Assembly: GCA_030683155.1 (NCBI GenBank)
Contig: JAUXMV010000108.1
Location: 1-64,000 of the forward strand
Reading direction: 5' to 3'
DNA length: 64,000 nucleotides
Source of the DNA: Bacteroidales bacterium
GTDB taxonomy: Bacteria; Bacteroidota; Bacteroidia; Bacteroidales; F082
Shown: one piece after another, positions 1-64,000 of the stretch
Layout of the letters: the number at the start of each line of letters is the position of its first letter
Position numbering within the stretch: position 1 is the stretch's first letter
Translations under genes and position numbers: made by a program
Notes under the pieces: generated by a model
Told to the model about the DNA's origin: nothing
The model's input: only the letters and a program-made list of their open reading frames with translations
The model's database searches: none

Positions 1-379
1 ATCCAAATTTCTATTGCACGCAAATAGTTTTAATGGCTTGCTTTTAACAAGCAAAGACTGTCTGAAACTGTCCTTTTGATTCATTTTCAATATAGTCCAA
101 TTTCTCAACCTTTGACAGATTGTTTATCAATTTTCAAGTAGTTTCGGTTTTACTCCCAAATCCATAGGATAAAATTTGGTATAAGCTGTTCTTCTACCCT
201 ATCTAGTTGCAAAGGGGGTCAGTATGCCGGAATGACATTGTAATTCAGCTCCTCACTGGGGTCAGTATGCCGGAATTTCAGTTTCTGGTTTTCGCCACGG
301 CTAACCGCTAGAGTTATGATTGTTTATGTATTTTGAATAGAAAACAGAAAGCTTCACACTCCTGAAATAGGCACAGGTA
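1..379. other. Left-edge non-coding stretch
   Basis: No gene can be supported here. The only structure seen is the pair of direct repeats at 214-233 and 258-276, annotated separately. The stretch lies downstream of the minus-strand lipoprotein gene and may be the margin of an insertion element that continues to the left of the window. Confidence 0.5.
214..276. repeat. Two direct repeats resembling IS21-type terminal repeats
   Basis: The 19-base motif GGGGTCAGTATGCCGGAAT occurs at 215-233 and again at 258-276, perfectly conserved and 43 bases apart. Multiple spaced copies of a GGGGTCAG-type motif are typical of the ends of IS21-family elements, where they bind the IstA transposase. No istA or istB is visible, so the element would lie to the left of the window or be a relic. 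The repeat is certain; the assignment to IS21 is inference. Confidence 0.45.
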
Positions 380-1024
380 TTATTTATAATAGATATCTTT
401 CAAAATTTTTCTTGTCATCCGTTCCATATCATCAGGCGAATTTGCGCTATAATTTCTTGTCTTGTATCTATTGTAGAATATTATTTCATCGGTCTGCATG
501 TTAAATACAATCAATCTTAAATCCGAGCGTGGTCTGGCAGCCGGAGTATAGCTCCAGGTATTTGCCATTGTGTTTGCTCCTATAGCAGTAGTTAATGAAT
601 TATATTCTGCATGAAACACAATAATCATGGCAAGCTGATTATTCTCAATTTCTTTCAATGCAGGGAAAAATGTCTGTGGAATGATCATCGTACTTACTCC
701 AGATAAGTTTTCCAATTCATTGAATAGTGCTAATAATTTACCTTTATCCAATTCAGGCATTTCTATGTGCTTCAGGACATATCTTGAGGATAGCACCTTA
801 TTTGTCGACACTGTTATTATCTCTCTATTCTTTTCGGCCAATTCACTGTCTGCTGTTCTCACCCTGAAGTCGTAGGCAGTTATCTCCAAATGAGGGCTTA
901 TCACTACTAAAGTGTCCGCTTCTCTTTTCATTTGGCGAAATTCAGAGGATTGTCTTGTCGGAAAACAGCTTGTCATTAAAAATAAGCCGCAAAGTAGTCC
1001 AATAATTAAGGAATTCTGTTTCAT
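380..1024 (-). CDS. Hypothetical lipoprotein (214 aa)
   Basis: The N-terminus is a lipoprotein signal peptide: a hydrophobic run followed by MTSC with the lipidated cysteine at residue 20. The remainder is soluble, mixed alpha/beta, with no motif I recognise. It includes a stretch of small and polar residues (near LTTAIGANTMANTWSYTP). It is probably anchored in the outer or inner membrane facing the periplasm. It stands alone, 330 bases from the next gene upstream. The coding frame is well supported by its length and lipobox; the function is unknown. Confidence 0.75.
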   Translation of the reverse strand: MKQNSLIIGLLCGLFLMTSCFPTRQSSEFRQMKREADTLVVISPHLEITAYDFRVRTADSELAEKNREIITVSTNKVLSSRYVLKHIEMPELDKGKLLALFNELENLSGVSTMIIPQTFFPALKEIENNQLAMIIVFHAEYNSLTTAIGANTMANTWSYTPAARPRSDLRLIVFNMQTDEIIFYNRYKTRNYSANSPDDMERMTRKILKDIYYK

Positions 1025-1355
1025 GTGACTTTGATTCTGGTTGTTTTACTTGTGGCTAAAGCTTGCTACTAAATGCCATTAGATTGTATTTTACTGAATT
1101 TCAATAATATAGAATAAGTTATACTTTTGAAAAGGGTTGTGCGAATATCAGCAAAAAACATTAACATCCGCAAACATTTCCATTTGTAAAAAATTTGCTT
1201 TTTTCTTCGCCAGTGCGTGCAATGAGGTTTTTCATCATCACAAGATTGGATGATTTATCAGCTGCACAGGGGCAATGATTGCGTGTAAGGCATGCGAATT
1301 TGGGAATAGGGATGATCATAGGCTGAGGTTGATCAGGGTTATGTCTTGTTTAAGG
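1025..1355. other. Intergenic stretch, no gene seen
   Basis: These 331 bases separate two minus-strand genes. I see no plausible reading frame, RNA gene or strong hairpin. The part next to 1024 presumably holds the promoter of the lipoprotein gene, but no convincing TAnnTTTG element stands out. Confidence 0.4.
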
Positions 1356-2201
1356 TCATGAATTTTCGGCGTTATCAGTTACCGGAATAATGCTGTACAT
1401 GCGGGCATCAAGGCTTGTGATGCCATTTACATAAAATGGATCGCTTCCATACCAGAATTGGGGTTCTGACCAAAAGTATGCGTTTTGAGGATCTCCGGGA
1501 AAGAAAGCTGTTCTGAAACCAAGCTCTTCTGCTTCAAGACGTTCCATTTCGTCTGCCAATAAAAGTACTGAGCGGGAGATTGATATGTTTTCTGTTTTTA
1601 TAAAGGTGGCGAGCTCTCTTAAACGATTGATAATCTGATACGAATAGATATGTTTCTGTGCTATCAGGTTGTCCAGTTTTATTTGTTCGTCTGCTGACAA
1701 AGGATTAGTACCAAAGAGAATTATGGGGACGTTTCTTTCTTTGCATCTATCCATGAAAGCAGGGATGTTTTCGAGCACTGCTTCCGGAAAGGCTTCTTTT
1801 CTTTCGCGCCTGATAAAGTATTCAGGTTTATTTCCTTTGAGAAAGTTATAAAGTTCTGCAATAAACCGATTGAATCTAAAACCCAACCAATCAAGTTTTT
1901 TGAACAATTTGGTTACAATTAGCAAGATAAGAATGACAGGCAGAAATGGTATGGCAAGCATCATTTTCCAGAAACGATCCTTTTTTGTTGAATTCAGCTG
2001 GGGTGCAACAATTTTGGTGATTTTCCAGATGTCTGATTCTTTGATTTCTGGCATCGCCTTTTTGTTTATCACAAAGCCGTGATAGCGGTCGAGGATGATG
2101 TCAAACACCGGAAGAAATATCGCAGGACGACCGGGATCAATCCGGGGAATATGCTTCCGTTTGATGTCCAATTTTGGAATGTTTATAGTGAATAAGGTCA
2201 T
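1356..2201 (-). CDS. Uncharacterised protein with one central membrane segment
   Basis: This 281-residue protein has no signal peptide. It has one strong hydrophobic segment at about residues 81-97, flanked by Lys/Arg-rich stretches, so it probably sits in the inner membrane with domains on both sides. The C-terminal half (PIILFGTNPLSADEQ, SRSVLLLADEMERLEAEELGFRT) looks like a folded soluble domain but matches no family I can name. It lies 56 bases downstream of the DUF6508-type gene and reads in the same direction as mcrBC, so it could be part of that transcription unit. A role in defence would be guilt by association only. Confidence 0.65.
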   Translation of the reverse strand: MTLFTINIPKLDIKRKHIPRIDPGRPAIFLPVFDIILDRYHGFVINKKAMPEIKESDIWKITKIVAPQLNSTKKDRFWKMMLAIPFLPVILILLIVTKLFKKLDWLGFRFNRFIAELYNFLKGNKPEYFIRRERKEAFPEAVLENIPAFMDRCKERNVPIILFGTNPLSADEQIKLDNLIAQKHIYSYQIINRLRELATFIKTENISISRSVLLLADEMERLEAEELGFRTAFFPGDPQNAYFWSEPQFWYGSDPFYVNGITSLDARMYSIIPVTDNAENS

Positions 2202-2257
2202 TTGGTTGGTATTATGAGGTTTGATTTGTTGATGGGATGATGGATTGATTTGAAGAT

Positions 2258-3013
2258 TCAGGATTCAAGGTGGTTGAAGTGTTTGGTGATGAGTGCTGCT
2301 ATTACTTTTTGCATCATGCCTGAGGCGAAGCTGTCGTTCCAGGCGCCGTCGCAGAATCTGTCGTTGCGGGCGATGGCAGTGATGAGTTTGGATAGCTCGA
2401 CGGGTGAAAGGAGTGAAAAGTCAAAATCGGGGAAGGATGCCAGCCAGCGGCCTTCATCCCAATGGGACCAGCCGAAATCGTATACTATCTTCATTTTGTA
2501 AGCCTGCTCCTGGATGCGCCAAAGGATACTATCTATAATTTGATTTTTGTATTTTCGTTTGCCGCCTTTTAAATCATTTTCTGCACTAAAAAGCTCCTGA
2601 AGCATGGCAGAAAGTGCATTCCATTCCTCTTGCTCAATTTTATTGAGTTGTTCGATCTGGTTTTGATTCAATGATTCTTCACTGGCTTTGTATGATTTTT
2701 TTCCGGACAGCCTCTTTTGCTTTATAGCCTGCGCTATAGGAAGAATGATTTCAGGGTCTGCAGTGAGGGGATGAAGTGCTGTAACCGGATAACGGTTGCA
2801 GAGATATTGCACTGCTTCATCCAGTGTGTTGAAAACTTCTTCACTGCTGTACCATTCATCTTCCAAATATGTTTCACCGGTTGATACCTGATAGTTTGTG
2901 ACATCCTGGTTTAGCATGCGCATCAGTGTGATTGATCCGCCTTCGGCACCGAGTTCGAGAAGAAGCTGGTTGGGATGGTTTGGGTTTTTTGATTTGCGGG
3001 TTTTTGATTTCAT
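2258..3013 (-). CDS. DUF6508-like domain protein
   Basis: The protein has 251 residues and is soluble. Its C-terminal part (about residues 175-245) contains the pattern FGWSHWDEGR, then LSKLITAIARNDRFCDGAW, then SFASGMMQKVI. This resembles DUF6508, a small domain of unknown function often found beside restriction or other accessory genes. The N-terminal part is lysine-rich at its very start and includes a region rich in Glu and Gln (SLNQNQIEQLNKIEQEEW), probably helical. It sits 149 bases downstream of mcrC on the same strand. The domain assignment is from memory of the pattern; the function is unknown. Confidence 0.65.
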   Translation of the reverse strand: MKSKTRKSKNPNHPNQLLLELGAEGGSITLMRMLNQDVTNYQVSTGETYLEDEWYSSEEVFNTLDEAVQYLCNRYPVTALHPLTADPEIILPIAQAIKQKRLSGKKSYKASEESLNQNQIEQLNKIEQEEWNALSAMLQELFSAENDLKGGKRKYKNQIIDSILWRIQEQAYKMKIVYDFGWSHWDEGRWLASFPDFDFSLLSPVELSKLITAIARNDRFCDGAWNDSFASGMMQKVIAALITKHFNHLES

Positions 3014-3162
3014 GGGAAGAGGGATTTAGGATTCAATGTGCTGTTGGCTTTTGGCAAGGACACCGGCGAACAAAGGGTGGTGAGTTTGGTCGACTTATTA
3101 ATGACAAGAGCAGAATGTAATTTAAAGTATATCATATGATTATATGTCTTTAAAAATTGAAT

Positions 3163-4446
3163 TTAATTTCCGTCAAGTTTTAAAAAGATCTGGGATGCTA
3201 TTTCTCCATTTAGTTTTCCGCTTTCATCAAGTACATGTACGAAAGCAATTTTGCAGTGGTTCAGGCCATTTTTACCTTTGTGAAACTTTCCGAAATCTGA
3301 ATCAACTGCATGTCCGTATTGCGGATACAGCAATATGCTTTTGGGGCTGTTCCAGTACATATTGTACACATACATCTGCTTGAGGTCGTCGTCGGAAGGT
3401 TTGTTGGCTTCGATAAGTTTCCACTTGGTATCGATGATGGTTGTTTCCCATGCTTCAGGGGGTGCATCATCAGGCATCATGGTTTCGTTGCATCGTTTGA
3501 TGACGATATCGGGATAGATACGTTTGTTTTCCCAGAATAAATCGTTGTCTTGATAGCTTACTTTAAATGCTTCGTTTTCTTTCGATTTGAGTTTCTTGTA
3601 GATGTATTTCTCCCAAAGTTTATTCATGTCGAAAAGCAGTGCGAGCATATTTTCGTCTCCTTTGGTGATGTCAGGTGCATAATTTAGGATGAGCATTTTA
3701 GCGATGTTGATTGCTTTGGTGTAATCGCTGGTTTTACGCGTAAGCCTGATTTGACCGAAAGCCTCTCTTGTGATAGGTATTTCTTGCATGTCCGGGAAAA
3801 AGAATAACAGCTTTTTTATATTGTCGCGCATGAAGCTGTCTGTTGCAACGATATCGAGGATCAATAAGCCCTTCAACAAGATTTGATTGAGCAGATGTGC
3901 ATGGTCATATTGCTGATGGGTAGTAAAAAAACGTTCCTGGTGAATAAGATTTTGCTGGATATTTTTTGCAAAGTTGAGCCGGCCTTTGAGGGATTTTACG
4001 TTGGAGGAAATATGCCGGTATTTCTTTACCAGCCCTTTACGCATCAGTTTATCTATTTCGTTGAGGTAAATATTAAAGTACAGATCGAGGAGATTGGTTC
4101 GTTTTTTCAGACTGGCATCAGAAACCGTTTCCAATTCAAGTTCACCACTGATGGCAAGCATTTTCATCAATACCTTTTGCCATTTTTTTGCCTCGAATTT
4201 AAATTCGCTTTTGGTAAATGTTTCTTTATCTGCTTTTGGTAAAATTTCGATTGTGAGATTTCCAATCTGAATGACGCCAACATACTGGGCAAACTTAATT
4301 CCATTCCGGATGACAGTGAAATAAAGATTGTCGTTTTTATCGTTGAACTGACATAGTTTTTCAAACTGGATGGGGGTCAATTTTCTGCCGAAATCATCCT
4401 CGTTTGTTGTCAGGCGATCATGTTCAAAAACCTGTATATAGGGCAT
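3163..4446 (-). CDS. mcrC: McrC, nuclease subunit of the McrBC modification-dependent restriction system
   Basis: McrC supplies the endonuclease of McrBC, which cuts DNA carrying modified bases after translocation by the McrB motor. The 427-residue product has the McrC layout: an N-terminal beta-rich region that contacts McrB and a C-terminal PD-(D/E)xK nuclease. The nuclease shows as PDIVI at about residue 315 and IDTKWK at about 338, both intact. I chose the ATG at 4446, giving MPYIQVFEHD, because it begins 16 bases after the mcrB stop. The longer open frame would overlap mcrB by about 145 bases and starts with an atypical basic leader. It is co-transcribed with mcrB. Confidence 0.9.
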   Translation of the reverse strand: MPYIQVFEHDRLTTNEDDFGRKLTPIQFEKLCQFNDKNDNLYFTVIRNGIKFAQYVGVIQIGNLTIEILPKADKETFTKSEFKFEAKKWQKVLMKMLAISGELELETVSDASLKKRTNLLDLYFNIYLNEIDKLMRKGLVKKYRHISSNVKSLKGRLNFAKNIQQNLIHQERFFTTHQQYDHAHLLNQILLKGLLILDIVATDSFMRDNIKKLLFFFPDMQEIPITREAFGQIRLTRKTSDYTKAINIAKMLILNYAPDITKGDENMLALLFDMNKLWEKYIYKKLKSKENEAFKVSYQDNDLFWENKRIYPDIVIKRCNETMMPDDAPPEAWETTIIDTKWKLIEANKPSDDDLKQMYVYNMYWNSPKSILLYPQYGHAVDSDFGKFHKGKNGLNHCKIAFVHVLDESGKLNGEIASQIFLKLDGN

Positions 4447-4462
4447 TGTAATGAATTTTACT

Positions 4463-7447
4463 TTAGCTGTAAATTTCTTTAAAGTTGTCGATGGACCAGC
4501 TTTCGTCTGATGATATCTGATACACCTTTCTTTCTTTGAGGTCGGAAATGATATCGCGGTCAAGGCCATTGAAAGTGGCGAATTTGAAGTTCTCCTTAGA
4601 TTTTTCAATCACAAAGGCATTCCCAAGAACCAGTCCTATTTTTCCGAAATCGCCATAGAAATATTCTTCCAGCAAGGGTATCATTTTATTCTTGAAGACC
4701 TCTTTCAAATCATCAAAGGAAAATGCATCAAGGAAGTAGGAATGCCCAATTTGGTGATCTTTATCGATCAGCTTTTCAATACGTGTGTTGATAACTGAAA
4801 GCAATTGAACCAAATCTATGCCATCAATTTCGCCTTTGGATTTGCCATGAAGTTTAATGATTTCAGGTTTTGGTGGCATTTCCACGAAAGTAAACCTGCG
4901 CCTCAAAGCAGTATCCAGCGCCTCGATACTTCTATCGGCGGTATTCATGGTGCCGATGATGTATAGGTTTGGGGGAACGCTAAATTCATCTTTGCTGTAG
5001 GGTAACTTAAGTTTGATCACCTCTTTGCATCCCATTCTTTTGTCAGACTCTATAAGGGTAATCAATTCGCCGAAAATCTGAGAAATATTCCCTCTGTTGA
5101 TTTCGTCAATTATGAGTACATAATTTTGTAAGGAAGTTTTTGCCGATATTTGAGTACTATAACTCATTAATTTTTCCAGCACTCCTGGATAGTAGATGCC
5201 TACACCAGTATAACGGACTTGACGCTTTTTATAATAATAATCCTTTAATGTGTTGATACTTAGCGTATGGCCAGTGCCGCCACTTGCTTTTACAAATTGA
5301 ATAGAACTGTTCGTGAAACCAGTAATCTTAAATTCGTATCCTGCAGTTTTAAGAGGGAATAGAATTGAATTGTTTTCTTCCCAATCGTCTTTTAGTTTTT
5401 CAAATGCTTCTTCAAAGTTCAACTTCCCGGCATTTTCAGTTTTTGAACTTTCATAATTTGATTCTGCTTTTTTACAGATAAGTTTAAAAAGACCATCCAG
5501 AATATCATATTTTAGATAATCATTGCCAGGATCAGGTTTTAGCGGCTTAATCCCTTCTATAAAATCCTCATAGCTCATGCTCTGATGGAATGTAATAAAT
5601 TCAATGATGCCTTCATCAACTAAACGCTCATACTCCACTTTCAATAATTCCCTGGAAGTATTGATATCAAAAGACGGGTTAGCTATTTTAACAGCTTCAT
5701 TTATGGTATTAAATGTTTTACCAGTTCCGGGAGGGCCATACAGGATTTGGTTTAAAGGATGATTGTACATTATGTTGTCTGATTTAAAAATTTTATCCAA
5801 TATGTATTGACGATATTCAGCATTGACCACAGCTTTATAGAACATGGGATTGTGTACATCCTTATGGCTTGATTTTTCAGTTCGATCTAATTCCTTACCT
5901 ACAGCCTCAAGCCATGCATTTATCATTGTTTCGTTATCCGGAATCGTATATTTGTTGAAATAAGTAAAGTAAGGCGGTTCTACATTTAAAGATTTTGTTT
6001 TGAATTCGCCAAACTTAATAAAGCCTGGCTGATTTTGAAATATATCTTTGTCTTTTTGTAAAGCAATTAAGTTGAAGAATGCAGCAGGACTATTTGGTTT
6101 CCCGTCATTTACAAGGGTAATCACATATCTTTGACCGACATTTATCGCAATCATTGTTATACTACCTTTTGGGGTTGAAAATGAAACCCTATTATCATTG
6201 TCCATCAGATCATACTTTGCAACCATGGTATTGCATAGATAAAAAAGATGCTTGATTTTTATTTCATCCGATAATACGGCCAGACTTTTTAATAATCGAT
6301 TTTCCCAATAAAGTTCAAGTATCTTTTCATATTGTTCTTTTGTTGCGGAATAATTGGTTCCCTGATTTCCGCCCTTAAAATCGGCAAACTCCGGCAAAAT
6401 CAATAATTCGTCTTTTAATATTGGCAGGTCACTGAAGTTGTGTTCAATTTCGAGAGACACTCTATCATGACTTTCATTCTTACTTTTATCAGTATAGTAT
6501 TGTTGCTCCACCTCATCATCCTTCCGGTTTTCGACTTCAGAAGTGACTTTACAGAGAGCATAACAACCTGCATTTTCACCTGTGACCCATAGGATGACTT
6601 TATCGCCCGGCTTAATTTTGTCTTTGTGTGCAGTAACAGTCCATGATTTTAAAGCATTCGCGCTGAGGGAAGCTACCACATCATAGATTTTGGGGATGCC
6701 CTGGAAAATCCAATAAGAAGATGGCTTGTTTATAAAGTCTTTGTAATAAACAACGCAGAAAAAGATAAAATCCTGGACAAGCAGATTCAGGTAAGTGTCG
6801 CTGTAGTAATCAGGTTCATCAGTAAATTTTCTGTATTGCACCATAAAATCATTATCAGACTTGATAAAATCCCTCACCTGATTGGCAATTTCGAGGAAGT
6901 GAAGGTATTTACGCTGACCACCGGAACCTATTTGTTTTCCATTAAGAATATTTAAAAAAGCAATGTAGTGCCCGCTTTTATAGATAAAGTACTTTTCGGG
7001 ATATTGCAGACTGAGGTACAAAGAAATCGCACGAATATCTCCGTGAAAGTGATTTGCCAGATTTTTGTCAGGAAAAAGCTTAGCCATTTCTGCACGCATT
7101 TCTTCAACCTTCAATACAAATGCTTTCAGTCTATCCTGTAACAAGATTGATTCATCAAAGAGCAAACTCATTGTTTCACTGGCTTTATCAGGAAAAGCCT
7201 GCAACAAATCCTTGTACAATGCAATTGGATAAAAATGATTGCTGGACCAAAGATTTTGAGGACCACTAACTTTAAATGCCTCCTCAAATATGGTCTTAAA
7301 ATCGCTGCTTACATTCCATTTCCATTTCTCAGAAACAAGTTTAAGCGCTTTCCATTTATAGGATTCATCTTCAAATATTTCGCTGTTGTTGAAATAGGTC
7401 TTGTAGGCCTGCCAGTAAGGCATTAATTGTTCTTCAAACTCACTCAT
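4463..7447 (-). CDS. mcrB: McrB-type AAA+ GTPase with an internal EVE-like domain
   Basis: This 994-residue protein is the motor and recognition subunit of an McrBC system. A long N-terminal region (1-235) is followed by an EVE/PUA-like modified-base reader at about 240-370, recognisable from SYWIFQGIPK and KIKPGDKVILWVTGENAGCY. The C-terminal McrB GTPase module has Walker A GPPGTGKT near residue 569, LIIDEINRGNISQIFGEL as Walker B, and the McrB signature MNTADRS near 832. EVE domains are known to bind modified bases, so the system probably targets phage DNA with modified cytosines. Downstream mcrC follows after 16 bases. The gene is larger than E. coli mcrB (about 460 aa) because of its N-terminal modules. 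Confidence 0.92.
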   Translation of the reverse strand: MSEFEEQLMPYWQAYKTYFNNSEIFEDESYKWKALKLVSEKWKWNVSSDFKTIFEEAFKVSGPQNLWSSNHFYPIALYKDLLQAFPDKASETMSLLFDESILLQDRLKAFVLKVEEMRAEMAKLFPDKNLANHFHGDIRAISLYLSLQYPEKYFIYKSGHYIAFLNILNGKQIGSGGQRKYLHFLEIANQVRDFIKSDNDFMVQYRKFTDEPDYYSDTYLNLLVQDFIFFCVVYYKDFINKPSSYWIFQGIPKIYDVVASLSANALKSWTVTAHKDKIKPGDKVILWVTGENAGCYALCKVTSEVENRKDDEVEQQYYTDKSKNESHDRVSLEIEHNFSDLPILKDELLILPEFADFKGGNQGTNYSATKEQYEKILELYWENRLLKSLAVLSDEIKIKHLFYLCNTMVAKYDLMDNDNRVSFSTPKGSITMIAINVGQRYVITLVNDGKPNSPAAFFNLIALQKDKDIFQNQPGFIKFGEFKTKSLNVEPPYFTYFNKYTIPDNETMINAWLEAVGKELDRTEKSSHKDVHNPMFYKAVVNAEYRQYILDKIFKSDNIMYNHPLNQILYGPPGTGKTFNTINEAVKIANPSFDINTSRELLKVEYERLVDEGIIEFITFHQSMSYEDFIEGIKPLKPDPGNDYLKYDILDGLFKLICKKAESNYESSKTENAGKLNFEEAFEKLKDDWEENNSILFPLKTAGYEFKITGFTNSSIQFVKASGGTGHTLSINTLKDYYYKKRQVRYTGVGIYYPGVLEKLMSYSTQISAKTSLQNYVLIIDEINRGNISQIFGELITLIESDKRMGCKEVIKLKLPYSKDEFSVPPNLYIIGTMNTADRSIEALDTALRRRFTFVEMPPKPEIIKLHGKSKGEIDGIDLVQLLSVINTRIEKLIDKDHQIGHSYFLDAFSFDDLKEVFKNKMIPLLEEYFYGDFGKIGLVLGNAFVIEKSKENFKFATFNGLDRDIISDLKERKVYQISSDESWSIDNFKEIYS

Positions 7448-7666
7448 AATGCGGTTGTAAATTTTGATTTATTTCGTGATCTAAAGGTATTCATTTTTCA
7501 ATTAGCTGAATTGATTTTTACACAGAGATGGTTTGTTACGATGATCCTATTCATCATTCAGACTTTCCAAGCAAGTGGGATAAAATATGAACTCCCGGCG
7601 CGTTTTTTCTGTAAAAGACCCAACATTTCTGGCATTATTCATTGATATTCAAAAACATGATCTTTT

Positions 7667-7972
7667 CTAGTCAGTTGCCTGTACCGAGTTTACACGATAG
7701 CCAACGGCCAGGATTGCTTCGAGACGGTAAAAGTTGGTGGTATAATTTTTACCATCTGCAGCAGTATGTGCAATTTTTGCACATACTGAATACTCGTCTA
7801 ACTCATTTGTTGCGAATATGTTTTTCAGGTGTTTAGTAACAACAGACCGTTCTGCACTAAACAATTCAGCCATAGTTTTTTGCGTTAGCCAAAAAGTGCC
7901 CTCGCGGAAAAAAACTGAAACATTTACTTTTTTATCCTGTGTGCTGAACAACAATAAGTCGCGTGCTTTCAT
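7667..7972 (-). pseudogene. Truncated RhuM-family gene (N-terminal 101 codons)
   Basis: The product is almost identical to the first 101 residues of the RhuM protein encoded at 9233-9964. Similarity stops abruptly after QATD, where a TAG at 7667 follows. The nearly identical DNA extends upstream of the start as well, so this is a recent duplication broken at its 3' end. It retains the winged-helix-like region (TFWLTQKTMAELFSAERSVVTKHLKNIF) but lacks the rest of the domain. A small DNA-binding product could still be made, but I regard it as a remnant. Confidence 0.8.
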
Positions 7973-8018
7973 TTTGTTTCATTTTAATTCATTCGCTTTG
8001 TTGATGACCTCAAAAAGT
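7669..8018. repeat. Copy 1 of a 350-bp direct duplication
   Basis: This stretch matches 9661-10010 at a constant offset of 1992 bases with only scattered differences. It covers the 5' part of a RhuM gene plus about 45 bases of upstream sequence. Beyond 8018 the two copies diverge quickly (traces of similarity persist to about 8085), and below 7669 the similarity ends sharply. Confidence 0.9.
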
Positions 8019-8198
8019 ATTTTAATGCTTTTGCTCTGCAAACACTGCCGATTATACTTTGAGCTGGGCTTGAGCTTGTGAGACTTGATATTGTTTATTG
8101 ATGAGAAGGGTTGGCTTACTCATTCAAATAATCTTTTAAGTTCATAATATTATCTATTGCATAATTAGAGTTCATTGCCTGAAACACTTAGGCTCCAT

Positions 8199-9230
8199 TT
8201 ATTTTTTTCTCTTATTATCTGTTTTTTTTAGCTTTTTTATCTGGCTTTCTATCGCTTTTATTTCTTCAATATCTGCATTGACAGCTGTTAGAGCTTCATA
8301 AGTTTTCCTTCGGGCATTAAACTGTTCATAAATTTCTGCAACCTTCTGTTCCATTAGAGCATTAGAAATTGTACCCGCACCTGACAGGATTTTTTTGTCG
8401 TTAAACTGTAAAATACGGTCAACGTTGTCTTTCCAAAACGACATGGTTAACTCGATTCTTTCTTTTGCACGCAATTCGGCTGTTTCTAAAAATATAACCA
8501 CCAAACGGTTCAATGTGTCAATCTCGTCGGCTGTGAGATAATTTTTGGAGATATAAATATCTTGTTTCCTTACAACAGTGCCTCTCCATGATGAAAGTGC
8601 CATGTTTTCTTTTGAAGAGTCAGCTCTCGATAGAATTATCTCGGCAGCTGTTTTTCCGGTTACGGCATAAAGTAACTTATTTTGCGTTTCTGCAAAAAAC
8701 ATCTGGGTGGCTTTGTCGGTAGCATCGTAATCGGTACTGAGGGCAAGCAAATCGCGTACTTTTTGGTAAAAGCGTTTTTCCGATGCCCGAATATCGCGTA
8801 TCCGCGCCAGCAATTCATCAAAATAGTCGGGACGGCCATCGGGATTTTTCAAGCGTTCATCGTCCATAACAAAACCTTTTACCATATACTCTTTTAGGTT
8901 TTGGTTGGCCCAGATGCGGAATTGTGTGCCACGCTTGCTTCGTACACGAAAACCAATGGCCAGAATCATTTCTAAGGAATAAAATGTTACTATGTATTCT
9001 TTCCCATCCGATGCAGTTGTTAAGTAATCCTTAATAACTGAATTTTGTTCTAACTCGCCTTCTTTCAGTATGTTAGTTATGTGCATACTAATATTTGGGA
9101 CGGAGGTGGCAAAAAGTTCGGCCAATTGGTTTTGGTTCATCCACACCATACCATCTTTGGCATAAAGCGACACCATTGCTTTGCCATCGGCTGTATTGTA
9201 TATAATTATGTTCTTATTTTCGTTTTTCAT
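8199..9230 (-). CDS. RhuM-family protein (343 aa)
   Basis: This is a virulence RhuM-type protein, a family named after a Salmonella SPI-3 gene and common inside type I restriction loci; its biochemical role is not established. The N-terminal region has a helix-turn-helix-like segment (GMVWMNQNQLAELFATSVPNISMHI). The core pattern GFRVRSKRGTQFRIWANQNLKEYMVKGF follows, then a Lys/Glu-rich helical C-terminus. Length is normal for the family. Its start lies 2 bases from the stop of the preceding RhuM gene, so the two are probably translationally coupled. It is only a distant relative of the duplicated copies on either side. Confidence 0.85.
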   Translation of the reverse strand: MKNENKNIIIYNTADGKAMVSLYAKDGMVWMNQNQLAELFATSVPNISMHITNILKEGELEQNSVIKDYLTTASDGKEYIVTFYSLEMILAIGFRVRSKRGTQFRIWANQNLKEYMVKGFVMDDERLKNPDGRPDYFDELLARIRDIRASEKRFYQKVRDLLALSTDYDATDKATQMFFAETQNKLLYAVTGKTAAEIILSRADSSKENMALSSWRGTVVRKQDIYISKNYLTADEIDTLNRLVVIFLETAELRAKERIELTMSFWKDNVDRILQFNDKKILSGAGTISNALMEQKVAEIYEQFNARRKTYEALTAVNADIEEIKAIESQIKKLKKTDNKRKK

Positions 9231-9232
9231 AA

Positions 9233-9964
9233 TTAACTCATTAAAATAGGTTTAAGAATATCGTGGCTGCCTTCGGCAAATAATTTTATGCGGTTAGGCA
9301 CCTCGCTATCGGGATCGGCTTTCCAGGTTTTTAAACCCATATAGAGTTTGGTGGCATCAGCTTCGGAACAAACGATCTCTGCGACGGTTTGGCCTTTAAC
9401 AGCCCAGTGCAGCTTGTTTTGCACTGCAGCAAAAAAGTTTCTGGTTTGTTCGCTGTGCTTGTCATAATCGGTGCTTAGGGCATACAAATCCGTGATTTTC
9501 TGATAAAACCTGCGTTCGCTTACACGGATTTCTCTGATGCGCTCAAGCAATTCATCAAAATAATCCTGTCCGAAGTTTTTGCCTTGTTTTAAGCGATCAT
9601 CATCGATGATAAAACCTTTGATAATAAATTCATTGAGGGTTTGCGTAGCCCATTTACGAAAGTCAGTGGCCTGAACCGAGTTTACGCGATAGCCAACGGC
9701 CAGAATTGCTTCGAGACGATAAAAGTTGGTGGTATAATTTTTGCCATCTGCAGCAGTATGTGCAATTTTTGCACATACTGAATGCTCGTCTAACTCATTG
9801 GTTGCGAATATGTTTTTCAGGTGTTTAGTAATAACAGACCGTTCTGCACTAAACAATTCAGCTGTAGCTTTTTGTGTAAGCCAGAAAGTGCCCTCGCGAA
9901 AAAAAACTGAAACATTTGCTTTTTTATCCTGTGTGCGGAACAACAATAAGTCTCGTGCTTTCAT
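9233..9964 (-). CDS. RhuM-family protein, C-terminally shortened (243 aa)
   Basis: The first 200 residues follow the RhuM pattern (TFWLTQKATAELFSAERSVI, AVGYRVNSVQATDFRKWATQTLNEFIIKGF). After MGLKTWK the sequence changes to an unrelated-looking tail (PDSEVPNRIKLFAEGSHDILKP), where the other two full copies run on for about 100 more residues (RKQDIYISKNYLTADE in the neighbour). The loss is probably a deletion that fused the gene to the spacer before the next RhuM gene. It may still fold as the N-terminal DNA-binding part. It is the parent of the fragment at 7667-7972. Confidence 0.75.
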   Translation of the reverse strand: MKARDLLLFRTQDKKANVSVFFREGTFWLTQKATAELFSAERSVITKHLKNIFATNELDEHSVCAKIAHTAADGKNYTTNFYRLEAILAVGYRVNSVQATDFRKWATQTLNEFIIKGFIIDDDRLKQGKNFGQDYFDELLERIREIRVSERRFYQKITDLYALSTDYDKHSEQTRNFFAAVQNKLHWAVKGQTVAEIVCSEADATKLYMGLKTWKADPDSEVPNRIKLFAEGSHDILKPILMS

Positions 9965-10010
9965 TTTGTTTCATTTTAAATCATTCGCTTTGTTGATAAC
10001 CTCAAAAAGT
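9661..10010. repeat. Copy 2 of the 350-bp direct duplication
   Basis: This is the partner of 7669-8018, covering the 5' part and upstream flank of the RhuM gene at 9233-9964. The intact gene context here suggests this is the source copy. Confidence 0.9.
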
Positions 10011-10127
10011 TTTTCGTGTGCGTTGGCTTTGCAACCGCTGCCGACAATGCTTTGGTTTGAGCTTGGGCTTGTGTTGCTAGACAATTCTGAAGGATTGGCA
10101 TCAGTTGTGTGTGGCTGCTATTTTGGC

Positions 10128-13100
10128 TCATTGGTTCTGATTTTTTTTAAAGTTTTCTGCTTGTTCAAAAATCTCAACATATACTTCGTCTCTCTCAACT
10201 GGTGGATAATCAAACTCGTCTAGCAAGAGTATGAGTCCAACTTTTAAAGCCGATTTTATATCCTCTCGCTTGTTCCAGTCAGGGAATTTGGCTTGGCCAT
10301 CAACCAAGTCTTTCACGGCCTTTGCCAGTTCAATCATTATGTCATCGGGATATTTGAAGTCATACTTTACACACAACTCCTTTAGAATATCGTAAAATGC
10401 TTTTTCTTCAAAGTTAATTCCTAATTCATCACCAGCCGAAAATTCTTTGTGTACTTCCCAAATCAGGTCGGTCAAAGCATTGGCCATTTCCTCATACACT
10501 TCACTTCTCAAAATGTCGTTTTCGTCACGTTGGTTATAGCGTTCAACCAATGCTTGCATCTTTTTGGTAAAATCAATGCCTTTCATCCGGTTAACTTTTC
10601 TGAATTCGCCAATCACTTTTGCCAGGAGTTGTTGAAGCAATTTGATTTTGGTATTCGGCAATTTGATTTTATCGATTTTCGCCAAATAATCTTCATCAAA
10701 AATATCCTGTTCGGTTTCATTTTCGTCACCGAGTTTGAAAATCTCCTCCACTCCCTCACTTTGCAAAGCATCTTTTATCATTTCACGAACTTTAGCATTC
10801 ATCTGTGCTGTGTCGGGTGCATTGCCTTTTGTAAGTTTGAAAACGATTGAACGCACAGCCAAATAGAAATGCGTGTAATCTCTTTCGGTTTGTGTTAATT
10901 GTTCACTACCAGCACAAATATCATAAGCGGCTTTTAGTCGTTTTACCAAACCCATAAAACGGGTTTCAAATTCTTTGGTTTTTTGAACAAACTCAGCAGC
11001 AAGATTCAAAGTATTTAACTGCTGAATGGTTGTGCCTTTGAAATATTTTGAGTTATCGAAAGTATGAAAAAGTTTTGCCAACAGGTCTAAATGATTTCTT
11101 ACAATGATGATGGATTCGGCAATGTCTTCAAAATTGTCTTTGTCGCCTTCGCTGTATTGCTTCAGCGCCAGATTCATTTGGTTTTTGATGCCAATATAAT
11201 CCACAACCAAGCCTTTGTTCTTACCCTCAAACTTACGGTTTACGCGTGAAATTGTCTGAATTAAGTTATGGCGTTGAATTGGTTTATCAATGTAAATGCT
11301 ATCTAAGGAAGGAATGTCAAAACCTGTGAGCCACATATCTACCACAATTGCAATTTTGAAATTCGATTTTTCATTTTTGAATTGACGGTCAAGTTCTTTG
11401 CGTTGCTCTTTCGCCCCTAACAAATCATACATTTCTATCGGGTCGTCTTGTCCTCTGGTGGCAATGAGTTTGATTTGGGTGGGGTGAAGCTTCTGGGTGG
11501 AATGTAGCTCCAGCTGCATTCCTCTATATAAGTAAGCAATATGTTCCTTTGGCAAATTAGCTTTTACAGGATTATTCAAAATATACCTTACTGCATTATT
11601 AAAATGCTCCTCATCTCTTATAAATCTATCCCAATATTCAGGCATCCAAAACTGCTTTGCATCCTTGTCAATTCCAAGATTAAACTTTTTGTTGTTTTGT
11701 AATGCCCATTTTCCGGTGAATGATTTCCAAGATTGTACAATTCGGACTAAATCTCCGGTAGTCTTGATTAAAACGTGAACATGGTTTGGCATTATTGACC
11801 AAGCCAACAAATCATACATATCACCTTTGTGATGTAGTAATGCCTCCTGCACTACTTGAGCCATTTCTCTATTTGCTAATGCACAACAGCCTAAGCCTTT
11901 GTCAAGCCAATATTCATACTTTTTTCTTTTTTCAATATCTCGTTTTTCTTCGGAAAGATGTTTAATTTCACTTTCTATTTCTTTCAAAATACTCTGTGGT
12001 AGGCTGTCAGCAATACGAAAAGTAATGGATTGTATAAGTCCTTCTTTATTGCGATGTGGAAGATTTCCTCTGTGCCATTCTTCGGGGTAGCCGAAGTTTT
12101 TGGTGAAATACTGAGCGTAGTTGGTTGTTTCTATTTGCTCGAAGCAGGAGCTTCGAGCCCCTAGATAAGCAATGATGTTTTTATACAACTCATAAGCTAT
12201 TTCACGAGTGCTGCACACAAACATTGCTTTACCTTTTACGGTTGAACCTTCTGAAACTCTTTTCTCATAATGGATTACAAAATCTTCTGCAACTGCTTTT
12301 AAACGGTCAGGGTCGCCAATGATGGCATACATCTGTGCCATTTCTTTTTTGCTCTGCTCAATCTGATTTTCATTGCTGCCAACATCAGCACACTTGGCAT
12401 AATAGTCTTCTATCTCCTTAAGTTTGGCATTATTCAACAACACTTTTGCGGCTCTGCCTTCATACACAATCCTCACAGTGATTTCATCTTTTACCGATTC
12501 CGTCATTGTGTAAGCATCAACCACTTTTCCAAACACATCAAGCGTTGCATCTATTGGTGTTCCCGTGAATCCGACAAAAGTGGCATTGGGTAATGAATCG
12601 TGCAAGTATTTAGCAAAACCATAAGTTTTGGTAACGCCTTTTTCGGTTACTTTCACTTTTTGGTCAAGGTTTACCTGACTCCTATGTGCTTCGTCTGAAA
12701 TACAAATGACATTGGTTCTGTCGGTAAGTAATTCTGTATCTTCTGTAAACTTGTGAATGGTGGTCAAAAACACACCGCCGCTTTGTCTGTCTTGCAGTAG
12801 CTCCCTCAGATTGGCCCGGCTTTCAACACTTACAACTGTATTGTCGCCAATAAAGTTTTTGGCATTGGTAAACTGTCCCGAAAGCTGGTCATCTAAATCT
12901 GTGCGGTCGGTTATCAACACAATGGTCGGACTTTCAAAGTACTCGCTTTTCATCAACAACCTTGTGAGGTAAAGCATAGTGTAGCTCTTTCCGCTGCCCG
13001 TTGCGCCAAAATATGTTCCGCCTTTCCCGTTTCCTGAAGGCTTTTGGGCTTTCTTTATATTATCGAACAAGGCTCTGGCAGCATAGTATTGCGGGTAGCG

Positions 13101-13949
13101 ACAAACAATTTTCTCATTTTTCTTTGATGAGTCAGGAATGTAAATGAAGTTTCTGATAATGTCTCTCAGTATTCTTTGATTAAACATCCCTTGTATCATC
13201 GAGAACATTGAATTAAAGCCATCAGCATCAAGTATTCGCCTGTCCGGCTCGGACCGCCAGGCATAGAAAAATTCGTAGTGTGCAAAAAACGAACCTGCCT
13301 TGTTGTTCACACCATCGCTGATGACGCAAAAGGCATTGTATTTAAATAGTTCCGGAATATCTCTGCGATAACGAACCGTTAATTGCTTGTAAGCATCGTA
13401 AATAGTGGCTTCTTCACGAATGGCACTTTTAAACTCGAACACCACCAACGGTAAACCATTGATATATACTATGCCGTCTGGAATACGTTTTTCTGTTCCG
13501 AAAATTTCCAACTGATTGACAAACTTGTAAATATTGGTATCAATTGAATATTCTTTATCTGGGTGGGCTGCAATTGAAAGCAGTTGATCTGCTTCAGGTT
13601 GACGGTGTTTGTTGAGCCCTGTGTAATTGATTAACTGAATGTAAATATCTTTCTGGCTGCGGTCTTCTCGTTTCAAAATAAAACCATCTGAAAGCATCTT
13701 TATAAATATTTTGTTGCTTTCATAAAGGTCAGAAGCAGGTAGCGATTTGAGCTGAAGAATGATAGATTTGGTTTCGTTTACAGTAATTCCCTGACTGGCG
13801 TATTGCGATAATAGAAAGTTCTGCAAATCTTCTTCTATCAATACTTCATCGGACTTGCGGGCAATGGTAATACCCAAGTGATGGGGAAACCCTTCCTGTT
13901 CCAGCAATTCGGTAAACGCTTTTTCTAATTTTTCTTCGGTGAATTTCAT
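10128..13949 (-). CDS. hsdR: HsdR, type I restriction subunit with an in-frame RAYT domain insertion
   Basis: HsdR is the translocase/nuclease of a type I restriction enzyme. Visible are the N-terminal nuclease (LVVFEFK near residue 170), Walker A GATGSGKS near 313, DEAH (ISDEAHRSQ) near 418, VGFTGTP near 462, and helicase domain 2 (VVDMWLTGFDIPSLD, QTISRVNRKFEGK). The product is 1273 residues against about 1,050 for relatives. The excess, residues about 600-818, is a complete REP-associated tyrosine transposase domain placed just after VCSTREIAYELYKNII of helicase domain 2. The frame stays open throughout. The linker normally seen at this place (about 35 residues) is not recognisable, so some HsdR sequence may have been lost. 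The start overlaps the RhuM stop (ATGA at 13946-13949). Whether the enzyme works is open. Confidence 0.9.
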   Translation of the reverse strand: MKFTEEKLEKAFTELLEQEGFPHHLGITIARKSDEVLIEEDLQNFLLSQYASQGITVNETKSIILQLKSLPASDLYESNKIFIKMLSDGFILKREDRSQKDIYIQLINYTGLNKHRQPEADQLLSIAAHPDKEYSIDTNIYKFVNQLEIFGTEKRIPDGIVYINGLPLVVFEFKSAIREEATIYDAYKQLTVRYRRDIPELFKYNAFCVISDGVNNKAGSFFAHYEFFYAWRSEPDRRILDADGFNSMFSMIQGMFNQRILRDIIRNFIYIPDSSKKNEKIVCRYPQYYAARALFDNIKKAQKPSGNGKGGTYFGATGSGKSYTMLYLTRLLMKSEYFESPTIVLITDRTDLDDQLSGQFTNAKNFIGDNTVVSVESRANLRELLQDRQSGGVFLTTIHKFTEDTELLTDRTNVICISDEAHRSQVNLDQKVKVTEKGVTKTYGFAKYLHDSLPNATFVGFTGTPIDATLDVFGKVVDAYTMTESVKDEITVRIVYEGRAAKVLLNNAKLKEIEDYYAKCADVGSNENQIEQSKKEMAQMYAIIGDPDRLKAVAEDFVIHYEKRVSEGSTVKGKAMFVCSTREIAYELYKNIIAYLGARSSCFEQIETTNYAQYFTKNFGYPEEWHRGNLPHRNKEGLIQSITFRIADSLPQSILKEIESEIKHLSEEKRDIEKRKKYEYWLDKGLGCCALANREMAQVVQEALLHHKGDMYDLLAWSIMPNHVHVLIKTTGDLVRIVQSWKSFTGKWALQNNKKFNLGIDKDAKQFWMPEYWDRFIRDEEHFNNAVRYILNNPVKANLPKEHIAYLYRGMQLELHSTQKLHPTQIKLIATRGQDDPIEMYDLLGAKEQRKELDRQFKNEKSNFKIAIVVDMWLTGFDIPSLDSIYIDKPIQRHNLIQTISRVNRKFEGKNKGLVVDYIGIKNQMNLALKQYSEGDKDNFEDIAESIIIVRNHLDLLAKLFHTFDNSKYFKGTTIQQLNTLNLAAEFVQKTKEFETRFMGLVKRLKAAYDICAGSEQLTQTERDYTHFYLAVRSIVFKLTKGNAPDTAQMNAKVREMIKDALQSEGVEEIFKLGDENETEQDIFDEDYLAKIDKIKLPNTKIKLLQQLLAKVIGEFRKVNRMKGIDFTKKMQALVERYNQRDENDILRSEVYEEMANALTDLIWEVHKEFSAGDELGINFEEKAFYDILKELCVKYDFKYPDDIMIELAKAVKDLVDGQAKFPDWNKREDIKSALKVGLILLLDEFDYPPVERDEVYVEIFEQAENFKKNQNQ
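11499..11522. repeat. REP-like hairpin at the 3' border of the RAYT insert
   Basis: The arms GGAATG/CATTCC and AGCT/AGCT pair around a CC loop, with one T-G position between them. It shares the core AGCTCC(A/T)GCT with the hairpin at the other border, in the opposite orientation, as in paired REPs. It is translated as part of hsdR. Confidence 0.7.
12137..12158. repeat. REP-like hairpin at the 5' border of the RAYT insert
   Basis: A perfect 9-base inverted repeat, GCTCGAAGC/GCTTCGAGC, encloses the 4-base loop AGGA. It encodes residues about 598-605 of the HsdR fusion and marks the point where the sequence leaves the HsdR pattern. Confidence 0.75.
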
Positions 13950-14956
13950 TTCTTAGGTTTCAGCTTTTTAATGTCTTCTTCCAACTCTTTAAGGCTTTGT
14001 TCATTTTCCAATGCTTTCTGAGCCAAGCGGTATTTTTCAAATTCTTCACCTGATTTTTTGAGTGCCATTTCGTGGCTGATTTTGCCTGCATGCTTGAGTA
14101 ACTCCCGGCCGTTCAATTGTAAAATGGCATCAAGCCGCTCAATCCAATCCCTCATGTACATGGGGGTGCGCTGTTGTGCCATAGTTTCTGCAAAGGCCAA
14201 ATACTGTTCCACCAATAGGCCGAGCAATTTTAATTCATCTTCGTTCAGGTAGTTCTTTGCAATGCTTATATCAGATTTTTTTATGGAAACTGCATTTCGC
14301 TTGTCGAATGACTGCATTCCCATTAGCGGCAAACTGGCATCTACTCTCCGAAAAACCAATTCTGCGGCAGTTTTTTGACTGATTGCCCAAAGCAGTTTGT
14401 TCTGTACAACCTTAAAAAATTCTATTGTTTTTTCGTCTTTGGGATCGTAATCTATACTGGTGGTGTAGATGTCTTTAATTTTCTGATAAAAAAAGCGTTC
14501 CGAAATTCGTATTTCCCGAATGCGTTCCTGCAACTCATTGAAATAATTCATGGAGTTGCCTGTCTTAAAACGGTCATCGTTCAAAGCAAAACCCTTGATA
14601 ATGTATTCTTTTAACCGCTGTGTAGCCCAAATTCTAAACTGTGTGCCTTGCGGTGATTTTACTCTGTAACCAACAGAAATAATTACATCAAGATTGTACC
14701 CGTTTACTTCTACATCTTGCGTTTTCCCTGCAATAGCACCATGTTGAGTGGTTGTCCGGAATTTCCGGACAACCACTTTTTCATCTAATTCGCCTTCTTT
14801 AAAGATATTACCAATATGCTCGGATATAGTACGCTTATCTTTACCAAACAATTGCCCCATTTGTGCCTGCGTAAGCCAAACGGTTTCTTCCTCCAACCGC
14901 ACATCTATTTTGATGTTGCCATCAGGGTTTTGATAGATGATTATTTCGCTGTTCAT
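13946..14956 (-). CDS. RhuM-family protein (336 aa)
   Basis: This full-length RhuM protein has an N-terminal winged-helix-like region (TVWLTQAQMGQLFGKDKRTISEHI), the core GYRVKSPQGTQFRIWATQRLKEYIIKGFALNDDRFK, and a charged helical C-terminus ending in LKPKK. Its stop overlaps the hsdR start (ATGA). Its own start overlaps the stop of the hsdR fragment upstream (ATGA at 14953-14956). It is therefore bracketed by two divergent copies of the hsdR 5' end. The function of the family is unknown; the tight coupling to hsdR suggests a role tied to the restriction system. Confidence 0.88.
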   Translation of the reverse strand: MNSEIIIYQNPDGNIKIDVRLEEETVWLTQAQMGQLFGKDKRTISEHIGNIFKEGELDEKVVVRKFRTTTQHGAIAGKTQDVEVNGYNLDVIISVGYRVKSPQGTQFRIWATQRLKEYIIKGFALNDDRFKTGNSMNYFNELQERIREIRISERFFYQKIKDIYTTSIDYDPKDEKTIEFFKVVQNKLLWAISQKTAAELVFRRVDASLPLMGMQSFDKRNAVSIKKSDISIAKNYLNEDELKLLGLLVEQYLAFAETMAQQRTPMYMRDWIERLDAILQLNGRELLKHAGKISHEMALKKSGEEFEKYRLAQKALENEQSLKELEEDIKKLKPKK

Positions 14957-15081
14957 TTTATGTTATTTTTAAATACTTCGTCTGGCTTACGAGTTATCGT
15001 AATGCCCAAATGGTGGGGAAAGCCTTCTTGCCCCAACAACTCGGTAACCGCCTTTTCTAATTTTTCTTCAGTGAATTTCAT
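14953..15081 (-). pseudogene. 5' remnant of a second, divergent hsdR allele (42 codons)
   Basis: The frame starts MKFTEEKLEKAVTELLGQEG and continues FPHHLGITITRKPDEVF before ending NNIK and stop. The intact hsdR begins MKFTEEKLEKAFTELLEQEG and FPHHLGITIARKSDEVL, so the two are clearly homologous. They differ at many third positions and several residues, too much for a fresh duplication. The ATG overlaps the RAYT stop and the stop overlaps the RhuM ATG. I read it as the leftover of an older hsdR displaced when the RhuM-hsdR block arrived by recombination. Confidence 0.8.
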
Positions 15082-16079
15082 TTTTCGTAAAATTTATCCT
15101 CTGCCCATTTTGCAGGATTGTTTATGATATATTCCGAAATTCGTTGGTATGAATGCTCGTTGCGGATAATGTGTTCATGGTAATTACGTTGCCATAATTT
15201 TCCCATCCTTTTATTCTTTGCTTTGTAAATATCCAGACATTCATTCGCCACCAACGACTTATACGCCCCAACAATGTCCCCAACTGTTTGGGCAACCCCG
15301 GTTTGGGCAACCCTCGCGGTTGCCCAATTATCTACTACCGGATTATCCCGTTGGGGCAACCCTCGCGGTTGCCCTGAATTGGTTTGTTGGAAATTTGATT
15401 CCCCGTCTCGCGGTTGCCCTGAACGCTGCTGCCCTAAATTGGTTTGTTCAAAAATCCTTTCCCCGTCATGCGCCTGCCCTGTATTCGTCTGTCCCGAATT
15501 CGGGACAACCGAATCCGTTTGAACGGATATATCGTTTGGTGCAGGGGTAAACCCTGCCCCTACGATTATATCCGTGGGGGTATTTTGGGCAATCCACACG
15601 TTTGCCCTATTATAAACTATCGAATTGGTTTGTTGGAAATTTGATTCCCCGTCATGCGCCTGCCCTGAATCCATTTCCCCTGAATTCATCTGCCCCGAAT
15701 TCGGGACAACCGAATTCGTTTGAACGGATATATCGTTTGGTGCAGGGGTAAACCCTGCACCTACGATTATATCCGTGGGGGTATTTTGGGCAACCGCGAG
15801 GGTTGCCCTGACCAACGCAATAATTCCGTGCATATGGTTGGGCATTATCTGAAACACATCTAATTGCATATTTGGAAATCGTTCGGATAATTTCATCCAT
15901 TCATTGTATGCAATTTGTCCAAATTCATTCAGCACCATTTCACCTTTTACAACCTGACCAAAACGGCTGGCCCTATCCTGACAGCATATCGTAATAAAAT
16001 ACAACCCGGCACGCGAATAATCATAACCTTTCAGGCGGATGGACCTGCGGTGGTGGATGTTTGGGTTGTATTGGTTCAT
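15078..16079 (-). CDS. REP-associated tyrosine transposase (RAYT) with REP-like repeats inside its frame
   Basis: The start at 16079 gives MNQYNPNIHHRRSIRLKGYD, the usual beginning of this family; the frame is open further upstream but would overlap the previous gene. The HUH motif is in QIMPNHMHGII (about residues 77-86). The partner tyrosine lies in the region RISEYIINNPAKW (about 312-323). Between them, residues about 88-260 consist of low-complexity repeats (IIVGAGFTPAPNDISVQT twice, NSGQ and QPRG runs) encoded by hairpins and duplicated DNA. Family members without this insert are about 150-200 residues long. RAYTs nick and mobilise REP palindromes. The stop overlaps the hsdR remnant start. 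Activity is uncertain because of the insert. Confidence 0.82.
   Translation of the reverse strand: MNQYNPNIHHRRSIRLKGYDYSRAGLYFITICCQDRASRFGQVVKGEMVLNEFGQIAYNEWMKLSERFPNMQLDVFQIMPNHMHGIIALVRATLAVAQNTPTDIIVGAGFTPAPNDISVQTNSVVPNSGQMNSGEMDSGQAHDGESNFQQTNSIVYNRANVWIAQNTPTDIIVGAGFTPAPNDISVQTDSVVPNSGQTNTGQAHDGERIFEQTNLGQQRSGQPRDGESNFQQTNSGQPRGLPQRDNPVVDNWATARVAQTGVAQTVGDIVGAYKSLVANECLDIYKAKNKRMGKLWQRNYHEHIIRNEHSYQRISEYIINNPAKWAEDKFYEK
15305..15374. repeat. Two REP-like hairpins inside the RAYT gene
   Basis: Identical stem-loops with arms GGGCAACC/GGTTGCCC and loop CTCGC lie at 15305-15325 and 15354-15374. Both are perfect 8-base stems and both are translated as part of the transposase. Confidence 0.85.
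15437..15810. repeat. Imperfect direct repeat of about 180 bp with several palindromes
   Basis: The segment 15437-15616 is repeated at 15623-15810. Each unit carries the palindrome CCCGAATTCGGG (15493-15504 and 15694-15705) and a GCAGGG/CCCTGC hairpin with loop GTAAA (15541-15557 and 15742-15758). A further partial unit starts at 15376. The array keeps the transposase frame open. Confidence 0.85.
15788..15808. repeat. REP-like hairpin in inverted orientation
   Basis: The arms are the same GGGCAACC/GGTTGCCC as in the two hairpins near 15305, but the loop is GCGAG, the reverse complement of CTCGC. The element is therefore inverted relative to those two, giving the opposed pairing typical of BIME structures. 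Confidence 0.85.
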
Positions 16080-16114
16080 TTTGGGTTTTATAAATTTTAT
16101 TCGATGAATTTCAT

Positions 16115-16672
16115 CTAAATATTGATTAGTATTATCCACTTTCCCCTGGTACTACCATCTCTTTTAATTGCACCTTTTTCTTTCAATGCCTTTATATGAT
16201 CGCCAACCGCAGATTCATTAATAGAAAGTTCTTTCGCAATAGCTTTATAAGACGCTTTATTATTCTCTTTGATAATAGTAAGAACGTCTTTTTGCCTATC
16301 TGTTAAAGAATCTATTACACCACCTATTACACCACCTATTACACTACCTATTACACCACCATCTTGACCACCTATTACACCACCATCATCATCACCTTGA
16401 GGAGCTTTATAAAGAACAACCATAAAACCACCATCTTTTTCCATAATATCAGGCTCAGGAAGTCCATGTTCTTTACATGAATTATATATCTTAAGCGTTC
16501 CTCGTCCCCATGCATCAATATATCCGGCCATGAAACAGGCTTTTGCTATTTTAGGATTACGTGGTCGGGAGTTGTGCTCGCCTTTTAATTCTACCAAAGT
16601 TGAACCACAAAAACCATTCAGGTAGTCATCGTGCCAGCTTTGCTTATATTCTATATTTTGTTGTTCGGGCAT
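16115..16672 (-). CDS. Internally deleted AlbA_2/HATPase-type transcriptional regulator (RecG-like)
   Basis: The ATG at 16672 gives MPEQQNIEYKQSWHDDYL, the typical beginning of AlbA_2 (Schlafen-like) regulators. It then jumps directly to LKGEHNSRPRNPKIAKACFM and AGYIDAWGRGTLKI, the C-terminal part of the ATP-binding domain. About 300 residues usually found between are missing, in frame. A Gly-Gly-Val-Ile repeat linker and a winged helix (TDRQKDVLTIIKENNKASYKAIAKEL) follow, both normal for the family. Intact relatives occur in type I restriction loci. The remaining 185-residue protein keeps a DNA-binding C-terminus but not a complete sensor domain, so it may be decaying or a reduced repressor. 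Confidence 0.7.
   Translation of the reverse strand: MPEQQNIEYKQSWHDDYLNGFCGSTLVELKGEHNSRPRNPKIAKACFMAGYIDAWGRGTLKIYNSCKEHGLPEPDIMEKDGGFMVVLYKAPQGDDDGGVIGGQDGGVIGSVIGGVIGGVIDSLTDRQKDVLTIIKENNKASYKAIAKELSINESAVGDHIKALKEKGAIKRDGSTRGKWIILINI
16311..16390. repeat. 12-bp tandem-type repeat encoding a GGVI linker
   Basis: Units of ACCTATTACACC, some interrupted or altered, recur five to six times. In the gene they encode repeats of Gly-Gly-Val-Ile joining the ATP-binding remnant to the winged helix. Such arrays can vary in length by slippage without changing the frame. Confidence 0.75.
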
Positions 16673-16700
16673 TTTTCTGATTTTACTTTTATAGATTACA

Positions 16701-18929
16701 TTATGTGTCAATTTCATTTTCAAATTTAATCCCCATCATTTGATTGTAATGCCCTAGCTGACCATTTGAATCAAAGATGGCACGAAAAACATCTTGATAA
16801 TGAGTAACAGCATCATCATTATCTGATACGTGAATTTCATCAGCAATGTCATGTGAGCCATCATGAACCCAACTAATCAAGGATTTGCAAATCATTTGTT
16901 CTTCAATGGTTTTAAATCTATCGGGAAGATTCTTAATATTGGAAAATTGACCAAATACTGTGAAGTAATATTCCAATATCCTACGCATTGCATTTTTTAG
17001 CAAAACGCTTGACTTGTTGTTTTCTAACTTTAATTCACTCCATAAAAGTTCATAAGTGCTTGAAATCGGATTTTCATGACCATAGGATTCAATATAAGTC
17101 CACTTTCTGCCTTTTCTTAGAATCCAAAAAGCTGTATCAGTACGAGATTGATTTCTGCCATCCACAATTGCCATCTGCTTGTGGAAATATGAATTGTGAG
17201 TAAGCAAAATCAATTGAATAATGTTTCCTTTTTCAGACCTTATCTCATCCAAATACCTTCGTAATAGCGAGCTCACAACAAATAGGACATTGCTATCTAG
17301 ACTTGAAATAGGATCATCCACTATTAACACCCTTCTATCATTTACTTTGTCTTCTTTATATCCTCCCTTTGCTAATTGATAGAAATAAAGAAAAGTGATA
17401 AATGTAATTTCTCCTTCACTTAGTGTGGTCTCAACTAAGGTTCCATCTTCACGTTGTATTTGATAACAATTTTCTGCTTTAGGTGATTTGACAATTCTGA
17501 AACTGTTGAAACCATATGATTCCAAAACTTTATTCATTTCCATTTCAGAAAATTCCACTCCTGTTGTACCAGCGGTAAGTTCTTCAATTTTTTTCTTTAA
17601 TTGAATTCCCTTGTTGGTGGTATCCCTTTGAGTTGCTTCTAATAATTCTTTAGCTTTTTTAATTCCACTGACAGCCTTAAGATGTGCCTCAAGAGTGGGG
17701 TTTGCTTCCTCAATTATCCATTTCCAAGTGGATTGAACCAAATGCCTATGAGCTGTATTAAAGTTTTTTACTATCTCATTGTGTGCTTCAATCGCTTTAT
17801 TGGCTTCAACAATACGCACGTTCAGATGGTCATACAGGTCGGTGAGTACTATTACTGAAAATTTCCGACTCGGTTCTTTAAATTTATCGTTCATCACCGA
17901 CTGACTTTCCTTCAACCGGCTATCCAACAATTCAGTTTCAGTTTTAAAATTTGACCACTCTAACTTTGTATCTGACTTTTCTGACTCGCGTTGTTCAAGC
18001 CGATTGATTTGAGCAAGTAGTCTATTGGATAACTCTTGATATTCAACACCAATTATTTCTACTTCTTTGCGCTTGTTTTTATAAGTCTCATCAAAAAAAT
18101 CTTCCAGTTGCTTTTTAAAATCAGAATTTATTGTTTCCTGTTGACAAAATGGGCATGTTTCATTTTGAATGAATTTTTGACCTTGGTTAACCCAATCACT
18201 ATTTCCCAACTTATTATAAAGTTCGGCGATAGAGACATCATCCTTACCAACGATTGCTGTTCCCCATATTTCTAATTCTTCAATTTCTTTTATTCTATCC
18301 ACATCCAATAATGGTAGCGACTCAATTACTCGTGGTCTTTCACCGAATATGGTTTTTGCTTTCTCAATAAGTTCGATCTTTGAAATCAGTTTTGAATCAT
18401 TGTTTTTGTACTCTTGCAATAACCGGTTCTTAAATGATTCTTTAGTCCCACAATTCTTAAATGCTTCTTTAAAACTGGTTTTATTTGGTACACTGAAGGA
18501 ATTCCAAACTGTTTCTTTAAATCTGTCGGTTTCTCCTTTGAGTTGTTCCTCAAAGCCCTTTATGCGCCTTTTTTCTTCCTTGGCAGTTTCGCGAAGGGTT
18601 TTTATTTCCTCTTTCTTATCATCCAGTTCTTTCACTTGCTCAGCAGTAGCCCTTCCTAAAGTGAAAACTCCTGGGATATCTCCTTTGAAAAAACTTTGCT
18701 CTCTAAACTGTTTGTTGTATACGTATGTCGTAAGTGGCTCATCATTTTCCCATTCTAATTCACAACTTCGGTATTTGGAATCTGATGGGTTAAGAATGAA
18801 ATTTGAAATGGTAGTTTTACCGCTACCATTTGCACCATAAATAAAGTTGACTTTTTTTAGACCTTCAATTTTAACTCCAGTAACTGAGTCAAAGGTTGCA
18901 ATGTTTTTAATGAAAATAGTTTCAATCAT
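16701..18929 (-). CDS. rloC: RloC-like anticodon nuclease (AAA_13 ATPase with zinc hook)
   Basis: The 742-residue protein has an SMC/Rad50-like ABC head: Walker A YGANGSGKTT near residue 33, signature LSEGEITF near 500, Walker B VLIVDDPISSLDS near 540, and an H-loop LLTHNSYFH near 578. The head is split by a long coiled coil carrying a zinc-hook CPFC at about residue 259. The C-terminal domain has R649-x3-E653 (RRILEYYF) and His689/His693 (WVHDGSHD), resembling the Arg-Glu-His catalytic set of PrrC/RloC anticodon nucleases. These proteins cut tRNA when phage disables or damages DNA restriction, and are often encoded inside type I loci, as here. It lies 6 bases after hsdS. The nuclease assignment rests on motif spacing and context. 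Confidence 0.78.
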   Translation of the reverse strand: MIETIFIKNIATFDSVTGVKIEGLKKVNFIYGANGSGKTTISNFILNPSDSKYRSCELEWENDEPLTTYVYNKQFREQSFFKGDIPGVFTLGRATAEQVKELDDKKEEIKTLRETAKEEKRRIKGFEEQLKGETDRFKETVWNSFSVPNKTSFKEAFKNCGTKESFKNRLLQEYKNNDSKLISKIELIEKAKTIFGERPRVIESLPLLDVDRIKEIEELEIWGTAIVGKDDVSIAELYNKLGNSDWVNQGQKFIQNETCPFCQQETINSDFKKQLEDFFDETYKNKRKEVEIIGVEYQELSNRLLAQINRLEQRESEKSDTKLEWSNFKTETELLDSRLKESQSVMNDKFKEPSRKFSVIVLTDLYDHLNVRIVEANKAIEAHNEIVKNFNTAHRHLVQSTWKWIIEEANPTLEAHLKAVSGIKKAKELLEATQRDTTNKGIQLKKKIEELTAGTTGVEFSEMEMNKVLESYGFNSFRIVKSPKAENCYQIQREDGTLVETTLSEGEITFITFLYFYQLAKGGYKEDKVNDRRVLIVDDPISSLDSNVLFVVSSLLRRYLDEIRSEKGNIIQLILLTHNSYFHKQMAIVDGRNQSRTDTAFWILRKGRKWTYIESYGHENPISSTYELLWSELKLENNKSSVLLKNAMRRILEYYFTVFGQFSNIKNLPDRFKTIEEQMICKSLISWVHDGSHDIADEIHVSDNDDAVTHYQDVFRAIFDSNGQLGHYNQMMGIKFENEIDT

Positions 18930-18935
18930 ATTTTT

Positions 18936-20069
18936 TTAATTTTCTACTGCCGCCAACTTAGAAAGAAGCAAGTCTTTCAATTCCATTAGATTTTGGTTTT
19001 CATTAGATTTCAATCTTACATTCTCAAAAATTGGTTTGGCTGTTTTATCAAACTTTTCCATTTGTTCCGTATTGACTTTGGGAAGCAGAAATTCTTCGAG
19101 ATACTTTTCGTGAACCCTTTGTCTACCCGATGATCCAATCATACTGCTGATTGCATATGATCGGAAACCCTGGTCTTTGGCTAAACAATATACCCAAAAC
19201 GGACTTACTTTCCTCTTAGCTCTCATTACAATAAATTCCGTTGAGCCCGCTGCTACTTCATTTTCTTCAAGATTGTTAACGAACCCAGTTTTTCCGTTTT
19301 CTAAACAAGGTGTTATTCGTGCAAGTAGGGTATCATTATTTCGAAATCTTGAACCTCCTTGATATTCTCTTTTAACTTTCCCATTGATACACATTGATAT
19401 CTCCGAAAGGTTTGCCATTTCGATGTAGTTGGATAACATTCCCTTTTTTAATTCAAGTCTTGGATTAGTTTCAATATATTCCTTAAGAAAAACTTTATCA
19501 TCAGTTTCAAACTCTACAAACCACTCCCTATAAATCGCCTGTGCGGTTTCTTCCAGTTTTTGTATCAGCTGCTGGTTAAGGGCAATGCGGTTTTGGATAA
19601 CGTTGTATTCTTTTACAATTTCTCGTTGTTTGGTGATGGAAGGAATGGGTAAAAGTGTGTTGCACATTTCGTCCCAATCAAAAATTTCTCTGGCACTTCC
19701 GTGGCTTTTAAATCGTGCGTAGCGGTCAAATTCCGGCCGGCGAAACCACATCATTAAATATTCGGGGTCGAGTTCGATGTTGTCTTTAACTTCAAAAGGA
19801 ATATAAGCCTGAGAAATTAAAGCTTTATCAAAATCATTGAACAAGGCTATGGTAATTTTATCGCCATTCCTTGAAGTTACAGGACCATAAGCAAACTGAT
19901 TTTTTTCAATGATTCTATATGTTGACATATCCGTTCCAATGGTATTGGCTATGGAAGGGATAAACTTTTTTTGAATACTTAAACCCACCAAAGGCAAATC
20001 GCCCAAGTCATTATTTCTCCCAACTACGGGCTGAATGTATTTGCCCAATCTTTTATAGTGCTTTCTCAT
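18936..20069 (-). CDS. hsdS: HsdS, DNA specificity subunit of the type I restriction system
   Basis: HsdS recognises the bipartite target and scaffolds HsdM and HsdR. The 377-residue product has two target-recognition domains separated and followed by long helical conserved regions (TKQREIVKEYNVIQNRIALNQ, KLEETAQAIYREWFVEFE). TRD1 occupies about residues 1-150 and TRD2 about 210-340. The start overlaps the ORF6N-gene stop (ATGA), supporting co-translation. The two recognition domains differ from each other, so the recognised site should be asymmetric. It cannot be predicted from sequence alone. Confidence 0.92.
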   Translation of the reverse strand: MRKHYKRLGKYIQPVVGRNNDLGDLPLVGLSIQKKFIPSIANTIGTDMSTYRIIEKNQFAYGPVTSRNGDKITIALFNDFDKALISQAYIPFEVKDNIELDPEYLMMWFRRPEFDRYARFKSHGSAREIFDWDEMCNTLLPIPSITKQREIVKEYNVIQNRIALNQQLIQKLEETAQAIYREWFVEFETDDKVFLKEYIETNPRLELKKGMLSNYIEMANLSEISMCINGKVKREYQGGSRFRNNDTLLARITPCLENGKTGFVNNLEENEVAAGSTEFIVMRAKRKVSPFWVYCLAKDQGFRSYAISSMIGSSGRQRVHEKYLEEFLLPKVNTEQMEKFDKTAKPIFENVRLKSNENQNLMELKDLLLSKLAAVEN

Positions 20070-20974
20070 AGCCGCTTCAATAAACTGGTGATTAGTTCGT
20101 TGTCTTGCATTAGTGAAAATGCAAACATTTTTTTACCTAAGTCTTTCAATGAAGCACCAATATGATAAAGCCGTGTCTGGTCAATCAGTAGAAAACGATC
20201 GTGTATCTTATCGGAAAAATCAACGCTAAGCAGGGGATATTGTTGATTGAATTTTTGAATATCTGTTTGCAGTAAACTGGTTTTTATATTTGTAATCAAG
20301 CGTACCATTACATTATCTTGTTTTTTTGAAAGCATATCCAATACGCTTATGTCAAGATAGTTATCTATTATAACAATATCGGTTTTCGTCGTTTCAATCA
20401 ATCCGATGATAAAACTGTAAGCATCGTAAATCTGCCCGTCATAAAAGATTTTTTCCTTTGGTGTTTCCCGCTTCTCCTCCAAAGCATTGAATATTTTTTC
20501 AAATTTTTCATCACTGGCTTTTTTATCAATTAGTTGCCGTATTTCAATGGTATCGATGCGACTAAGCAACAAAGCATTTGACGAAATGAATTTTCGCATC
20601 TCAACAAAAGCATTCATAACCTTAATACTCATTTCAATTGCAATATCACTTCTGATAATACCTGTGAGCATGGCAACACCTTGTTCAGTAAAAGCATAAG
20701 GAAGGTATCTTCTACCTCCATGTTCACTTGAGGTAACATCTTGTGACCTCAAGTTCCTTTTATCCCCTTCAATTTCTAAGGTCACAATTTGTGACCTCAA
20801 AATACTAAATTCATCTTTGGTAAGTTGAAATCTGAAATTATCGGGAAATCTATTACTATTTCTTTTTACAGCCTGATTAAAAACCTTGGTTTCAACTTCA
20901 AATAAATCAGCTAAATCACTATCAAGCATTACCTGAATACCCCTGACTGTGTATATTAAACTATTCACTTCCAT
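20066..20974 (-). CDS. ORF6N-domain protein with a phospholipase-D-like C-terminus
   Basis: Residues 1-90 match the ORF6N/KilA-N-like phage DNA-binding domain (YTVRGIQVMLDSDLADLFEV, FNQAVKRNSNRFPDNFRFQL). The middle is helical. The C-terminal half (TDIVIIDNYLDISVLDMLSKK, KIHDRFLLIDQTRLYHIGASL) resembles a PLD-like fold, with HDRFLLID where a catalytic HxK would be, so it is probably inactive or binding only. It sits between hsdM and hsdS, 3 bases after one and overlapping the other. Such genes are recurrent passengers of Bacteroidota type I loci; the function is unknown, and phage-type DNA binding suggests regulation. Confidence 0.82.
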   Translation of the reverse strand: MEVNSLIYTVRGIQVMLDSDLADLFEVETKVFNQAVKRNSNRFPDNFRFQLTKDEFSILRSQIVTLEIEGDKRNLRSQDVTSSEHGGRRYLPYAFTEQGVAMLTGIIRSDIAIEMSIKVMNAFVEMRKFISSNALLLSRIDTIEIRQLIDKKASDEKFEKIFNALEEKRETPKEKIFYDGQIYDAYSFIIGLIETTKTDIVIIDNYLDISVLDMLSKKQDNVMVRLITNIKTSLLQTDIQKFNQQYPLLSVDFSDKIHDRFLLIDQTRLYHIGASLKDLGKKMFAFSLMQDNELITSLLKRL

Positions 20975-20977
20975 AGT

Positions 20978-22549
20978 CTATTCATTATTTAAATCAAGGG
21001 TAATTGGGAATCCCAATTCTTTAAATACGTTTAGTAAATCATTTTTGCTCTGTGCTTCAGCTTTCAGTAGTTCGGCAAACTCACTTTGCAGGTTTTGCAT
21101 TTTTTCGTCAAAATCAATATTCTCATCACGGTTTACAAACTCAATGTATTTGCTTGGTACCAACGAAAAATCTTTTTTGGCTACTTCTTCAAACAAAGCG
21201 GAATAACAGAACTCAGGAATGTTTTCAATTTCCTTGTTTTGCCATTGATGGTAAGTGCTTGTTACTTTTTTAATATCATCATCAGAAAACTGGGTGTATT
21301 TCTTTTCAAATGGTTCGCCCAACTGTCGCAAATCCATAAACAGAATTTCTTTTTCACGTTCACGGTATTGGCGTTTTTCATCGCCAATGCTTCGGCTTTG
21401 TGCTTTTTTGTTTTTATTCAGAATCCAAAGCGTAACACTTATATCGGTGGTATAAAACAAATTGCGTGGCAATACCAAAATGGCTTCCACCAGATTATTT
21501 TCAATCAGCTTTCTGCGTATTTTGTATTCTTCGCCACCACCACTCAATGCACCGTTGGCCAGAATAAAACCTGCAATTCCATTTTCTGAAAGTTTAGAAA
21601 CCATATTCAAAATCCAACCATAATTGGCGTTGCTTTTGGGTGGCACATCATAACCTCTCCAGCGTGGGTCGTTGATCAATTCATTTTCTGCCCGCCAGTC
21701 TTTTTGATTAAAAGGCGGATTGGCCATGATGTAATCGGCTTTCAGGTCTTTGTGTTGGTCATCGCCAAAAGTGTCTGCTGCTTTTTCGCCCAGATTACCG
21801 CTTATGCCGCGTATGGCTAGGTTCATCTTAGCCAGTTTGTAAGTGGTGTTGGTGTATTCCTGTCCGTAAATAGAAATTTCTTTTTTGTTGCCGTGATGGG
21901 CTTCAATAAACTTAATGGATTGAACAAACATACCACCCGAACCACAAGCAGGGTCATAGATGATGCCTTTGTAAGGTTCAATCATTTCGGCGATCAGGTT
22001 TACAATGCTTTTTGGCGTGTAAAACTCTCCTTTGCCTTTTCCTTCAGCCAATGCAAATTTTGAAAGGAAGTATTCATATACCTTGCCCACCACATCGTGT
22101 TTGGGGTCTTTGGTGGTGTCAATGTCGTTGATGGTATCGAGCAGCGAAGCAAGTTTGGTCACATCCAAACCCAAACGGGAGAAATAATTATCGGGCAAAG
22201 CACCTTTTAGAGCTTTGTTGTTTTTCTCGATGGTATGCAGTGCGGTATCAATGAGCAGTGCAATGTCGTTTTGCTTCGATTTTTTGATCAGGTAACTCCA
22301 ACGGCTGCTCTCTTCCAAAAAGAACACATTGTTCATATTGTAGAAGTCGGCCATTTCAATGTATTTTTCTTTGCCTTCGGCAATCAGTTTGGCTCTGTGT
22401 TCTTCAAACTTGTCGCTGGCAAACTTCAGGAAAATCAGTCCCAGCACAACGTGCTTATATTCGGCTGGTTCAACACTGCCTCTCAGTTTATTTGCTGCTT
22501 CCCAAAGGGTTACTTCAATTGCTTTTTCTTTTATTTCTTTTTTTGCCAT
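20978..22549 (-). CDS. hsdM: HsdM, adenine-N6 methyltransferase of the type I restriction system
   Basis: HsdM methylates adenines in the site recognised by HsdS, protecting host DNA, and forms the core of the restriction complex. The 523-residue protein has the HsdM N-terminal helical domain (LWEAANKLRGSVEPAEYKHV), the SAM-binding motif I YDPACGSGGMFVQS near residue 200, and the catalytic motif IV ANPPFNQKDW near 275. It is the first gene of the block and is followed within 3 bases by the ORF6N gene. The length is normal and no defect is visible. Confidence 0.95.
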   Translation of the reverse strand: MAKKEIKEKAIEVTLWEAANKLRGSVEPAEYKHVVLGLIFLKFASDKFEEHRAKLIAEGKEKYIEMADFYNMNNVFFLEESSRWSYLIKKSKQNDIALLIDTALHTIEKNNKALKGALPDNYFSRLGLDVTKLASLLDTINDIDTTKDPKHDVVGKVYEYFLSKFALAEGKGKGEFYTPKSIVNLIAEMIEPYKGIIYDPACGSGGMFVQSIKFIEAHHGNKKEISIYGQEYTNTTYKLAKMNLAIRGISGNLGEKAADTFGDDQHKDLKADYIMANPPFNQKDWRAENELINDPRWRGYDVPPKSNANYGWILNMVSKLSENGIAGFILANGALSGGGEEYKIRRKLIENNLVEAILVLPRNLFYTTDISVTLWILNKNKKAQSRSIGDEKRQYREREKEILFMDLRQLGEPFEKKYTQFSDDDIKKVTSTYHQWQNKEIENIPEFCYSALFEEVAKKDFSLVPSKYIEFVNRDENIDFDEKMQNLQSEFAELLKAEAQSKNDLLNVFKELGFPITLDLNNE

Positions 22550-23585
22550 TTTAAAAATCTATGCTGTAAAAACCAAAGTTCCAATAAGTACATTTTTCTC
22601 AATCATATTACATTTTCTTTTCAAAAGTATAGATAATAGTTCGTTTTTCATTGCGGTTCGGCAAGATTGCAATCTTTGACAAAGCCCTGGTTTCAGCGTT
22701 GGCTTGTGGGCTTTTGACTCCGAAACATTCAAAATGTGCAATGTAGGTCATCATTTCAAAATTTTTGTGTGGTGCATATCAAAAACACATTCAGATCGTT
22801 TATGTGTGCTTGTCTGTTGGACAGACAGTTCGGGTTATTTGTTTGTCAGTTACTTTTTTCATCATAGGTTTAATATTCAGTTCTCATTGCTAATTGCTGT
22901 ATCGTTGTCTTTTTATTGCAGGTGCACAACGCCTCGCTTCTAAACACCATTCTTTTGTCCACCGCGGTGGATTGAATTTCATGAACAAAGCATTGAACAT
23001 CGCGCGTAAATATGCTATGCGAATATAAACAACTAAATCCGGATAGCACCAATTGTACAATGGCCGGGTTTGATTTTCTATTGAAGGAGTAGAATTGATG
23101 TTCATCCATACGCCAGAATGGGATGGGATTATCCATACATCCAGGAAGGAGAAAGGTTCGGGAAGGGGAAAAGCAAAATGCGTCAAGGCATTGCCTTGAC
23201 TGCAAAGCTCCGGTTTGGGGCGCTGTTTCCTGCTGTTATTCATCTGGACGACTTTTAGTTTAACAATTAAAAAAATGCGCCCAAAATTCTAATACAAGCA
23301 GCCGCCAGGGCACAACAAGGAAGGAGCTGTAAAAATATTGGTTTTATTCTTTGGTTTGACATGGGAGGGGGAATTCTTTTTTGATTTGAGGGACAGGGCG
23401 ACTTGAGCGACGGGAGGCTTTAGCGACGGAGCGACTTTAGCAGTTTGTCACACGGGATTTCATTGTGATTGCCTATCATATCTTCTCCCGGACATCAGTT
23501 AGGAGTTTTCATAAAACTGTATCATTCCTGAATAAATCCTGCTGCAACTTCAATTGAAATTCATTGAAAGTAAAAAATAAACAAA
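22550..23585. other. About 1 kb without a convincing gene
   Basis: Two overlapping minus-strand frames of about 110 codons (22870-23243) exist, but their composition is rich in Cys, Phe and Ser with no domain, so I reject them. Features seen are a 12-base perfect palindrome CCACCGCGGTGG at about 22959-22970 and an array of GCGAC(T)TTAGC-like phrases at 23397-23442, an accessory intergenic repeat style. The segment next to 22549 should carry the hsdM promoter. Confidence 0.5.
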
Positions 23586-23999
23586 TTATTTCTTTAAGTA
23601 TTTATTGGTTCTGTTTTCGGCATTTTCCCTTATATTAAAGTAAAAAAAAGGATAATCGAAGCCATGGTAAATACCCAACATACCACCGGATAATTGATAA
23701 ATAGCACTGTCACTCACGCTGCTACAGATTAAAACCCCTTGCGCTAAATCAATACGGGCATCTGCATAATTTAGAACTTGTTCAAAGTTTGTCATACTGC
23801 TGACTGGCATATAGGAACCAAGGCTTTCGCTGGCAGGTACTAATGTCTCGTCCTTTTTCCAGTTGATTGGGTTTATCACAAGGCCAATATTATTTCCAAC
23901 CACGATGTTTGCCCCGGGTGCTATATCAGGAGACTGCGTATTGTAGGAAATTATTACTGTCTTGTCCTGAAATAGGTTTACGATAAAAGTAATTTTCAT
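23586..23999 (-). CDS. Hypothetical protein (137 aa)
   Basis: This is a small soluble protein without signal peptide or membrane segment. It reads MKITFIVNLFQDKTVIISYN and has a Pro/Gly-rich middle (DIAPGANIVVGNNIGLVINP). It matches no family I recognise; the alternation of short hydrophobic strands suggests a beta-rich fold. It is divergent from the fluoride operon, with only about 20 bases between its start and that operon's promoter element. Confidence 0.6.
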   Translation of the reverse strand: MKITFIVNLFQDKTVIISYNTQSPDIAPGANIVVGNNIGLVINPINWKKDETLVPASESLGSYMPVSSMTNFEQVLNYADARIDLAQGVLICSSVSDSAIYQLSGGMLGIYHGFDYPFFYFNIRENAENRTNKYLKK

Positions 24000-24019
24000 G
24001 CGTTCTCAATATTTTACAC

Positions 24020-24027
24020 TACTTTTG
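24020..24027 (+). promoter_or_regulatory. Bacteroidota -7 promoter element of the fluoride operon
   Basis: TACTTTTG matches the Bacteroidota -7 consensus TAnnTTTG. It places the transcription start at about 24033, which is exactly the first base of the riboswitch stem. No good -33 TTTG is seen at the expected distance. Confidence 0.6.
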
Positions 24028-24030
24028 TTT

Positions 24031-24085
24031 CCGGCAATGAAGTCTGCCATTAACCGCCTTTTTTTAAAGACTAATGACTTCTACC
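24031..24085 (+). promoter_or_regulatory. Fluoride riboswitch (crcB motif)
   Basis: The conserved architecture is present: GGC-AATGAAGTCT-GCC stem-loop (24033-24048), the linker ATTAACCGCC, a small AT-rich helix (CTTT/AAAG), and the hallmark TAATGACTTCTACC. The pseudoknot pairs GAAGTC (24039-24044) with GACTTC (24076-24081). It lies 33 bases upstream of crcB, so fluoride binding should permit expression of crcB, the DUF190 gene and enolase. The run of T between the halves is part of the aptamer helix. No clear separate terminator is seen after it, so control may act on translation or early termination. Confidence 0.88.
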
Positions 24086-24117
24086 ATAAAAGAGTTTAAG
24101 ATTAAAATTTTGAATTT

Positions 24118-24495
24118 ATGGTAAAGTCATTGTTATTAGTTGGTTTTGGAGGTTTTATCGGTACTGTTTTCCGCTTTTCGATCTCCCGTTACATTCAGGT
24201 CACGTATTTTTCAGTATTTCCATGGGGCACTTTTCTCGTCAATATTCTGGGAAGTTTGCTGATTGGAATTATTTTTGGACTTTCTGAAAAAGGAAATTTC
24301 CTCACAAATGAATGGCGTATCTTTCTTACTGTTGGTATTTGCGGAGGATTCACAACATTTTCAAGTTTAGCAGATGAAGCTTTTATATTGTTGCAAAATA
24401 AAGAATGGCTTCGTTTTACTGTTTATCCCACTTTAAGCTTTTTTCTAGGGTTGAGTGCTGTTTTTATTGGACGAACACTGATTAAACTTTTTTGA
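24118..24495 (+). CDS. crcB: CrcB/Fluc fluoride ion channel
   Basis: CrcB exports fluoride from the cytoplasm as a dual-topology dimer in the inner membrane. The 125-residue protein has four membrane helices and the family's signature pieces: GGFIGTVFRFSISRYI, FPWGTFLVNILGSLLIG with the conserved Asn, and GGFTTFSSLADEAF with the phenylalanine pair that lines the pore. It is the first gene behind the fluoride riboswitch. The DUF190 gene starts 1 base after the stop, so the genes are one transcript. There is a single gene here, consistent with a homodimer. Confidence 0.95.
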   Translation: MVKSLLLVGFGGFIGTVFRFSISRYIQVTYFSVFPWGTFLVNILGSLLIGIIFGLSEKGNFLTNEWRIFLTVGICGGFTTFSSLADEAFILLQNKEWLRFTVYPTLSFFLGLSAVFIGRTLIKLF

Positions 24496-24496
24496 T

Positions 24497-24862
24497 ATGC
24501 AAAGTAATACTACTGCAATTTTATTGCGAATTTTTATTAGTTCTACCGATAAGGCTGATACTAAAGTATTATATGAAGACATAGTATTTAAAGCACAAAA
24601 AGCGGGACTTGCCGGAGCAACCGTGTTAAAAGGCATGTTAGGCTATGGAGCCAGTTCAATAATCCATTCTTATAAATTTTGGGAGGTAACCGAAAAAATA
24701 CCGACCCTTATTCAAATCGTTGACGAGGAAGAAAAAATCATGGCATTTTTCGAAACCATTCGTCCAATATTAGAATCTATGCATTATGGATGTTTGGTCA
24801 CTACTCAACAAGTAAATGTATTGTTATATAAATCAGGTAAAAAGAAAATATTTGACCTTTAA
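24497..24862 (+). CDS. DUF190 family protein (PII-like fold)
   Basis: The 121-residue protein follows the DUF190 pattern ([53 protein letters not shown]). These proteins have a ferredoxin/PII-like fold and are commonly encoded next to crcB, where a role in regulating or assisting fluoride export is suspected but not proven. It is placed 1 base after crcB and 11 bases before enolase. No signal or membrane segment is present; it should be cytoplasmic. Confidence 0.9.
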
Positions 24863-24873
24863 AAAATTTAAGT

Positions 24874-26157
24874 ATGAAAATCGAAAAAGTAAAAGCTATT
24901 GAAATTCTCGATTCGAGGGGCAACCCTACAATTGAAGTGAATTTAAGTTTAGAAAATGGCATTCAAGCAAGGGCTATGGTTCCTAGTGGTGCATCAACCG
25001 GTGAGCGCGAAGCCTGCGAATTGCGTGATGGAGACAAAAAACGCTACGGCGGAAAAGGTGTATTAAAAGCCGTTGAAAATGTAAATGTAACCATTGCTAA
25101 AGAACTGACAGGAAAATGTGTTGGTAGCCAGCGAGCGTTAGATTTGCTGATGATTGAACTCGATGGCACACCGAACAAATCGAAATTGGGTGCAAATGCT
25201 ATTCTTGGAGTATCTATGGCATATGCCCGAGCCAAAGCAATAAGCACAGGAATACCACTTTACCAATATCTAGGTGGAAACAATGCGCATTTATTGCCGG
25301 TGCCTTGCATGAATGTTATCAATGGTGGAAAACACGCTGACAACAATGTAGATTTTCAAGAATTTATGATTGCCCCACACGGAACAACTTCGTTTTCCGA
25401 ATCAATTCGAATGGGCGAAGAAGTATTTCATGCACTTAAAGGTGTACTCAACGCCAAAGGCTACAGCACTGGAGTTGGTGATGAAGGTGGTTTTGCGCCT
25501 AACCTAAAATCGAATGAAGAAGCTGTGGAAGTTATCCTCGAAGCCATTACCAAAGCAGGATATAAGCCGGGTGATGAAATTAGTATTTGCCTCGACCCTG
25601 CTGCCAGTGAACTTTGGGAAGATGGAAAATACAAAATGTTTAAAAGTTCCGGCAAATTTATGTCAAGCGATGAAATGGTTAAACTTTGGGAAAGCTGGGT
25701 AAATCAATATCCAATTGTATTACTGGAAGATGGACTGGCAGAAAATGATTGGGACGGATGGAAGAATCTTACTCAAACGCTTGGAAGTAAAATAGAAATT
25801 GTAGGAGACGACCTGTTTTGCACCAACAAAGCTATTTTGGCGGAGGGAATTTCAAGAGGTGTAGCAAATTCCATTCTTATCAAACTTAACCAAATTGGAA
25901 CTGTCACAGAAACGCTGGAGACCATTGAACTGGCATATAAGAATTCATACAACTGTTTTGTTTCTCACCGAAGTGGAGAAACAATTGACAGTTTTATAGC
26001 AGACCTCACTGTTGCTGTAAATGCAGGGCATCTGAAAGCTGGAAGCGGTTGCCGAGGCGAACGGATTGAAAAATTTAATCAACTGATGCGAATTGAAAAC
26101 GAATTAGGAAAAACAGCTGTGTTTGCAGGAAAAAAAGCTTTTAAAAATGTGAAATAA
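24874..26157 (+). CDS. eno: Enolase (fluoride-operon copy)
   Basis: Enolase interconverts 2-phosphoglycerate and phosphoenolpyruvate and is a classic target of fluoride. The 427-residue enzyme shows [17 protein letters not shown], the metal ligands in [22 protein letters not shown] and VGDDLFCTN, the catalytic lysine region [16 protein letters not shown], and LKAG with the second lysine. The C-terminal loop reads [18 protein letters not shown] where most bacterial enolases have a (S/A)xSR(S/T)(D/E)R form. It is the third gene under the riboswitch. It is probably an additional enolase supplied under fluoride stress; whether the genome has another copy cannot be told from here. Confidence 0.95.
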
Positions 26158-26342
26158 TTTTTTATTGCCCAGACTGCGTGAGGGCTGGCATGGTTTTTAG
26201 TGAAAAATGAAGAGTGATGAATGAAGAATAGCTGGCGCATCTCTTCGATTACCATTATTTCAAGACGTCCGGCAATGTCAGCAAGTTATTTTCCTTATTT
26301 CAAAATAAAAAATAAAAAATGATTTGATATTGTTGAATTGAT

Positions 26343-26350
26343 TACGTTTG
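26343..26350 (+). promoter_or_regulatory. Candidate Bacteroidota -7 promoter element
   Basis: TACGTTTG is a perfect TAnnTTTG and lies 25 bases before the start of the small secreted protein gene. A TTTG occurs at 26323-26326 but is a few bases closer than the usual -33 spacing. Confidence 0.5.
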
Positions 26351-26374
26351 CCGCCCATTTAATAAATTTACAAC

Positions 26375-26725
26375 ATGAAAAAAATTGGTTTATCTACGAT
26401 TCTGGTGCTTTTTGTAGCACTTTTATCTTTTTCACAAACAACTATTACAATCACAAACAAAACGAGTGAAGATCTTTATGGTCTTTACACAAGTGGTACC
26501 AGCGGAGATCTTTTACCGGAAGATTTGTTGGAAGTGAGTACCTCAGCTGATATTACCTATCCTGAAGGATATGATTGTGAGGTGGTTATTACAATAACCA
26601 GAGATGTTGAAGGAGAAGAAGAAATTGCTTATACGTTTGAATTGGACATCTGTGAAGCTGAAACGCTTGTAATTTACGAATCCTATTATTTGCTGAACGG
26701 CACGAAATTCAGGTATGATGAATAG
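26375..26725 (+). CDS. Small acidic secreted protein (116 aa)
   Basis: The protein begins with a standard signal peptide (MKKIGLSTILVLFVALLSFS, cleavage near SFSQ). The mature part is short, acidic and Thr-rich with alternating strands (TTITITNKTSEDLYGLYTSG, CEVVITITRDVEGEEEIAYTF), suggesting a single beta-sandwich domain with two cysteines (CEVV and DICEAE) that could pair. It is probably exported to the periplasm or beyond. It has its own promoter element and a strong terminator, so it is an independent unit. No family is recognised. Confidence 0.75.
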   Translation: MKKIGLSTILVLFVALLSFSQTTITITNKTSEDLYGLYTSGTSGDLLPEDLLEVSTSADITYPEGYDCEVVITITRDVEGEEEIAYTFELDICEAETLVIYESYYLLNGTKFRYDE

Positions 26726-26763
26726 CATTGATTGATAGCATTGAATCAATGTCTGATTTATTG

Positions 26764-26800
26764 AAAAATCCTGTTGAAATATTTATTCAACAGGATTTTT
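26764..26800 (+). terminator. Strong intrinsic terminator
   Basis: A perfect 15-base inverted repeat (AAAAATCCTGTTGAA / TTCAACAGGATTTTT) with a 7-base loop ends in a T run. It lies 38 bases after the secreted-protein stop and, with A-runs on the other side, may work in both directions. Confidence 0.9.
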
Positions 26801-26850
26801 CGGTTTCCTGCACCGTGGCATTCTGAAGGGAATCACGTCTTGTCTTTTCT

Positions 26851-26948
26851 GGCTTTTAGCTGTTGGCTGTTGGCCGGCTAGAAGACATGTTTATTTGGTA
26901 TTAAAAGCCCCGGGTTTACCAATCGCCAAAAGCCAAGAGCCAAGAGCC
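26851..26948. repeat. Inverted phrase repeats in an intergenic stretch
   Basis: A GGCTTTTAGCTGTTGGC-type phrase at 26851-26874 is mirrored by GCCAAAAGCCAAGAGCC-type sequence at 26925-26948. Such low-complexity GGCTNTTGG arrays are scattered in many Bacteroidota intergenic regions. They are not translated here. Confidence 0.6.
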
Positions 26949-26986
26949 ACTAAACGCCAAAAGCCCCTCAAAAACCCAAACCTCCT

Positions 26987-27733
26987 CTACTGCTTCAACA
27001 CCGCTTTCGTAAAAATATAGGCCGGAATTTCCTGATCGAATTGAATTTTGGTGATTTTGAATTCGGTTCCATCGCCTTGTTTCAGCATGTCTTTATAGAC
27101 GACCGTTGAAGGAAACCATCTGCCCTGAACCTGAATCACGTCTTTCATTTCCATCTGTTTCAGCAGCTTGCCGCTCTTGGCATACAGTTCCTGTTTCAAT
27201 GGCACAAAGCGTTCGCTGTCAACCCACATTTTTTGTGAGTGGTACGACACATCCTCCACTTTGGCTGTAAGTTCAAGCAAAAATGCCCTTCTCCCATCGA
27301 TCGTCTCCTCCCCTGCTACCGTGGCCACATACACATCCGTCAGCTTGCGGTCGTCCATCATGTCTTCGTAGGAAAGGTCGCTGCCCATGACAGACTGCCG
27401 GAGCATATGGCCTGAAATCTGAATCGTCCTGTCCGTGGCAGGTGAATAAATCCACAGCTGATTTTCGAGTTTCAGCATTTTAGTCCCTTTCTCCGAAGCC
27501 GGTGAAAGGTATTCGGTAAACGACTTATTTGTCCCTTCGGAATGACTTCTTGAAGTAATGGTGCGACTGCCTCGCATGCCATGGATGGTCATTTCAGATT
27601 CAAAAATTCTGTTGTCGGACGACATATTGGCATCGACTTTTTCGATAATCTTATTGGCATCCTGTGCGCTCACCGAGAGGCTAAACAGGATTAGTACTGT
27701 TACCAGGTTTATTTTAGAGAGTATTGTTTTCAT
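26987..27733 (-). CDS. LolA-like outer-membrane lipoprotein-sorting protein
   Basis: The protein belongs to the LolA-like group (PF17131 type): a signal peptide (ending SVSAQ), then EKVDANMSSDNRIFESEMTI, KMLKLENQLWIYSPATDRTI, SVMGSDLSYEDMMDDRKLTD and the KMWVDSERFVPLKQELYAKSG strand. These periplasmic half-barrel proteins bind lipids or lipoproteins and accompany FtsX-type ABC or RND exporters. I prefer the ATG at 27733 (MKTILSKINLV), which starts directly at the signal peptide, over one 18 bases upstream. It is the last gene of the ABC operon, 80 bases after the second permease. Confidence 0.88.
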   Translation of the reverse strand: MKTILSKINLVTVLILFSLSVSAQDANKIIEKVDANMSSDNRIFESEMTIHGMRGSRTITSRSHSEGTNKSFTEYLSPASEKGTKMLKLENQLWIYSPATDRTIQISGHMLRQSVMGSDLSYEDMMDDRKLTDVYVATVAGEETIDGRRAFLLELTAKVEDVSYHSQKMWVDSERFVPLKQELYAKSGKLLKQMEMKDVIQVQGRWFPSTVVYKDMLKQGDGTEFKITKIQFDQEIPAYIFTKAVLKQ

Positions 27734-27813
27734 ATAGATTTCTAATTTCATTTTCTAATTTCAGACCTCTGACTTTCCGACATTCAGACCTTCAGACCTC
27801 CAGACTTCTATTC

Positions 27814-29088
27814 TCATGCTTCGAGTTCTTTGAACAATCTTGCTGTTTGTCTTTTGTATATGCCTATGCCTGAAAGCATAGTGCCTATCACAGTAGAAAT
27901 AAGTCCGGGAATAAAGCCAATATAAAAATCAACCGGCGTAATCCTGGCCCTGATGACAGTCGGCATCATCATCGAAGCGCCCTCCATCATTCCGGAGATG
28001 TCGATGCCATAGGTTTGTATAAGCCATGCCAAAAACAATCCAAGGGCTGTTCCAACGATGGACCCGGCAATGCCGATAAAAACGGATTCATAAATCATGC
28101 TTCTGTAAACATGGCCTTTTTCTTCGCCCATAGCGAGCCGGATTCCAATTTCTCCGTAGCGCCGCAAACCGCCCAACAGACCGGCGTTCCAGAGTACGAG
28201 TGACATGGCAAAAACAAAAATCAGCGAGATATAGAGCGACCACACTTCAGCCATCATCACATACTGACCCATAGAACCCTGCTGACTCAGACTTTTCATC
28301 ACTGGCGAAAATTCATCCTCCGATTGCGTATTAGCTGCATTGAAGGCATCTGCCATCTGCATGGCACGTCCATTCTCATAGAAGCCTTCACCGAAGAAAC
28401 CTAAAATTTCGCCGGCAGCATCATGCATGTTAAGTGCCATACGAACGTCTTCAATATCAGCGATAACCGAACCTCTGTCCATGATTTCGACACCAAAAGA
28501 AACTGTTCCCGACACAATGAAGTTGTACATAATCATGCTGCCGTTCATATCCGTACTGATCAGTGTGACAGCCTCTCCAATTTCTGCTTCAAGCTTCCGG
28601 GCAAAATGTTCACTAAGAAGGACTTCACCCGCCTGAGCCGGCAATTTTCCTCTGACGATTGAATTTGTTATGTTCATCCGTTCAGCTTCCTTTGAGCCGG
28701 GAGACAATAAATCGATTCCAAAACCTATGGACGGGCCTTGTGATCGTGTTTCGCCCTTTTCGTCCGGCACATCGATCAGGCCGCCAAACTGAATGCGTGC
28801 AGCCCATTCCATATCCGGATTGTTCATTTTTAGCGTTGCCTGCAGCTTGCTCACATCGGTCAAAGCAAGGTCAATGGGCAACAAATCCATATTTTCGGCA
28901 TAAGCTTTCGACATCACTTTCACATGACCGTTGCTGAATTTTGCATTCATTTCGATCGTATCACCCATAAATCCAGTGATATAGGCATGCATCCAAACCG
29001 TTAGCATCACCCCGATAGCAACCACAAGCACAGGCATCAGACTGCGGCTTCTGTCGCGCCAAAGACCTTTTATCAAAAATAGTATCAT
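27814..29088 (-). CDS. ABC transporter permease, FtsX/LolC type (second permease)
   Basis: The protein has 424 residues, with an N-terminal membrane helix (SLMPVLVVAIGVMLTVWMHA), a large periplasmic domain (about 45-285) and three C-terminal helices, the MacB/LolC/FtsX topology. FtsX-type permeases transmit ATP-driven motion to the periplasm rather than forming a channel, often extracting lipoproteins or lipids. It overlaps the first permease by 4 bases (ATGA), so the two are co-translated and likely form a heterodimer. Confidence 0.9.
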   Translation of the reverse strand: MILFLIKGLWRDRSRSLMPVLVVAIGVMLTVWMHAYITGFMGDTIEMNAKFSNGHVKVMSKAYAENMDLLPIDLALTDVSKLQATLKMNNPDMEWAARIQFGGLIDVPDEKGETRSQGPSIGFGIDLLSPGSKEAERMNITNSIVRGKLPAQAGEVLLSEHFARKLEAEIGEAVTLISTDMNGSMIMYNFIVSGTVSFGVEIMDRGSVIADIEDVRMALNMHDAAGEILGFFGEGFYENGRAMQMADAFNAANTQSEDEFSPVMKSLSQQGSMGQYVMMAEVWSLYISLIFVFAMSLVLWNAGLLGGLRRYGEIGIRLAMGEEKGHVYRSMIYESVFIGIAGSIVGTALGLFLAWLIQTYGIDISGMMEGASMMMPTVIRARITPVDFYIGFIPGLISTVIGTMLSGIGIYKRQTARLFKELEA

Positions 29089-30260
29089 TGTAATTTCCCC
29101 CTTAAAGCTTCAGTTGGATTCATTTTGGCAATTTTGCGTGCAGGCAGGTAACTCACGACTGCAGTGGTTAAAGTTACTACAACCACTGTCGAAACGACTA
29201 GCCCGAGACTGTAAACCGGATAGAGTGTCTGTGCGATGGCCATGCCAAATTCGCTCGCATCGATGGGCATGGTCCAGCCAACTTTTGCTTGCCAAATTAG
29301 AAATGGCATACCATAAACCATTGATACAATGGCCGCTAAAACGGCGTGCATCGTTCCTTCAACCGTGAAAAGTCCGACCACCTGCTGGCGTGTGTAACCC
29401 AAAGCAATATAGGTTCCGATTTCTTTCTGTCTGCGGAAAATTGACAACACCTGTGTATCGAAGATGGCCAGCATTGCAAGCAGAAGTAAAATGACAAAAA
29501 GTATCGTCTGTCCGGCTGATTTGGTTTTGATCATTTCATCCACCTGCCTCGTTAGCATGGATTTTGTTTTCAATGTCCAGCCGTCAATCTCAGGCCTGCT
29601 TTCTTTGCTTTCACGAAATGTCAGGGTGGTAACCTCGTCAGCTAAAATCATCATTTCCTGCAGTTTATCCAATGCTATATAAAGCTGAGATTGTTCTATC
29701 GCAGGTACGTTTGACGAAAATATTTCTACGATCACAATGTCAGCTGCATCGAAAGTGCCGTTCGTATCGCGCCAGCGTAAGGTCACAACATCGCCGGTCT
29801 GCAACCTGCTATTTTTTGCCATGATGGCTCCAATAATGGCAGGAATGGCATCCGTTGACGTATCAAGTTTTTGTGTTGGAATCCTGAAAATGGTCTGCTC
29901 GGGATTTATACCTTTTATGACCACAGACTGCATCCTTCCTTCCGGAAAAATGGTTCCCTGTGCGATGAGCAGCGGCACGACATCTCCGGAATTTATTTCT
30001 GACTGAAGCGCTGCCGGTATTGGCGCATGACTGTCGAGCAGGGTGAACGGATCCAAGGGATCGTAGTTTTCATGCCAGTATTGACCGCCACCGATTTCCC
30101 AGTTGGTCATATCTGTCTTGGCCTGATAATCCCAGCCTGACATGATGCCTTTGAGCCAGATAATGACAACAAACGAGAACGAAAGCACGATCACATTGAG
30201 CCAGGTTCGAAGCCCTGCACCGATGAGATTGCGATAAGCCAGTTTTAATGCTAGTTTCAT
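29085..30260 (-). CDS. ABC transporter permease, FtsX/LolE type (first permease)
   Basis: The 391-residue protein has the same topology as its partner: one N-terminal helix (TWLNVIVLSFSFVVIIWLKG), a periplasmic domain, and three C-terminal helices including the conserved FRRQKEIGTYIALGYTRQQV coupling segment that contacts the ATPase. It ends in the typical PARKIAKMNPTEALRGK signature of this class. It overlaps both the ATPase gene (29085-30260 against 30257) and the second permease by 4 bases each. Confidence 0.92.
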   Translation of the reverse strand: MKLALKLAYRNLIGAGLRTWLNVIVLSFSFVVIIWLKGIMSGWDYQAKTDMTNWEIGGGQYWHENYDPLDPFTLLDSHAPIPAALQSEINSGDVVPLLIAQGTIFPEGRMQSVVIKGINPEQTIFRIPTQKLDTSTDAIPAIIGAIMAKNSRLQTGDVVTLRWRDTNGTFDAADIVIVEIFSSNVPAIEQSQLYIALDKLQEMMILADEVTTLTFRESKESRPEIDGWTLKTKSMLTRQVDEMIKTKSAGQTILFVILLLLAMLAIFDTQVLSIFRRQKEIGTYIALGYTRQQVVGLFTVEGTMHAVLAAIVSMVYGMPFLIWQAKVGWTMPIDASEFGMAIAQTLYPVYSLGLVVSTVVVVTLTTAVVSYLPARKIAKMNPTEALRGKLQ

Positions 30261-30973
30261 GATCTTTCGTTTTGGTTGATCCTGATTATTTCGTCCTTGT
30301 CAACCCTGCCGTCGAGCAGGTAAATTTTTCTTCGCAGATAGCTGATTACTTTTTCATCGTGCGTTGCAAAAATAAAAGTCGTATTGAGCTCTCTGTTAAG
30401 TGTTTCCATTGTTTTCAGAATATGATGCGAATTGGCAGCATCCAGATTGGCCGTAGGTTCGTCAGCCAGCACAAGCGAAGGTTTTTTCACCATGGCACGT
30501 GCAATCGCCACACGTTGGCATTCGCCACCTGACAGTTGAGGTGGTTTTGAATGAACTTTTTCGGTGAGACCAACCCATTCCAGGGCATCCATCACCATTT
30601 TATGCCGCACAGATTTGGCGTACTTAAGCAAAAGGAGTGGAAATTCAACATTTTCAAAAACAGTATGCACTTGCAGCAAATTGTAGCTTTGAAAAATGAA
30701 ACCAAGACTTTCTTTGCGGAGATGGGCGGCCTCTTTTGTCGTTAATGATCCAATGGATTTGCCCAATACATAAGCTTTTCCCTCAGTCGGCACATCGAGC
30801 GAACCCAGAATATTCAGCAAGGTCGTTTTCCCCGATCCGCTCGGGCCAATGAGGCCGGTAAACTCTCCTGTTCCAAACTTCAGGTTGATGTTTTTGAGTG
30901 CCGTGAAACTATCTTTTCCCATAGGAAAGCGTTTCACAAGGTTTTCGATGGTGATGATGGATTGATTTTCCAT
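30257..30973 (-). CDS. ABC transporter ATP-binding protein (LolD/MacB class)
   Basis: The 238-residue cytoplasmic ATPase shows Walker A GPSGSGKTT, Q-loop FIFQSYNLLQ, signature LSGGECQRVAIARAM, Walker B LVLADEPTANLD and the switch His in FATHDE. The sequence pattern is that of the LolD/MacB group, which powers FtsX-type permeases. It is the first of three overlapping ABC genes. The upstream neighbour is the S41 protease gene 168 bases away, so a separate promoter in that gap is possible. Confidence 0.95.
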   Translation of the reverse strand: MENQSIITIENLVKRFPMGKDSFTALKNINLKFGTGEFTGLIGPSGSGKTTLLNILGSLDVPTEGKAYVLGKSIGSLTTKEAAHLRKESLGFIFQSYNLLQVHTVFENVEFPLLLLKYAKSVRHKMVMDALEWVGLTEKVHSKPPQLSGGECQRVAIARAMVKKPSLVLADEPTANLDAANSHHILKTMETLNRELNTTFIFATHDEKVISYLRRKIYLLDGRVDKDEIIRINQNERS

Positions 30974-31141
30974 GCTTTGAATTTTTTTATTTTTAGTTTC
31001 AGGTTTGAAAATATTTTGGTGTTTTTGATCACTTAAAAGATGGATTGTTGGGCATTTTAAATACTATCTGTCAAGCTGCTAAATAATTCATATAATGTAC
31101 GTATTTTCAAGTTTGGTTTAATCTTGCCCAATGACCATTAT

Positions 31142-32755
31142 TTATTGATTTATAGCTTCATTAATTTCGTCAATTGCTCTTTTAAGAACCACATCTCTTT
31201 CACTTAAATAATCATCAATCGTTGGCTTAACTTCTATGTCAGGCTTCACTCCACTGTTTACAAATCTTTTTTCACTTATTGGATAGCAAATACGTCTTGT
31301 ACAAATTCTGGCATATCCTCCACCAGGTAATTCAGATACAACCAACGGAGAACCTGTTGAACCACCTGTTTCTTCCCCAATTAATTTTGGCCTGTTGGGT
31401 ACTTCATAAATATTAACCAGAAAATCCTCTGCTGCTGAAAAAGTAAAGCGACTAATTAATATTACTGTAGGACATTCTATCCTTTTTATAGAGTCAGTAA
31501 CAGATACCATCAATGGTTTCTCGAAACGCAATGCTTTATTTAAAAAGTAATCTTTATATTCTTCTTTCCAATTTCCATTTGCTTTCCGCACTCCATCACC
31601 AATTCTTGTTTCCCAAGCATAATTTAGAAAGCTATCCCCTTTCGTTAAGTATTTTTGAAGATGCCATGCAACTTCAGTTGATCCTCCTCCATTTTTACGC
31701 AGGTCTATTATGACCCCTTTTGCATTTTCTATCTTTTTTGCAATCTCGTCAAATTGTTTAATAGCCTCTTCTTCTGGCCAAAACCGATTAAAACCAATTA
31801 TTGCAATATTATTTTCTGCCCATTCCAAATCAACTAAATTTCTTGCATAGCCGCGAGACACACCCCAATATTCATCATTTGGAGTTCTTGTAGCTTCTCC
31901 ATTTCTTTTCAAAACAATTTTTTCCGTTGATCCATCTACTCTTCTAATTGTTCCATTAAACATTTGTTCCTTTAAGCCACCTTGGATTCTAATTACTGAT
32001 TGCATCCACAAATGTTGTTCTGTTGATGCTGAAATATAAGGGAATACCATGTTTTTTAAATACTTATCAATTGGAATGTCATCTATTTCAATTAATTCTG
32101 CCCCAATCCATGTTGAGTCAAGATTAGCATTTTTTCTTACATGGGTTATATATATCTTTTTATTAAAATCCTGCAATGCTATTGGGATATAGTCTGTATA
32201 AGCAAAGAATTGTCCACCATCAAAAACTTGTGTATGCCCGTCCTTCAATGTTGCAAGAAATCTGGTCAATAATTGATAATACTCATAATCATTTGTTGTT
32301 GCCAGCACTTCTGGAATTAGTGTTTTATATAGGCTGTCCAGATCAAACGTCAGTAGATCCATATTTACAAAATTATATTTTGTTTCAGACCATATTTGAC
32401 TAATCCAATAGAGCTTTTCTTGATCTGTTATTTTATTCGGCAGGTTCTTTATTCCAACAATTTCTGTATAGGCTGTATCTTTGGAGCTAAGAATAATTTT
32501 AAATCTGATCGTATCGTTGTTGCCAACAAAAAATGAAATTGTGTCTGTATCTGTTTGAAATACAACTTCATTCCTTTCATTCGCACAATAAACTTTTAAT
32601 CGGTCAGGTTTTATTTCAGGAGTTATTCTCCAATCTGTTTGTTTACCATTTACATAAACCCTTATGTTTGATTTTGTAGAATTGATTATTTCGGTTTTCT
32701 TAACTCCCGTACTAAAAAGCAGCATCAATGGAACAATAAATAATAGTTTTTTCAT
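31142..32755 (-). CDS. S41-family C-terminal processing peptidase, secreted
   Basis: The 537-residue protein has an N-terminal hydrophobic signal (KKLLFIVPLMLLFSTG), a beta-rich N-terminal part, a PDZ-like stretch (WIGAELIEIDDIPIDKYL) and an S41 tail-protease domain: GVIIDLRKNGGGS, then FTFSAAEDFL with the catalytic Ser at about residue 440, and GEETGGSTG. It should act in the periplasm or on the cell surface. It lies between the outer-membrane barrel gene and the ABC genes of an operon that is otherwise contiguous in function. It is visibly AT-richer than its neighbours, so it looks like a later insertion. The substrate is unknown. Confidence 0.88.
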   Translation of the reverse strand: MKKLLFIVPLMLLFSTGVKKTEIINSTKSNIRVYVNGKQTDWRITPEIKPDRLKVYCANERNEVVFQTDTDTISFFVGNNDTIRFKIILSSKDTAYTEIVGIKNLPNKITDQEKLYWISQIWSETKYNFVNMDLLTFDLDSLYKTLIPEVLATTNDYEYYQLLTRFLATLKDGHTQVFDGGQFFAYTDYIPIALQDFNKKIYITHVRKNANLDSTWIGAELIEIDDIPIDKYLKNMVFPYISASTEQHLWMQSVIRIQGGLKEQMFNGTIRRVDGSTEKIVLKRNGEATRTPNDEYWGVSRGYARNLVDLEWAENNIAIIGFNRFWPEEEAIKQFDEIAKKIENAKGVIIDLRKNGGGSTEVAWHLQKYLTKGDSFLNYAWETRIGDGVRKANGNWKEEYKDYFLNKALRFEKPLMVSVTDSIKRIECPTVILISRFTFSAAEDFLVNIYEVPNRPKLIGEETGGSTGSPLVVSELPGGGYARICTRRICYPISEKRFVNSGVKPDIEVKPTIDDYLSERDVVLKRAIDEINEAINQ

Positions 32756-32828
32756 ATGAATATTACGTTTTTGTTAATGTCATGCAACTGTATTTCTATT
32801 CAATTTTCTTGTGTCTCTTACAATTTTT

Positions 32829-33971
32829 TCAGTGGTTATAAACAAACATTATTTGAATTCCTTTGCCTGCAAACATGCTTCCTGACTCAGCCTGATTGGG
32901 GATCAGATATTGTTTTGGATTCCACCAACCCATCAGATGCAGATCGACTTTGCTGAATTTTCGTTGAAAACTGATAAAATTATAGGTGTTATTGCCCGAC
33001 CAATCATAGTAGATAATGGCATTCAGATTGTCGAACATGCTGAATGGATAGGAAATCGTCAAGCCTGAAAAAGCCAGGCCGTTGGTGAGATCAATACGTT
33101 TTTCGCCGGTTGTGACAGCCAATTGTTCGACCATGACATGCAGGCCGTTTCCAAGACCAAAGGTGTAATCAGCGCCAATATTTGCAAGCAATTGATTTGT
33201 AACAAGATTCATGTCTTTGTTTTTGTGGATGTAGGCAGCTTCAAACCAAAGACCGACGCCAAGATCCCATTTCCCGTCAAGACCAATTCTGTTTTCGGTA
33301 ATTTCATCAAAGACAGGAAGCTCAAAGGCATTTTCACGACTGTCGGCAACACGATGATGATAGGATATTGCGATTTCACCCCGTTTCAAAGGCTGTTGAA
33401 AACGACCTCCAAACTCAGGAAAACTGCCGTTTGATTTGATCAGCTCCCAGGTTTTTGGTTTGTCGGAAGGATAAAGCACCCAAAGCCACAGGTTGGCATT
33501 GTTGAGAAAATAGTAGCGCCCGAGCAAACCCCACACGCCATCAGTCAATTGCAGAGGGTCGCGTGGATCAACCTTGTCAAACCACATCAAGGGGCGCAAC
33601 ATGGAAGCGGAACCAAAATTGATTTTTTGCAGTCCTAATCTTAGCTCAAGCTGATCGCCCGAATACCGCGCCCAAAAGCGATAAGGCTTCAGGTTGGCAT
33701 CGGCTGAAACTGAGTCGAAATTGAAAAAATTCAAAGCCCCATTGATGTTGGCCGATGCTTCAAAGTCGAATAGATTTTTCTTCTTTTGGATTTTGTAATT
33801 CAGTTGAGGGATATAACGGACGCCTGTCCATACCAGCTTCTCATCGTTCAATCCGGCCCATGCCGAAGCCTGTCCGGCAAAAGAAAGCGACTTTTCTTCC
33901 TGTGCACTGCAAGTGATTTGAAACGTCAGAAAGATCACTAATAATATCGTTTTTAGATAGACAGACATCAT
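32829..33971 (-). CDS. Outer-membrane beta-barrel protein of the TetR/ABC operon
   Basis: I take the start at 33971 (MMSVYLKTILLVIFL), 1 base after the TetR stop, giving 380 residues with a signal peptide ending TCSAQ. The mature protein is a series of amphipathic aromatic-rich strands (YRFWARYSGDQLELRLGLQK, KWDLGVGLWFEAAYIH) ending in a terminal aromatic-rich strand, typical of a porin-like barrel. It is probably the outer-membrane exit or acceptor of the transport system encoded downstream. No closer family can be named. Confidence 0.85.
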   Translation of the reverse strand: MMSVYLKTILLVIFLTFQITCSAQEEKSLSFAGQASAWAGLNDEKLVWTGVRYIPQLNYKIQKKKNLFDFEASANINGALNFFNFDSVSADANLKPYRFWARYSGDQLELRLGLQKINFGSASMLRPLMWFDKVDPRDPLQLTDGVWGLLGRYYFLNNANLWLWVLYPSDKPKTWELIKSNGSFPEFGGRFQQPLKRGEIAISYHHRVADSRENAFELPVFDEITENRIGLDGKWDLGVGLWFEAAYIHKNKDMNLVTNQLLANIGADYTFGLGNGLHVMVEQLAVTTGEKRIDLTNGLAFSGLTISYPFSMFDNLNAIIYYDWSGNNTYNFISFQRKFSKVDLHLMGWWNPKQYLIPNQAESGSMFAGKGIQIMFVYNH

Positions 33972-33972
33972 T

Positions 33973-34551
33973 CTATTCCTTTGAAGCGTAGGGTGAAATA
34001 CCATATGCAAACAACTTGGTCATTTCCATAACGACCTCCTGAGGGCCTCCGCAAAGCTGCATGAGATAGGCATCGTTGAGCAAATCGGCGAGTTTCTGAG
34101 AAAGATAAAGAAAGACTTCCGGCTTAAAATCCTTGCGAAAAACGCCTTTTTCCTGAGCTGCCTTATAATCGTTGATGATTTCCTCCCATAATGAAGCCGT
34201 CTTTTCAGCAATATACTGTTTCAATCCGTAGGTTTCATCTGCATAAAAATCATTCAAAAATTCCTTACTAATGTCATCGACCGACTCAGATTTTATCTTT
34301 AGCAAATTCTCCATCTTTACCGCTGCTGTTGTGTCGGCAGCCATGATCACCTTAAATTGAAGCAGTCCCTTTTCAATTTCTGCATCGTAAACAGCCTTTG
34401 CCAATGTGGTTTTATCAGGGTAGTATCTGTAGAAAGTCATTTTACTGATGCCGGCAGCTTTGCAGATTTCTTCAACCGAAACCCTTCGAAAACCGTATTT
34501 CCAGAAAAGCTCACGGCCGGATTGCAGGATTGCTTGTTGCTTTTTAGTCAT
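33973..34551 (-). CDS. TetR/AcrR-family transcriptional regulator
   Basis: The 192-residue protein has the TetR N-terminal helix-turn-helix at about residues 5-52 (QAILQSGRELFWKYGFRRVS, ICKAAGISKMTFYRYYPDKT) followed by an all-helical ligand-binding domain. It is the first gene of the operon and its stop is 1 base from the barrel gene's start. It therefore probably represses itself together with the transport genes and is released by a lipid-like or hydrophobic ligand. No operator palindrome was identified with confidence. Confidence 0.93.
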   Translation of the reverse strand: MTKKQQAILQSGRELFWKYGFRRVSVEEICKAAGISKMTFYRYYPDKTTLAKAVYDAEIEKGLLQFKVIMAADTTAAVKMENLLKIKSESVDDISKEFLNDFYADETYGLKQYIAEKTASLWEEIINDYKAAQEKGVFRKDFKPEVFLYLSQKLADLLNDAYLMQLCGGPQEVVMEMTKLFAYGISPYASKE

Positions 34552-34950
34552 CTTTATACATGATTAGTCTACATATTACGAATAAAGTACAATATTACAA
34601 TATTCGTAATCTTTTGTCAAGGGAAAAATGAGAAAAATTAAATGTTTCTTAAAAAAAACGGGAATAAACAAAAAAGCCTGCCACAAAAATATTTGCAGAC
34701 ATACTTTCTTGAATAATACCATTCGTGCTTACCTCAAAGAGGTCATACGTTTTTAAGAATAAATTCTTTGTGTAACTCTGTGCCTCTGTGCAATAGCCTC
34801 TGAATTCCACTACATCAAAACATATAACCAAAAACTTTGTGTCACTCTGTGCCTCCTTTGTGGCACTCTGTGCAACAGCTCTGTCACAAAGAGATATCGA
34901 TTCAGAATTAACAAAAGAAATCCTTTGGATATCACATTCCCAAACCCCTC
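34552..34950. other. Intergenic stretch with phrase repeats
   Basis: These 399 bases lie between the TetR gene and the last PUL gene. There is no credible gene; a 60-codon minus-strand frame is low quality. The right half carries the repeats at 34765-34891. The first 60 bases should hold the TetR promoter and operator. Confidence 0.5.
34765..34891. repeat. CTTTGTGT-ACTCTGTGCCTC phrase repeat, two to three copies
   Basis: CTTTGTGTAACTCTGTGCCT at 34765-34784 recurs in altered form at 34834-34853 and partly again at 34856-34878 (TTTGTGGCACTCTGTGCAA). This phrase is familiar from intergenic regions of many Bacteroidota genomes. Its origin and role are unknown. Confidence 0.65.
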
Positions 34951-37620
34951 TTAATCAACAATTTTAATCAATCTTACGGCATCGAGCATAAAGGTGTTCA
35001 CATCGAAATTCATATTTTCATTTTCGGGGGATATGAAATCAAGCGAAAGATTGTTTCGTCCTTTTTGCAGTGGCACATTCAACATATTGCTGTAGCCCCA
35101 GTTTGACCATTCATCGATTCCGCGCTGAGGCAAGACTACCGCACCAACGCTTTCCGAATTGGCAAAAAGTGTACGGATGCCACATTTATTGTCTGTATTC
35201 ACAGGTCCTGAGCCATTGGAATACCTGAAAGAAATGGCATAAATGGCTGTTTCATCAACATTTACAGTAAAGCTGAAACGTGTATTTTCGGTTTTGGTGA
35301 AGGCTGCAAAGCCCTTGCCAGTGAAGCCTCTGTAGGGCAAAGCTGACGAAGGAGCAAAATCTTCTGCCTGAATTTCTATCAAAGCATTTTTTGGAAATCG
35401 CAAAAGAGGTTCACAGGAAAATGATTCAAGCTTGTCGCTGTTCAAAGCCGTCACCATGTATTCCTCAAAAGCCGCAACCGGACCGAGACTTAATTCACGC
35501 TGAGATGTTCTTGTAAGTTCAACGCCATTGCGATAAACAACAAATTCAGCATTTTCATCCGGATGCGAAATAATGAGTGTTTCGTTAACAATTTCGCATG
35601 CAGGCGCAAGGGCAGAGAAGGGTACTTCAGTTTTGTTGAAAGAATGTTGCATCCTGCTTCCACCCATTTTGATGATCAGTTTGTGATGACCTGTGAGTTC
35701 GGCAGGAATGAAGTGACGATCAGTTTTTTCTCCGTCAAGCTCGAAAGAAAGCACCTCATGGCCTGTGCCAACAACTTCAATATCAAGCGTAGCATTGCGA
35801 TACGGGAAAGCCTTCAGCGATTTGTTTCCATGAAGCGTTTCAGGTATAAAAGGCTTAAAATGAAGCCCGTCAACCTGATAATCCATGCCAAAATAAACCT
35901 TTAAAACCAATGAAATGTTGGCAGCCACACTCCACAACTGACGATCGGAATTGATGGCCGTTCCTTTATAATCGCCAGTGGTGGCTACGAAATTCTCTTT
36001 ATTCGTTGCAAAGAGAGCAGCTTGTCTGTAGATGGAAGCGATACTTTGAATTACAGCGGCTTCATTCTTTGTTTTTGCAGCTGCGAGGATCCAATAGCCC
36101 TGCACAAAAGGCCAGATTCCATTGTTGTGATAGGGTTGAATGCCCGGAATCTGCGGCCATATTGAAGGAATTCCAAATTCCGAAACAGGGGTTGATGCAA
36201 CAATTTTCTGCTGTCTTTCAGCATCCGGAATATCAAAAAGTATGGACAAAGCCTCACCAAGTGCTTCCGCTCTTGGAGAAACGATCATGTGGTTTCTGCC
36301 ATAGATATATTGCGCGTAATAGCCTTTTTCAGGCATCCAAAGCTGATCGTTCATGCCATTTTTCACCCTCGAGGCCATTGACTCATAGGCTTCATAAGGC
36401 TGATTGAGTTGCTTTGCCATCATGGCCAGAATGCGGTTCATCTGATAATGTGCGGCATTGGTTCCAAGATTTTGTGACATATAAATATCCACCGGAAGCA
36501 TCCATTTCGGATAGGTTTGTTCGCGCCAGTCGAGGAAGGAAGACTCGCCAAAATATAAACCTGTCTTGTCATTAAAGGCCACTTTTAAATCATCATTCCA
36601 CGTGTTTTGCAAAATCTCAAATGCCTCTTCGAGCCAGTTTTGATCACCGGTAACAAGATATACTTCCCAGGCTGCAATGGCCCAAACGGTGCGGTCGGTC
36701 GAAGCAGGCCACGACCCGCCGGTACCGGTATCCTGAATGATCCGCTTGTTTTTCACTTTGTGCATCAGACTTGCCTTTGAGGCTTCAGGATGCATGGCCG
36801 CAAAAGCCAGATGAATGGCATAACTGATGTCGCGCGTCCAGACGCCCCCCCACTCTTTTCCGGCCATAAATGCGCCATCGGGACGGATATTCAACAGCAT
36901 CTCATCAATTGACATGCGGTAAAGTGCGTCTATAAGTGATTGATCAGAAGTATATTGTGGAAATCCGGAAATATCCTGCGACAGTTTCCATGTTCTATCA
37001 GCGACTTTAACACCGTCGGGATTCATGTTGATTTCTAGCTCAAAGATGCCATCTCCATCAGGATCTTTTAGTTTATAGCCATCATTGTTCAGCAGATTTT
37101 CAAAGTCCCATGACAAGGCACTCGTTCCGCCGGCAATGAAAACACCTTTGAAATCTTCCTTATACAATCGGTCGCCATTAAAGAAAGTGAAATAACCATC
37201 GGTTTCAAAAGCTTCAAACACATGGCGCATATCAAGTCTGATTTTCCAGATTGTATTCACCGGAATATAGCCTTCAATGTCAATGGTATCAATGGATTGC
37301 TCGCCAAAACGAATCAGCGGAGAGACACTTAGTCCGTTTTCAGGCCGGAGGGTGATTAGGTGATCCTTGCCGGGAAGCATTTCATTGTCGCGGCTGTTGA
37401 TGCTGAACTTGAAACCAAATGTGGCATTCAAAAAAGCATTGACCGGGCTTTGGTAATTGGATACGATTTCGTTTTCTGAAACCACTTTTGCAGTGTAAGG
37501 CCCCTGCTCTACCCTGTCAGCATAAACAGTAAATTTCTCTGATTGATAAAGCACCTTGTCTTGTTGACAGGAAGCAAAGAATAGCAGCAAAATCATCGGA
37601 ATTAGGTGGCTTATTTTCAT
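34951..37620 (-). CDS. Large six-hairpin glycoside hydrolase lipoprotein, family uncertain
   Basis: This 889-residue lipoprotein (lipobox FFASC, Cys18) has an N-terminal beta-rich part (20-210), a central (alpha/alpha)6 catalytic region, and a C-terminal carbohydrate-binding-like domain with ALIEIQAEDFAPSSALPYRG resembling CBM6/35. In the catalytic region WGGVWTRDISYAIHLAFAAM, TGGSWPASTDRTVWAIAAWE, SSFLDWREQTYP and PYHNNGIWPFVQGYW stand out, with Asp and Glu in positions expected for an inverting acid/base pair. I cannot assign a CAZy family; it resembles MGH1-like or debranching-type six-hairpin enzymes. It closes the alpha-glucan locus, 4 bases after GH31, so a role in trimming alpha-glucans is inferred. 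Confidence 0.75.
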   Translation of the reverse strand: MKISHLIPMILLLFFASCQQDKVLYQSEKFTVYADRVEQGPYTAKVVSENEIVSNYQSPVNAFLNATFGFKFSINSRDNEMLPGKDHLITLRPENGLSVSPLIRFGEQSIDTIDIEGYIPVNTIWKIRLDMRHVFEAFETDGYFTFFNGDRLYKEDFKGVFIAGGTSALSWDFENLLNNDGYKLKDPDGDGIFELEINMNPDGVKVADRTWKLSQDISGFPQYTSDQSLIDALYRMSIDEMLLNIRPDGAFMAGKEWGGVWTRDISYAIHLAFAAMHPEASKASLMHKVKNKRIIQDTGTGGSWPASTDRTVWAIAAWEVYLVTGDQNWLEEAFEILQNTWNDDLKVAFNDKTGLYFGESSFLDWREQTYPKWMLPVDIYMSQNLGTNAAHYQMNRILAMMAKQLNQPYEAYESMASRVKNGMNDQLWMPEKGYYAQYIYGRNHMIVSPRAEALGEALSILFDIPDAERQQKIVASTPVSEFGIPSIWPQIPGIQPYHNNGIWPFVQGYWILAAAKTKNEAAVIQSIASIYRQAALFATNKENFVATTGDYKGTAINSDRQLWSVAANISLVLKVYFGMDYQVDGLHFKPFIPETLHGNKSLKAFPYRNATLDIEVVGTGHEVLSFELDGEKTDRHFIPAELTGHHKLIIKMGGSRMQHSFNKTEVPFSALAPACEIVNETLIISHPDENAEFVVYRNGVELTRTSQRELSLGPVAAFEEYMVTALNSDKLESFSCEPLLRFPKNALIEIQAEDFAPSSALPYRGFTGKGFAAFTKTENTRFSFTVNVDETAIYAISFRYSNGSGPVNTDNKCGIRTLFANSESVGAVVLPQRGIDEWSNWGYSNMLNVPLQKGRNNLSLDFISPENENMNFDVNTFMLDAVRLIKIVD

Positions 37621-37624
37621 GTTA

Positions 37625-40132
37625 TTATTGATTTATCGTTATTTCTTGTTTTAGCAAATCATCTTTCAAAACGATCACACAGACTTTTTCTTTTTCATCC
37701 CATGTCCAGAATGCCTTGTTATGTATTTCATTTACAAAACTTTCGGCTTTAAGGCTATTTCGGCTTTTCAGCTTCTCCCCGTTCAAAGATACGGTTTTTG
37801 GTTTGGCAGGAATATAGGTTTTAAGCACAAAATTTCTGTCAGGTGTCTTTAAAAAACCATTGTTGTAGTAACTGTCTATGCTTATGTTTACAAAAGATTT
37901 CAAATTTTTAGCACTGATTTCTGTCTTTCTGAAAACATCAGATTTGTAATCATTTGTTGTGCCATCATCTTCGTAAAAAACGAAAGATGAAGTGCGACCT
38001 TCAGTAGGAGTAAATACTTCAAAAATAATCGGATAGCCCTTCTTTTCGCCAATATATTGCATCACAGGCATTGTTGGAATGATTGCGCCCTTTTTTATAA
38101 AAACCGGTATTTGTTCCAACTGCGTTTCAATTTCAATCCAGCGTTTTCCTTTGAATACATTTTGTTTATTGTGATAGTCAATCCATTCTCCTTGTGGCAG
38201 ATACACATCCTTGGATGTTGCATTTTCTTCAACAACAGGCGCAACAAGCATTTCGGCACCAAGCATAAACTGATACTCAGCTTTGACGGCTTCTTTATCA
38301 TCGGGAAACTCAATCAGCATCGCTCTCATCAATGGAAGGCCGCTTTCCCGCGCCTCGCGGGCATAGCTGTAAAAATACGGATGCAACCGATATTTGAGTT
38401 CTATGTTTTTTTTGACGATCGCTTCCGTTTCCGGACCAAAAACCCATGGTTCAACGGCATTATCGCCTTCATGATGTGCTCTGCTCAAGGGGTTGAACAA
38501 GCCAAACTGCATCCATCTGATGTATAATTCAGAGAAAGCGGCGTAATCATGAATATCGCCACAGTAGCCGGAAATGTCAGTTGCCCAGAAAGGAATAAGT
38601 CCCATTCCGGCCGAAAGCGCCATCGGAATCTGTCCGGCAAGACTGCTCCATCCATCATTGACGTTGTGACCGTTGCCTGCATCGCCGGACCAGCCAAAAG
38701 TATAGCGCTGTAAGCCGGCATAGGCTGAGCGGGTCATCTGAAAAACACGCTGGTTTGGATTGTGTTTTTCGAATTGCTCTGTGACAACTTTGTCCCAGGT
38801 CAGGCCATAAACATTATGGATTTCATCATGCATACCCAAATGATGCTTCATGAACAGGCGATCAACATCCTCTTCATTGCTCCATGCAGGCTCACCCATA
38901 TCCGTCCAGAAACCTTTGACACCAATAGAAACAGGTTTTTGCTGATAATCGCCCCACCAATCAGCAACTTCGGGGAGTGTAAAATCTACGATGCCACAAT
39001 TTCCCCCCCAGGGCCAGGGCATGTCGTATGATTTCTTCGTTCTTATATCTTTGGTAAAAAATCCAAGCGAATCGGCTTCATTCCACTGCTTTACATTTGC
39101 CTGTGAGATTACAGGATCTTGCGAAACAATCATTTTAAAGCCTTGATCACCGAGGTCTTTAAGCATGGCAGCCGGATTCTGATAGTTATTTTTGCGCCAT
39201 TCGAAATCCTGCAGGAATTCTGTCCATCCGATATCCTGATAGATGATATCGCAAGGAATTTTTCTTTTCCTGAACTCATTGGCTACTTCTCTGGCCTGCA
39301 TTTCTTTGGTGTACAAACCCCTGCTTTGCGAGAAGCCAAAAGCCCAGTCGGGAGGCATGATAGGTTTACCTGTCAGCACTGTATAACGACCAATGATTTG
39401 TTTGTAGGAAGGTCCAAAAATGAAATAGAAATACATCTCGCCATCTGGAGCACCAAAACTAATGCGGTCAGGCTGTTTTTCGCCAAAATCAAAGTGACTC
39501 TTATAGGTATTATCAAAAAAGATTCCATAGCCAAAATTGCTCATAAAGAACGGAATACTTTTATAAAGCGGATCTTCATCGGGCGCATAACATGGTTTGT
39601 CGCTGTTCCACATCAGGAAGCTTTTTCCGCGGCGGTTGAGGCTTCCACCCTTTTCGCCAAGACCGAAAATTGCTTCATCCGGTCTGAGGGTCATCGAAAC
39701 CTGCTTGCTTTCGCTTTCGCTGACAAAACCCTCGGCAAGTGTTTCAAGCAGTAACTTCTGGTATTTGTCGTAGAATCTGATCTGAAATGGCGATTTGATG
39801 ATTCTGATGATCAGTTCGCCTGTGTAAATCTCATAACTGCCTGTAAGCTCGGCAAGATTTAGCTTTTGGGGATTGTCAATGTCTTCGCTCAAAACAGCAA
39901 AGGATTTGTTATTTCGTTGAAACGGTCCATTTTCCATCCATACACTGATGATGCCCGGACTCAATTGCTGAAGCATAACCTGAATGCTGTCGTTGCACTT
40001 AAAAACAGCTTTGTGACCTTCCACCTCAACTGACTCACAGGATTGAAGAATTCTCTTTTCAGATTCCTGTGCAAATGAAGTGTAAAATAGTAGAAAAGTG
40101 ATTGTTAGGGCTAACAAATATTTATTTTTCAT
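37625..40132 (-). CDS. GH31 alpha-glucosidase, secreted
   Basis: GH31 enzymes release glucose or other alpha-linked sugars from non-reducing ends. The 835-residue protein has a signal peptide (TSFAQE), an N-terminal beta-sandwich, then the (beta/alpha)8 barrel with the nucleophile Asp in KGFWTDMGEP (about residue 409) and the acid/base Asp in FGWSGDAGNG (about 480). C-terminal beta domains follow. The catalytic set is complete. It sits between GH66 and the six-hairpin enzyme, so it probably finishes isomalto-oligosaccharides made by the dextranase. Confidence 0.93.
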   Translation of the reverse strand: MKNKYLLALTITFLLFYTSFAQESEKRILQSCESVEVEGHKAVFKCNDSIQVMLQQLSPGIISVWMENGPFQRNNKSFAVLSEDIDNPQKLNLAELTGSYEIYTGELIIRIIKSPFQIRFYDKYQKLLLETLAEGFVSESESKQVSMTLRPDEAIFGLGEKGGSLNRRGKSFLMWNSDKPCYAPDEDPLYKSIPFFMSNFGYGIFFDNTYKSHFDFGEKQPDRISFGAPDGEMYFYFIFGPSYKQIIGRYTVLTGKPIMPPDWAFGFSQSRGLYTKEMQAREVANEFRKRKIPCDIIYQDIGWTEFLQDFEWRKNNYQNPAAMLKDLGDQGFKMIVSQDPVISQANVKQWNEADSLGFFTKDIRTKKSYDMPWPWGGNCGIVDFTLPEVADWWGDYQQKPVSIGVKGFWTDMGEPAWSNEEDVDRLFMKHHLGMHDEIHNVYGLTWDKVVTEQFEKHNPNQRVFQMTRSAYAGLQRYTFGWSGDAGNGHNVNDGWSSLAGQIPMALSAGMGLIPFWATDISGYCGDIHDYAAFSELYIRWMQFGLFNPLSRAHHEGDNAVEPWVFGPETEAIVKKNIELKYRLHPYFYSYAREARESGLPLMRAMLIEFPDDKEAVKAEYQFMLGAEMLVAPVVEENATSKDVYLPQGEWIDYHNKQNVFKGKRWIEIETQLEQIPVFIKKGAIIPTMPVMQYIGEKKGYPIIFEVFTPTEGRTSSFVFYEDDGTTNDYKSDVFRKTEISAKNLKSFVNISIDSYYNNGFLKTPDRNFVLKTYIPAKPKTVSLNGEKLKSRNSLKAESFVNEIHNKAFWTWDEKEKVCVIVLKDDLLKQEITINQ

Positions 40133-40264
40133 CTCTTTGATTTCTTTGTTTGATTTTGAAAAGGAATTAAACTAAAAGGGCAATTCAGCTTCTTAATTCA
40201 TAATAATAAGATGTAAACCGCTTAGAACAGCATAAAATTCCAGCCTTATAAAGCGTTGATCAGA

Positions 40265-42019
40265 CTAATACTCCAAAACAATCATATCCCAGAAATACAA
40301 TTCAGGAATTCTAACGGATACTGTTTCACCACTTTGGGTAAATTCAAGTGGTACGGGGACGCCATGCCTATGGTCGGGCGAAGCAAACCAAATGCTTTTT
40401 ACAGCACTTTCTGAAGAAATATTAAGTGCAATATCATTATACCGCTGCGGATATGGCTGTGTGCCATTGTTATCGCGCCAAAGCATGGATGTTGCAGAAC
40501 CGAAATTGATCAGATGAATGACCTGCTTATCGTTCAGCAAACGGCCAAAAGCAGCAACTTTGCCCGACTGCGGAGGCCATGCTGACACCTGAAATTTATT
40601 ATCGGTACATTGAACAGAAAGATGATTCATTTCACCACCATCTCTGAGAATGTTTTGATAAGCCGTCTGAAAATCATAATAAGCAACCATTGCATCGCGC
40701 AGGTCACCTCTCATCTGCAGATTATTGTTTGGAAAGTATTCTTTTCCAAGCATATGCTCACCCAATTCGAGGTGGCTTCCTCCAAAAGAAAGTATGACAG
40801 CATTGGTAAGAAGTACGCCGGGCGTATTAAAAAAGCCCTGTCCCGAAGCAAGGTCGTAGTTCATATAGGCGGCCAAAACAGAGTTTTTTGTGTTAGCCGA
40901 AAAAGCATCATTGTCAGAAATAATTTGTGCCAGTTGCTGAAAACTATTGTTTGGATTCCACACTTCAGAGTAAAGAAAATCAACGGGTGAAGTTGCAATC
41001 TGCTGTTGGGCATATTGATTCACTGCATTCATTACATGATACTTAGAAGGTGCTGCATTTTTCATTGCATGGACAAAACTGTTAAATGCTGGAGGTAAAT
41101 CAACAACTTGCCCGTTGTAATTGTAGAGATTTTGATTTCTGTTTCCAAGCTGATCAATATGAAATCCGTCAAAATCCAGCACCTGATAAACATCATTATT
41201 TCGTCCGGCAAGATAATTCTGCCAATCCACATTAGAGGGGTCGGTCAAATAGATATTGCTCCGAAACATTGGTGCAGGAAGCGGATGAAAATCTTTATTC
41301 GTGTGATTGGAATTTTTAAACAGATACCATTCTTCTGAAACGCCATCTGCTGCAGCTGAATTCAAGGCGCCATAGGCAAGGTTATAAGACATTGATTTAA
41401 TGCCCCTTGACCTTGCTCCGGAAATATATGCTTTTACGGTGGAAAAATAATTATCGCGGTTGGCGATATCCTTCCAGACTGCTGCTGGTTGATACACCTC
41501 GCCTGCAAGGGGTTTGTGATGATCAAAATGCCAGTCGTAAAACTGAATTCCATTGATGCGATGCCGCAAAAGATTATCAAGGATATTTGAAACCGACTGT
41601 GAAGTCATTTCCGGAAATTTCGACAGGAAGCCATAACGCGGAAATTTTGTCCATTCGGATGAAACATCAAAGGCAATACTCGCCAAGACCACATCTACCT
41701 GATTTTCAACAACAAAAATTTCAGCCAGATAGCCTTTAAAATCCGTTGATGGTGGTGTCCATTGCCATTCAGAGCCACTGACAGCGTTTTCTTCAAGCAC
41801 TTGATTCAGATGGCGGTATCTTATTTTTGCACCTTCAGGAATATTTTTCAATGCTTTAAAAACAACCGTTTCACCGGGTTGGTAAGCAGCTTTGTTGGTC
41901 AAAATATTATGACCGTTGAACAATGTTCCCGGGGGCACAATTTCTTTTGGATCATCTTTTTTGCAGGCAAAAAGGGTGATGAACAAAAACAAAAGAATAA
42001 ATGGTTTTAAAACACGCAT
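40265..42019 (-). CDS. GH66 family dextranase-like lipoprotein
   Basis: GH66 enzymes are endo-dextranases or cycloisomaltooligosaccharide glucanotransferases acting on alpha-1,6-glucan. The 584-residue product is a lipoprotein (FITLFACKK, Cys19), likely on the cell surface. It has the Ig-like N-terminal domain, then FPRYGFLSKF and the barrel with the nucleophile Asp in DGFHIDQLGNR (about residue 288) and the acid Glu in FLYSEVWNP (about 351). The length fits a dextranase without the extra CBM35 insertion of CITases. Placement next to SusCD genes supports a role in cutting dextran at the surface before import. Confidence 0.9.
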   Translation of the reverse strand: MRVLKPFILLFLFITLFACKKDDPKEIVPPGTLFNGHNILTNKAAYQPGETVVFKALKNIPEGAKIRYRHLNQVLEENAVSGSEWQWTPPSTDFKGYLAEIFVVENQVDVVLASIAFDVSSEWTKFPRYGFLSKFPEMTSQSVSNILDNLLRHRINGIQFYDWHFDHHKPLAGEVYQPAAVWKDIANRDNYFSTVKAYISGARSRGIKSMSYNLAYGALNSAAADGVSEEWYLFKNSNHTNKDFHPLPAPMFRSNIYLTDPSNVDWQNYLAGRNNDVYQVLDFDGFHIDQLGNRNQNLYNYNGQVVDLPPAFNSFVHAMKNAAPSKYHVMNAVNQYAQQQIATSPVDFLYSEVWNPNNSFQQLAQIISDNDAFSANTKNSVLAAYMNYDLASGQGFFNTPGVLLTNAVILSFGGSHLELGEHMLGKEYFPNNNLQMRGDLRDAMVAYYDFQTAYQNILRDGGEMNHLSVQCTDNKFQVSAWPPQSGKVAAFGRLLNDKQVIHLINFGSATSMLWRDNNGTQPYPQRYNDIALNISSESAVKSIWFASPDHRHGVPVPLEFTQSGETVSVRIPELYFWDMIVLEY

Positions 42020-42107
42020 AGTTCGAAATACAATTTTGTAAAATTAATTGAAAAAGGGTTGCCTTTCATTAAGGCAACCCTTAACCACATTGAACTCACT
42101 AACCCCA

Positions 42108-43550
42108 TTACCTTTGCTGGATACTGATAGCCAAAGTTTCGAGATTGGCTACAATTCTATAGTTTCCTGCAGTGGTAATATTCCATTTATTATCGTCAGG
42201 GTCGCCCCCCTTGTGACGATACATTTCAGTATCACTTACCCTCATATACATATCCTGACCCCAATCGCTCCGCCTGTTGACAGGGAATTTGAACTCACCT
42301 GCAACCATCGGTCCTTCATAGGTAAAAATACAACCATCTTCATTGTCTTCAAGCAGTTGAATCGAATTTGTAATGTCCCATTCAATCGGCGTTGCGCTTC
42401 CAACAATGTACAATTCCTCACGGTGAATATCAATACTTAAATCTGAAAGATTGAGCGTTAAAACGTAAAAACCTTTCTTTTCAATTGTCCATTTATTGTC
42501 GTCCGGATCGCCGCCATGATGCAGGTACATCGTAGAATCTGTTTCGCGCATAAACATATCTTGGCCCCAATCACCATTTCTGTTGACAGGGAATTTGAAC
42601 TCGCCTGCATGAAGGACTCCGATATACCTGAATAAGAATGGATTGCCTTCATCTTGCTCCAACTGAATGGAATTGGTTATATCCCAGCCATTGGGAGAAG
42701 CAGAGCCAACGATATAAAGTGCATCGTAAACCGGCAGATCGTATTTCGTAACTGAAATTGTGAGATTAAGAAGATCTGCAACAATTTTATAAACAGCACC
42801 TTCAACGATCTCAAATTTATCATCCGGCTGTGCATCATCAGTGCGATAAACCAAACTTGTGCTGTTGGCGCCCTTATTGTAAGACGGCAAAAACTGTCCG
42901 CGCGTGGTGATAAATTTAAACTCACCTGCACCCAGTGCGCCTTTGAATTCGAATACTCCCGGACTATTGGCACGCGGTTCCAAAGCAATGGCATCGTCAG
43001 CACTCCAACCATTGGGAGAAGCACTTCCAATAATAAACAATGATGTTGAAACAGGCACATAAGAAGCTATCGTAACTGTTTTAATTTCAGTGATCTGCGT
43101 GGTTTCGGGGGTGGTCAGGACAGTTGCAATTACTCTTACTTCAAGGGCAACTGATTCACCGGGCTCCACTCCAAAATCCTCATTAAGGCGTTGATTTAGT
43201 TCAGCAACGCTGAAACTTTTCTCATACACTGCTTTTCCAAGATTGAAATTCTGAGGGGAAGCAAAATTGTTTCCTGCTTTGTCCATCTGAAGCAGATAGG
43301 AAATAGCGGCACCTGTACCTTTATTTGATCCTGTAGTCCATCGCACTGTAAGTCCGTTCTGCTGATCAAATTTCTGCTGAAGCACTATATTCTCCCCGGA
43401 GGTAGTAACTTTCAACTCATCTGCAAGTTCAACTTTGTATTCTTCGTCTTTTCCGCAGGAACCCAATAAAACCAACAGAAGCAAGCCTGAAACCCAGAGA
43501 TTCAGAAATGATCGGGTCATTTGTTTTTGAAATATATTTTTTGTTCTCAT
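42108..43550 (-). CDS. SusE/SusF-like surface glycan-binding lipoprotein
   Basis: The 480-residue lipoprotein (lipobox LLGSC, Cys32) carries an N-terminal Ig-like SusE domain (about 35-165) and three tandem SusF-type binding domains. Each domain starts with the same phrase (LFIIGSASPNGW, LYIVGSASPNGW, LYIVGSATPIEW) and has paired AGEFKF and GGDPDDNKW motifs. It should hold alpha-glucan at the cell surface for the SusCD complex. The ATG at 43520 (MTRSFLNLWV) is an alternative start. The second and third domains are also very similar at DNA level, suggesting a recent duplication. Confidence 0.9.
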   Translation of the reverse strand: MRTKNIFQKQMTRSFLNLWVSGLLLLVLLGSCGKDEEYKVELADELKVTTSGENIVLQQKFDQQNGLTVRWTTGSNKGTGAAISYLLQMDKAGNNFASPQNFNLGKAVYEKSFSVAELNQRLNEDFGVEPGESVALEVRVIATVLTTPETTQITEIKTVTIASYVPVSTSLFIIGSASPNGWSADDAIALEPRANSPGVFEFKGALGAGEFKFITTRGQFLPSYNKGANSTSLVYRTDDAQPDDKFEIVEGAVYKIVADLLNLTISVTKYDLPVYDALYIVGSASPNGWDITNSIQLEQDEGNPFLFRYIGVLHAGEFKFPVNRNGDWGQDMFMRETDSTMYLHHGGDPDDNKWTIEKKGFYVLTLNLSDLSIDIHREELYIVGSATPIEWDITNSIQLLEDNEDGCIFTYEGPMVAGEFKFPVNRRSDWGQDMYMRVSDTEMYRHKGGDPDDNKWNITTAGNYRIVANLETLAISIQQR

Positions 43551-43608
43551 ATCATGATATTTAACAATCTGACAAAATTTTAATTCTAGAATTAAGCCTT
43601 TAAGCAGA

Positions 43609-45084
43609 TTAGTAACCTGGATTCTGACTTAAGTTTGGATTGGCATCACGCTCCTTCTGCGGAATGGGATACAACAAATATTTTTCTGACATATTTGTTT
43701 TTCCAATTGAATGCAGAAACTGTATTGCGTATTGTCCGTTGTTGACCCTTATCAGATCAAACCAACGCTGACCTTCAAAAGCAAGTTCCATGCGGCGTTC
43801 GTTCAAAACTTTCTCCCTAAAGGCTGTTTGCGACAATCCACTCACTGCAGCTAACCCGGCACGGGCGCGCACCAGATTGAGTGGTGCTTCTGCCTGTGAA
43901 GTATTTCCAAGTTCATTCATTGCTTCAGCTTTCATTAAAAGCACATCAGCATAACGCAAAACAGGGAAATTCATCGGGCTGTTGTCATAGGATGCCGAAA
44001 TAGCTTTTGAGACCAGAAATTTACGCAGATTGTAGCCCGTCAATGAATAAGATGCCTGATAAGCTTTTCCGTCAAAGGAAGGGCAGCCTTCAAACAAGAC
44101 TGTTCCATCTTTTCGCAGATCGCCTGCTTCATATTTATTCATAAACTCCTGCGTTGGCTGATTCCATCCCCAACCGCCGGCCACCATGTCAGCGCCTCTC
44201 GGACCGGTGAAAGTACTTAGCCATGATGCCTGATTTTCATTCGACCAGAAATTGTTTCCTGCATTGGCAACATATTGAATTTCAAACAGCGACTCATTGG
44301 AATTTTTCTTCAAAGGATTGAAGTTATCTGCATAATTTTGGTTCAAGGCATAACCCAAACCATCGACAAGTATGCAGAAATCAAGTGATTGCTGCCAGTT
44401 GCCCAAAGTAAGATGCACCTTAGCAAGCATACCATAAGCACTTCCTTTTGAGGCCCTTCCAATATCTGAACCGGTGTAGCTTTCCTTCGGAGGAAGCAAT
44501 TCTGCAGCTTTGGTAAAATCAGCAATAATCTGTTCGTAAACAAGATTTTTGGGCGTCCGGAAAGGCCGCAAATCATCACCGGGTTTCACAGGTGAAAGCA
44601 CCAAAGGCACATCGCCAAAAAAGCGCACAAGAATGAAATAATAATGCGCTCTGAGAAAATAAGCCTCACCAAGCACCCTGTTTTTAACGGCATCTGAGAT
44701 CTCCATGTCCGGTACATTTTCCAAAATAATGTTAGTGCGCAGAATTCCAGGCCAGGGACCTCGCCATAAATCAAGTACGCCCTGATTATCTGTTGCCGTA
44801 ACAAAATTGGCGTTGTCCTGCGTTTCCTGTCCGTCAGAACCACCTCCGGCACCTACAATGCTGTTGCCGGCCATGATATCAGTGGTCCACATGCGCATAT
44901 TGTAAAGTTTTGGCCATTGAAGGGGTTGATAAGCGCCGTTGATGGCAGCCACAGCATCAGCCTCAGTTTTGAAGAAATTTGCTGTATTGATAGAGTCTTC
45001 AGGTGATTTTGTAAGAAAATCCTTTTTACACCCTGAAAGAATCGTCAGACTTATAATAAGGAATGTTATAATTCTTGTTTTCAT
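43609..45084 (-). CDS. susD: SusD-family starch/glycan-binding lipoprotein
   Basis: The 491-residue lipoprotein (ILSGCKKDFL, Cys19) has the SusD/RagB layout: an N-terminal TPR-rich part (AYFLRAHYYFILVRFFGDVP) and the conserved C-terminal pattern RRMELAFEGQRWFDLIRV with LYPIPQKERDANPNL at the end. SusD lids the SusC transporter and captures the oligosaccharide. It starts 17 bases after the SusC stop. The partner glycan is inferred from the neighbouring GH66 and GH31. Confidence 0.95.
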   Translation of the reverse strand: MKTRIITFLIISLTILSGCKKDFLTKSPEDSINTANFFKTEADAVAAINGAYQPLQWPKLYNMRMWTTDIMAGNSIVGAGGGSDGQETQDNANFVTATDNQGVLDLWRGPWPGILRTNIILENVPDMEISDAVKNRVLGEAYFLRAHYYFILVRFFGDVPLVLSPVKPGDDLRPFRTPKNLVYEQIIADFTKAAELLPPKESYTGSDIGRASKGSAYGMLAKVHLTLGNWQQSLDFCILVDGLGYALNQNYADNFNPLKKNSNESLFEIQYVANAGNNFWSNENQASWLSTFTGPRGADMVAGGWGWNQPTQEFMNKYEAGDLRKDGTVLFEGCPSFDGKAYQASYSLTGYNLRKFLVSKAISASYDNSPMNFPVLRYADVLLMKAEAMNELGNTSQAEAPLNLVRARAGLAAVSGLSQTAFREKVLNERRMELAFEGQRWFDLIRVNNGQYAIQFLHSIGKTNMSEKYLLYPIPQKERDANPNLSQNPGY

Positions 45085-45101
45085 CTTTTTCTTTTTTAAA
45101 A

Positions 45102-48100
45102 TTAAAGTCCAATATTCACTCCGATGCTGTAGGTAGCAGTAACAGGATAGACGCTGTTATCTATTCCATTTGTACCAACTTCAGGATCAAATCCGGTGTA
45201 TTTTGTAATCGTATAAAGATTTATTGCAGAGGCATATAGCCTAACTGAACTTATCTGGAAGCGATTCAGCAGTCTTTCGGGCAGTGTATATCCAAACACA
45301 AGACTTTTCAGGCGCAGATAATCACCGTCTTCAACGAATCTGTCGGAAGGACGGGCATTTTTGTTGGGGTCGTTATACACAGCACGCGGAACGCTGTTGC
45401 TCGTTCCCGGGCCTGTCCATCGTTCGAGTGTATTCACCGTCTGATTTTGTGCTACTGACATGGCTTCGGCCCATATGCGGTTGGCATTGAGAATCTTATT
45501 GCCTGCAACACCTTGCAGAAATATTGTCAGATCGAAATTTTTGTAATTGAAAGTGTTGCCAAGCGCAAACATGAACTTCGGATTAGGATTGCCGAGAAAA
45601 ACACGGTCTTTATCGTCGATAACGCCGTCATTGTTCATGTCTTTGAAGCGAATATCTCCGGCAGAAGTTCTGTTATAAGGATCATTTCCAGGAACCTGCA
45701 CCGCATGTCTGTCAACTTCGTCCTGCGACTGAAAAATGCCATCCGTAACAAATCCAAAAAACTGATTTATTGGAAAACCAGCCTGAATCAATGCCAGGTT
45801 GTAATTGAGGCCAATACTTCCACTAGTCATTGGCACCGTGTCGTTCAGGTCAACAACTTTATTACGGTTAAATGAGAAATTCAGATTTGTTGTCCAGCCT
45901 AAAGGACCAGTGAGATTGTGAGAATTGACAGCAAATTCAAAACCTCTGTTTTCCATTTTTCCAGCGTTGATTGATGAAACATAAACATCAGAATAACCTG
46001 TCGAAACAGGCACGCTCATTGGGACAAGCATTTGCTCGGTATTCTTCACATAAGCATCCACAGCTACTTCAATTCTATGATTGAAGAAAGTGGCATCAAC
46101 ACCAATATTGGCTTGTTTTTGCTCTTCCCACTGTACATTTGGATTGGGCATCACATTAGGCACAACTGCATTGACAATCTGTCCGTTAAAGTTGTACAAA
46201 ATTGTCTGAAGTGCAGATGCAAAAGAATAATTTCCGATTTCCTGATTTCCCGTGACTCCGTAGCCTGCGCGTACTTTCATATCGCTCAGGAAATCGAAAG
46301 ACTCCATAAATGACTCTTCTGATATCCTCCATGCGATGCTGGCTGAAGGAAATGTTCCCCACTTGTTTCCTTCACCAAAGCGGGAAGAACCATCACGTCT
46401 GAGTGTTGCTGTAGCCATGTACTTCCCGTTGAATGAGTAGTTTGCCCTTCCCATTAAGGAGAGCAATGACCATGAGCTTGTGTTTCCATCAATGGTTGGC
46501 ATGATGCTGCCGTTGGTCATCTGCTGTGTGAGTTGGCTTGAAAAACCCTGAATTGAACCGTTCAGAAAATTATAACGGTTTTCCTGCGCACTCGTACCAG
46601 CCATTGCTGTAAAACTGTGCTTTCCGACATTTTTTTCGTAAGTGAAATAATTGTCCCAAACCCAGGTAAAATTCTTGTTATACCTTTCGTAGAGGTAATC
46701 ATTTTCGTTGATGGTAGCATCCCATTTGTAGGATGGCGCCCAGGTGCGGTCGTTCCAGAAGTTGGCTTGCAGACCGAAAGTTGATTTAAATTTCAAGTCT
46801 TCCATGAGACGCAATTCACCAAAAACTGAACCCAGCAGGTTGTATCCGTGGGTAGAATTATCCACATTTTTTGCCAAACCGATCGGATTTGTGATATCGC
46901 CATCCCATATAGGTTGCGCAACAGGGCCGGAATACACTCCGCCTTCTCTGAAAACAGGCTGCGTTGGCAGCGCAAGCATAGTGTTTCTGATATTGTAGTT
47001 TCCGCTGGTTTTCAGATCGTGGTTCAATGTAAGGCTGTTGCCGAAAGTCAATCCATCGAATATTTTGGTGTCTGTATTAAACTGCACCGAAATGCGCTCA
47101 TAACCAGTTTTGGCAACGATACCTTCCTGTTTGAAATAATTTCCTGAGACATAGAAATTTGTTTTTTCGTTGCTGCCGGAATAAGAAAGGGAGTAATTCT
47201 GCATTGGGGCAGCATCAAAAAGTTCGCCGAGCCAATCGGTTCCAACACCCAGTGAAGAAGGATCGACAAAAGCCGGATTTGTTGCCAGTCCGGCATTTTC
47301 CATCATTTCATTGTGTAAGCCTGCAAACTGTGATGCATTGAGCATATCAATCATTTTGGCCGGTTGCTGCAAGCCAAAAAAGTAATTGAATCCCATTTTT
47401 GATTGCGTACTTTTTCCACGTTTGGTTGTAACAATCAACACACCATTTGCACCTCTTGAACCATAAATAGCAGTTGCAGATGCATCTTTGAGCACCTGAA
47501 TGCTTTCAACATCGTCCATGTTGAGCTGATTCAATCCACTCGAAACAGGCACACCATCAATAACGATCAAAGGATTGTTGTTGTTGATTGTACCAACACC
47601 CCTGATTCTGAAAGTTGCATCGGAGCCAGGAACCCCGGAAGAAATCACCTGCACACCGGCTGCTCTGCCTTGTAATGCATCGCTGACACTTGCCACCGGC
47701 ACAGAGCCGATATCTTTGGTCGAAACAACAGATACTGAACCGGTAAGATCTTTTTTACGCTGTGTTCCATAGCCAATCACAACCACCTCGTTTAATATTC
47801 CGGCAGTGGAATTCAACAATACATCCACTATCCCACGGTCAGCAACTACTTCTCTTTTTGTTTCATAACCAACATACGAAAAAAGCAAAGCTGTAGCACC
47901 TTCAGGAAGTTCAAGACTGTATTTACCTTCAAGATCAGTGACGGTTCCAAGCATTGTGCCTTCGATAAGTACGTTCACGCCCGGAATAGATTCGCGTGTC
48001 CTGCTGTCGCGCACAATTCCCATAACAAGTTGTCGCTGTTGCGGGGCGAGGACAATCAAATTTTCGCTGATAAGGCTGTACTGAGCGTTTGTGCCTTTGA

Positions 48101-48410
48101 GCAGATGCGCCATCAAGGCATCAATGCTCACAGTGCCTGAGATATCCAATGTGGTTCGGTGATCCATATCTATCAGATCGGATCTGTATAAAAACTTGAA
48201 ATCTGTTTTATTTTCAATCTGCTCAAATGCTTCCTTTAAAGGGGTGTTTTTGAGACTGAGGTTAATGTTGATGTTTTGCGAGAACACTGCGGCTGTCACC
48301 TGTGTGATACCTAAGATGAAAAGCAGTAGATATGTTTTCATTATTCTCCATGTTTTTTGATAATGAACAGATTGTTTGATAACAAGATGTTCATGGTACT
48401 TTTTTTTCAT
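45102..48410 (-). CDS. susC: SusC-family TonB-dependent transporter with N-terminal STN signalling domain
   Basis: I start at 48410 (MKKKYHEHLVIKQSVHYQKT); the longer open frame adds a basic leader of no known type. The 1102-residue product has a signal peptide, an STN domain (about 40-95: ININLSLKNTPLKEAFEQIE), a carboxypeptidase-regulatory domain (VRDSRTRESIPGVNVLIEGT), the plug (EVVVIGYGTQRKKDLTGSVS) and a 22-strand barrel. The STN domain marks it as a sensor that signals to the FecR encoded just upstream. It imports the sugar captured by SusD using TonB energy. Confidence 0.95.
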   Translation of the reverse strand: MKKKYHEHLVIKQSVHYQKTWRIMKTYLLLFILGITQVTAAVFSQNININLSLKNTPLKEAFEQIENKTDFKFLYRSDLIDMDHRTTLDISGTVSIDALMAHLLKGTNAQYSLISENLIVLAPQQRQLVMGIVRDSRTRESIPGVNVLIEGTMLGTVTDLEGKYSLELPEGATALLFSYVGYETKREVVADRGIVDVLLNSTAGILNEVVVIGYGTQRKKDLTGSVSVVSTKDIGSVPVASVSDALQGRAAGVQVISSGVPGSDATFRIRGVGTINNNNPLIVIDGVPVSSGLNQLNMDDVESIQVLKDASATAIYGSRGANGVLIVTTKRGKSTQSKMGFNYFFGLQQPAKMIDMLNASQFAGLHNEMMENAGLATNPAFVDPSSLGVGTDWLGELFDAAPMQNYSLSYSGSNEKTNFYVSGNYFKQEGIVAKTGYERISVQFNTDTKIFDGLTFGNSLTLNHDLKTSGNYNIRNTMLALPTQPVFREGGVYSGPVAQPIWDGDITNPIGLAKNVDNSTHGYNLLGSVFGELRLMEDLKFKSTFGLQANFWNDRTWAPSYKWDATINENDYLYERYNKNFTWVWDNYFTYEKNVGKHSFTAMAGTSAQENRYNFLNGSIQGFSSQLTQQMTNGSIMPTIDGNTSSWSLLSLMGRANYSFNGKYMATATLRRDGSSRFGEGNKWGTFPSASIAWRISEESFMESFDFLSDMKVRAGYGVTGNQEIGNYSFASALQTILYNFNGQIVNAVVPNVMPNPNVQWEEQKQANIGVDATFFNHRIEVAVDAYVKNTEQMLVPMSVPVSTGYSDVYVSSINAGKMENRGFEFAVNSHNLTGPLGWTTNLNFSFNRNKVVDLNDTVPMTSGSIGLNYNLALIQAGFPINQFFGFVTDGIFQSQDEVDRHAVQVPGNDPYNRTSAGDIRFKDMNNDGVIDDKDRVFLGNPNPKFMFALGNTFNYKNFDLTIFLQGVAGNKILNANRIWAEAMSVAQNQTVNTLERWTGPGTSNSVPRAVYNDPNKNARPSDRFVEDGDYLRLKSLVFGYTLPERLLNRFQISSVRLYASAINLYTITKYTGFDPEVGTNGIDNSVYPVTATYSIGVNIGL

Positions 48411-48603
48411 AAATTTGCTCACATTTAATTCTAATCCAAATGATTTGTCCCCTCGGGGATAAGTCGGGGATAATGCAGGCATGGTTTACTGGTACTAAAC
48501 CTTTGCTTCATTTTCCGGGACATTGAGGGTACGGGCCTGGCTCGTCCCTCATTTTTTTTCAACCTGCTGGCATGGCTCTATGATTTTGGGTTCATAACTA
48601 ACA

Positions 48604-49719
48604 TTATTTTTTTCTGAGATAAATATCCCTGAATACTATTTCATGCTTATATGACTGCTGAGATGAAAGCATTAGCGCATCCATCGCCTGATTGATTGTT
48701 TCCTTTTCAAAAACACCGGTAAACTTATAATTGCGAATATTTTCATCCACAAAATGAATTTTCACATCATACCAGCGCTCCAGCCTTACAGCCAGATCAC
48801 CAAATGTCTCATCGCGAAAAACTAGTTTTCCATCTTTCCAGAGTTTTTCTTTTTCTGTATTGATGTTTTTCTGCAACTTAATCGGAATAAGCTCCTCATT
48901 ATCTGGTTGTTGTCGTAATGTATGCGCATCCTGTGAGGCATGCGGCAGCTGACCTTTAACATGATTGATGTCTCTCAGAAAAATAAATTTTTCATTGGGT
49001 TTAAGAAAAACTTCTGAACCTTCGCTGCCATCTTCTTTCAACGGTACAACACTTAGGCTGCCACTGATGAGGGTTGTTTCTATGTGTCTTTCATCAGGGA
49101 AAGCCTTCACATTGAATGAGGTACCATAAACTTTTACTTTAATTTCGTTTGCAATTACGTGAAAAGGCTTGTCAGGATTTCTTTTCACATCAAAGAAAAC
49201 CTCCCCTTCCGCTTTTACCTCCCTTAAATGCCTGTTGAAATCGACTGCATACTTTATTGAACTGCCACCATTCAGCCAAACGGAAGAGGAATCAGGCAGT
49301 TTCACATGCGTTCGTTGGCCACGCGGCGAAAAAATATAGGTGTAACCTTGTTCATTTTGCAGATTACTCAAGCTCAGGTAAAAATAAATAATACCTGCAC
49401 TGAGCAGAATAAGCAAGGATGCAGCAGCAGCCACAGCCGCAAAAAAGTTGCGTCGCCTGACGGTAATCATACGAATTTTTGGCTGGATACGATTAAGAAG
49501 TTGTTCCCATTCACGTGAGGTATCTGTCCATTTGCCTTCTGTGAGCATTGCCTGAAATTGATGGTCAGCTATAATCTCATCATATATGAGCTGATGAAGT
49601 TCCGAATCCTTTATCCAGTCGGCGAGCGCTTGTTTTTCACTTGCTTCTGCCTTATTCTGAAGGTTTTGTATGATGAGGAACCAAGGGATATGCATTTTCA
49701 TAGGTGAATTATTATACAC
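48604..49719 (-). CDS. FecR-family anti-sigma factor
   Basis: The 371-residue protein has a short cytoplasmic N-terminal domain, one membrane helix at about residues 88-108 and a periplasmic FecR domain (YIFSPRGQRTHVKLPDSSSV, VWLNGGSSIKYAVDF). Its DUF4974-type C-terminal end (LVFRDETFGDLAVRLERWYD, YKFTGVFEKETINQAMDALM) interacts with the STN domain of SusC. It holds the ECF sigma factor inactive until the transporter sees substrate. Its position directly before susC fits the standard arrangement. The start at 49719 may be 18 or 24 bases too long; nearby ATGs at 49701 and 49695 are alternatives. Confidence 0.93.
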   Translation of the reverse strand: MYNNSPMKMHIPWFLIIQNLQNKAEASEKQALADWIKDSELHQLIYDEIIADHQFQAMLTEGKWTDTSREWEQLLNRIQPKIRMITVRRRNFFAAVAAAASLLILLSAGIIYFYLSLSNLQNEQGYTYIFSPRGQRTHVKLPDSSSVWLNGGSSIKYAVDFNRHLREVKAEGEVFFDVKRNPDKPFHVIANEIKVKVYGTSFNVKAFPDERHIETTLISGSLSVVPLKEDGSEGSEVFLKPNEKFIFLRDINHVKGQLPHASQDAHTLRQQPDNEELIPIKLQKNINTEKEKLWKDGKLVFRDETFGDLAVRLERWYDVKIHFVDENIRNYKFTGVFEKETINQAMDALMLSSQQSYKHEIVFRDIYLRKK

Positions 49720-49848
49720 CTATGACACACAAATGCGGTTCTACCACCAAAGGAATTTAAAAATAAATTAAAGAAAATTTAGCATTGTCTTGTCAAACTG
49801 CTCTAACAGCTTACAGGGCTGATGTTTACATTTTTTATCCATTTTGCT

Positions 49849-50976
49849 TTACAGCTCAATATCAAAAGACAGGCTATACGCGCTGATGCTATTTGACGGA
49901 ATTAATAATCTCGAGTAATCAAAACGAAATCCATATACTCCAATTCCGGCACCTAAAGTGTAATATCCAGCGCCACCTTTTGACTCAAACTCTTTTAGGC
50001 GGCCACCTCTTAATGCAAAAAGCATTGTCTCCTTAATGCTCAATCTTAATTCAGTTCCAAACTTATTGATAAAAGAAGTCGACCTGTTAAGGCTATTATC
50101 AGTTGAAGGTATAAATGAACCAAAGTAACCTAAATGTGAAGTCAGATTCAGGTTTTTACTTTTCTCTATTTCGTCCAGCCATCCATGAGAGTCAATAGCA
50201 TAAATGTTTGGTGTCTTTACTACAATTTTTTCAAGCTGATACGCTAAATCAATGCTGACTGTTGTTTCTTCCTTAATCCGGTAAATGTAAGTCATCATTG
50301 TCGCTCCACCTACATTGACTGGAATATTGTCTAGTTTTTGGCTCTTGACATAGCCAATTTTAGGACCAATATCCTGGGCTGATAAACCCAGGTTCATTCT
50401 GATATCAGCTTTTTCAGATACACGAAATTGCTTGCGATAGTCTAAGCCCAGGTCAACTGATAAAGTATAAAATGAAGTGGCGATTTTGGGGGCTAAATCG
50501 CTTTTAATAATTTTCACTCCTGCACCTGCAGATAATTCTTCACAGAAAGTATGCGCATACCGCAGACTGTGATAATATTGATAAGGCGTTCTCGTACCAT
50601 TGTAATCTGCAAACTGGACTTCACCTATGTGAAAATAATCAAATGAATAACCGAATGTATTCGTATTGTCAATAGAATAATAAATTCCAATATTTCCCAA
50701 AAATGTTTCGGGATTGTAGTTTGACCAGTTAGATAAATTAGTGACTATTCCTGCAACTTTCTTGTTTCTTGACAGCAATGCCGGATTTTGAGTCAGTCCC
50801 GCATTATTGTATATTAAAGCAGATACTATTCCTATTTCCCCAATTCCACCAATCTGAGGATGAGGATTAATATATAATATTGGCAAAGTCGCGGATGCAC
50901 CTGAAGTTGGTGGAGCCTGTGGATAAACATGCACTGTGATTACAGTCAATAATAAAAGTGTTAGGTGTTTTTTCAT
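49849..50976 (-). CDS. PorV/PorQ-like outer-membrane protein
   Basis: This 375-residue protein has a signal peptide (VHVYPQAPP) and the PorV-like start SATLPILYINPHPQIGGIGEIG followed by ALIYNNAGLTQNPALLSRNK. The rest is repeating amphipathic strands of a beta-barrel ending in AYSLSFDIEL. PorV delivers cargo for the type IX secretion system. The family also has stand-alone paralogues, and this appears to be one. It sits between the ECF sigma gene and fecR, an unusual place. The frame and signal peptide are good; the PorV assignment is from the N-terminal pattern. Confidence 0.78.
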   Translation of the reverse strand: MKKHLTLLLLTVITVHVYPQAPPTSGASATLPILYINPHPQIGGIGEIGIVSALIYNNAGLTQNPALLSRNKKVAGIVTNLSNWSNYNPETFLGNIGIYYSIDNTNTFGYSFDYFHIGEVQFADYNGTRTPYQYYHSLRYAHTFCEELSAGAGVKIIKSDLAPKIATSFYTLSVDLGLDYRKQFRVSEKADIRMNLGLSAQDIGPKIGYVKSQKLDNIPVNVGGATMMTYIYRIKEETTVSIDLAYQLEKIVVKTPNIYAIDSHGWLDEIEKSKNLNLTSHLGYFGSFIPSTDNSLNRSTSFINKFGTELRLSIKETMLFALRGGRLKEFESKGGAGYYTLGAGIGVYGFRFDYSRLLIPSNSISAYSLSFDIEL

Positions 50977-51057
50977 GGCTACTTTGTTTTTTATACATAA
51001 CGATCAGATTATCGGCATAGTATACACAATTTATCAAATCTTCAGCCCAAAACCTTT

Positions 51058-51162
51058 ATGTTGAATTTTTTGAAGGATGTTGAGATATTGGAGCATATTG
51101 AACAAGAAAGCTCCAACACAAGCATCCCTGCCCAGGAAATCTGGATGGTAAAAAAGAGGTAA
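51058..51162 (+). CDS. Possible 34-codon small ORF or gene remnant
   Basis: An ATG-initiated frame on the plus strand reads MLNFLKDVEILEHIEQESSN and ends with IPAQEIWMVKKR before TAA. The composition is coding-like (helical, few rare residues) and it lies in the 220-base gap between the PorV-like and sigma genes, antisense to both. It could be the tail of a vanished gene. There is no further support. Confidence 0.2.
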   Translation: MLNFLKDVEILEHIEQESSNTSIPAQEIWMVKKR

Positions 51163-51197
51163 GCCAAAGCTTCCAATTTGATGAGTACAAAAGGCTT

Positions 51198-51758
51198 CTA
51201 CAACGAAAAGAGCATTTGCAAATAAAAGGGTTTAAGCACTTTGCGTAGCTTTTTTAAGGCGATTGACATTTGGTTTTCGACTGTATTGACTGAAATCCCC
51301 AGCAATCCGGCAATGGCCTTATAGCTGAGTTCATCGTAGCGACTCATCCTGAAAATCTTCTGACACCTTTCCGGAAGCGAGCTGACAGCCTCTTCGATAA
51401 GTTTTTCGAGCTCAGCCATTTCAATTTTGTTGTTCAGATCAAAAGCATCTGTGTCAGACTGACTTATTTTTTGAAGCACGTGTTTGTGCAACTTTTCATT
51501 CCGCAATTGGTTCAGCGCCCTGTATCTTCCTGCCGTGTACAAATAAGCTTCGAGTGACGAATGAATTTCGAGCTTGTGCCGCTGCTCCCAGATATAAACA
51601 AAGATATCCTGAGCAATATTTTCGGCCATGGCCTCATTTTTAAAAAGCAAATAAAGATAACGGTTAAGACTGCCGAAATACTGATTAAACAACAGATGCA
51701 ACGCCTCAACATCGTCCTCTTTTAATCGTTTCAACAAGTCGTTTTCATCCATCATCAA
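51198..51758 (-). CDS. ECF RNA polymerase sigma factor (FecI/Bacteroidota type)
   Basis: The 186-residue protein has a sigma-70 region 2 (LHLLFNQYFGSLNRYLYLLF, AQDIFVYIWEQRHKLE) and a region 4 helix-turn-helix (LPERCQKIFRMSRYDELSYK, IAGLLGISVNTVENQMSIAL). Such factors pair with FecR and a SusC carrying an STN domain. It opens the PUL, though a PorV-like gene intervenes before fecR. It should direct transcription of the locus when alpha-glucan is sensed. The start MMMDEN has three ATG in a row; the first is used here. Confidence 0.94.
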   Translation of the reverse strand: MMMDENDLLKRLKEDDVEALHLLFNQYFGSLNRYLYLLFKNEAMAENIAQDIFVYIWEQRHKLEIHSSLEAYLYTAGRYRALNQLRNEKLHKHVLQKISQSDTDAFDLNNKIEMAELEKLIEEAVSSLPERCQKIFRMSRYDELSYKAIAGLLGISVNTVENQMSIALKKLRKVLKPFYLQMLFSL

Positions 51759-51829
51759 TATGCCTGTATGCTATCAGCATTCAAAAATAGGAATTTTAGT
51801 GATCAACAGGAAACCATTTAATCAATAAA

Positions 51830-52519
51830 CTAAAACTCCCAGCCAACAACAAAACTGATGTGCATCATGTCAATGCTACTTTCCGGATAATTATAACCGC
51901 TATAGCCTGAAAATCCCCCTTTTTCGACATAACTCTTCATTTCCATTCCAGCAGCGGCATAAATTCCGGATTTACGTCCAAAAGTTTTTCTTACACCAAT
52001 TTGTGGACTTATAAAATAGCCGGTTTTAGAAAAATGCATGGTGGTATTCAGCGTAATTCCTCCCTGAAGAGAAAAGTAGGGATTGACAGATTTATTTGTA
52101 TTGGAATAAGCCTTCATAGAAAGAAACACCGGAACAAGCAAGCTTTCTCTTTTGAGGTTTTTTCTGAGACCCGTCCCAATTCCTAAAGTCAAACCAGGAT
52201 TGAATTGATATGCGTTTATAAAATTGATTTTGTACCAATTATAATGACCATCACGTCCAAACTCCAGATCAAGGCCTGTTTCGAGGTATCCCCTGTAGCC
52301 TCTTTCGAACGCTGGTTTTGTTTTTTGAGAATCATTAGTGATTGAATCCGCTAATGTTGCATTCCATAAACTGATAACTGCAGGAGCATAATTGTCATAG
52401 TTCAGCTTTTCAATATTCGCTGTATCACTTTGAGAATACCTTGCTGAAAGCTGGGCTGTAAGACTACTGCTGTTGCCAAATAGGAGTAAGAAAAAAAAGA
52501 GAAATTGAACTAACCTCAT
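51830..52519 (-). CDS. Secreted outer-membrane barrel-type hypothetical protein (229 aa)
   Basis: A signal peptide (FLFFFLLLFGNSSSLTAQ) is followed by amphipathic strands (GYLETGLDLEFGRDG, NPYFSLQGGITLNTTMHF, SIDMMHISFVVGWEF) ending in a C-terminal aromatic residue, typical of small outer-membrane beta-barrels. No family is recognised. It lies 71 bases upstream of the ECF sigma gene on the same strand and may be transcribed with it. Confidence 0.75.
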   Translation of the reverse strand: MRLVQFLFFFLLLFGNSSSLTAQLSARYSQSDTANIEKLNYDNYAPAVISLWNATLADSITNDSQKTKPAFERGYRGYLETGLDLEFGRDGHYNWYKINFINAYQFNPGLTLGIGTGLRKNLKRESLLVPVFLSMKAYSNTNKSVNPYFSLQGGITLNTTMHFSKTGYFISPQIGVRKTFGRKSGIYAAAGMEMKSYVEKGGFSGYSGYNYPESSIDMMHISFVVGWEF

Positions 52520-55210
<2,691 letters not shown>

Positions 55211-55253
55211 ATTCAGTAATTCTGAATGAAGCCAACAGGGTAATACATTCACA

Positions 55254-55289
55254 TAAAAAAAGGTGGTCAGTTTTTGATCACCTTTTTTT
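55254..55289 (+). terminator. Intrinsic terminator after katG
   Basis: An inverted repeat (arms AAAAAAAGGTGGTCA and TGATCACCTTTTTTT, one G-T pair) ends in a T run 44 bases after the katG stop. The A-run on the 5' side may let it also stop the opposing nitroreductase operon. Confidence 0.9.
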
Positions 55290-55323
55290 GTGGGTATTCC
55301 TTTTGAGACGACCGTTATTGATA

Positions 55324-56244
55324 CTATTCTGCAAAAGTCACTTCTACAAAACTGCGTTTGATTCCTTTGTGAAAGCTGAAGGCAGGATAGCCAAAAATGA
55401 CAAACAGTCCCTCTCTGCTTTTGAAGCGGATGCTGTGTCTTTCTCTGAAAATTTTTGCTTTTCTGCCATTTTGAATCATCGGATGCATCGAGCCGAGCAT
55501 GCATGTACCCAATCCAAGCGACTCAGCCGCTACCATCGCATAAGTGGCTGCCACAATGGGATCGGCAGGATCGGTGTAGGGTGAGCCATAGAAGTACATT
55601 GTCAGTGGGGCGTCGTAGGTCACGAGATTTTTTCCTTCTTTCATCCCCTGCGTAAACGTTTTGAACATCGGTCGGATAAAACCTTTGAACATTTCGTCGT
55701 TGGCTTTTCCCCAGAAGGGCCGCATTATAGCAAGAAACCATTTCGACACAAACCACTGCATACTCTCGAGGTATTGGCAGAAATCCTTAGCAAATGCATG
55801 GGTTTTCTCTTTGCTGTCTAAAACTAAAACATGCACATCTGAAGGGGGCAGACCCATTGGTGCCGTTTTTGCAGCCGCAAGAATCTTTTCTGTTATGGAG
55901 ACATCTACCGGTTTATGTAAAAATTTCCGCATGCTGCGACGTCGCTGCAGCAACGACAAAAGGGACTGATAGTCTGCTGATTCCGCTTTGGATGGGAGTT
56001 CAAACATATCGTCAGGTTGCAATGTCCTTCCTAGGATTTCGATGGCATTTTCAGGACACACAGCCATGCAATGACCGCAACCGATGCAACCAAAATATGG
56101 ATTGTCATTTACAACCGCTTTCTTGTTTTCAAGCCTCAGACTGTTGTCGCTGCATACAGAAACACAGTGTCCGCAGCCGTTGCAGCGCTCATGACTGATA
56201 GTAATGGTGGCTGTTTCTTTTGTTCTTGATGTGGGAATAGCCAT
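55324..56244 (-). CDS. Nitroreductase-family protein with N-terminal 2x[4Fe-4S] ferredoxin domain
   Basis: Residues 12-70 carry two ferredoxin clusters (CNGCGHCVSVC and CIGCGHCMAVC, each followed by a distal Cys-Pro or Ser pattern). The remainder is a flavin nitroreductase domain (RRRSMRKFLHKPVD, AAKTAPMGLPPSDVHVL, ESLGLGTCMLGS). The fusion suggests electrons flow from a cytoplasmic ferredoxin chain to FMN and a small organic substrate. The length of 306 fits this fusion class. It starts 32 bases after the response-regulator stop, so it is the last gene of the sensor kinase operon and may be its target or output. Confidence 0.9.
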   Translation of the reverse strand: MAIPTSRTKETATITISHERCNGCGHCVSVCSDNSLRLENKKAVVNDNPYFGCIGCGHCMAVCPENAIEILGRTLQPDDMFELPSKAESADYQSLLSLLQRRRSMRKFLHKPVDVSITEKILAAAKTAPMGLPPSDVHVLVLDSKEKTHAFAKDFCQYLESMQWFVSKWFLAIMRPFWGKANDEMFKGFIRPMFKTFTQGMKEGKNLVTYDAPLTMYFYGSPYTDPADPIVAATYAMVAAESLGLGTCMLGSMHPMIQNGRKAKIFRERHSIRFKSREGLFVIFGYPAFSFHKGIKRSFVEVTFAE

Positions 56245-56276
56245 AGTGATAAGCTTTGAAATTTATATTTTCTGCT

Positions 56277-57041
56277 TTAATTGTTTAACCACTTTTTAAA
56301 ACTGTTGGCACGGTCGATACTGACGATGGCTTCAAATTCCTCTTCAGCTTTCGGGTTGAGTTCCAGCTTCACACGTCCTCTGGAATAGGCAACCATATTG
56401 GCAATGGCAGCAATATTGACCAGAAACTTCCTGTTGATTCTGAAAAAAACAGAGGGATCCATCATATTTTCAAGATTGTCGAGGGTATGCTCCACAGGAT
56501 AGGAATGACCCTGAAAAGTTTTCATATAAATGTCTTTATCAAGCACATAAAAATAAGCTATTTCGGCTGACTCCACCATTTTTATTTTACTTCCGATGGA
56601 GATAGAAAACCTTTCTCTGTACTTTTTTTCCTTGCTGATGATAAGGTTGTAGAGCGATTGCAGATCGATGTCGCTGCGGTGCAAACCACTGAACTCTTCA
56701 TATTTACGCAATGCTGCCGTCAGTTCCTGCTGCACTATGGGTTTAAGGAGATAGTCTATACTCTTCAGCTTGAAGGCTTTGATAGCATATTCGTCGAAAG
56801 CCGTTGTAAAAATGACAGGACTGGCGATTTTTACCTGATCAAAAATGGCAAAACTCAGGTCATCTTCAAGGTGAATATCAAGGAAAATAAGATCAGGTTC
56901 CGGATTCGATCTGAACCACAAAACCGACTCTTTCACCGACTCAAGTTCGGCCAGAATTTTGATTTCCGGATTGTATTCCTGAATCATCTTTTTCAATCGC
57001 AAAGCTGCAAAAGCTTCATCTTCAATGATAACTACATTCAT
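56277..57041 (-). CDS. LytTR-family response regulator
   Basis: The 254-residue protein has a receiver domain with phospho-acceptor Asp55 in DLIFLDIHLEDD, then a LytTR DNA-binding domain (about 150-250: YRERFSISIGSKIKMVESAE, FFRINRKFLVNIAAIANMVA). LytTR regulators bind imperfect direct repeats upstream of their targets. It is directly downstream of the sensor kinase gene (14 bases) and forms its partner. Targets are not evident; the following nitroreductase is the closest candidate. Confidence 0.95.
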   Translation of the reverse strand: MNVVIIEDEAFAALRLKKMIQEYNPEIKILAELESVKESVLWFRSNPEPDLIFLDIHLEDDLSFAIFDQVKIASPVIFTTAFDEYAIKAFKLKSIDYLLKPIVQQELTAALRKYEEFSGLHRSDIDLQSLYNLIISKEKKYRERFSISIGSKIKMVESAEIAYFYVLDKDIYMKTFQGHSYPVEHTLDNLENMMDPSVFFRINRKFLVNIAAIANMVAYSRGRVKLELNPKAEEEFEAIVSIDRANSFKKWLNN

Positions 57042-57055
57042 TTCTTTATATTATT

Positions 57056-59272
57056 TCAAAATTCATATTTATCTGATTTAAGCAGAGGAAGTCTGGCAAC
57101 AAAGTGGGCTTCCGTCTGATTGAATTCGGGATGCTTATCCGACACCAAAGCGTACCTTCTTTTGATATTTTCGAGCCCGACACCCGTGCTGATAAACTTA
57201 GTCTCCCTCAAATTCAGATTATTCGAGATGATTAGATTATCCTCATTATCAACAGTAAGTTCAATGCTGAGGGGTTCAAGTCTGGAAAAAGTATTGTGTT
57301 TGATTGCATTCTCGATCAGGAGCTGTATGGCGATGGGAAGGATCTGATAGTCGTAAAATGATTTTTCGATGTTGATGCTGATAAAGATTTTCTTCATAAA
57401 CCTGATTTCAATCAGAAAAAGATAGGCATCCAGAAAGGCAAGTTCGGTGCTAAGTGGAACAAGGTCTTTCTCCTTATTTTCGAGCACATAACGGTACACT
57501 TTTGACAGACGTTCGGTGAAAGTTTCAGCTAGGTTGGGGTCAACTTTAATCAATGAAGTAAGCACATTCAGACTGTTGAACAAAAAATGCGGATTCACCT
57601 GCTGTTTGAGTACCTCGAACTGTGATTGCAGGTTTTCTTTTTGAAGTTTCAGCAACTGTGTATTGGCCTTTGTGAGCTGTTTTGTTCGCTCAGCCACACT
57701 TTGCTCCAAAGTACTGTTGATGCGTTCCAGTTCCAGTTTCGCATCTATAAGACCCTGTTCGTATTTTTTCCGTTCTGAGATATCAACGATAATGCCACGC
57801 CGGCCCACAATTTTATCATTGCGATAAATGGATGTACCAAAGACCATTACCGGACAAAGACTGCCATCTTTTTTAATCGCGGTAAACTCTGATGCTTCCG
57901 TCTTTATGCCAAGTGCTGATTTTTGGAAGTTTTCGATGATACGTGGTATATCTTCTTTGACAAAGAAATCAAGCGCCGAAACCCTTTCTTCTTTTTCGTC
58001 AGGCAGCTTGCCAAAAAATTCATCCCCTGCCCTATTGCTTAGCAGTATTTTACCTTCCAGATCGAGTTCAAAAATGGGCTGGGGCAGAAAATCCAGCATT
58101 TCTTTATAGTTTTTTTCGCTTTCTTTCACCGCCATTTCAGCCTCTTTGCGCAAGGTTATATCGATGATGATGCCATCGAGATAAAGAATTTTACCTTCAG
58201 CATCGGCAATACCCTGTCCATTTTCCTTCACCCAGACGATGTTGCCATTGCGATGGATGATACGGTATTCAAATTCATAGGAAGCCATGTTCAGCAATGC
58301 TTCAGCGATGTTTTTTCTACAGAAATCAAGGTCGTCGGGATGAATTACCGAGGAAAAAGAACGAATTCCATTTTGAACAAAATCCACTGGAGGATAGCCA
58401 CTTATGGCAATAAATTTATCGCTAAGGTATTCAACTGTAAAACTTTCATCGTTCAGACAGCGGTAAGCAGCGCCCACAAGATTTGACAAAATACCTTGCA
58501 GTTGTTCTCTGCTATTTTGAAGCTCTCCGGCAATGATTTCACGTTTGGCTATTTCCTCCTCCAGACTTTTATTGAGCGTTTTCTCTTGTTCGATGAGTTT
58601 TTGTGCATAGCTGTTTTTCTCTTCTTCAAACCTGATTTTTGAATCCAGTCTCACCCTTGCCGCGGCTTCTCTCAACTGCTTTTCGATGAATTCCGACAAG
58701 GATTGCTGCATATAAAGGCAAAGAAACCCAATGAAAAACAGGTAGACCGTTTTGAAAAAGTGCGACAACGGGCTCAAAGAAAGATAATAGTCATAAAGGG
58801 ACGGGTCTTTGAGATAATGCAAGAAATAAACGAGGTTAAATCCTGACAGTGAAATAACAATAAGAAAGACCATCAAAGGCCGTCTCAACTGAAAAGTATA
58901 AAGTATAAAAAGCGCAGGAAACAAAAATATTGACGCTGCCGCTGTGGCTGCTGTAAAATCATAACGTGCCGTCGAGAAATACAGATGCAACGAAATGATT
59001 GCAACGTCGAGCACTGCTGTTAAATAGCCAAGATAAGCCGGGTTATAGTTTCTTCTTAATGCAACAACCAAACCAATATTCGATAAAAAATACACAGAAA
59101 TAGGAATCATCGACATCAGTGACTCAGATTTATAACCTTTAAGTAACTGAAGTGTGAGCGTTCCCAAAACCATTATTATCAGAAGCCAACGGAAATAAAT
59201 GTTTATCCTGACACCCTTAAGACGCTCCTGTTCAAGGGTTTTTAGTGGTAAAGATTTAAAAAATGTGCTCAT
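57056..59272 (-). CDS. Sensor histidine kinase (LytS-type His_kinase) with two PAS domains
   Basis: The 738-residue protein has six N-terminal membrane helices (about 25-195), a short coiled coil, PAS domain 1 (about 255-380, with PAC end VWVKENGQGIADAEGKILYL), PAS domain 2 (about 385-500), another coiled coil, and a His_kinase domain with the phospho-acceptor His in QQVNPHFLFNSLNVL (about residue 561) and an ATP-binding domain (LIENAIKHNTFSRLEPLS). It senses a membrane or small-molecule signal and drives the LytTR regulator next to it. Confidence 0.93.
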   Translation of the reverse strand: MSTFFKSLPLKTLEQERLKGVRINIYFRWLLIIMVLGTLTLQLLKGYKSESLMSMIPISVYFLSNIGLVVALRRNYNPAYLGYLTAVLDVAIISLHLYFSTARYDFTAATAAASIFLFPALFILYTFQLRRPLMVFLIVISLSGFNLVYFLHYLKDPSLYDYYLSLSPLSHFFKTVYLFFIGFLCLYMQQSLSEFIEKQLREAAARVRLDSKIRFEEEKNSYAQKLIEQEKTLNKSLEEEIAKREIIAGELQNSREQLQGILSNLVGAAYRCLNDESFTVEYLSDKFIAISGYPPVDFVQNGIRSFSSVIHPDDLDFCRKNIAEALLNMASYEFEYRIIHRNGNIVWVKENGQGIADAEGKILYLDGIIIDITLRKEAEMAVKESEKNYKEMLDFLPQPIFELDLEGKILLSNRAGDEFFGKLPDEKEERVSALDFFVKEDIPRIIENFQKSALGIKTEASEFTAIKKDGSLCPVMVFGTSIYRNDKIVGRRGIIVDISERKKYEQGLIDAKLELERINSTLEQSVAERTKQLTKANTQLLKLQKENLQSQFEVLKQQVNPHFLFNSLNVLTSLIKVDPNLAETFTERLSKVYRYVLENKEKDLVPLSTELAFLDAYLFLIEIRFMKKIFISINIEKSFYDYQILPIAIQLLIENAIKHNTFSRLEPLSIELTVDNEDNLIISNNLNLRETKFISTGVGLENIKRRYALVSDKHPEFNQTEAHFVARLPLLKSDKYEF

Positions 59273-59278
59273 TGTTTT

Positions 59279-59350
59279 GATTTCTGGTTTCTGATCTCTG
59301 ATCTCTGATCTCTGATTTCTTAATTATCAATTGTCAATTATCAATTATCA
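59279..59350. repeat. TCTGATC tandem repeats and ATCAATT palindromic run
   Basis: Four successive TCTGATC/TCTGATT-type units are followed by TAATTATCAATTGTCAATTA-like mirrored AT-rich phrases. They lie in the gap between the kinase gene and the membrane protein and are not translated. They are of the same style as other intergenic phrase repeats in this window. Confidence 0.6.
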
Positions 59351-59384
59351 CCTCTGTTATTCTTCAAAATTAGTTCTATTTATG

Positions 59385-60107
59385 TTATGTTGACTGTAGC
59401 AAAAGCAAAAGTACTGTGCTGAAATCCATCAAACCATGCAGGATGGCAAAAAATGGCAGTAAAGCTGGTTTTTTGCGCAGTGCTATCCCTATTAGTAACG
59501 CAAAGGGAAGAAATACCAAGGCTCTGTAAACAATGAAGCGTGTATCGGCAATAAATGGCAAAGTACAATGCTGTAACGACAGAAAAAGCGCGGGCAAAAG
59601 CAAGCTTTGCAACTTGTTATTTAACTTTTTTTGCAGACGTGGCATCAGATAGCCAAAATACAGCGCCAGCTCAGCAAAGGCTATTGAAACCGGAAATAAG
59701 AACAGCAAGGGCCAAACCAAAAAAGGTGATAATGGCTGAAACATCAGATTAAATGCAGTATTGGCATCTTCCCAAAGCAGGTATTTGAGCAAATAATCTG
59801 TAACAAACACAATTGGTGCTATAAGCAGCATAATCAGAAAGAACACCCATAGATTGCTTTTCAAATCAACCCGTTTAATGCGAAATATATCCATGTAGGA
59901 CAAGCTTTCTTTTCTGAAAAGTATGTAAAGCAATGCAATAGTTACAAAATTTGTGACCGTTGCCACTGGTATCCAATATTTTACAGACAACTCCCATGAC
60001 TGCAAGAGTAGGGCTGTAAGTGCCTGAAAGAGCAGGAAAAACAATATCCTGCTTGCGAGCAGGCTAAAGAGTTTTAAATAACTATGTTTTTCGGACTGAC
60101 TTTTCAT
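59385..60107 (-). CDS. CPBP-family membrane protein with degenerate active-site motif
   Basis: This is a 240-residue inner-membrane protein with about seven hydrophobic segments. The layout resembles CPBP (Abi) intramembrane proteases: AFAELALYFGYLMPRL in place of EExxxRGYLxPRL, then LFLSLQHCTLPF (FxxxH) and AILHGLMDFS (HxxxD). The first motif has one Glu instead of two and Phe instead of Arg, so it is probably a non-catalytic relative. It lies alone between the kinase gene and the LRR gene. The assignment is moderate, based on the last two motifs and topology. Confidence 0.65.
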   Translation of the reverse strand: MKSQSEKHSYLKLFSLLASRILFFLLFQALTALLLQSWELSVKYWIPVATVTNFVTIALLYILFRKESLSYMDIFRIKRVDLKSNLWVFFLIMLLIAPIVFVTDYLLKYLLWEDANTAFNLMFQPLSPFLVWPLLFLFPVSIAFAELALYFGYLMPRLQKKLNNKLQSLLLPALFLSLQHCTLPFIADTRFIVYRALVFLPFALLIGIALRKKPALLPFFAILHGLMDFSTVLLLLLQST

Positions 60108-60232
60108 GTTTCAATTGATTTGAAAGGCTATTTTTATGTTCTGATTTTCTGACAAATCTTCTGTTTCCTTATTACTGAAAGTATTCAGTGTAAGACATTT
60201 TAATTTCAGATTTTGGATTTATTAAAACTTTT

Positions 60233-61141
60233 TTAATGACTGGCATGCAATGTTTGTTGCATATCGTGCTCCACTTCAACGCCCAAGGCAATCAGCTCCT
60301 CTAGCTGACTTTCATCAATGGCATTGCCTCTCAGATCGACATACGCAAGTTTTGGAAGTTCGAGGAGTGCCGAAATATCTTTGATTAGGTTATTTGCCAG
60401 TTCCAGATGCTTAAGTCTGGTCAGGTTGCTCAACACATCGATACAAGCAATCTTGTTGCCTGAAAGATTGAGTTTTTCCATCATTGAAAGTCCGAAAAGT
60501 GGTTCTAGGTCATAGATCATGTTGTCTGAAAGATCCATTTCTTTGGCATGAATGCAGTATTCTGCACCCTCAAGATTATCGATACAGGAATCAGAGAGTT
60601 CAAATTCATCGAAGTCTTCCAGGTAGTAGGATGGATACTCAAAATCGGTGCTTTCAAAAGCCCTTTTTTTGATGGCATCGTAAAAATTACAACAGCGCAC
60701 TTTCGTATGAGTTTTCTGGGGTTCACTGAAATCGCGGACAATATTATAGCCTTCAGTATCAAAATCCCATTCATAAACAGGTGCATAATCAATATCTTCA
60801 TATCCATCCAGTTTCAGCGCCAGTTCTTCGATATCGCCGAGAAGCAAAATATGGGTATAACTTTGAAGTGCTTTGTCATTTCCGGATGCAGCAAGCAATT
60901 CAATTTCACTCAGATGAAACATTCTTCTGTCGGGATGGTAAAGCAGCATAAACTTCGAAAAGCCTTTACCATCCTCTTTGATGTCGACAACAACAGTTTC
61001 GCTGATGATATCTGCAATTTTCCGAAGTGCAGAAAATTGTTTGTTTTTGTAGAGGTTAATCAGCGTAAGGGATATGTTATTGAGGTTTTTCAATGAATAT
61101 GCTCTTTTGAGTTCACGGTGCAATTCGTCTGTTTTATTCAT
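60233..61141 (-). CDS. Leucine-rich-repeat protein (302 aa)
   Basis: With the ATG at 61141 (MNKTDELHRELKRAYSLK) the product is 302 residues without signal peptide, so cytoplasmic. The N-terminal two thirds are soluble, with no motif recognised. The C-terminal third holds about four leucine-rich repeats (YCIHAKEMDLSDNMIYDLEP, MMEKLNLSGNKIACIDVL, RLKHLELANNLIKDISAL, KLAYVDLRGNAIDESQLE). Such repeats usually bind other proteins. The 19-residue longer start (MHRITF) is less likely. No neighbour indicates the partner. Confidence 0.85.
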   Translation of the reverse strand: MNKTDELHRELKRAYSLKNLNNISLTLINLYKNKQFSALRKIADIISETVVVDIKEDGKGFSKFMLLYHPDRRMFHLSEIELLAASGNDKALQSYTHILLLGDIEELALKLDGYEDIDYAPVYEWDFDTEGYNIVRDFSEPQKTHTKVRCCNFYDAIKKRAFESTDFEYPSYYLEDFDEFELSDSCIDNLEGAEYCIHAKEMDLSDNMIYDLEPLFGLSMMEKLNLSGNKIACIDVLSNLTRLKHLELANNLIKDISALLELPKLAYVDLRGNAIDESQLEELIALGVEVEHDMQQTLHASH

Positions 61142-61564
61142 TCTGATTTTTGTTAAAAGATTTATTTGTTTAGAGGGGATAAAAGTAATTCTATGCATTG
61201 GTGACAGGAAATTTTTCAGACTGAAAGTGCTTTTTAAGCTGCTGAATCTGCATAAAGAAAGTGCGAAAGTACAAGCAGCCTGACCAACTCATACATTTTC
61301 GCACTTTGACTTGAAAAACGACCACTGAATTAAACGCTGAAAATATGGTTTTAAAGTTGAAAATTATTGATCTCCTCAGCTGAGATTTTATTGTTTGTCT
61401 TTCTTAACCGGTAATTTAGATTCTTGAGAACCATTAACAGAAGTATGAAAATCATAATCGTATAAACTAAATAGGTTCCAATGAATCTGTTTTATATGCA
61501 ATTAAGCATACAAATAAAAAATATCTCACCTGAAAATCTAGAACATCTATTCCCTGACATCACT
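61142..61564. other. Intergenic stretch, no gene seen
   Basis: These 423 AT-rich bases lie between two minus-strand genes and hold no plausible reading frame. A short palindrome CTCAGCTGAG at about 61377-61386 is followed by T-rich sequence but is not positioned to terminate either gene. A promoter for the LRR gene is expected near 61150-61200; none is convincing. Confidence 0.4.
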
Positions 61565-62620
61565 TTATTCTTCCATGATATAAACCACTTCTTCAACCGC
61601 TTTTCTAGGTGAGTAAGGTAATGGGTCTGCAATACCCAACCTGAGCAGCAAAACAGGATACTCATCCTTTATTTGCAAGTCTTCCTGCATTTTAAGCGTC
61701 AGTTCGCTAACTTCGCAAGGTTGATTCAGGTAGGCATTGGCGATACCAAGTCTTGTGGCTTCGAGCAGAAAGCGTTGGAGTGTCATACCAAGTCTGACCC
61801 ACTGTTCAGGATTGTTATCTTTCACCGTGAAAAGAACAAGCTGTGATGAAGAATCTATTTTTTCCATATCTGCTTTATTTTGCTTCTTGGGAGTGAGTTG
61901 TGATTTCACGATGGGCTTACCCAAAAAGGAAGGTAGGGCTGGTGTACCCATCACTTCGTAGGTCAGACCATTATTTAAAGAGTTTTTCTGCCATTTGTTG
62001 AAGCGTATCCATGCAATGAGTTCGTTCTTAAAAGCCTCATCTTCCATTTGCATCTCATTGCCAAGGGCAACATATCCGCGCAAAATCTTAAAATCTTCAC
62101 TCTCTCTGCTAAAAAAGTGCAATGCAACGCCCGAATCGATTTCAACATTTTTCAGTTGCTCAAGAGTGTCTTCAGACAAATCATGTTCTTTATATATGCT
62201 GCGATTGGTTTGTCTTTTATCTATCTGGTCAAAAAGTACACTTTTAGTTGTTTCGCCTTTCTCAAGGTTAACCCTGATGTAGGCATCACCTTTCAGTGCA
62301 TCCCTTTTGATGCTGCAGACACTTCTGTAGCCAGCCTCAGCTGCAGTAAGCTGAAGGTTTTCTGCAGCGCAGCCCAGACTGATATAAAGCTCTCTGTTGC
62401 TGCCATCTACCACCGGCAAAGCCTGTCCGAAGTCAGGATGTATCTCAATTGCATCGGGCTTTAAAACAAAAATCCAGGGCTGTGTATTATGTCCTGAAGG
62501 GGCTTTGGCTGCATATTCCACCATCTTCAGCCACGCAGGATTTTGTGCGTTGCAGGGTTTCAATGTTGTGTTTGTGGTTATCATCGCTGTAAATATTATT
62601 GAGATAATTGAATTTTTCAT
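61565..62620 (-). CDS. Acg-family nitroreductase-like protein, exported
   Basis: The 351-residue protein follows the Acg-type nitroreductase pattern: YAAKAPSGHNTQPWIFVL near the start, GCAAENLQLTAAEAGYRS, IDKRQTNRSIYKEHDL and a C-terminal RLGIADPLPYSPRKAVEEVV. These are FMN-binding homologues, often lacking a clear reductase activity, that may store flavin. It begins with a hydrophobic stretch (ISIIFTAMITTNT), suggesting export. A shorter start at the ATG for MVEYAAKAPS (about residue 33) would make it cytoplasmic. It is followed 28 bases upstream by a small lipoprotein gene on the same strand. Confidence 0.8.
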   Translation of the reverse strand: MKNSIISIIFTAMITTNTTLKPCNAQNPAWLKMVEYAAKAPSGHNTQPWIFVLKPDAIEIHPDFGQALPVVDGSNRELYISLGCAAENLQLTAAEAGYRSVCSIKRDALKGDAYIRVNLEKGETTKSVLFDQIDKRQTNRSIYKEHDLSEDTLEQLKNVEIDSGVALHFFSRESEDFKILRGYVALGNEMQMEDEAFKNELIAWIRFNKWQKNSLNNGLTYEVMGTPALPSFLGKPIVKSQLTPKKQNKADMEKIDSSSQLVLFTVKDNNPEQWVRLGMTLQRFLLEATRLGIANAYLNQPCEVSELTLKMQEDLQIKDEYPVLLLRLGIADPLPYSPRKAVEEVVYIMEE

Positions 62621-62648
62621 TGGATGTGTATAAGAATTTTTGTGCAGA

Positions 62649-63011
62649 TTAATTCAGTGCGTGAAGGCTGATAGCACCTCTCCCCTGCAGACTTTTGTAG
62701 CTCAGTTTCCAGCTTCCCTGAATCATTCTGTAAAACTCATTTATTTCATAGAAGCCCTGATCTTCAAAAACTTTGGCATATACTTCTACTCCGTCGGGAT
62801 TGGTCAGCTTCACACTAAGAGCTCCTTCGCGGATTGTTATGGCACCTTTCAGAACGACAGGTGAATCATCGTTCACAGGCGTCAAAATACTCAGGCCGCT
62901 GCTATTGCTGCCAAAATTCATTTCAAAGCCTGTCTTTGTAATTGTGCTCTTGACGCATGAAAACAGCACAAAAGCAAAAAAGATATATCTGAAGATTTTT
63001 CCCTGTAGCAT
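62649..63011 (-). CDS. Small hypothetical lipoprotein (120 aa)
   Basis: The signal and lipobox (FFAFVLFSCVK, Cys19) indicate a lipoprotein. The mature domain is about 100 residues and beta-rich (SVKLTNPDGVEVYAKVFEDQ). It has no recognised family. It is upstream of the Acg-like gene with a 28-base gap, so they may share a transcript. Confidence 0.65.
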   Translation of the reverse strand: MLQGKIFRYIFFAFVLFSCVKSTITKTGFEMNFGSNSSGLSILTPVNDDSPVVLKGAITIREGALSVKLTNPDGVEVYAKVFEDQGFYEINEFYRMIQGSWKLSYKSLQGRGAISLHALN

Positions 63012-63109
63012 TTTATTGTCCTTTATTGTTGTTGGTATTTGGTTATAAGAAGCTGCCGGAGAGGTCTTTTCAATGCAAGCCTACCCTCGCCGGCAATAAA
63101 AATATTGTA

Positions 63110-63697
63110 TCAGAATCTTTTTATGACACCAAGACGTGCTGAAACATAGCGATGTTCAAGGTTTCTGTCGATACCTTCGAAAGCAACTTCCCGCTGCAGA
63201 CTATTGAATTTTATGCCCGGCATAAGGCTCCAGTTTTTGCCAAGAGGCACATCGATGCCTGTAGCTAACTGAAATCCAAAACCATGACCGGTATCAGCAA
63301 TGATTTCTCCGTCAGTATTTTCAATCTCCAGATGACTGTATAAACCGCCTGCCCTCACATAAGCTGCAAGAGATGAGGCAGCTATTGCGCGTCTGAACTC
63401 CAGACCCAGCACATAACCTGTTTCTTCAAAATCGATGTCCTTACCTGCGAAGGATTCTTTTGATGCAAACTTGTTCCATCCCCATCCTGCATACACGCCC
63501 ATTGAAGGCATAAAACGGTATGACAGCAGTCCTTCATAACCAAATCCAGGCTGCATGCGGGCATCTGCTACTTTTTGTGTAGCAAGTGATAAGCCACCAT
63601 TGAATTCAAAACCAAATTTCTTTTCTGCATCCTGTGCCTGAGTATTTACTGACATCAATGTCATCATAGCTAACATTAAAATTACTTGTGTTTTCAT
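63110..63697 (-). CDS. Outer-membrane beta-barrel protein (195 aa)
   Basis: The protein has a signal peptide (MLAMMTLMSVNTQAQ) and about eight amphipathic strands (FGYEGLLSYRFMPSMGVYAG, ETGYVLGLEFRRAIAAS, SLAAYVRAGGLYSHLE), typical of the outer-membrane beta-barrel family (OMP_b-brl/porin_5-like). It ends in ARLGVIKRF with a terminal phenylalanine, the barrel insertion signal. It may have a structural role. It is followed downstream by the small lipoprotein gene after 98 bases. Confidence 0.88.
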   Translation of the reverse strand: MKTQVILMLAMMTLMSVNTQAQDAEKKFGFEFNGGLSLATQKVADARMQPGFGYEGLLSYRFMPSMGVYAGWGWNKFASKESFAGKDIDFEETGYVLGLEFRRAIAASSLAAYVRAGGLYSHLEIENTDGEIIADTGHGFGFQLATGIDVPLGKNWSLMPGIKFNSLQREVAFEGIDRNLEHRYVSARLGVIKRF

Positions 63698-64000
63698 TTT
63701 TTAATTTTTTTAAGGTGATAATCTTTTTTAATTTTTGATACTGCAAAGCTATGACCCACAGACTACTGAATAAAAATTAAACAGGCTGAAACTGTTGATT
63801 TATAAGCTGAAGCTGTTATATTCCGGCTTCAAACTGTTCATCATTTTGAAGAATAAAACAAGTCAAATTAGGTGTTTGCTACAAAACACAAGTTTTATTT
63901 ATCTCTAACTAATTGAATAATATTTATTTATGATTTTATCAGGATAAAATCTTCAAAAAACCAAAAAAAGATTTGCTGTATTAAAAACTCGCCGTATATT
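63698..64000. other. Right-edge intergenic stretch
   Basis: These 303 bases upstream of the barrel gene are AT-rich with several homopolymer runs. They presumably contain its promoter. I see no gene, RNA or repeat. Confidence 0.4.

What the first reader, a model, noticed from the sequence alone, without database searches (positions are those of the whole stretch)
10128..13949. Type I restriction subunit HsdR carrying a complete RAYT transposase domain in frame
The frame reads through HsdR helicase domain 1, then a full REP-associated tyrosine transposase with intact HUH (MPNHVHVL) and tyrosine (YILNNPVKANL) motifs, then back into HsdR helicase domain 2. It is a single 1273-codon gene with no stop or frameshift. 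The insertion lies after YELYKNII and replaces or follows a variable linker. A selfish nuclease domain living in frame inside an anti-phage enzyme is unusual. It could be a tolerated insertion, a domesticated nickase, or a dead HsdR.
Basis: partly seen in the sequence, partly recalled or inferred. Interest (0 to 1): 0.85.

Follow-up and report, generated by a model that had tools for sequence, protein, structure and literature searches.

The report
Transposase nested inside restriction enzyme
A gene for a bacterial DNA-cutting defence enzyme carries a whole, well-preserved jumping-gene enzyme inside its own protein, and the same trick recurs in several kinds of defence enzyme, which suggests either a new mobile element hidden inside defence genes or a new working part of them.

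Summary
Window 10128-13949(-) is one 1273-codon hsdR; residues 594-825 are a RAYT (HUH single-tyrosine transposase) in place of a 31-residue linker inside helicase domain 2. It is not an artefact: the same fusion at the same linker is open in 10 of 11 other loci not cut by a contig end, isolates included. Catalytic motifs of both enzymes are present, and the RAYT is under purifying selection (dN/dS 0.04-0.14 where measurable). Two hairpins, translated in frame, flank it; they are among the best codon-conserved stretches of the gene and covary: a REPtron written in codons. Their core is absent from 12 of 12 full-length RAYT-less relatives and not dispersed in carrier genomes. On the HsdR tree the RAYT state needs 9 changes, 7 forced. 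RAYTs are nested in frame in three further R-M architectures of Bacteroidota. Best reading: a REPtron confined to R-M genes, kept because its nuclease works, probably spreading between hsdR alleles in a homing-like way. A domesticated role in restriction is the main rival. My searches found no published description.

The parts
10128..13949 (-). hsdR with nested RAYT, one 1273-codon gene
11475..12170 (-). Insert (residues 594-825) in place of a 31-residue linker of helicase domain 2
   Evidence: comparison with RAYT-less relatives
11544..12080 (-). RAYT core (match of a nine-RAYT profile)
   Evidence: fold
11769..11792 (-). HUH motif MPNHVHVL
   Evidence: sequence; conserved in 11 of 11 fused genes
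11568..11585 (-). Catalytic tyrosine motif YILNNP
   Evidence: sequence
12137..12158 (-). Left end hairpin, 9-bp arms, read in frame as ARSSCFEQ
   Evidence: codon conservation; covariation
11499..11522 (-). Right end hairpin GGAATGCAGCTGGAGCTACATTCC (imperfect); a remnant GAAGCTTC of the usual right hairpin lies at 11486-11493
   Evidence: sequence
18936..20069 (-). hsdS of the same R-M locus
   Evidence: Methylase_S
20978..22549 (-). hsdM of the same R-M locus
   Evidence: N6_Mtase and HsdM_N

Best explanation
This is a REPtron (a RAYT gene bounded by two REP-type hairpins) sitting in frame inside hsdR, so that transposase, hairpin ends and restriction motor are translated as one protein. 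SHOWN: one open frame; RAYT fold and catalytic motifs; placement inside helicase domain 2; hairpins at both ends inside the coding sequence, conserved at the nucleotide level and covarying; RAYT under purifying selection; the same arrangement in other Bacteroidota; presence and absence scattered over the HsdR tree at one identical site; extra hairpin pairs in a second HsdR linker; no dispersed hairpin population in carrier genomes. INFERRED: the HsdR-RAYT fusion still nicks and joins single strands at its own hairpins; this lets the RAYT-bearing linker enter RAYT-less hsdR alleles (homing-like, helped by recombination across the conserved flanks) and leaves RAYT-less hairpin pairs in other linkers of the same R-M genes. 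It persists because it lies in loops that large R-M enzymes tolerate, because stops and frameshifts are removed by selection for HsdR, and because R-M operons themselves move between genomes.
For: Same fusion at the same linker, open in 10 of 11 loci not cut by a contig end. RAYT dN/dS 0.04-0.14 where dS is measurable; mean pS 0.74, mean pN 0.17. Left hairpin is the strongest codon-conservation peak of the gene (z 4.75 of 1223 windows), right end the next distinct one (z 3.35); left stays first in 4 of 4 sequence sets. Hairpin pairing 94.2% against 74.1% shuffled, 20 double-sided changes against 5.6, 0 of 500 shuffles as high. Core hairpin in 0 of 12 full-length RAYT-less genes; a second hairpin pair in the nuclease-helicase linker in 5 of 11 fused genes by exact core. 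Of 15 near-core hits in 12 carrier genomes, 12 lie in the fused hsdR. Fused state needs 9 changes on the HsdR tree, 7 forced by supported branches; the window's nearest relative, 95% identical, is RAYT-less. In G383 and G356, 14 of 14 exact hairpins lie in hsdR or hsdM of one operon. L071/L072: RAYT dS 0.42 against 0.90 and 1.31 for HsdR.
Against: RAYT and HsdR distances correlate among fused genes (Mantel r 0.65, p 0.0002) and their trees broadly agree, so most RAYTs have travelled with their HsdR; scattered absence may be loss by recombination with empty alleles. No breakpoint of transfer was seen. Without L079-L081 the right hairpin is not among the top five conservation peaks, and the window's own right hairpin is imperfect. 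Three of the 15 near-core hits lie outside hsdR. No mobility or activity was observed, and one isolate (L074) has a stop in the RAYT.
Confidence: 0.5

Rival explanations
1. Domesticated accessory domain: the RAYT has become a working part of the restriction motor, for example cutting single-stranded or hairpin DNA produced while HsdR translocates, or binding the hairpins in its own DNA or mRNA to regulate itself. Fused and unfused HsdR are two long-lived alleles exchanged by ordinary recombination.
For: Purifying selection on the RAYT, catalytic motifs kept in 11 of 11 fused genes, correlated RAYT and HsdR divergence, no dispersed hairpins, recurrence in several R-M enzyme types.
Against: Nucleotide-level conservation and covariation of the ends and extra in-frame hairpin pairs look like a mobile element's substrate; close relatives manage without the RAYT.
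Confidence: 0.33
2. Inert passenger: an old in-frame insertion that HsdR tolerates, with no present activity.
For: It lies in a loop position that is only a short linker in relatives; the window's right hairpin is degenerate.
Against: pN 0.17 against near-saturated pS 0.74 in the RAYT; the hairpin codons are conserved.
Confidence: 0.1
3. Assembly or sequencing chimera.
For: The window's genome is a draft of 111 contigs.
Against: The same junctions occur in independently sequenced isolates and MAGs.
Confidence: 0.01

Closest known systems
REPtron / RAYT (TnpA_REP, TnpA_Y1 class 2; PMC6006769: abstract, outline, section 31 and passages read)
   Same: HUH motif, single Tyr with Y..NP context, fold of 4er8, gene bounded by hairpins in opposite orientation
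   Different: No gene of its own: nested in frame in an R-M enzyme; hairpins are translated and confined to the R-M gene or operon, not extragenic and dispersed
Type I restriction subunit HsdR (EcoR124I-like; TIGR00348, PADLOC REase_I)
   Same: All HsdR domains and motifs, hsdM and hsdS beside it
   Different: A 232-residue RAYT-bearing insert in helicase domain 2
Rickettsia palindromic elements (PMC10969869: passages read)
   Same: Mobile palindromic DNA that is read in frame inside protein genes
   Different: As described there, about 150 bp and in unrelated metabolic genes; here hairpins come with a full transposase and sit in R-M genes
Inteins and homing-endonuclease genes (recalled)
   Same: A nuclease in frame at one fixed site of a conserved protein, with patchy presence
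   Different: No splicing or homing-endonuclease domain found; a HUH transposase; no sign that it is removed from the protein
IS200/IS605 TnpA (solved structures 2a6m, 2vju, 2xma and others)
   Same: HUH-Tyr fold (Z 10-12), hairpin ends
   Different: Class-2 Y..NP tyrosine context, one copy in the genome, nested in a host gene

Membership tests
Type I HsdR | Nuclease, SWI2/SNF2 helicase, domain 3 and C-terminal domain in one chain | tested here: met
   Pfam and NCBIfam; PADLOC REase_I
Type I HsdR | Nuclease and helicase motifs intact | tested here: met
Type I HsdR | hsdM and hsdS in the same locus | tested here: met
Type I HsdR | Restricts DNA | not testable with these tools
   needs a phage plating test
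RAYT (TnpA_REP) | HUH motif and single catalytic Tyr with Y..NP context | tested here: met
   sequence
RAYT (TnpA_REP) | Fold of a RAYT | tested here: met
   4er8 best match, Z 14.2
RAYT (TnpA_REP) | Curated score of NCBIfam NF047646 reached | tested here: not met
   71.1 bits against 80; Pfam Y1_Tnp cut-off is reached. I therefore call it RAYT-like by motif and fold
REPtron | Transposase bounded by hairpins | tested here: met
REPtron | Cognate REPs dispersed in extragenic DNA of the genome | tested here: not met
   no dispersed copies of the core in the genomes searched. It has a REPtron's layout but not its REP population
REPtron | Transposase cleaves its REP | not testable with these tools
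   biochemistry needed
Intein / homing-endonuclease gene | Splicing or homing-endonuclease domain | tested here: not met
   no such family among the hits (E up to 0.01)
Rickettsia palindromic element | Palindromic DNA read in frame within genes | tested here: met
   sequence relation to the Rickettsia elements not tested, so a likeness in working, not membership

The most novel reading that the evidence does not exclude
A class of mobile element that lives as an in-frame domain of restriction-modification enzymes: a RAYT plus protein-coding hairpin ends, confined to the R-M operon that carries it, inserting into permissive linkers of HsdR, HsdM and Type IIG enzymes and homing between alleles by single-strand chemistry, with the restriction enzyme itself as the transposase.
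Probability: 0.4. Interest if true: 0.92.

Novelty: new variant of a known kind. Interest (0 to 1): 0.82.

Why it matters
Mobile elements normally avoid genes or break them. Here a transposase and its DNA ends are kept readable inside an anti-phage enzyme, and this recurs in several enzyme types. If it is mobile, it is a selfish element whose vehicle is immunity itself; if domesticated, it adds a single-strand nuclease to restriction motors. Either way it gives a defined system in which to ask what RAYTs do for themselves or their hosts, a question that the passages read of PMC8266576 and PMC6006769 leave open.

Tried and rejected
Looked for this RAYT on plasmids and phages: one weak plasmid RAYT (31.7% identity, E 3e-17, limit 1e-8), none in phages, none in viral contigs (that scan uses two short peptide patterns). 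Looked for a dispersed REP population: none found. Considered an intein-like element (no such domain) and a chimera (rejected). Asked whether RAYT nesting is limited to R-M genes: in the nine-RAYT search of 395 genomes the 33 best, near full-length rows include 6 in frames of 1000 aa or more, and these 6 are R-M enzymes (Pfam on the window, G356, G383, G449 and G313 genes; G301 by reading). Counter-example among the weaker rows listed: G487, a different RAYT fused end to end with coproporphyrinogen oxidase, so in-frame RAYT fusions outside R-M genes exist, although this one is not nested. The list was cut off; unlisted weak matches were not examined. A 574-aa frame (L110) looked like a stand-alone RAYT with a non-coding open stretch before it (by eye). 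Local identity profiles gave no clear recombination breakpoint.

Rows dropped. HsdR tree: 11 of 44 sequences could not be split by my pattern and were left out, L074 among them. Three of its 14 fused rows repeat others (L043=L075, L044=L079, L115=L073) and were removed. L082 is cut by a contig end and was not used. Hairpin alignment: 8 left ends, 2 right ends, 3 from the second linker; the less perfect right ends of the window, L071, L072, L073, L075, L076 and L078 were not put in, which favours pairing; identical hairpins went in once. One search did not read 3 of 20 loci (L133, L137, L143). The scan used two short peptide patterns, so more carriers may exist.
Full report
THE OBJECT. The frame 10128..13949(-) encodes 1273 residues without a stop. 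Pfam and NCBIfam see an HsdR with all its domains, interrupted by an IS200-like/RAYT domain. A RAYT-less relative (L111) reads YKNIIALKPEWNEIRAAEEGAELTDKDKRELKPIERIKLIATRG where the window reads YKNIIA-[RAYT]-HPTQIKLIATRG; the insert is residues 594-825 and stands where 18 of 19 RAYT-less relatives have a 31-residue linker (one has 39). A model of residues 225-960 is weak overall (mean pLDDT 65.9; the RAYT part mostly 70-88) and puts the RAYT between a helix and a strand of helicase domain 2; Foldseek finds EcoR124I HsdR and the RAYT 4er8 in the same model, with low whole-model TM-scores. Modelled alone, the RAYT reaches pLDDT 85.3 and matches 4er8 at Z 14.2. hsdS and hsdM lie upstream on the same strand, with ORF6N, AAA_13, winged-helix and RhuM genes and a second RAYT-like gene between (the second RAYT, 15078-16139, had no Pfam hit and is identified by eye).

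NOT AN ARTEFACT, AND OLD. A search of 173 genomes of the family found two other genera with a 79% and a 68% identical RAYT in frames of 1292 and 1277 aa, the same fusion. A pattern scan of the named-genome collection gave 12 loci, among them isolates of Aquiflexum lacus, Aquiflexum sp., Cognataquiflexum nitidum and Marinilabilia salmonicolor and MAGs titled Chitinophagales, Cyclobacteriaceae and Prolixibacteraceae. Of the 11 not cut by a contig end, 10 are open over 1276-1312 aa and one (Cognataquiflexum) has a single TAA in the RAYT. It is a minority form: among 16 rows for close HsdRs in 395 Bacteroidia genomes, 2 frames (the window and G301) are of fused size. Among 11 distinct fused genes, mean pS is 0.74 in the RAYT and 0.76 and 0.77 in the two HsdR parts, mean pN 0.17 against 0.14 and 0.10; dN/dS of the RAYT is 0.04-0.14 in pairs where dS can be computed, many pairs being saturated. 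Helicase, HUH and Tyr motifs are present in 11 of 11, the nuclease motif in 9 of 11 by pattern and in the other two by eye.

HAIRPIN ENDS WRITTEN IN CODONS. Both ends of the insert are DNA hairpins translated in frame, most often like CTCGAAGC-TCCN-GCTTCGAG on the left and GATGAAGC-AGGA-GCTTCATC on the right, with loops in opposite orientation; several right ends, the window's included, are imperfect. Corrected for amino-acid make-up, the left hairpin is the most codon-conserved stretch of the gene (z 4.75 of 1223 windows) and the right end the next distinct one (z 3.35). In four sequence sets the left is always first; the right is second, second, third, and absent from the top five without L079-L081. 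Across 13 distinct hairpins pairing is kept through double-sided changes: 94.2% of cells paired against 74.1% in shuffles, 20 double changes against 5.6, 0 of 500 shuffles as high. Five of these 13 rows were picked as hairpins and less perfect right ends were not put in, which favours pairing; the 8 left rows are defined by position. A second hairpin pair without RAYT sits in frame in the linker between nuclease and helicase in 5 of 11 fused genes by exact core, a sixth (L072) being recognisable by its peptide; the core occurs in 0 of 12 full-length RAYT-less genes. In 12 carrier genomes a near-core search (up to one mismatch) gave 15 hits, 0-3 a genome: 12 lie in the fused hsdR and 3, each with one mismatch, elsewhere (G000, G574, G575; places compared with the locus ranges); the backward control gave 3.

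GAIN AND LOSS. On a tree of the HsdR part alone (33 rows) the fused state needs 9 changes, 7 forced by well-supported branches; the window's nearest relative, 95% identical, is RAYT-less. Yet RAYT and HsdR distances of fused genes correlate (Mantel r 0.65, p 0.0002) and their trees broadly agree. So the RAYT is an old companion of this HsdR that has often been lost or regained at one site; the data do not separate loss by recombination with empty alleles from homing-like regain. The pair L071/L072, with RAYT dS 0.42 against 0.90 and 1.31 for HsdR, hints at regain.

NOT A ONE-OFF. RAYTs are nested in frame in three other R-M architectures. (a) Another HsdR group, between nuclease and helicase (G356, G383): in these two genomes the hairpin GGCGGACC-NNNN-GGTCCGCC, read as GGPPGPP or GGPGGPP, occurs at 14 sites, 10 in hsdR and 4 in the methyltransferase gene of the same locus (hsdM confirmed by Pfam in G383, and by likeness in G356). 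(b) Type IIG enzymes, before methyltransferase motif I (G032, G449, G313), again with in-frame hairpins near the ends. (c) Eco57I/MmeI-like Type IIG enzymes, inside the Eco57I domain, with a more distant RAYT. In 173 genomes this last type gave 23 match rows in 21 places: 11 in frames of 1026-1427 aa, 6 in 537-825 aa, 4 in 207-363 aa. Of 17 loci that a script could read, 15 (two of them one gene) show methyltransferase motif I in the same frame and 2 are stand-alone. In 395 Bacteroidia genomes 6 of the 33 best, near full-length matches of a nine-RAYT profile lie in frames of 1000 aa or more, and these 6 are R-M genes. One RAYT of another type is fused end to end with coproporphyrinogen oxidase, so R-M genes are not the only partners.

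HOW IT PROBABLY WORKS. Shown: anatomy, predicted fold, selection on protein and hairpins, confinement, patchiness. Inferred: single-strand cleavage and joining at its own hairpins by the HsdR-RAYT fusion, spread between hsdR alleles, and leaving of RAYT-less hairpin pairs in linkers of the same genes. I give this about 0.5, a domesticated role in restriction or autoregulation about 0.33, an inert passenger about 0.1.

PRIOR WORK. Ten searches of an open PMC library (listings with titles and abstract openings seen) listed no paper whose title or abstract opening describes a RAYT inside a restriction enzyme; subscription papers and preprints are not covered. PMC6006769 (abstract, outline, section 31 and passages; [quoted passage not shown] PMC8266576 (passages) says E. 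coli TnpA_REP processes single-stranded REP in vitro. PMC10969869 (passages) describes Rickettsia palindromic elements in frame in genes. PMC3874165, a review of Type I enzymes, has no occurrence of 'transposase' in its main text.

Noticed in passing
window 14747-14777, 7762-7788, 9754-9780: RhuM-family genes carry an in-frame DNA palindrome (arms 7-15 bp) at one fixed place (KVVVRKFRTTT, SVCAKIAHTA and others); 7 of 8 distinct RhuM-like frames in the fetched loci have one, with differing arms. It may be another protein-coding palindrome under DNA-level selection.
   Followed up: partly
window 15078-16139: A second, stand-alone RAYT-like gene of another type (MPNHMH), with repeats (VGAGFTPAPN and others) inside its own frame, like subclass 2.4 of PMC6006769, where REPs within the transposase gene are described. 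No Pfam hit.
   Followed up: no
window 7667-7972 and 9233-9964: Two near-identical starts of a RhuM gene, one of them a short fragment, suggesting a recent local duplication next to hsdR.
   Followed up: no
L148:11167-11216 (G383), L149:9872-9921 (G356): The hairpin pair of the nested RAYT also sits in frame in the methyltransferase gene (hsdM) of the same locus.
   Followed up: partly
L164:1502-3160 (G487): A different RAYT-like protein joined end to end, in one open frame, with coproporphyrinogen III oxidase.
   Followed up: no
L150:534-4574 (G117): The RAYT inside this Type IIG enzyme itself holds an in-frame array of repeats (TTENPVGTTAVA), an insertion within the insertion.
   Followed up: no
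L074:4139-4141 (Cognataquiflexum nitidum): The fused hsdR of this isolate has a single in-frame stop within the RAYT.
   Followed up: no
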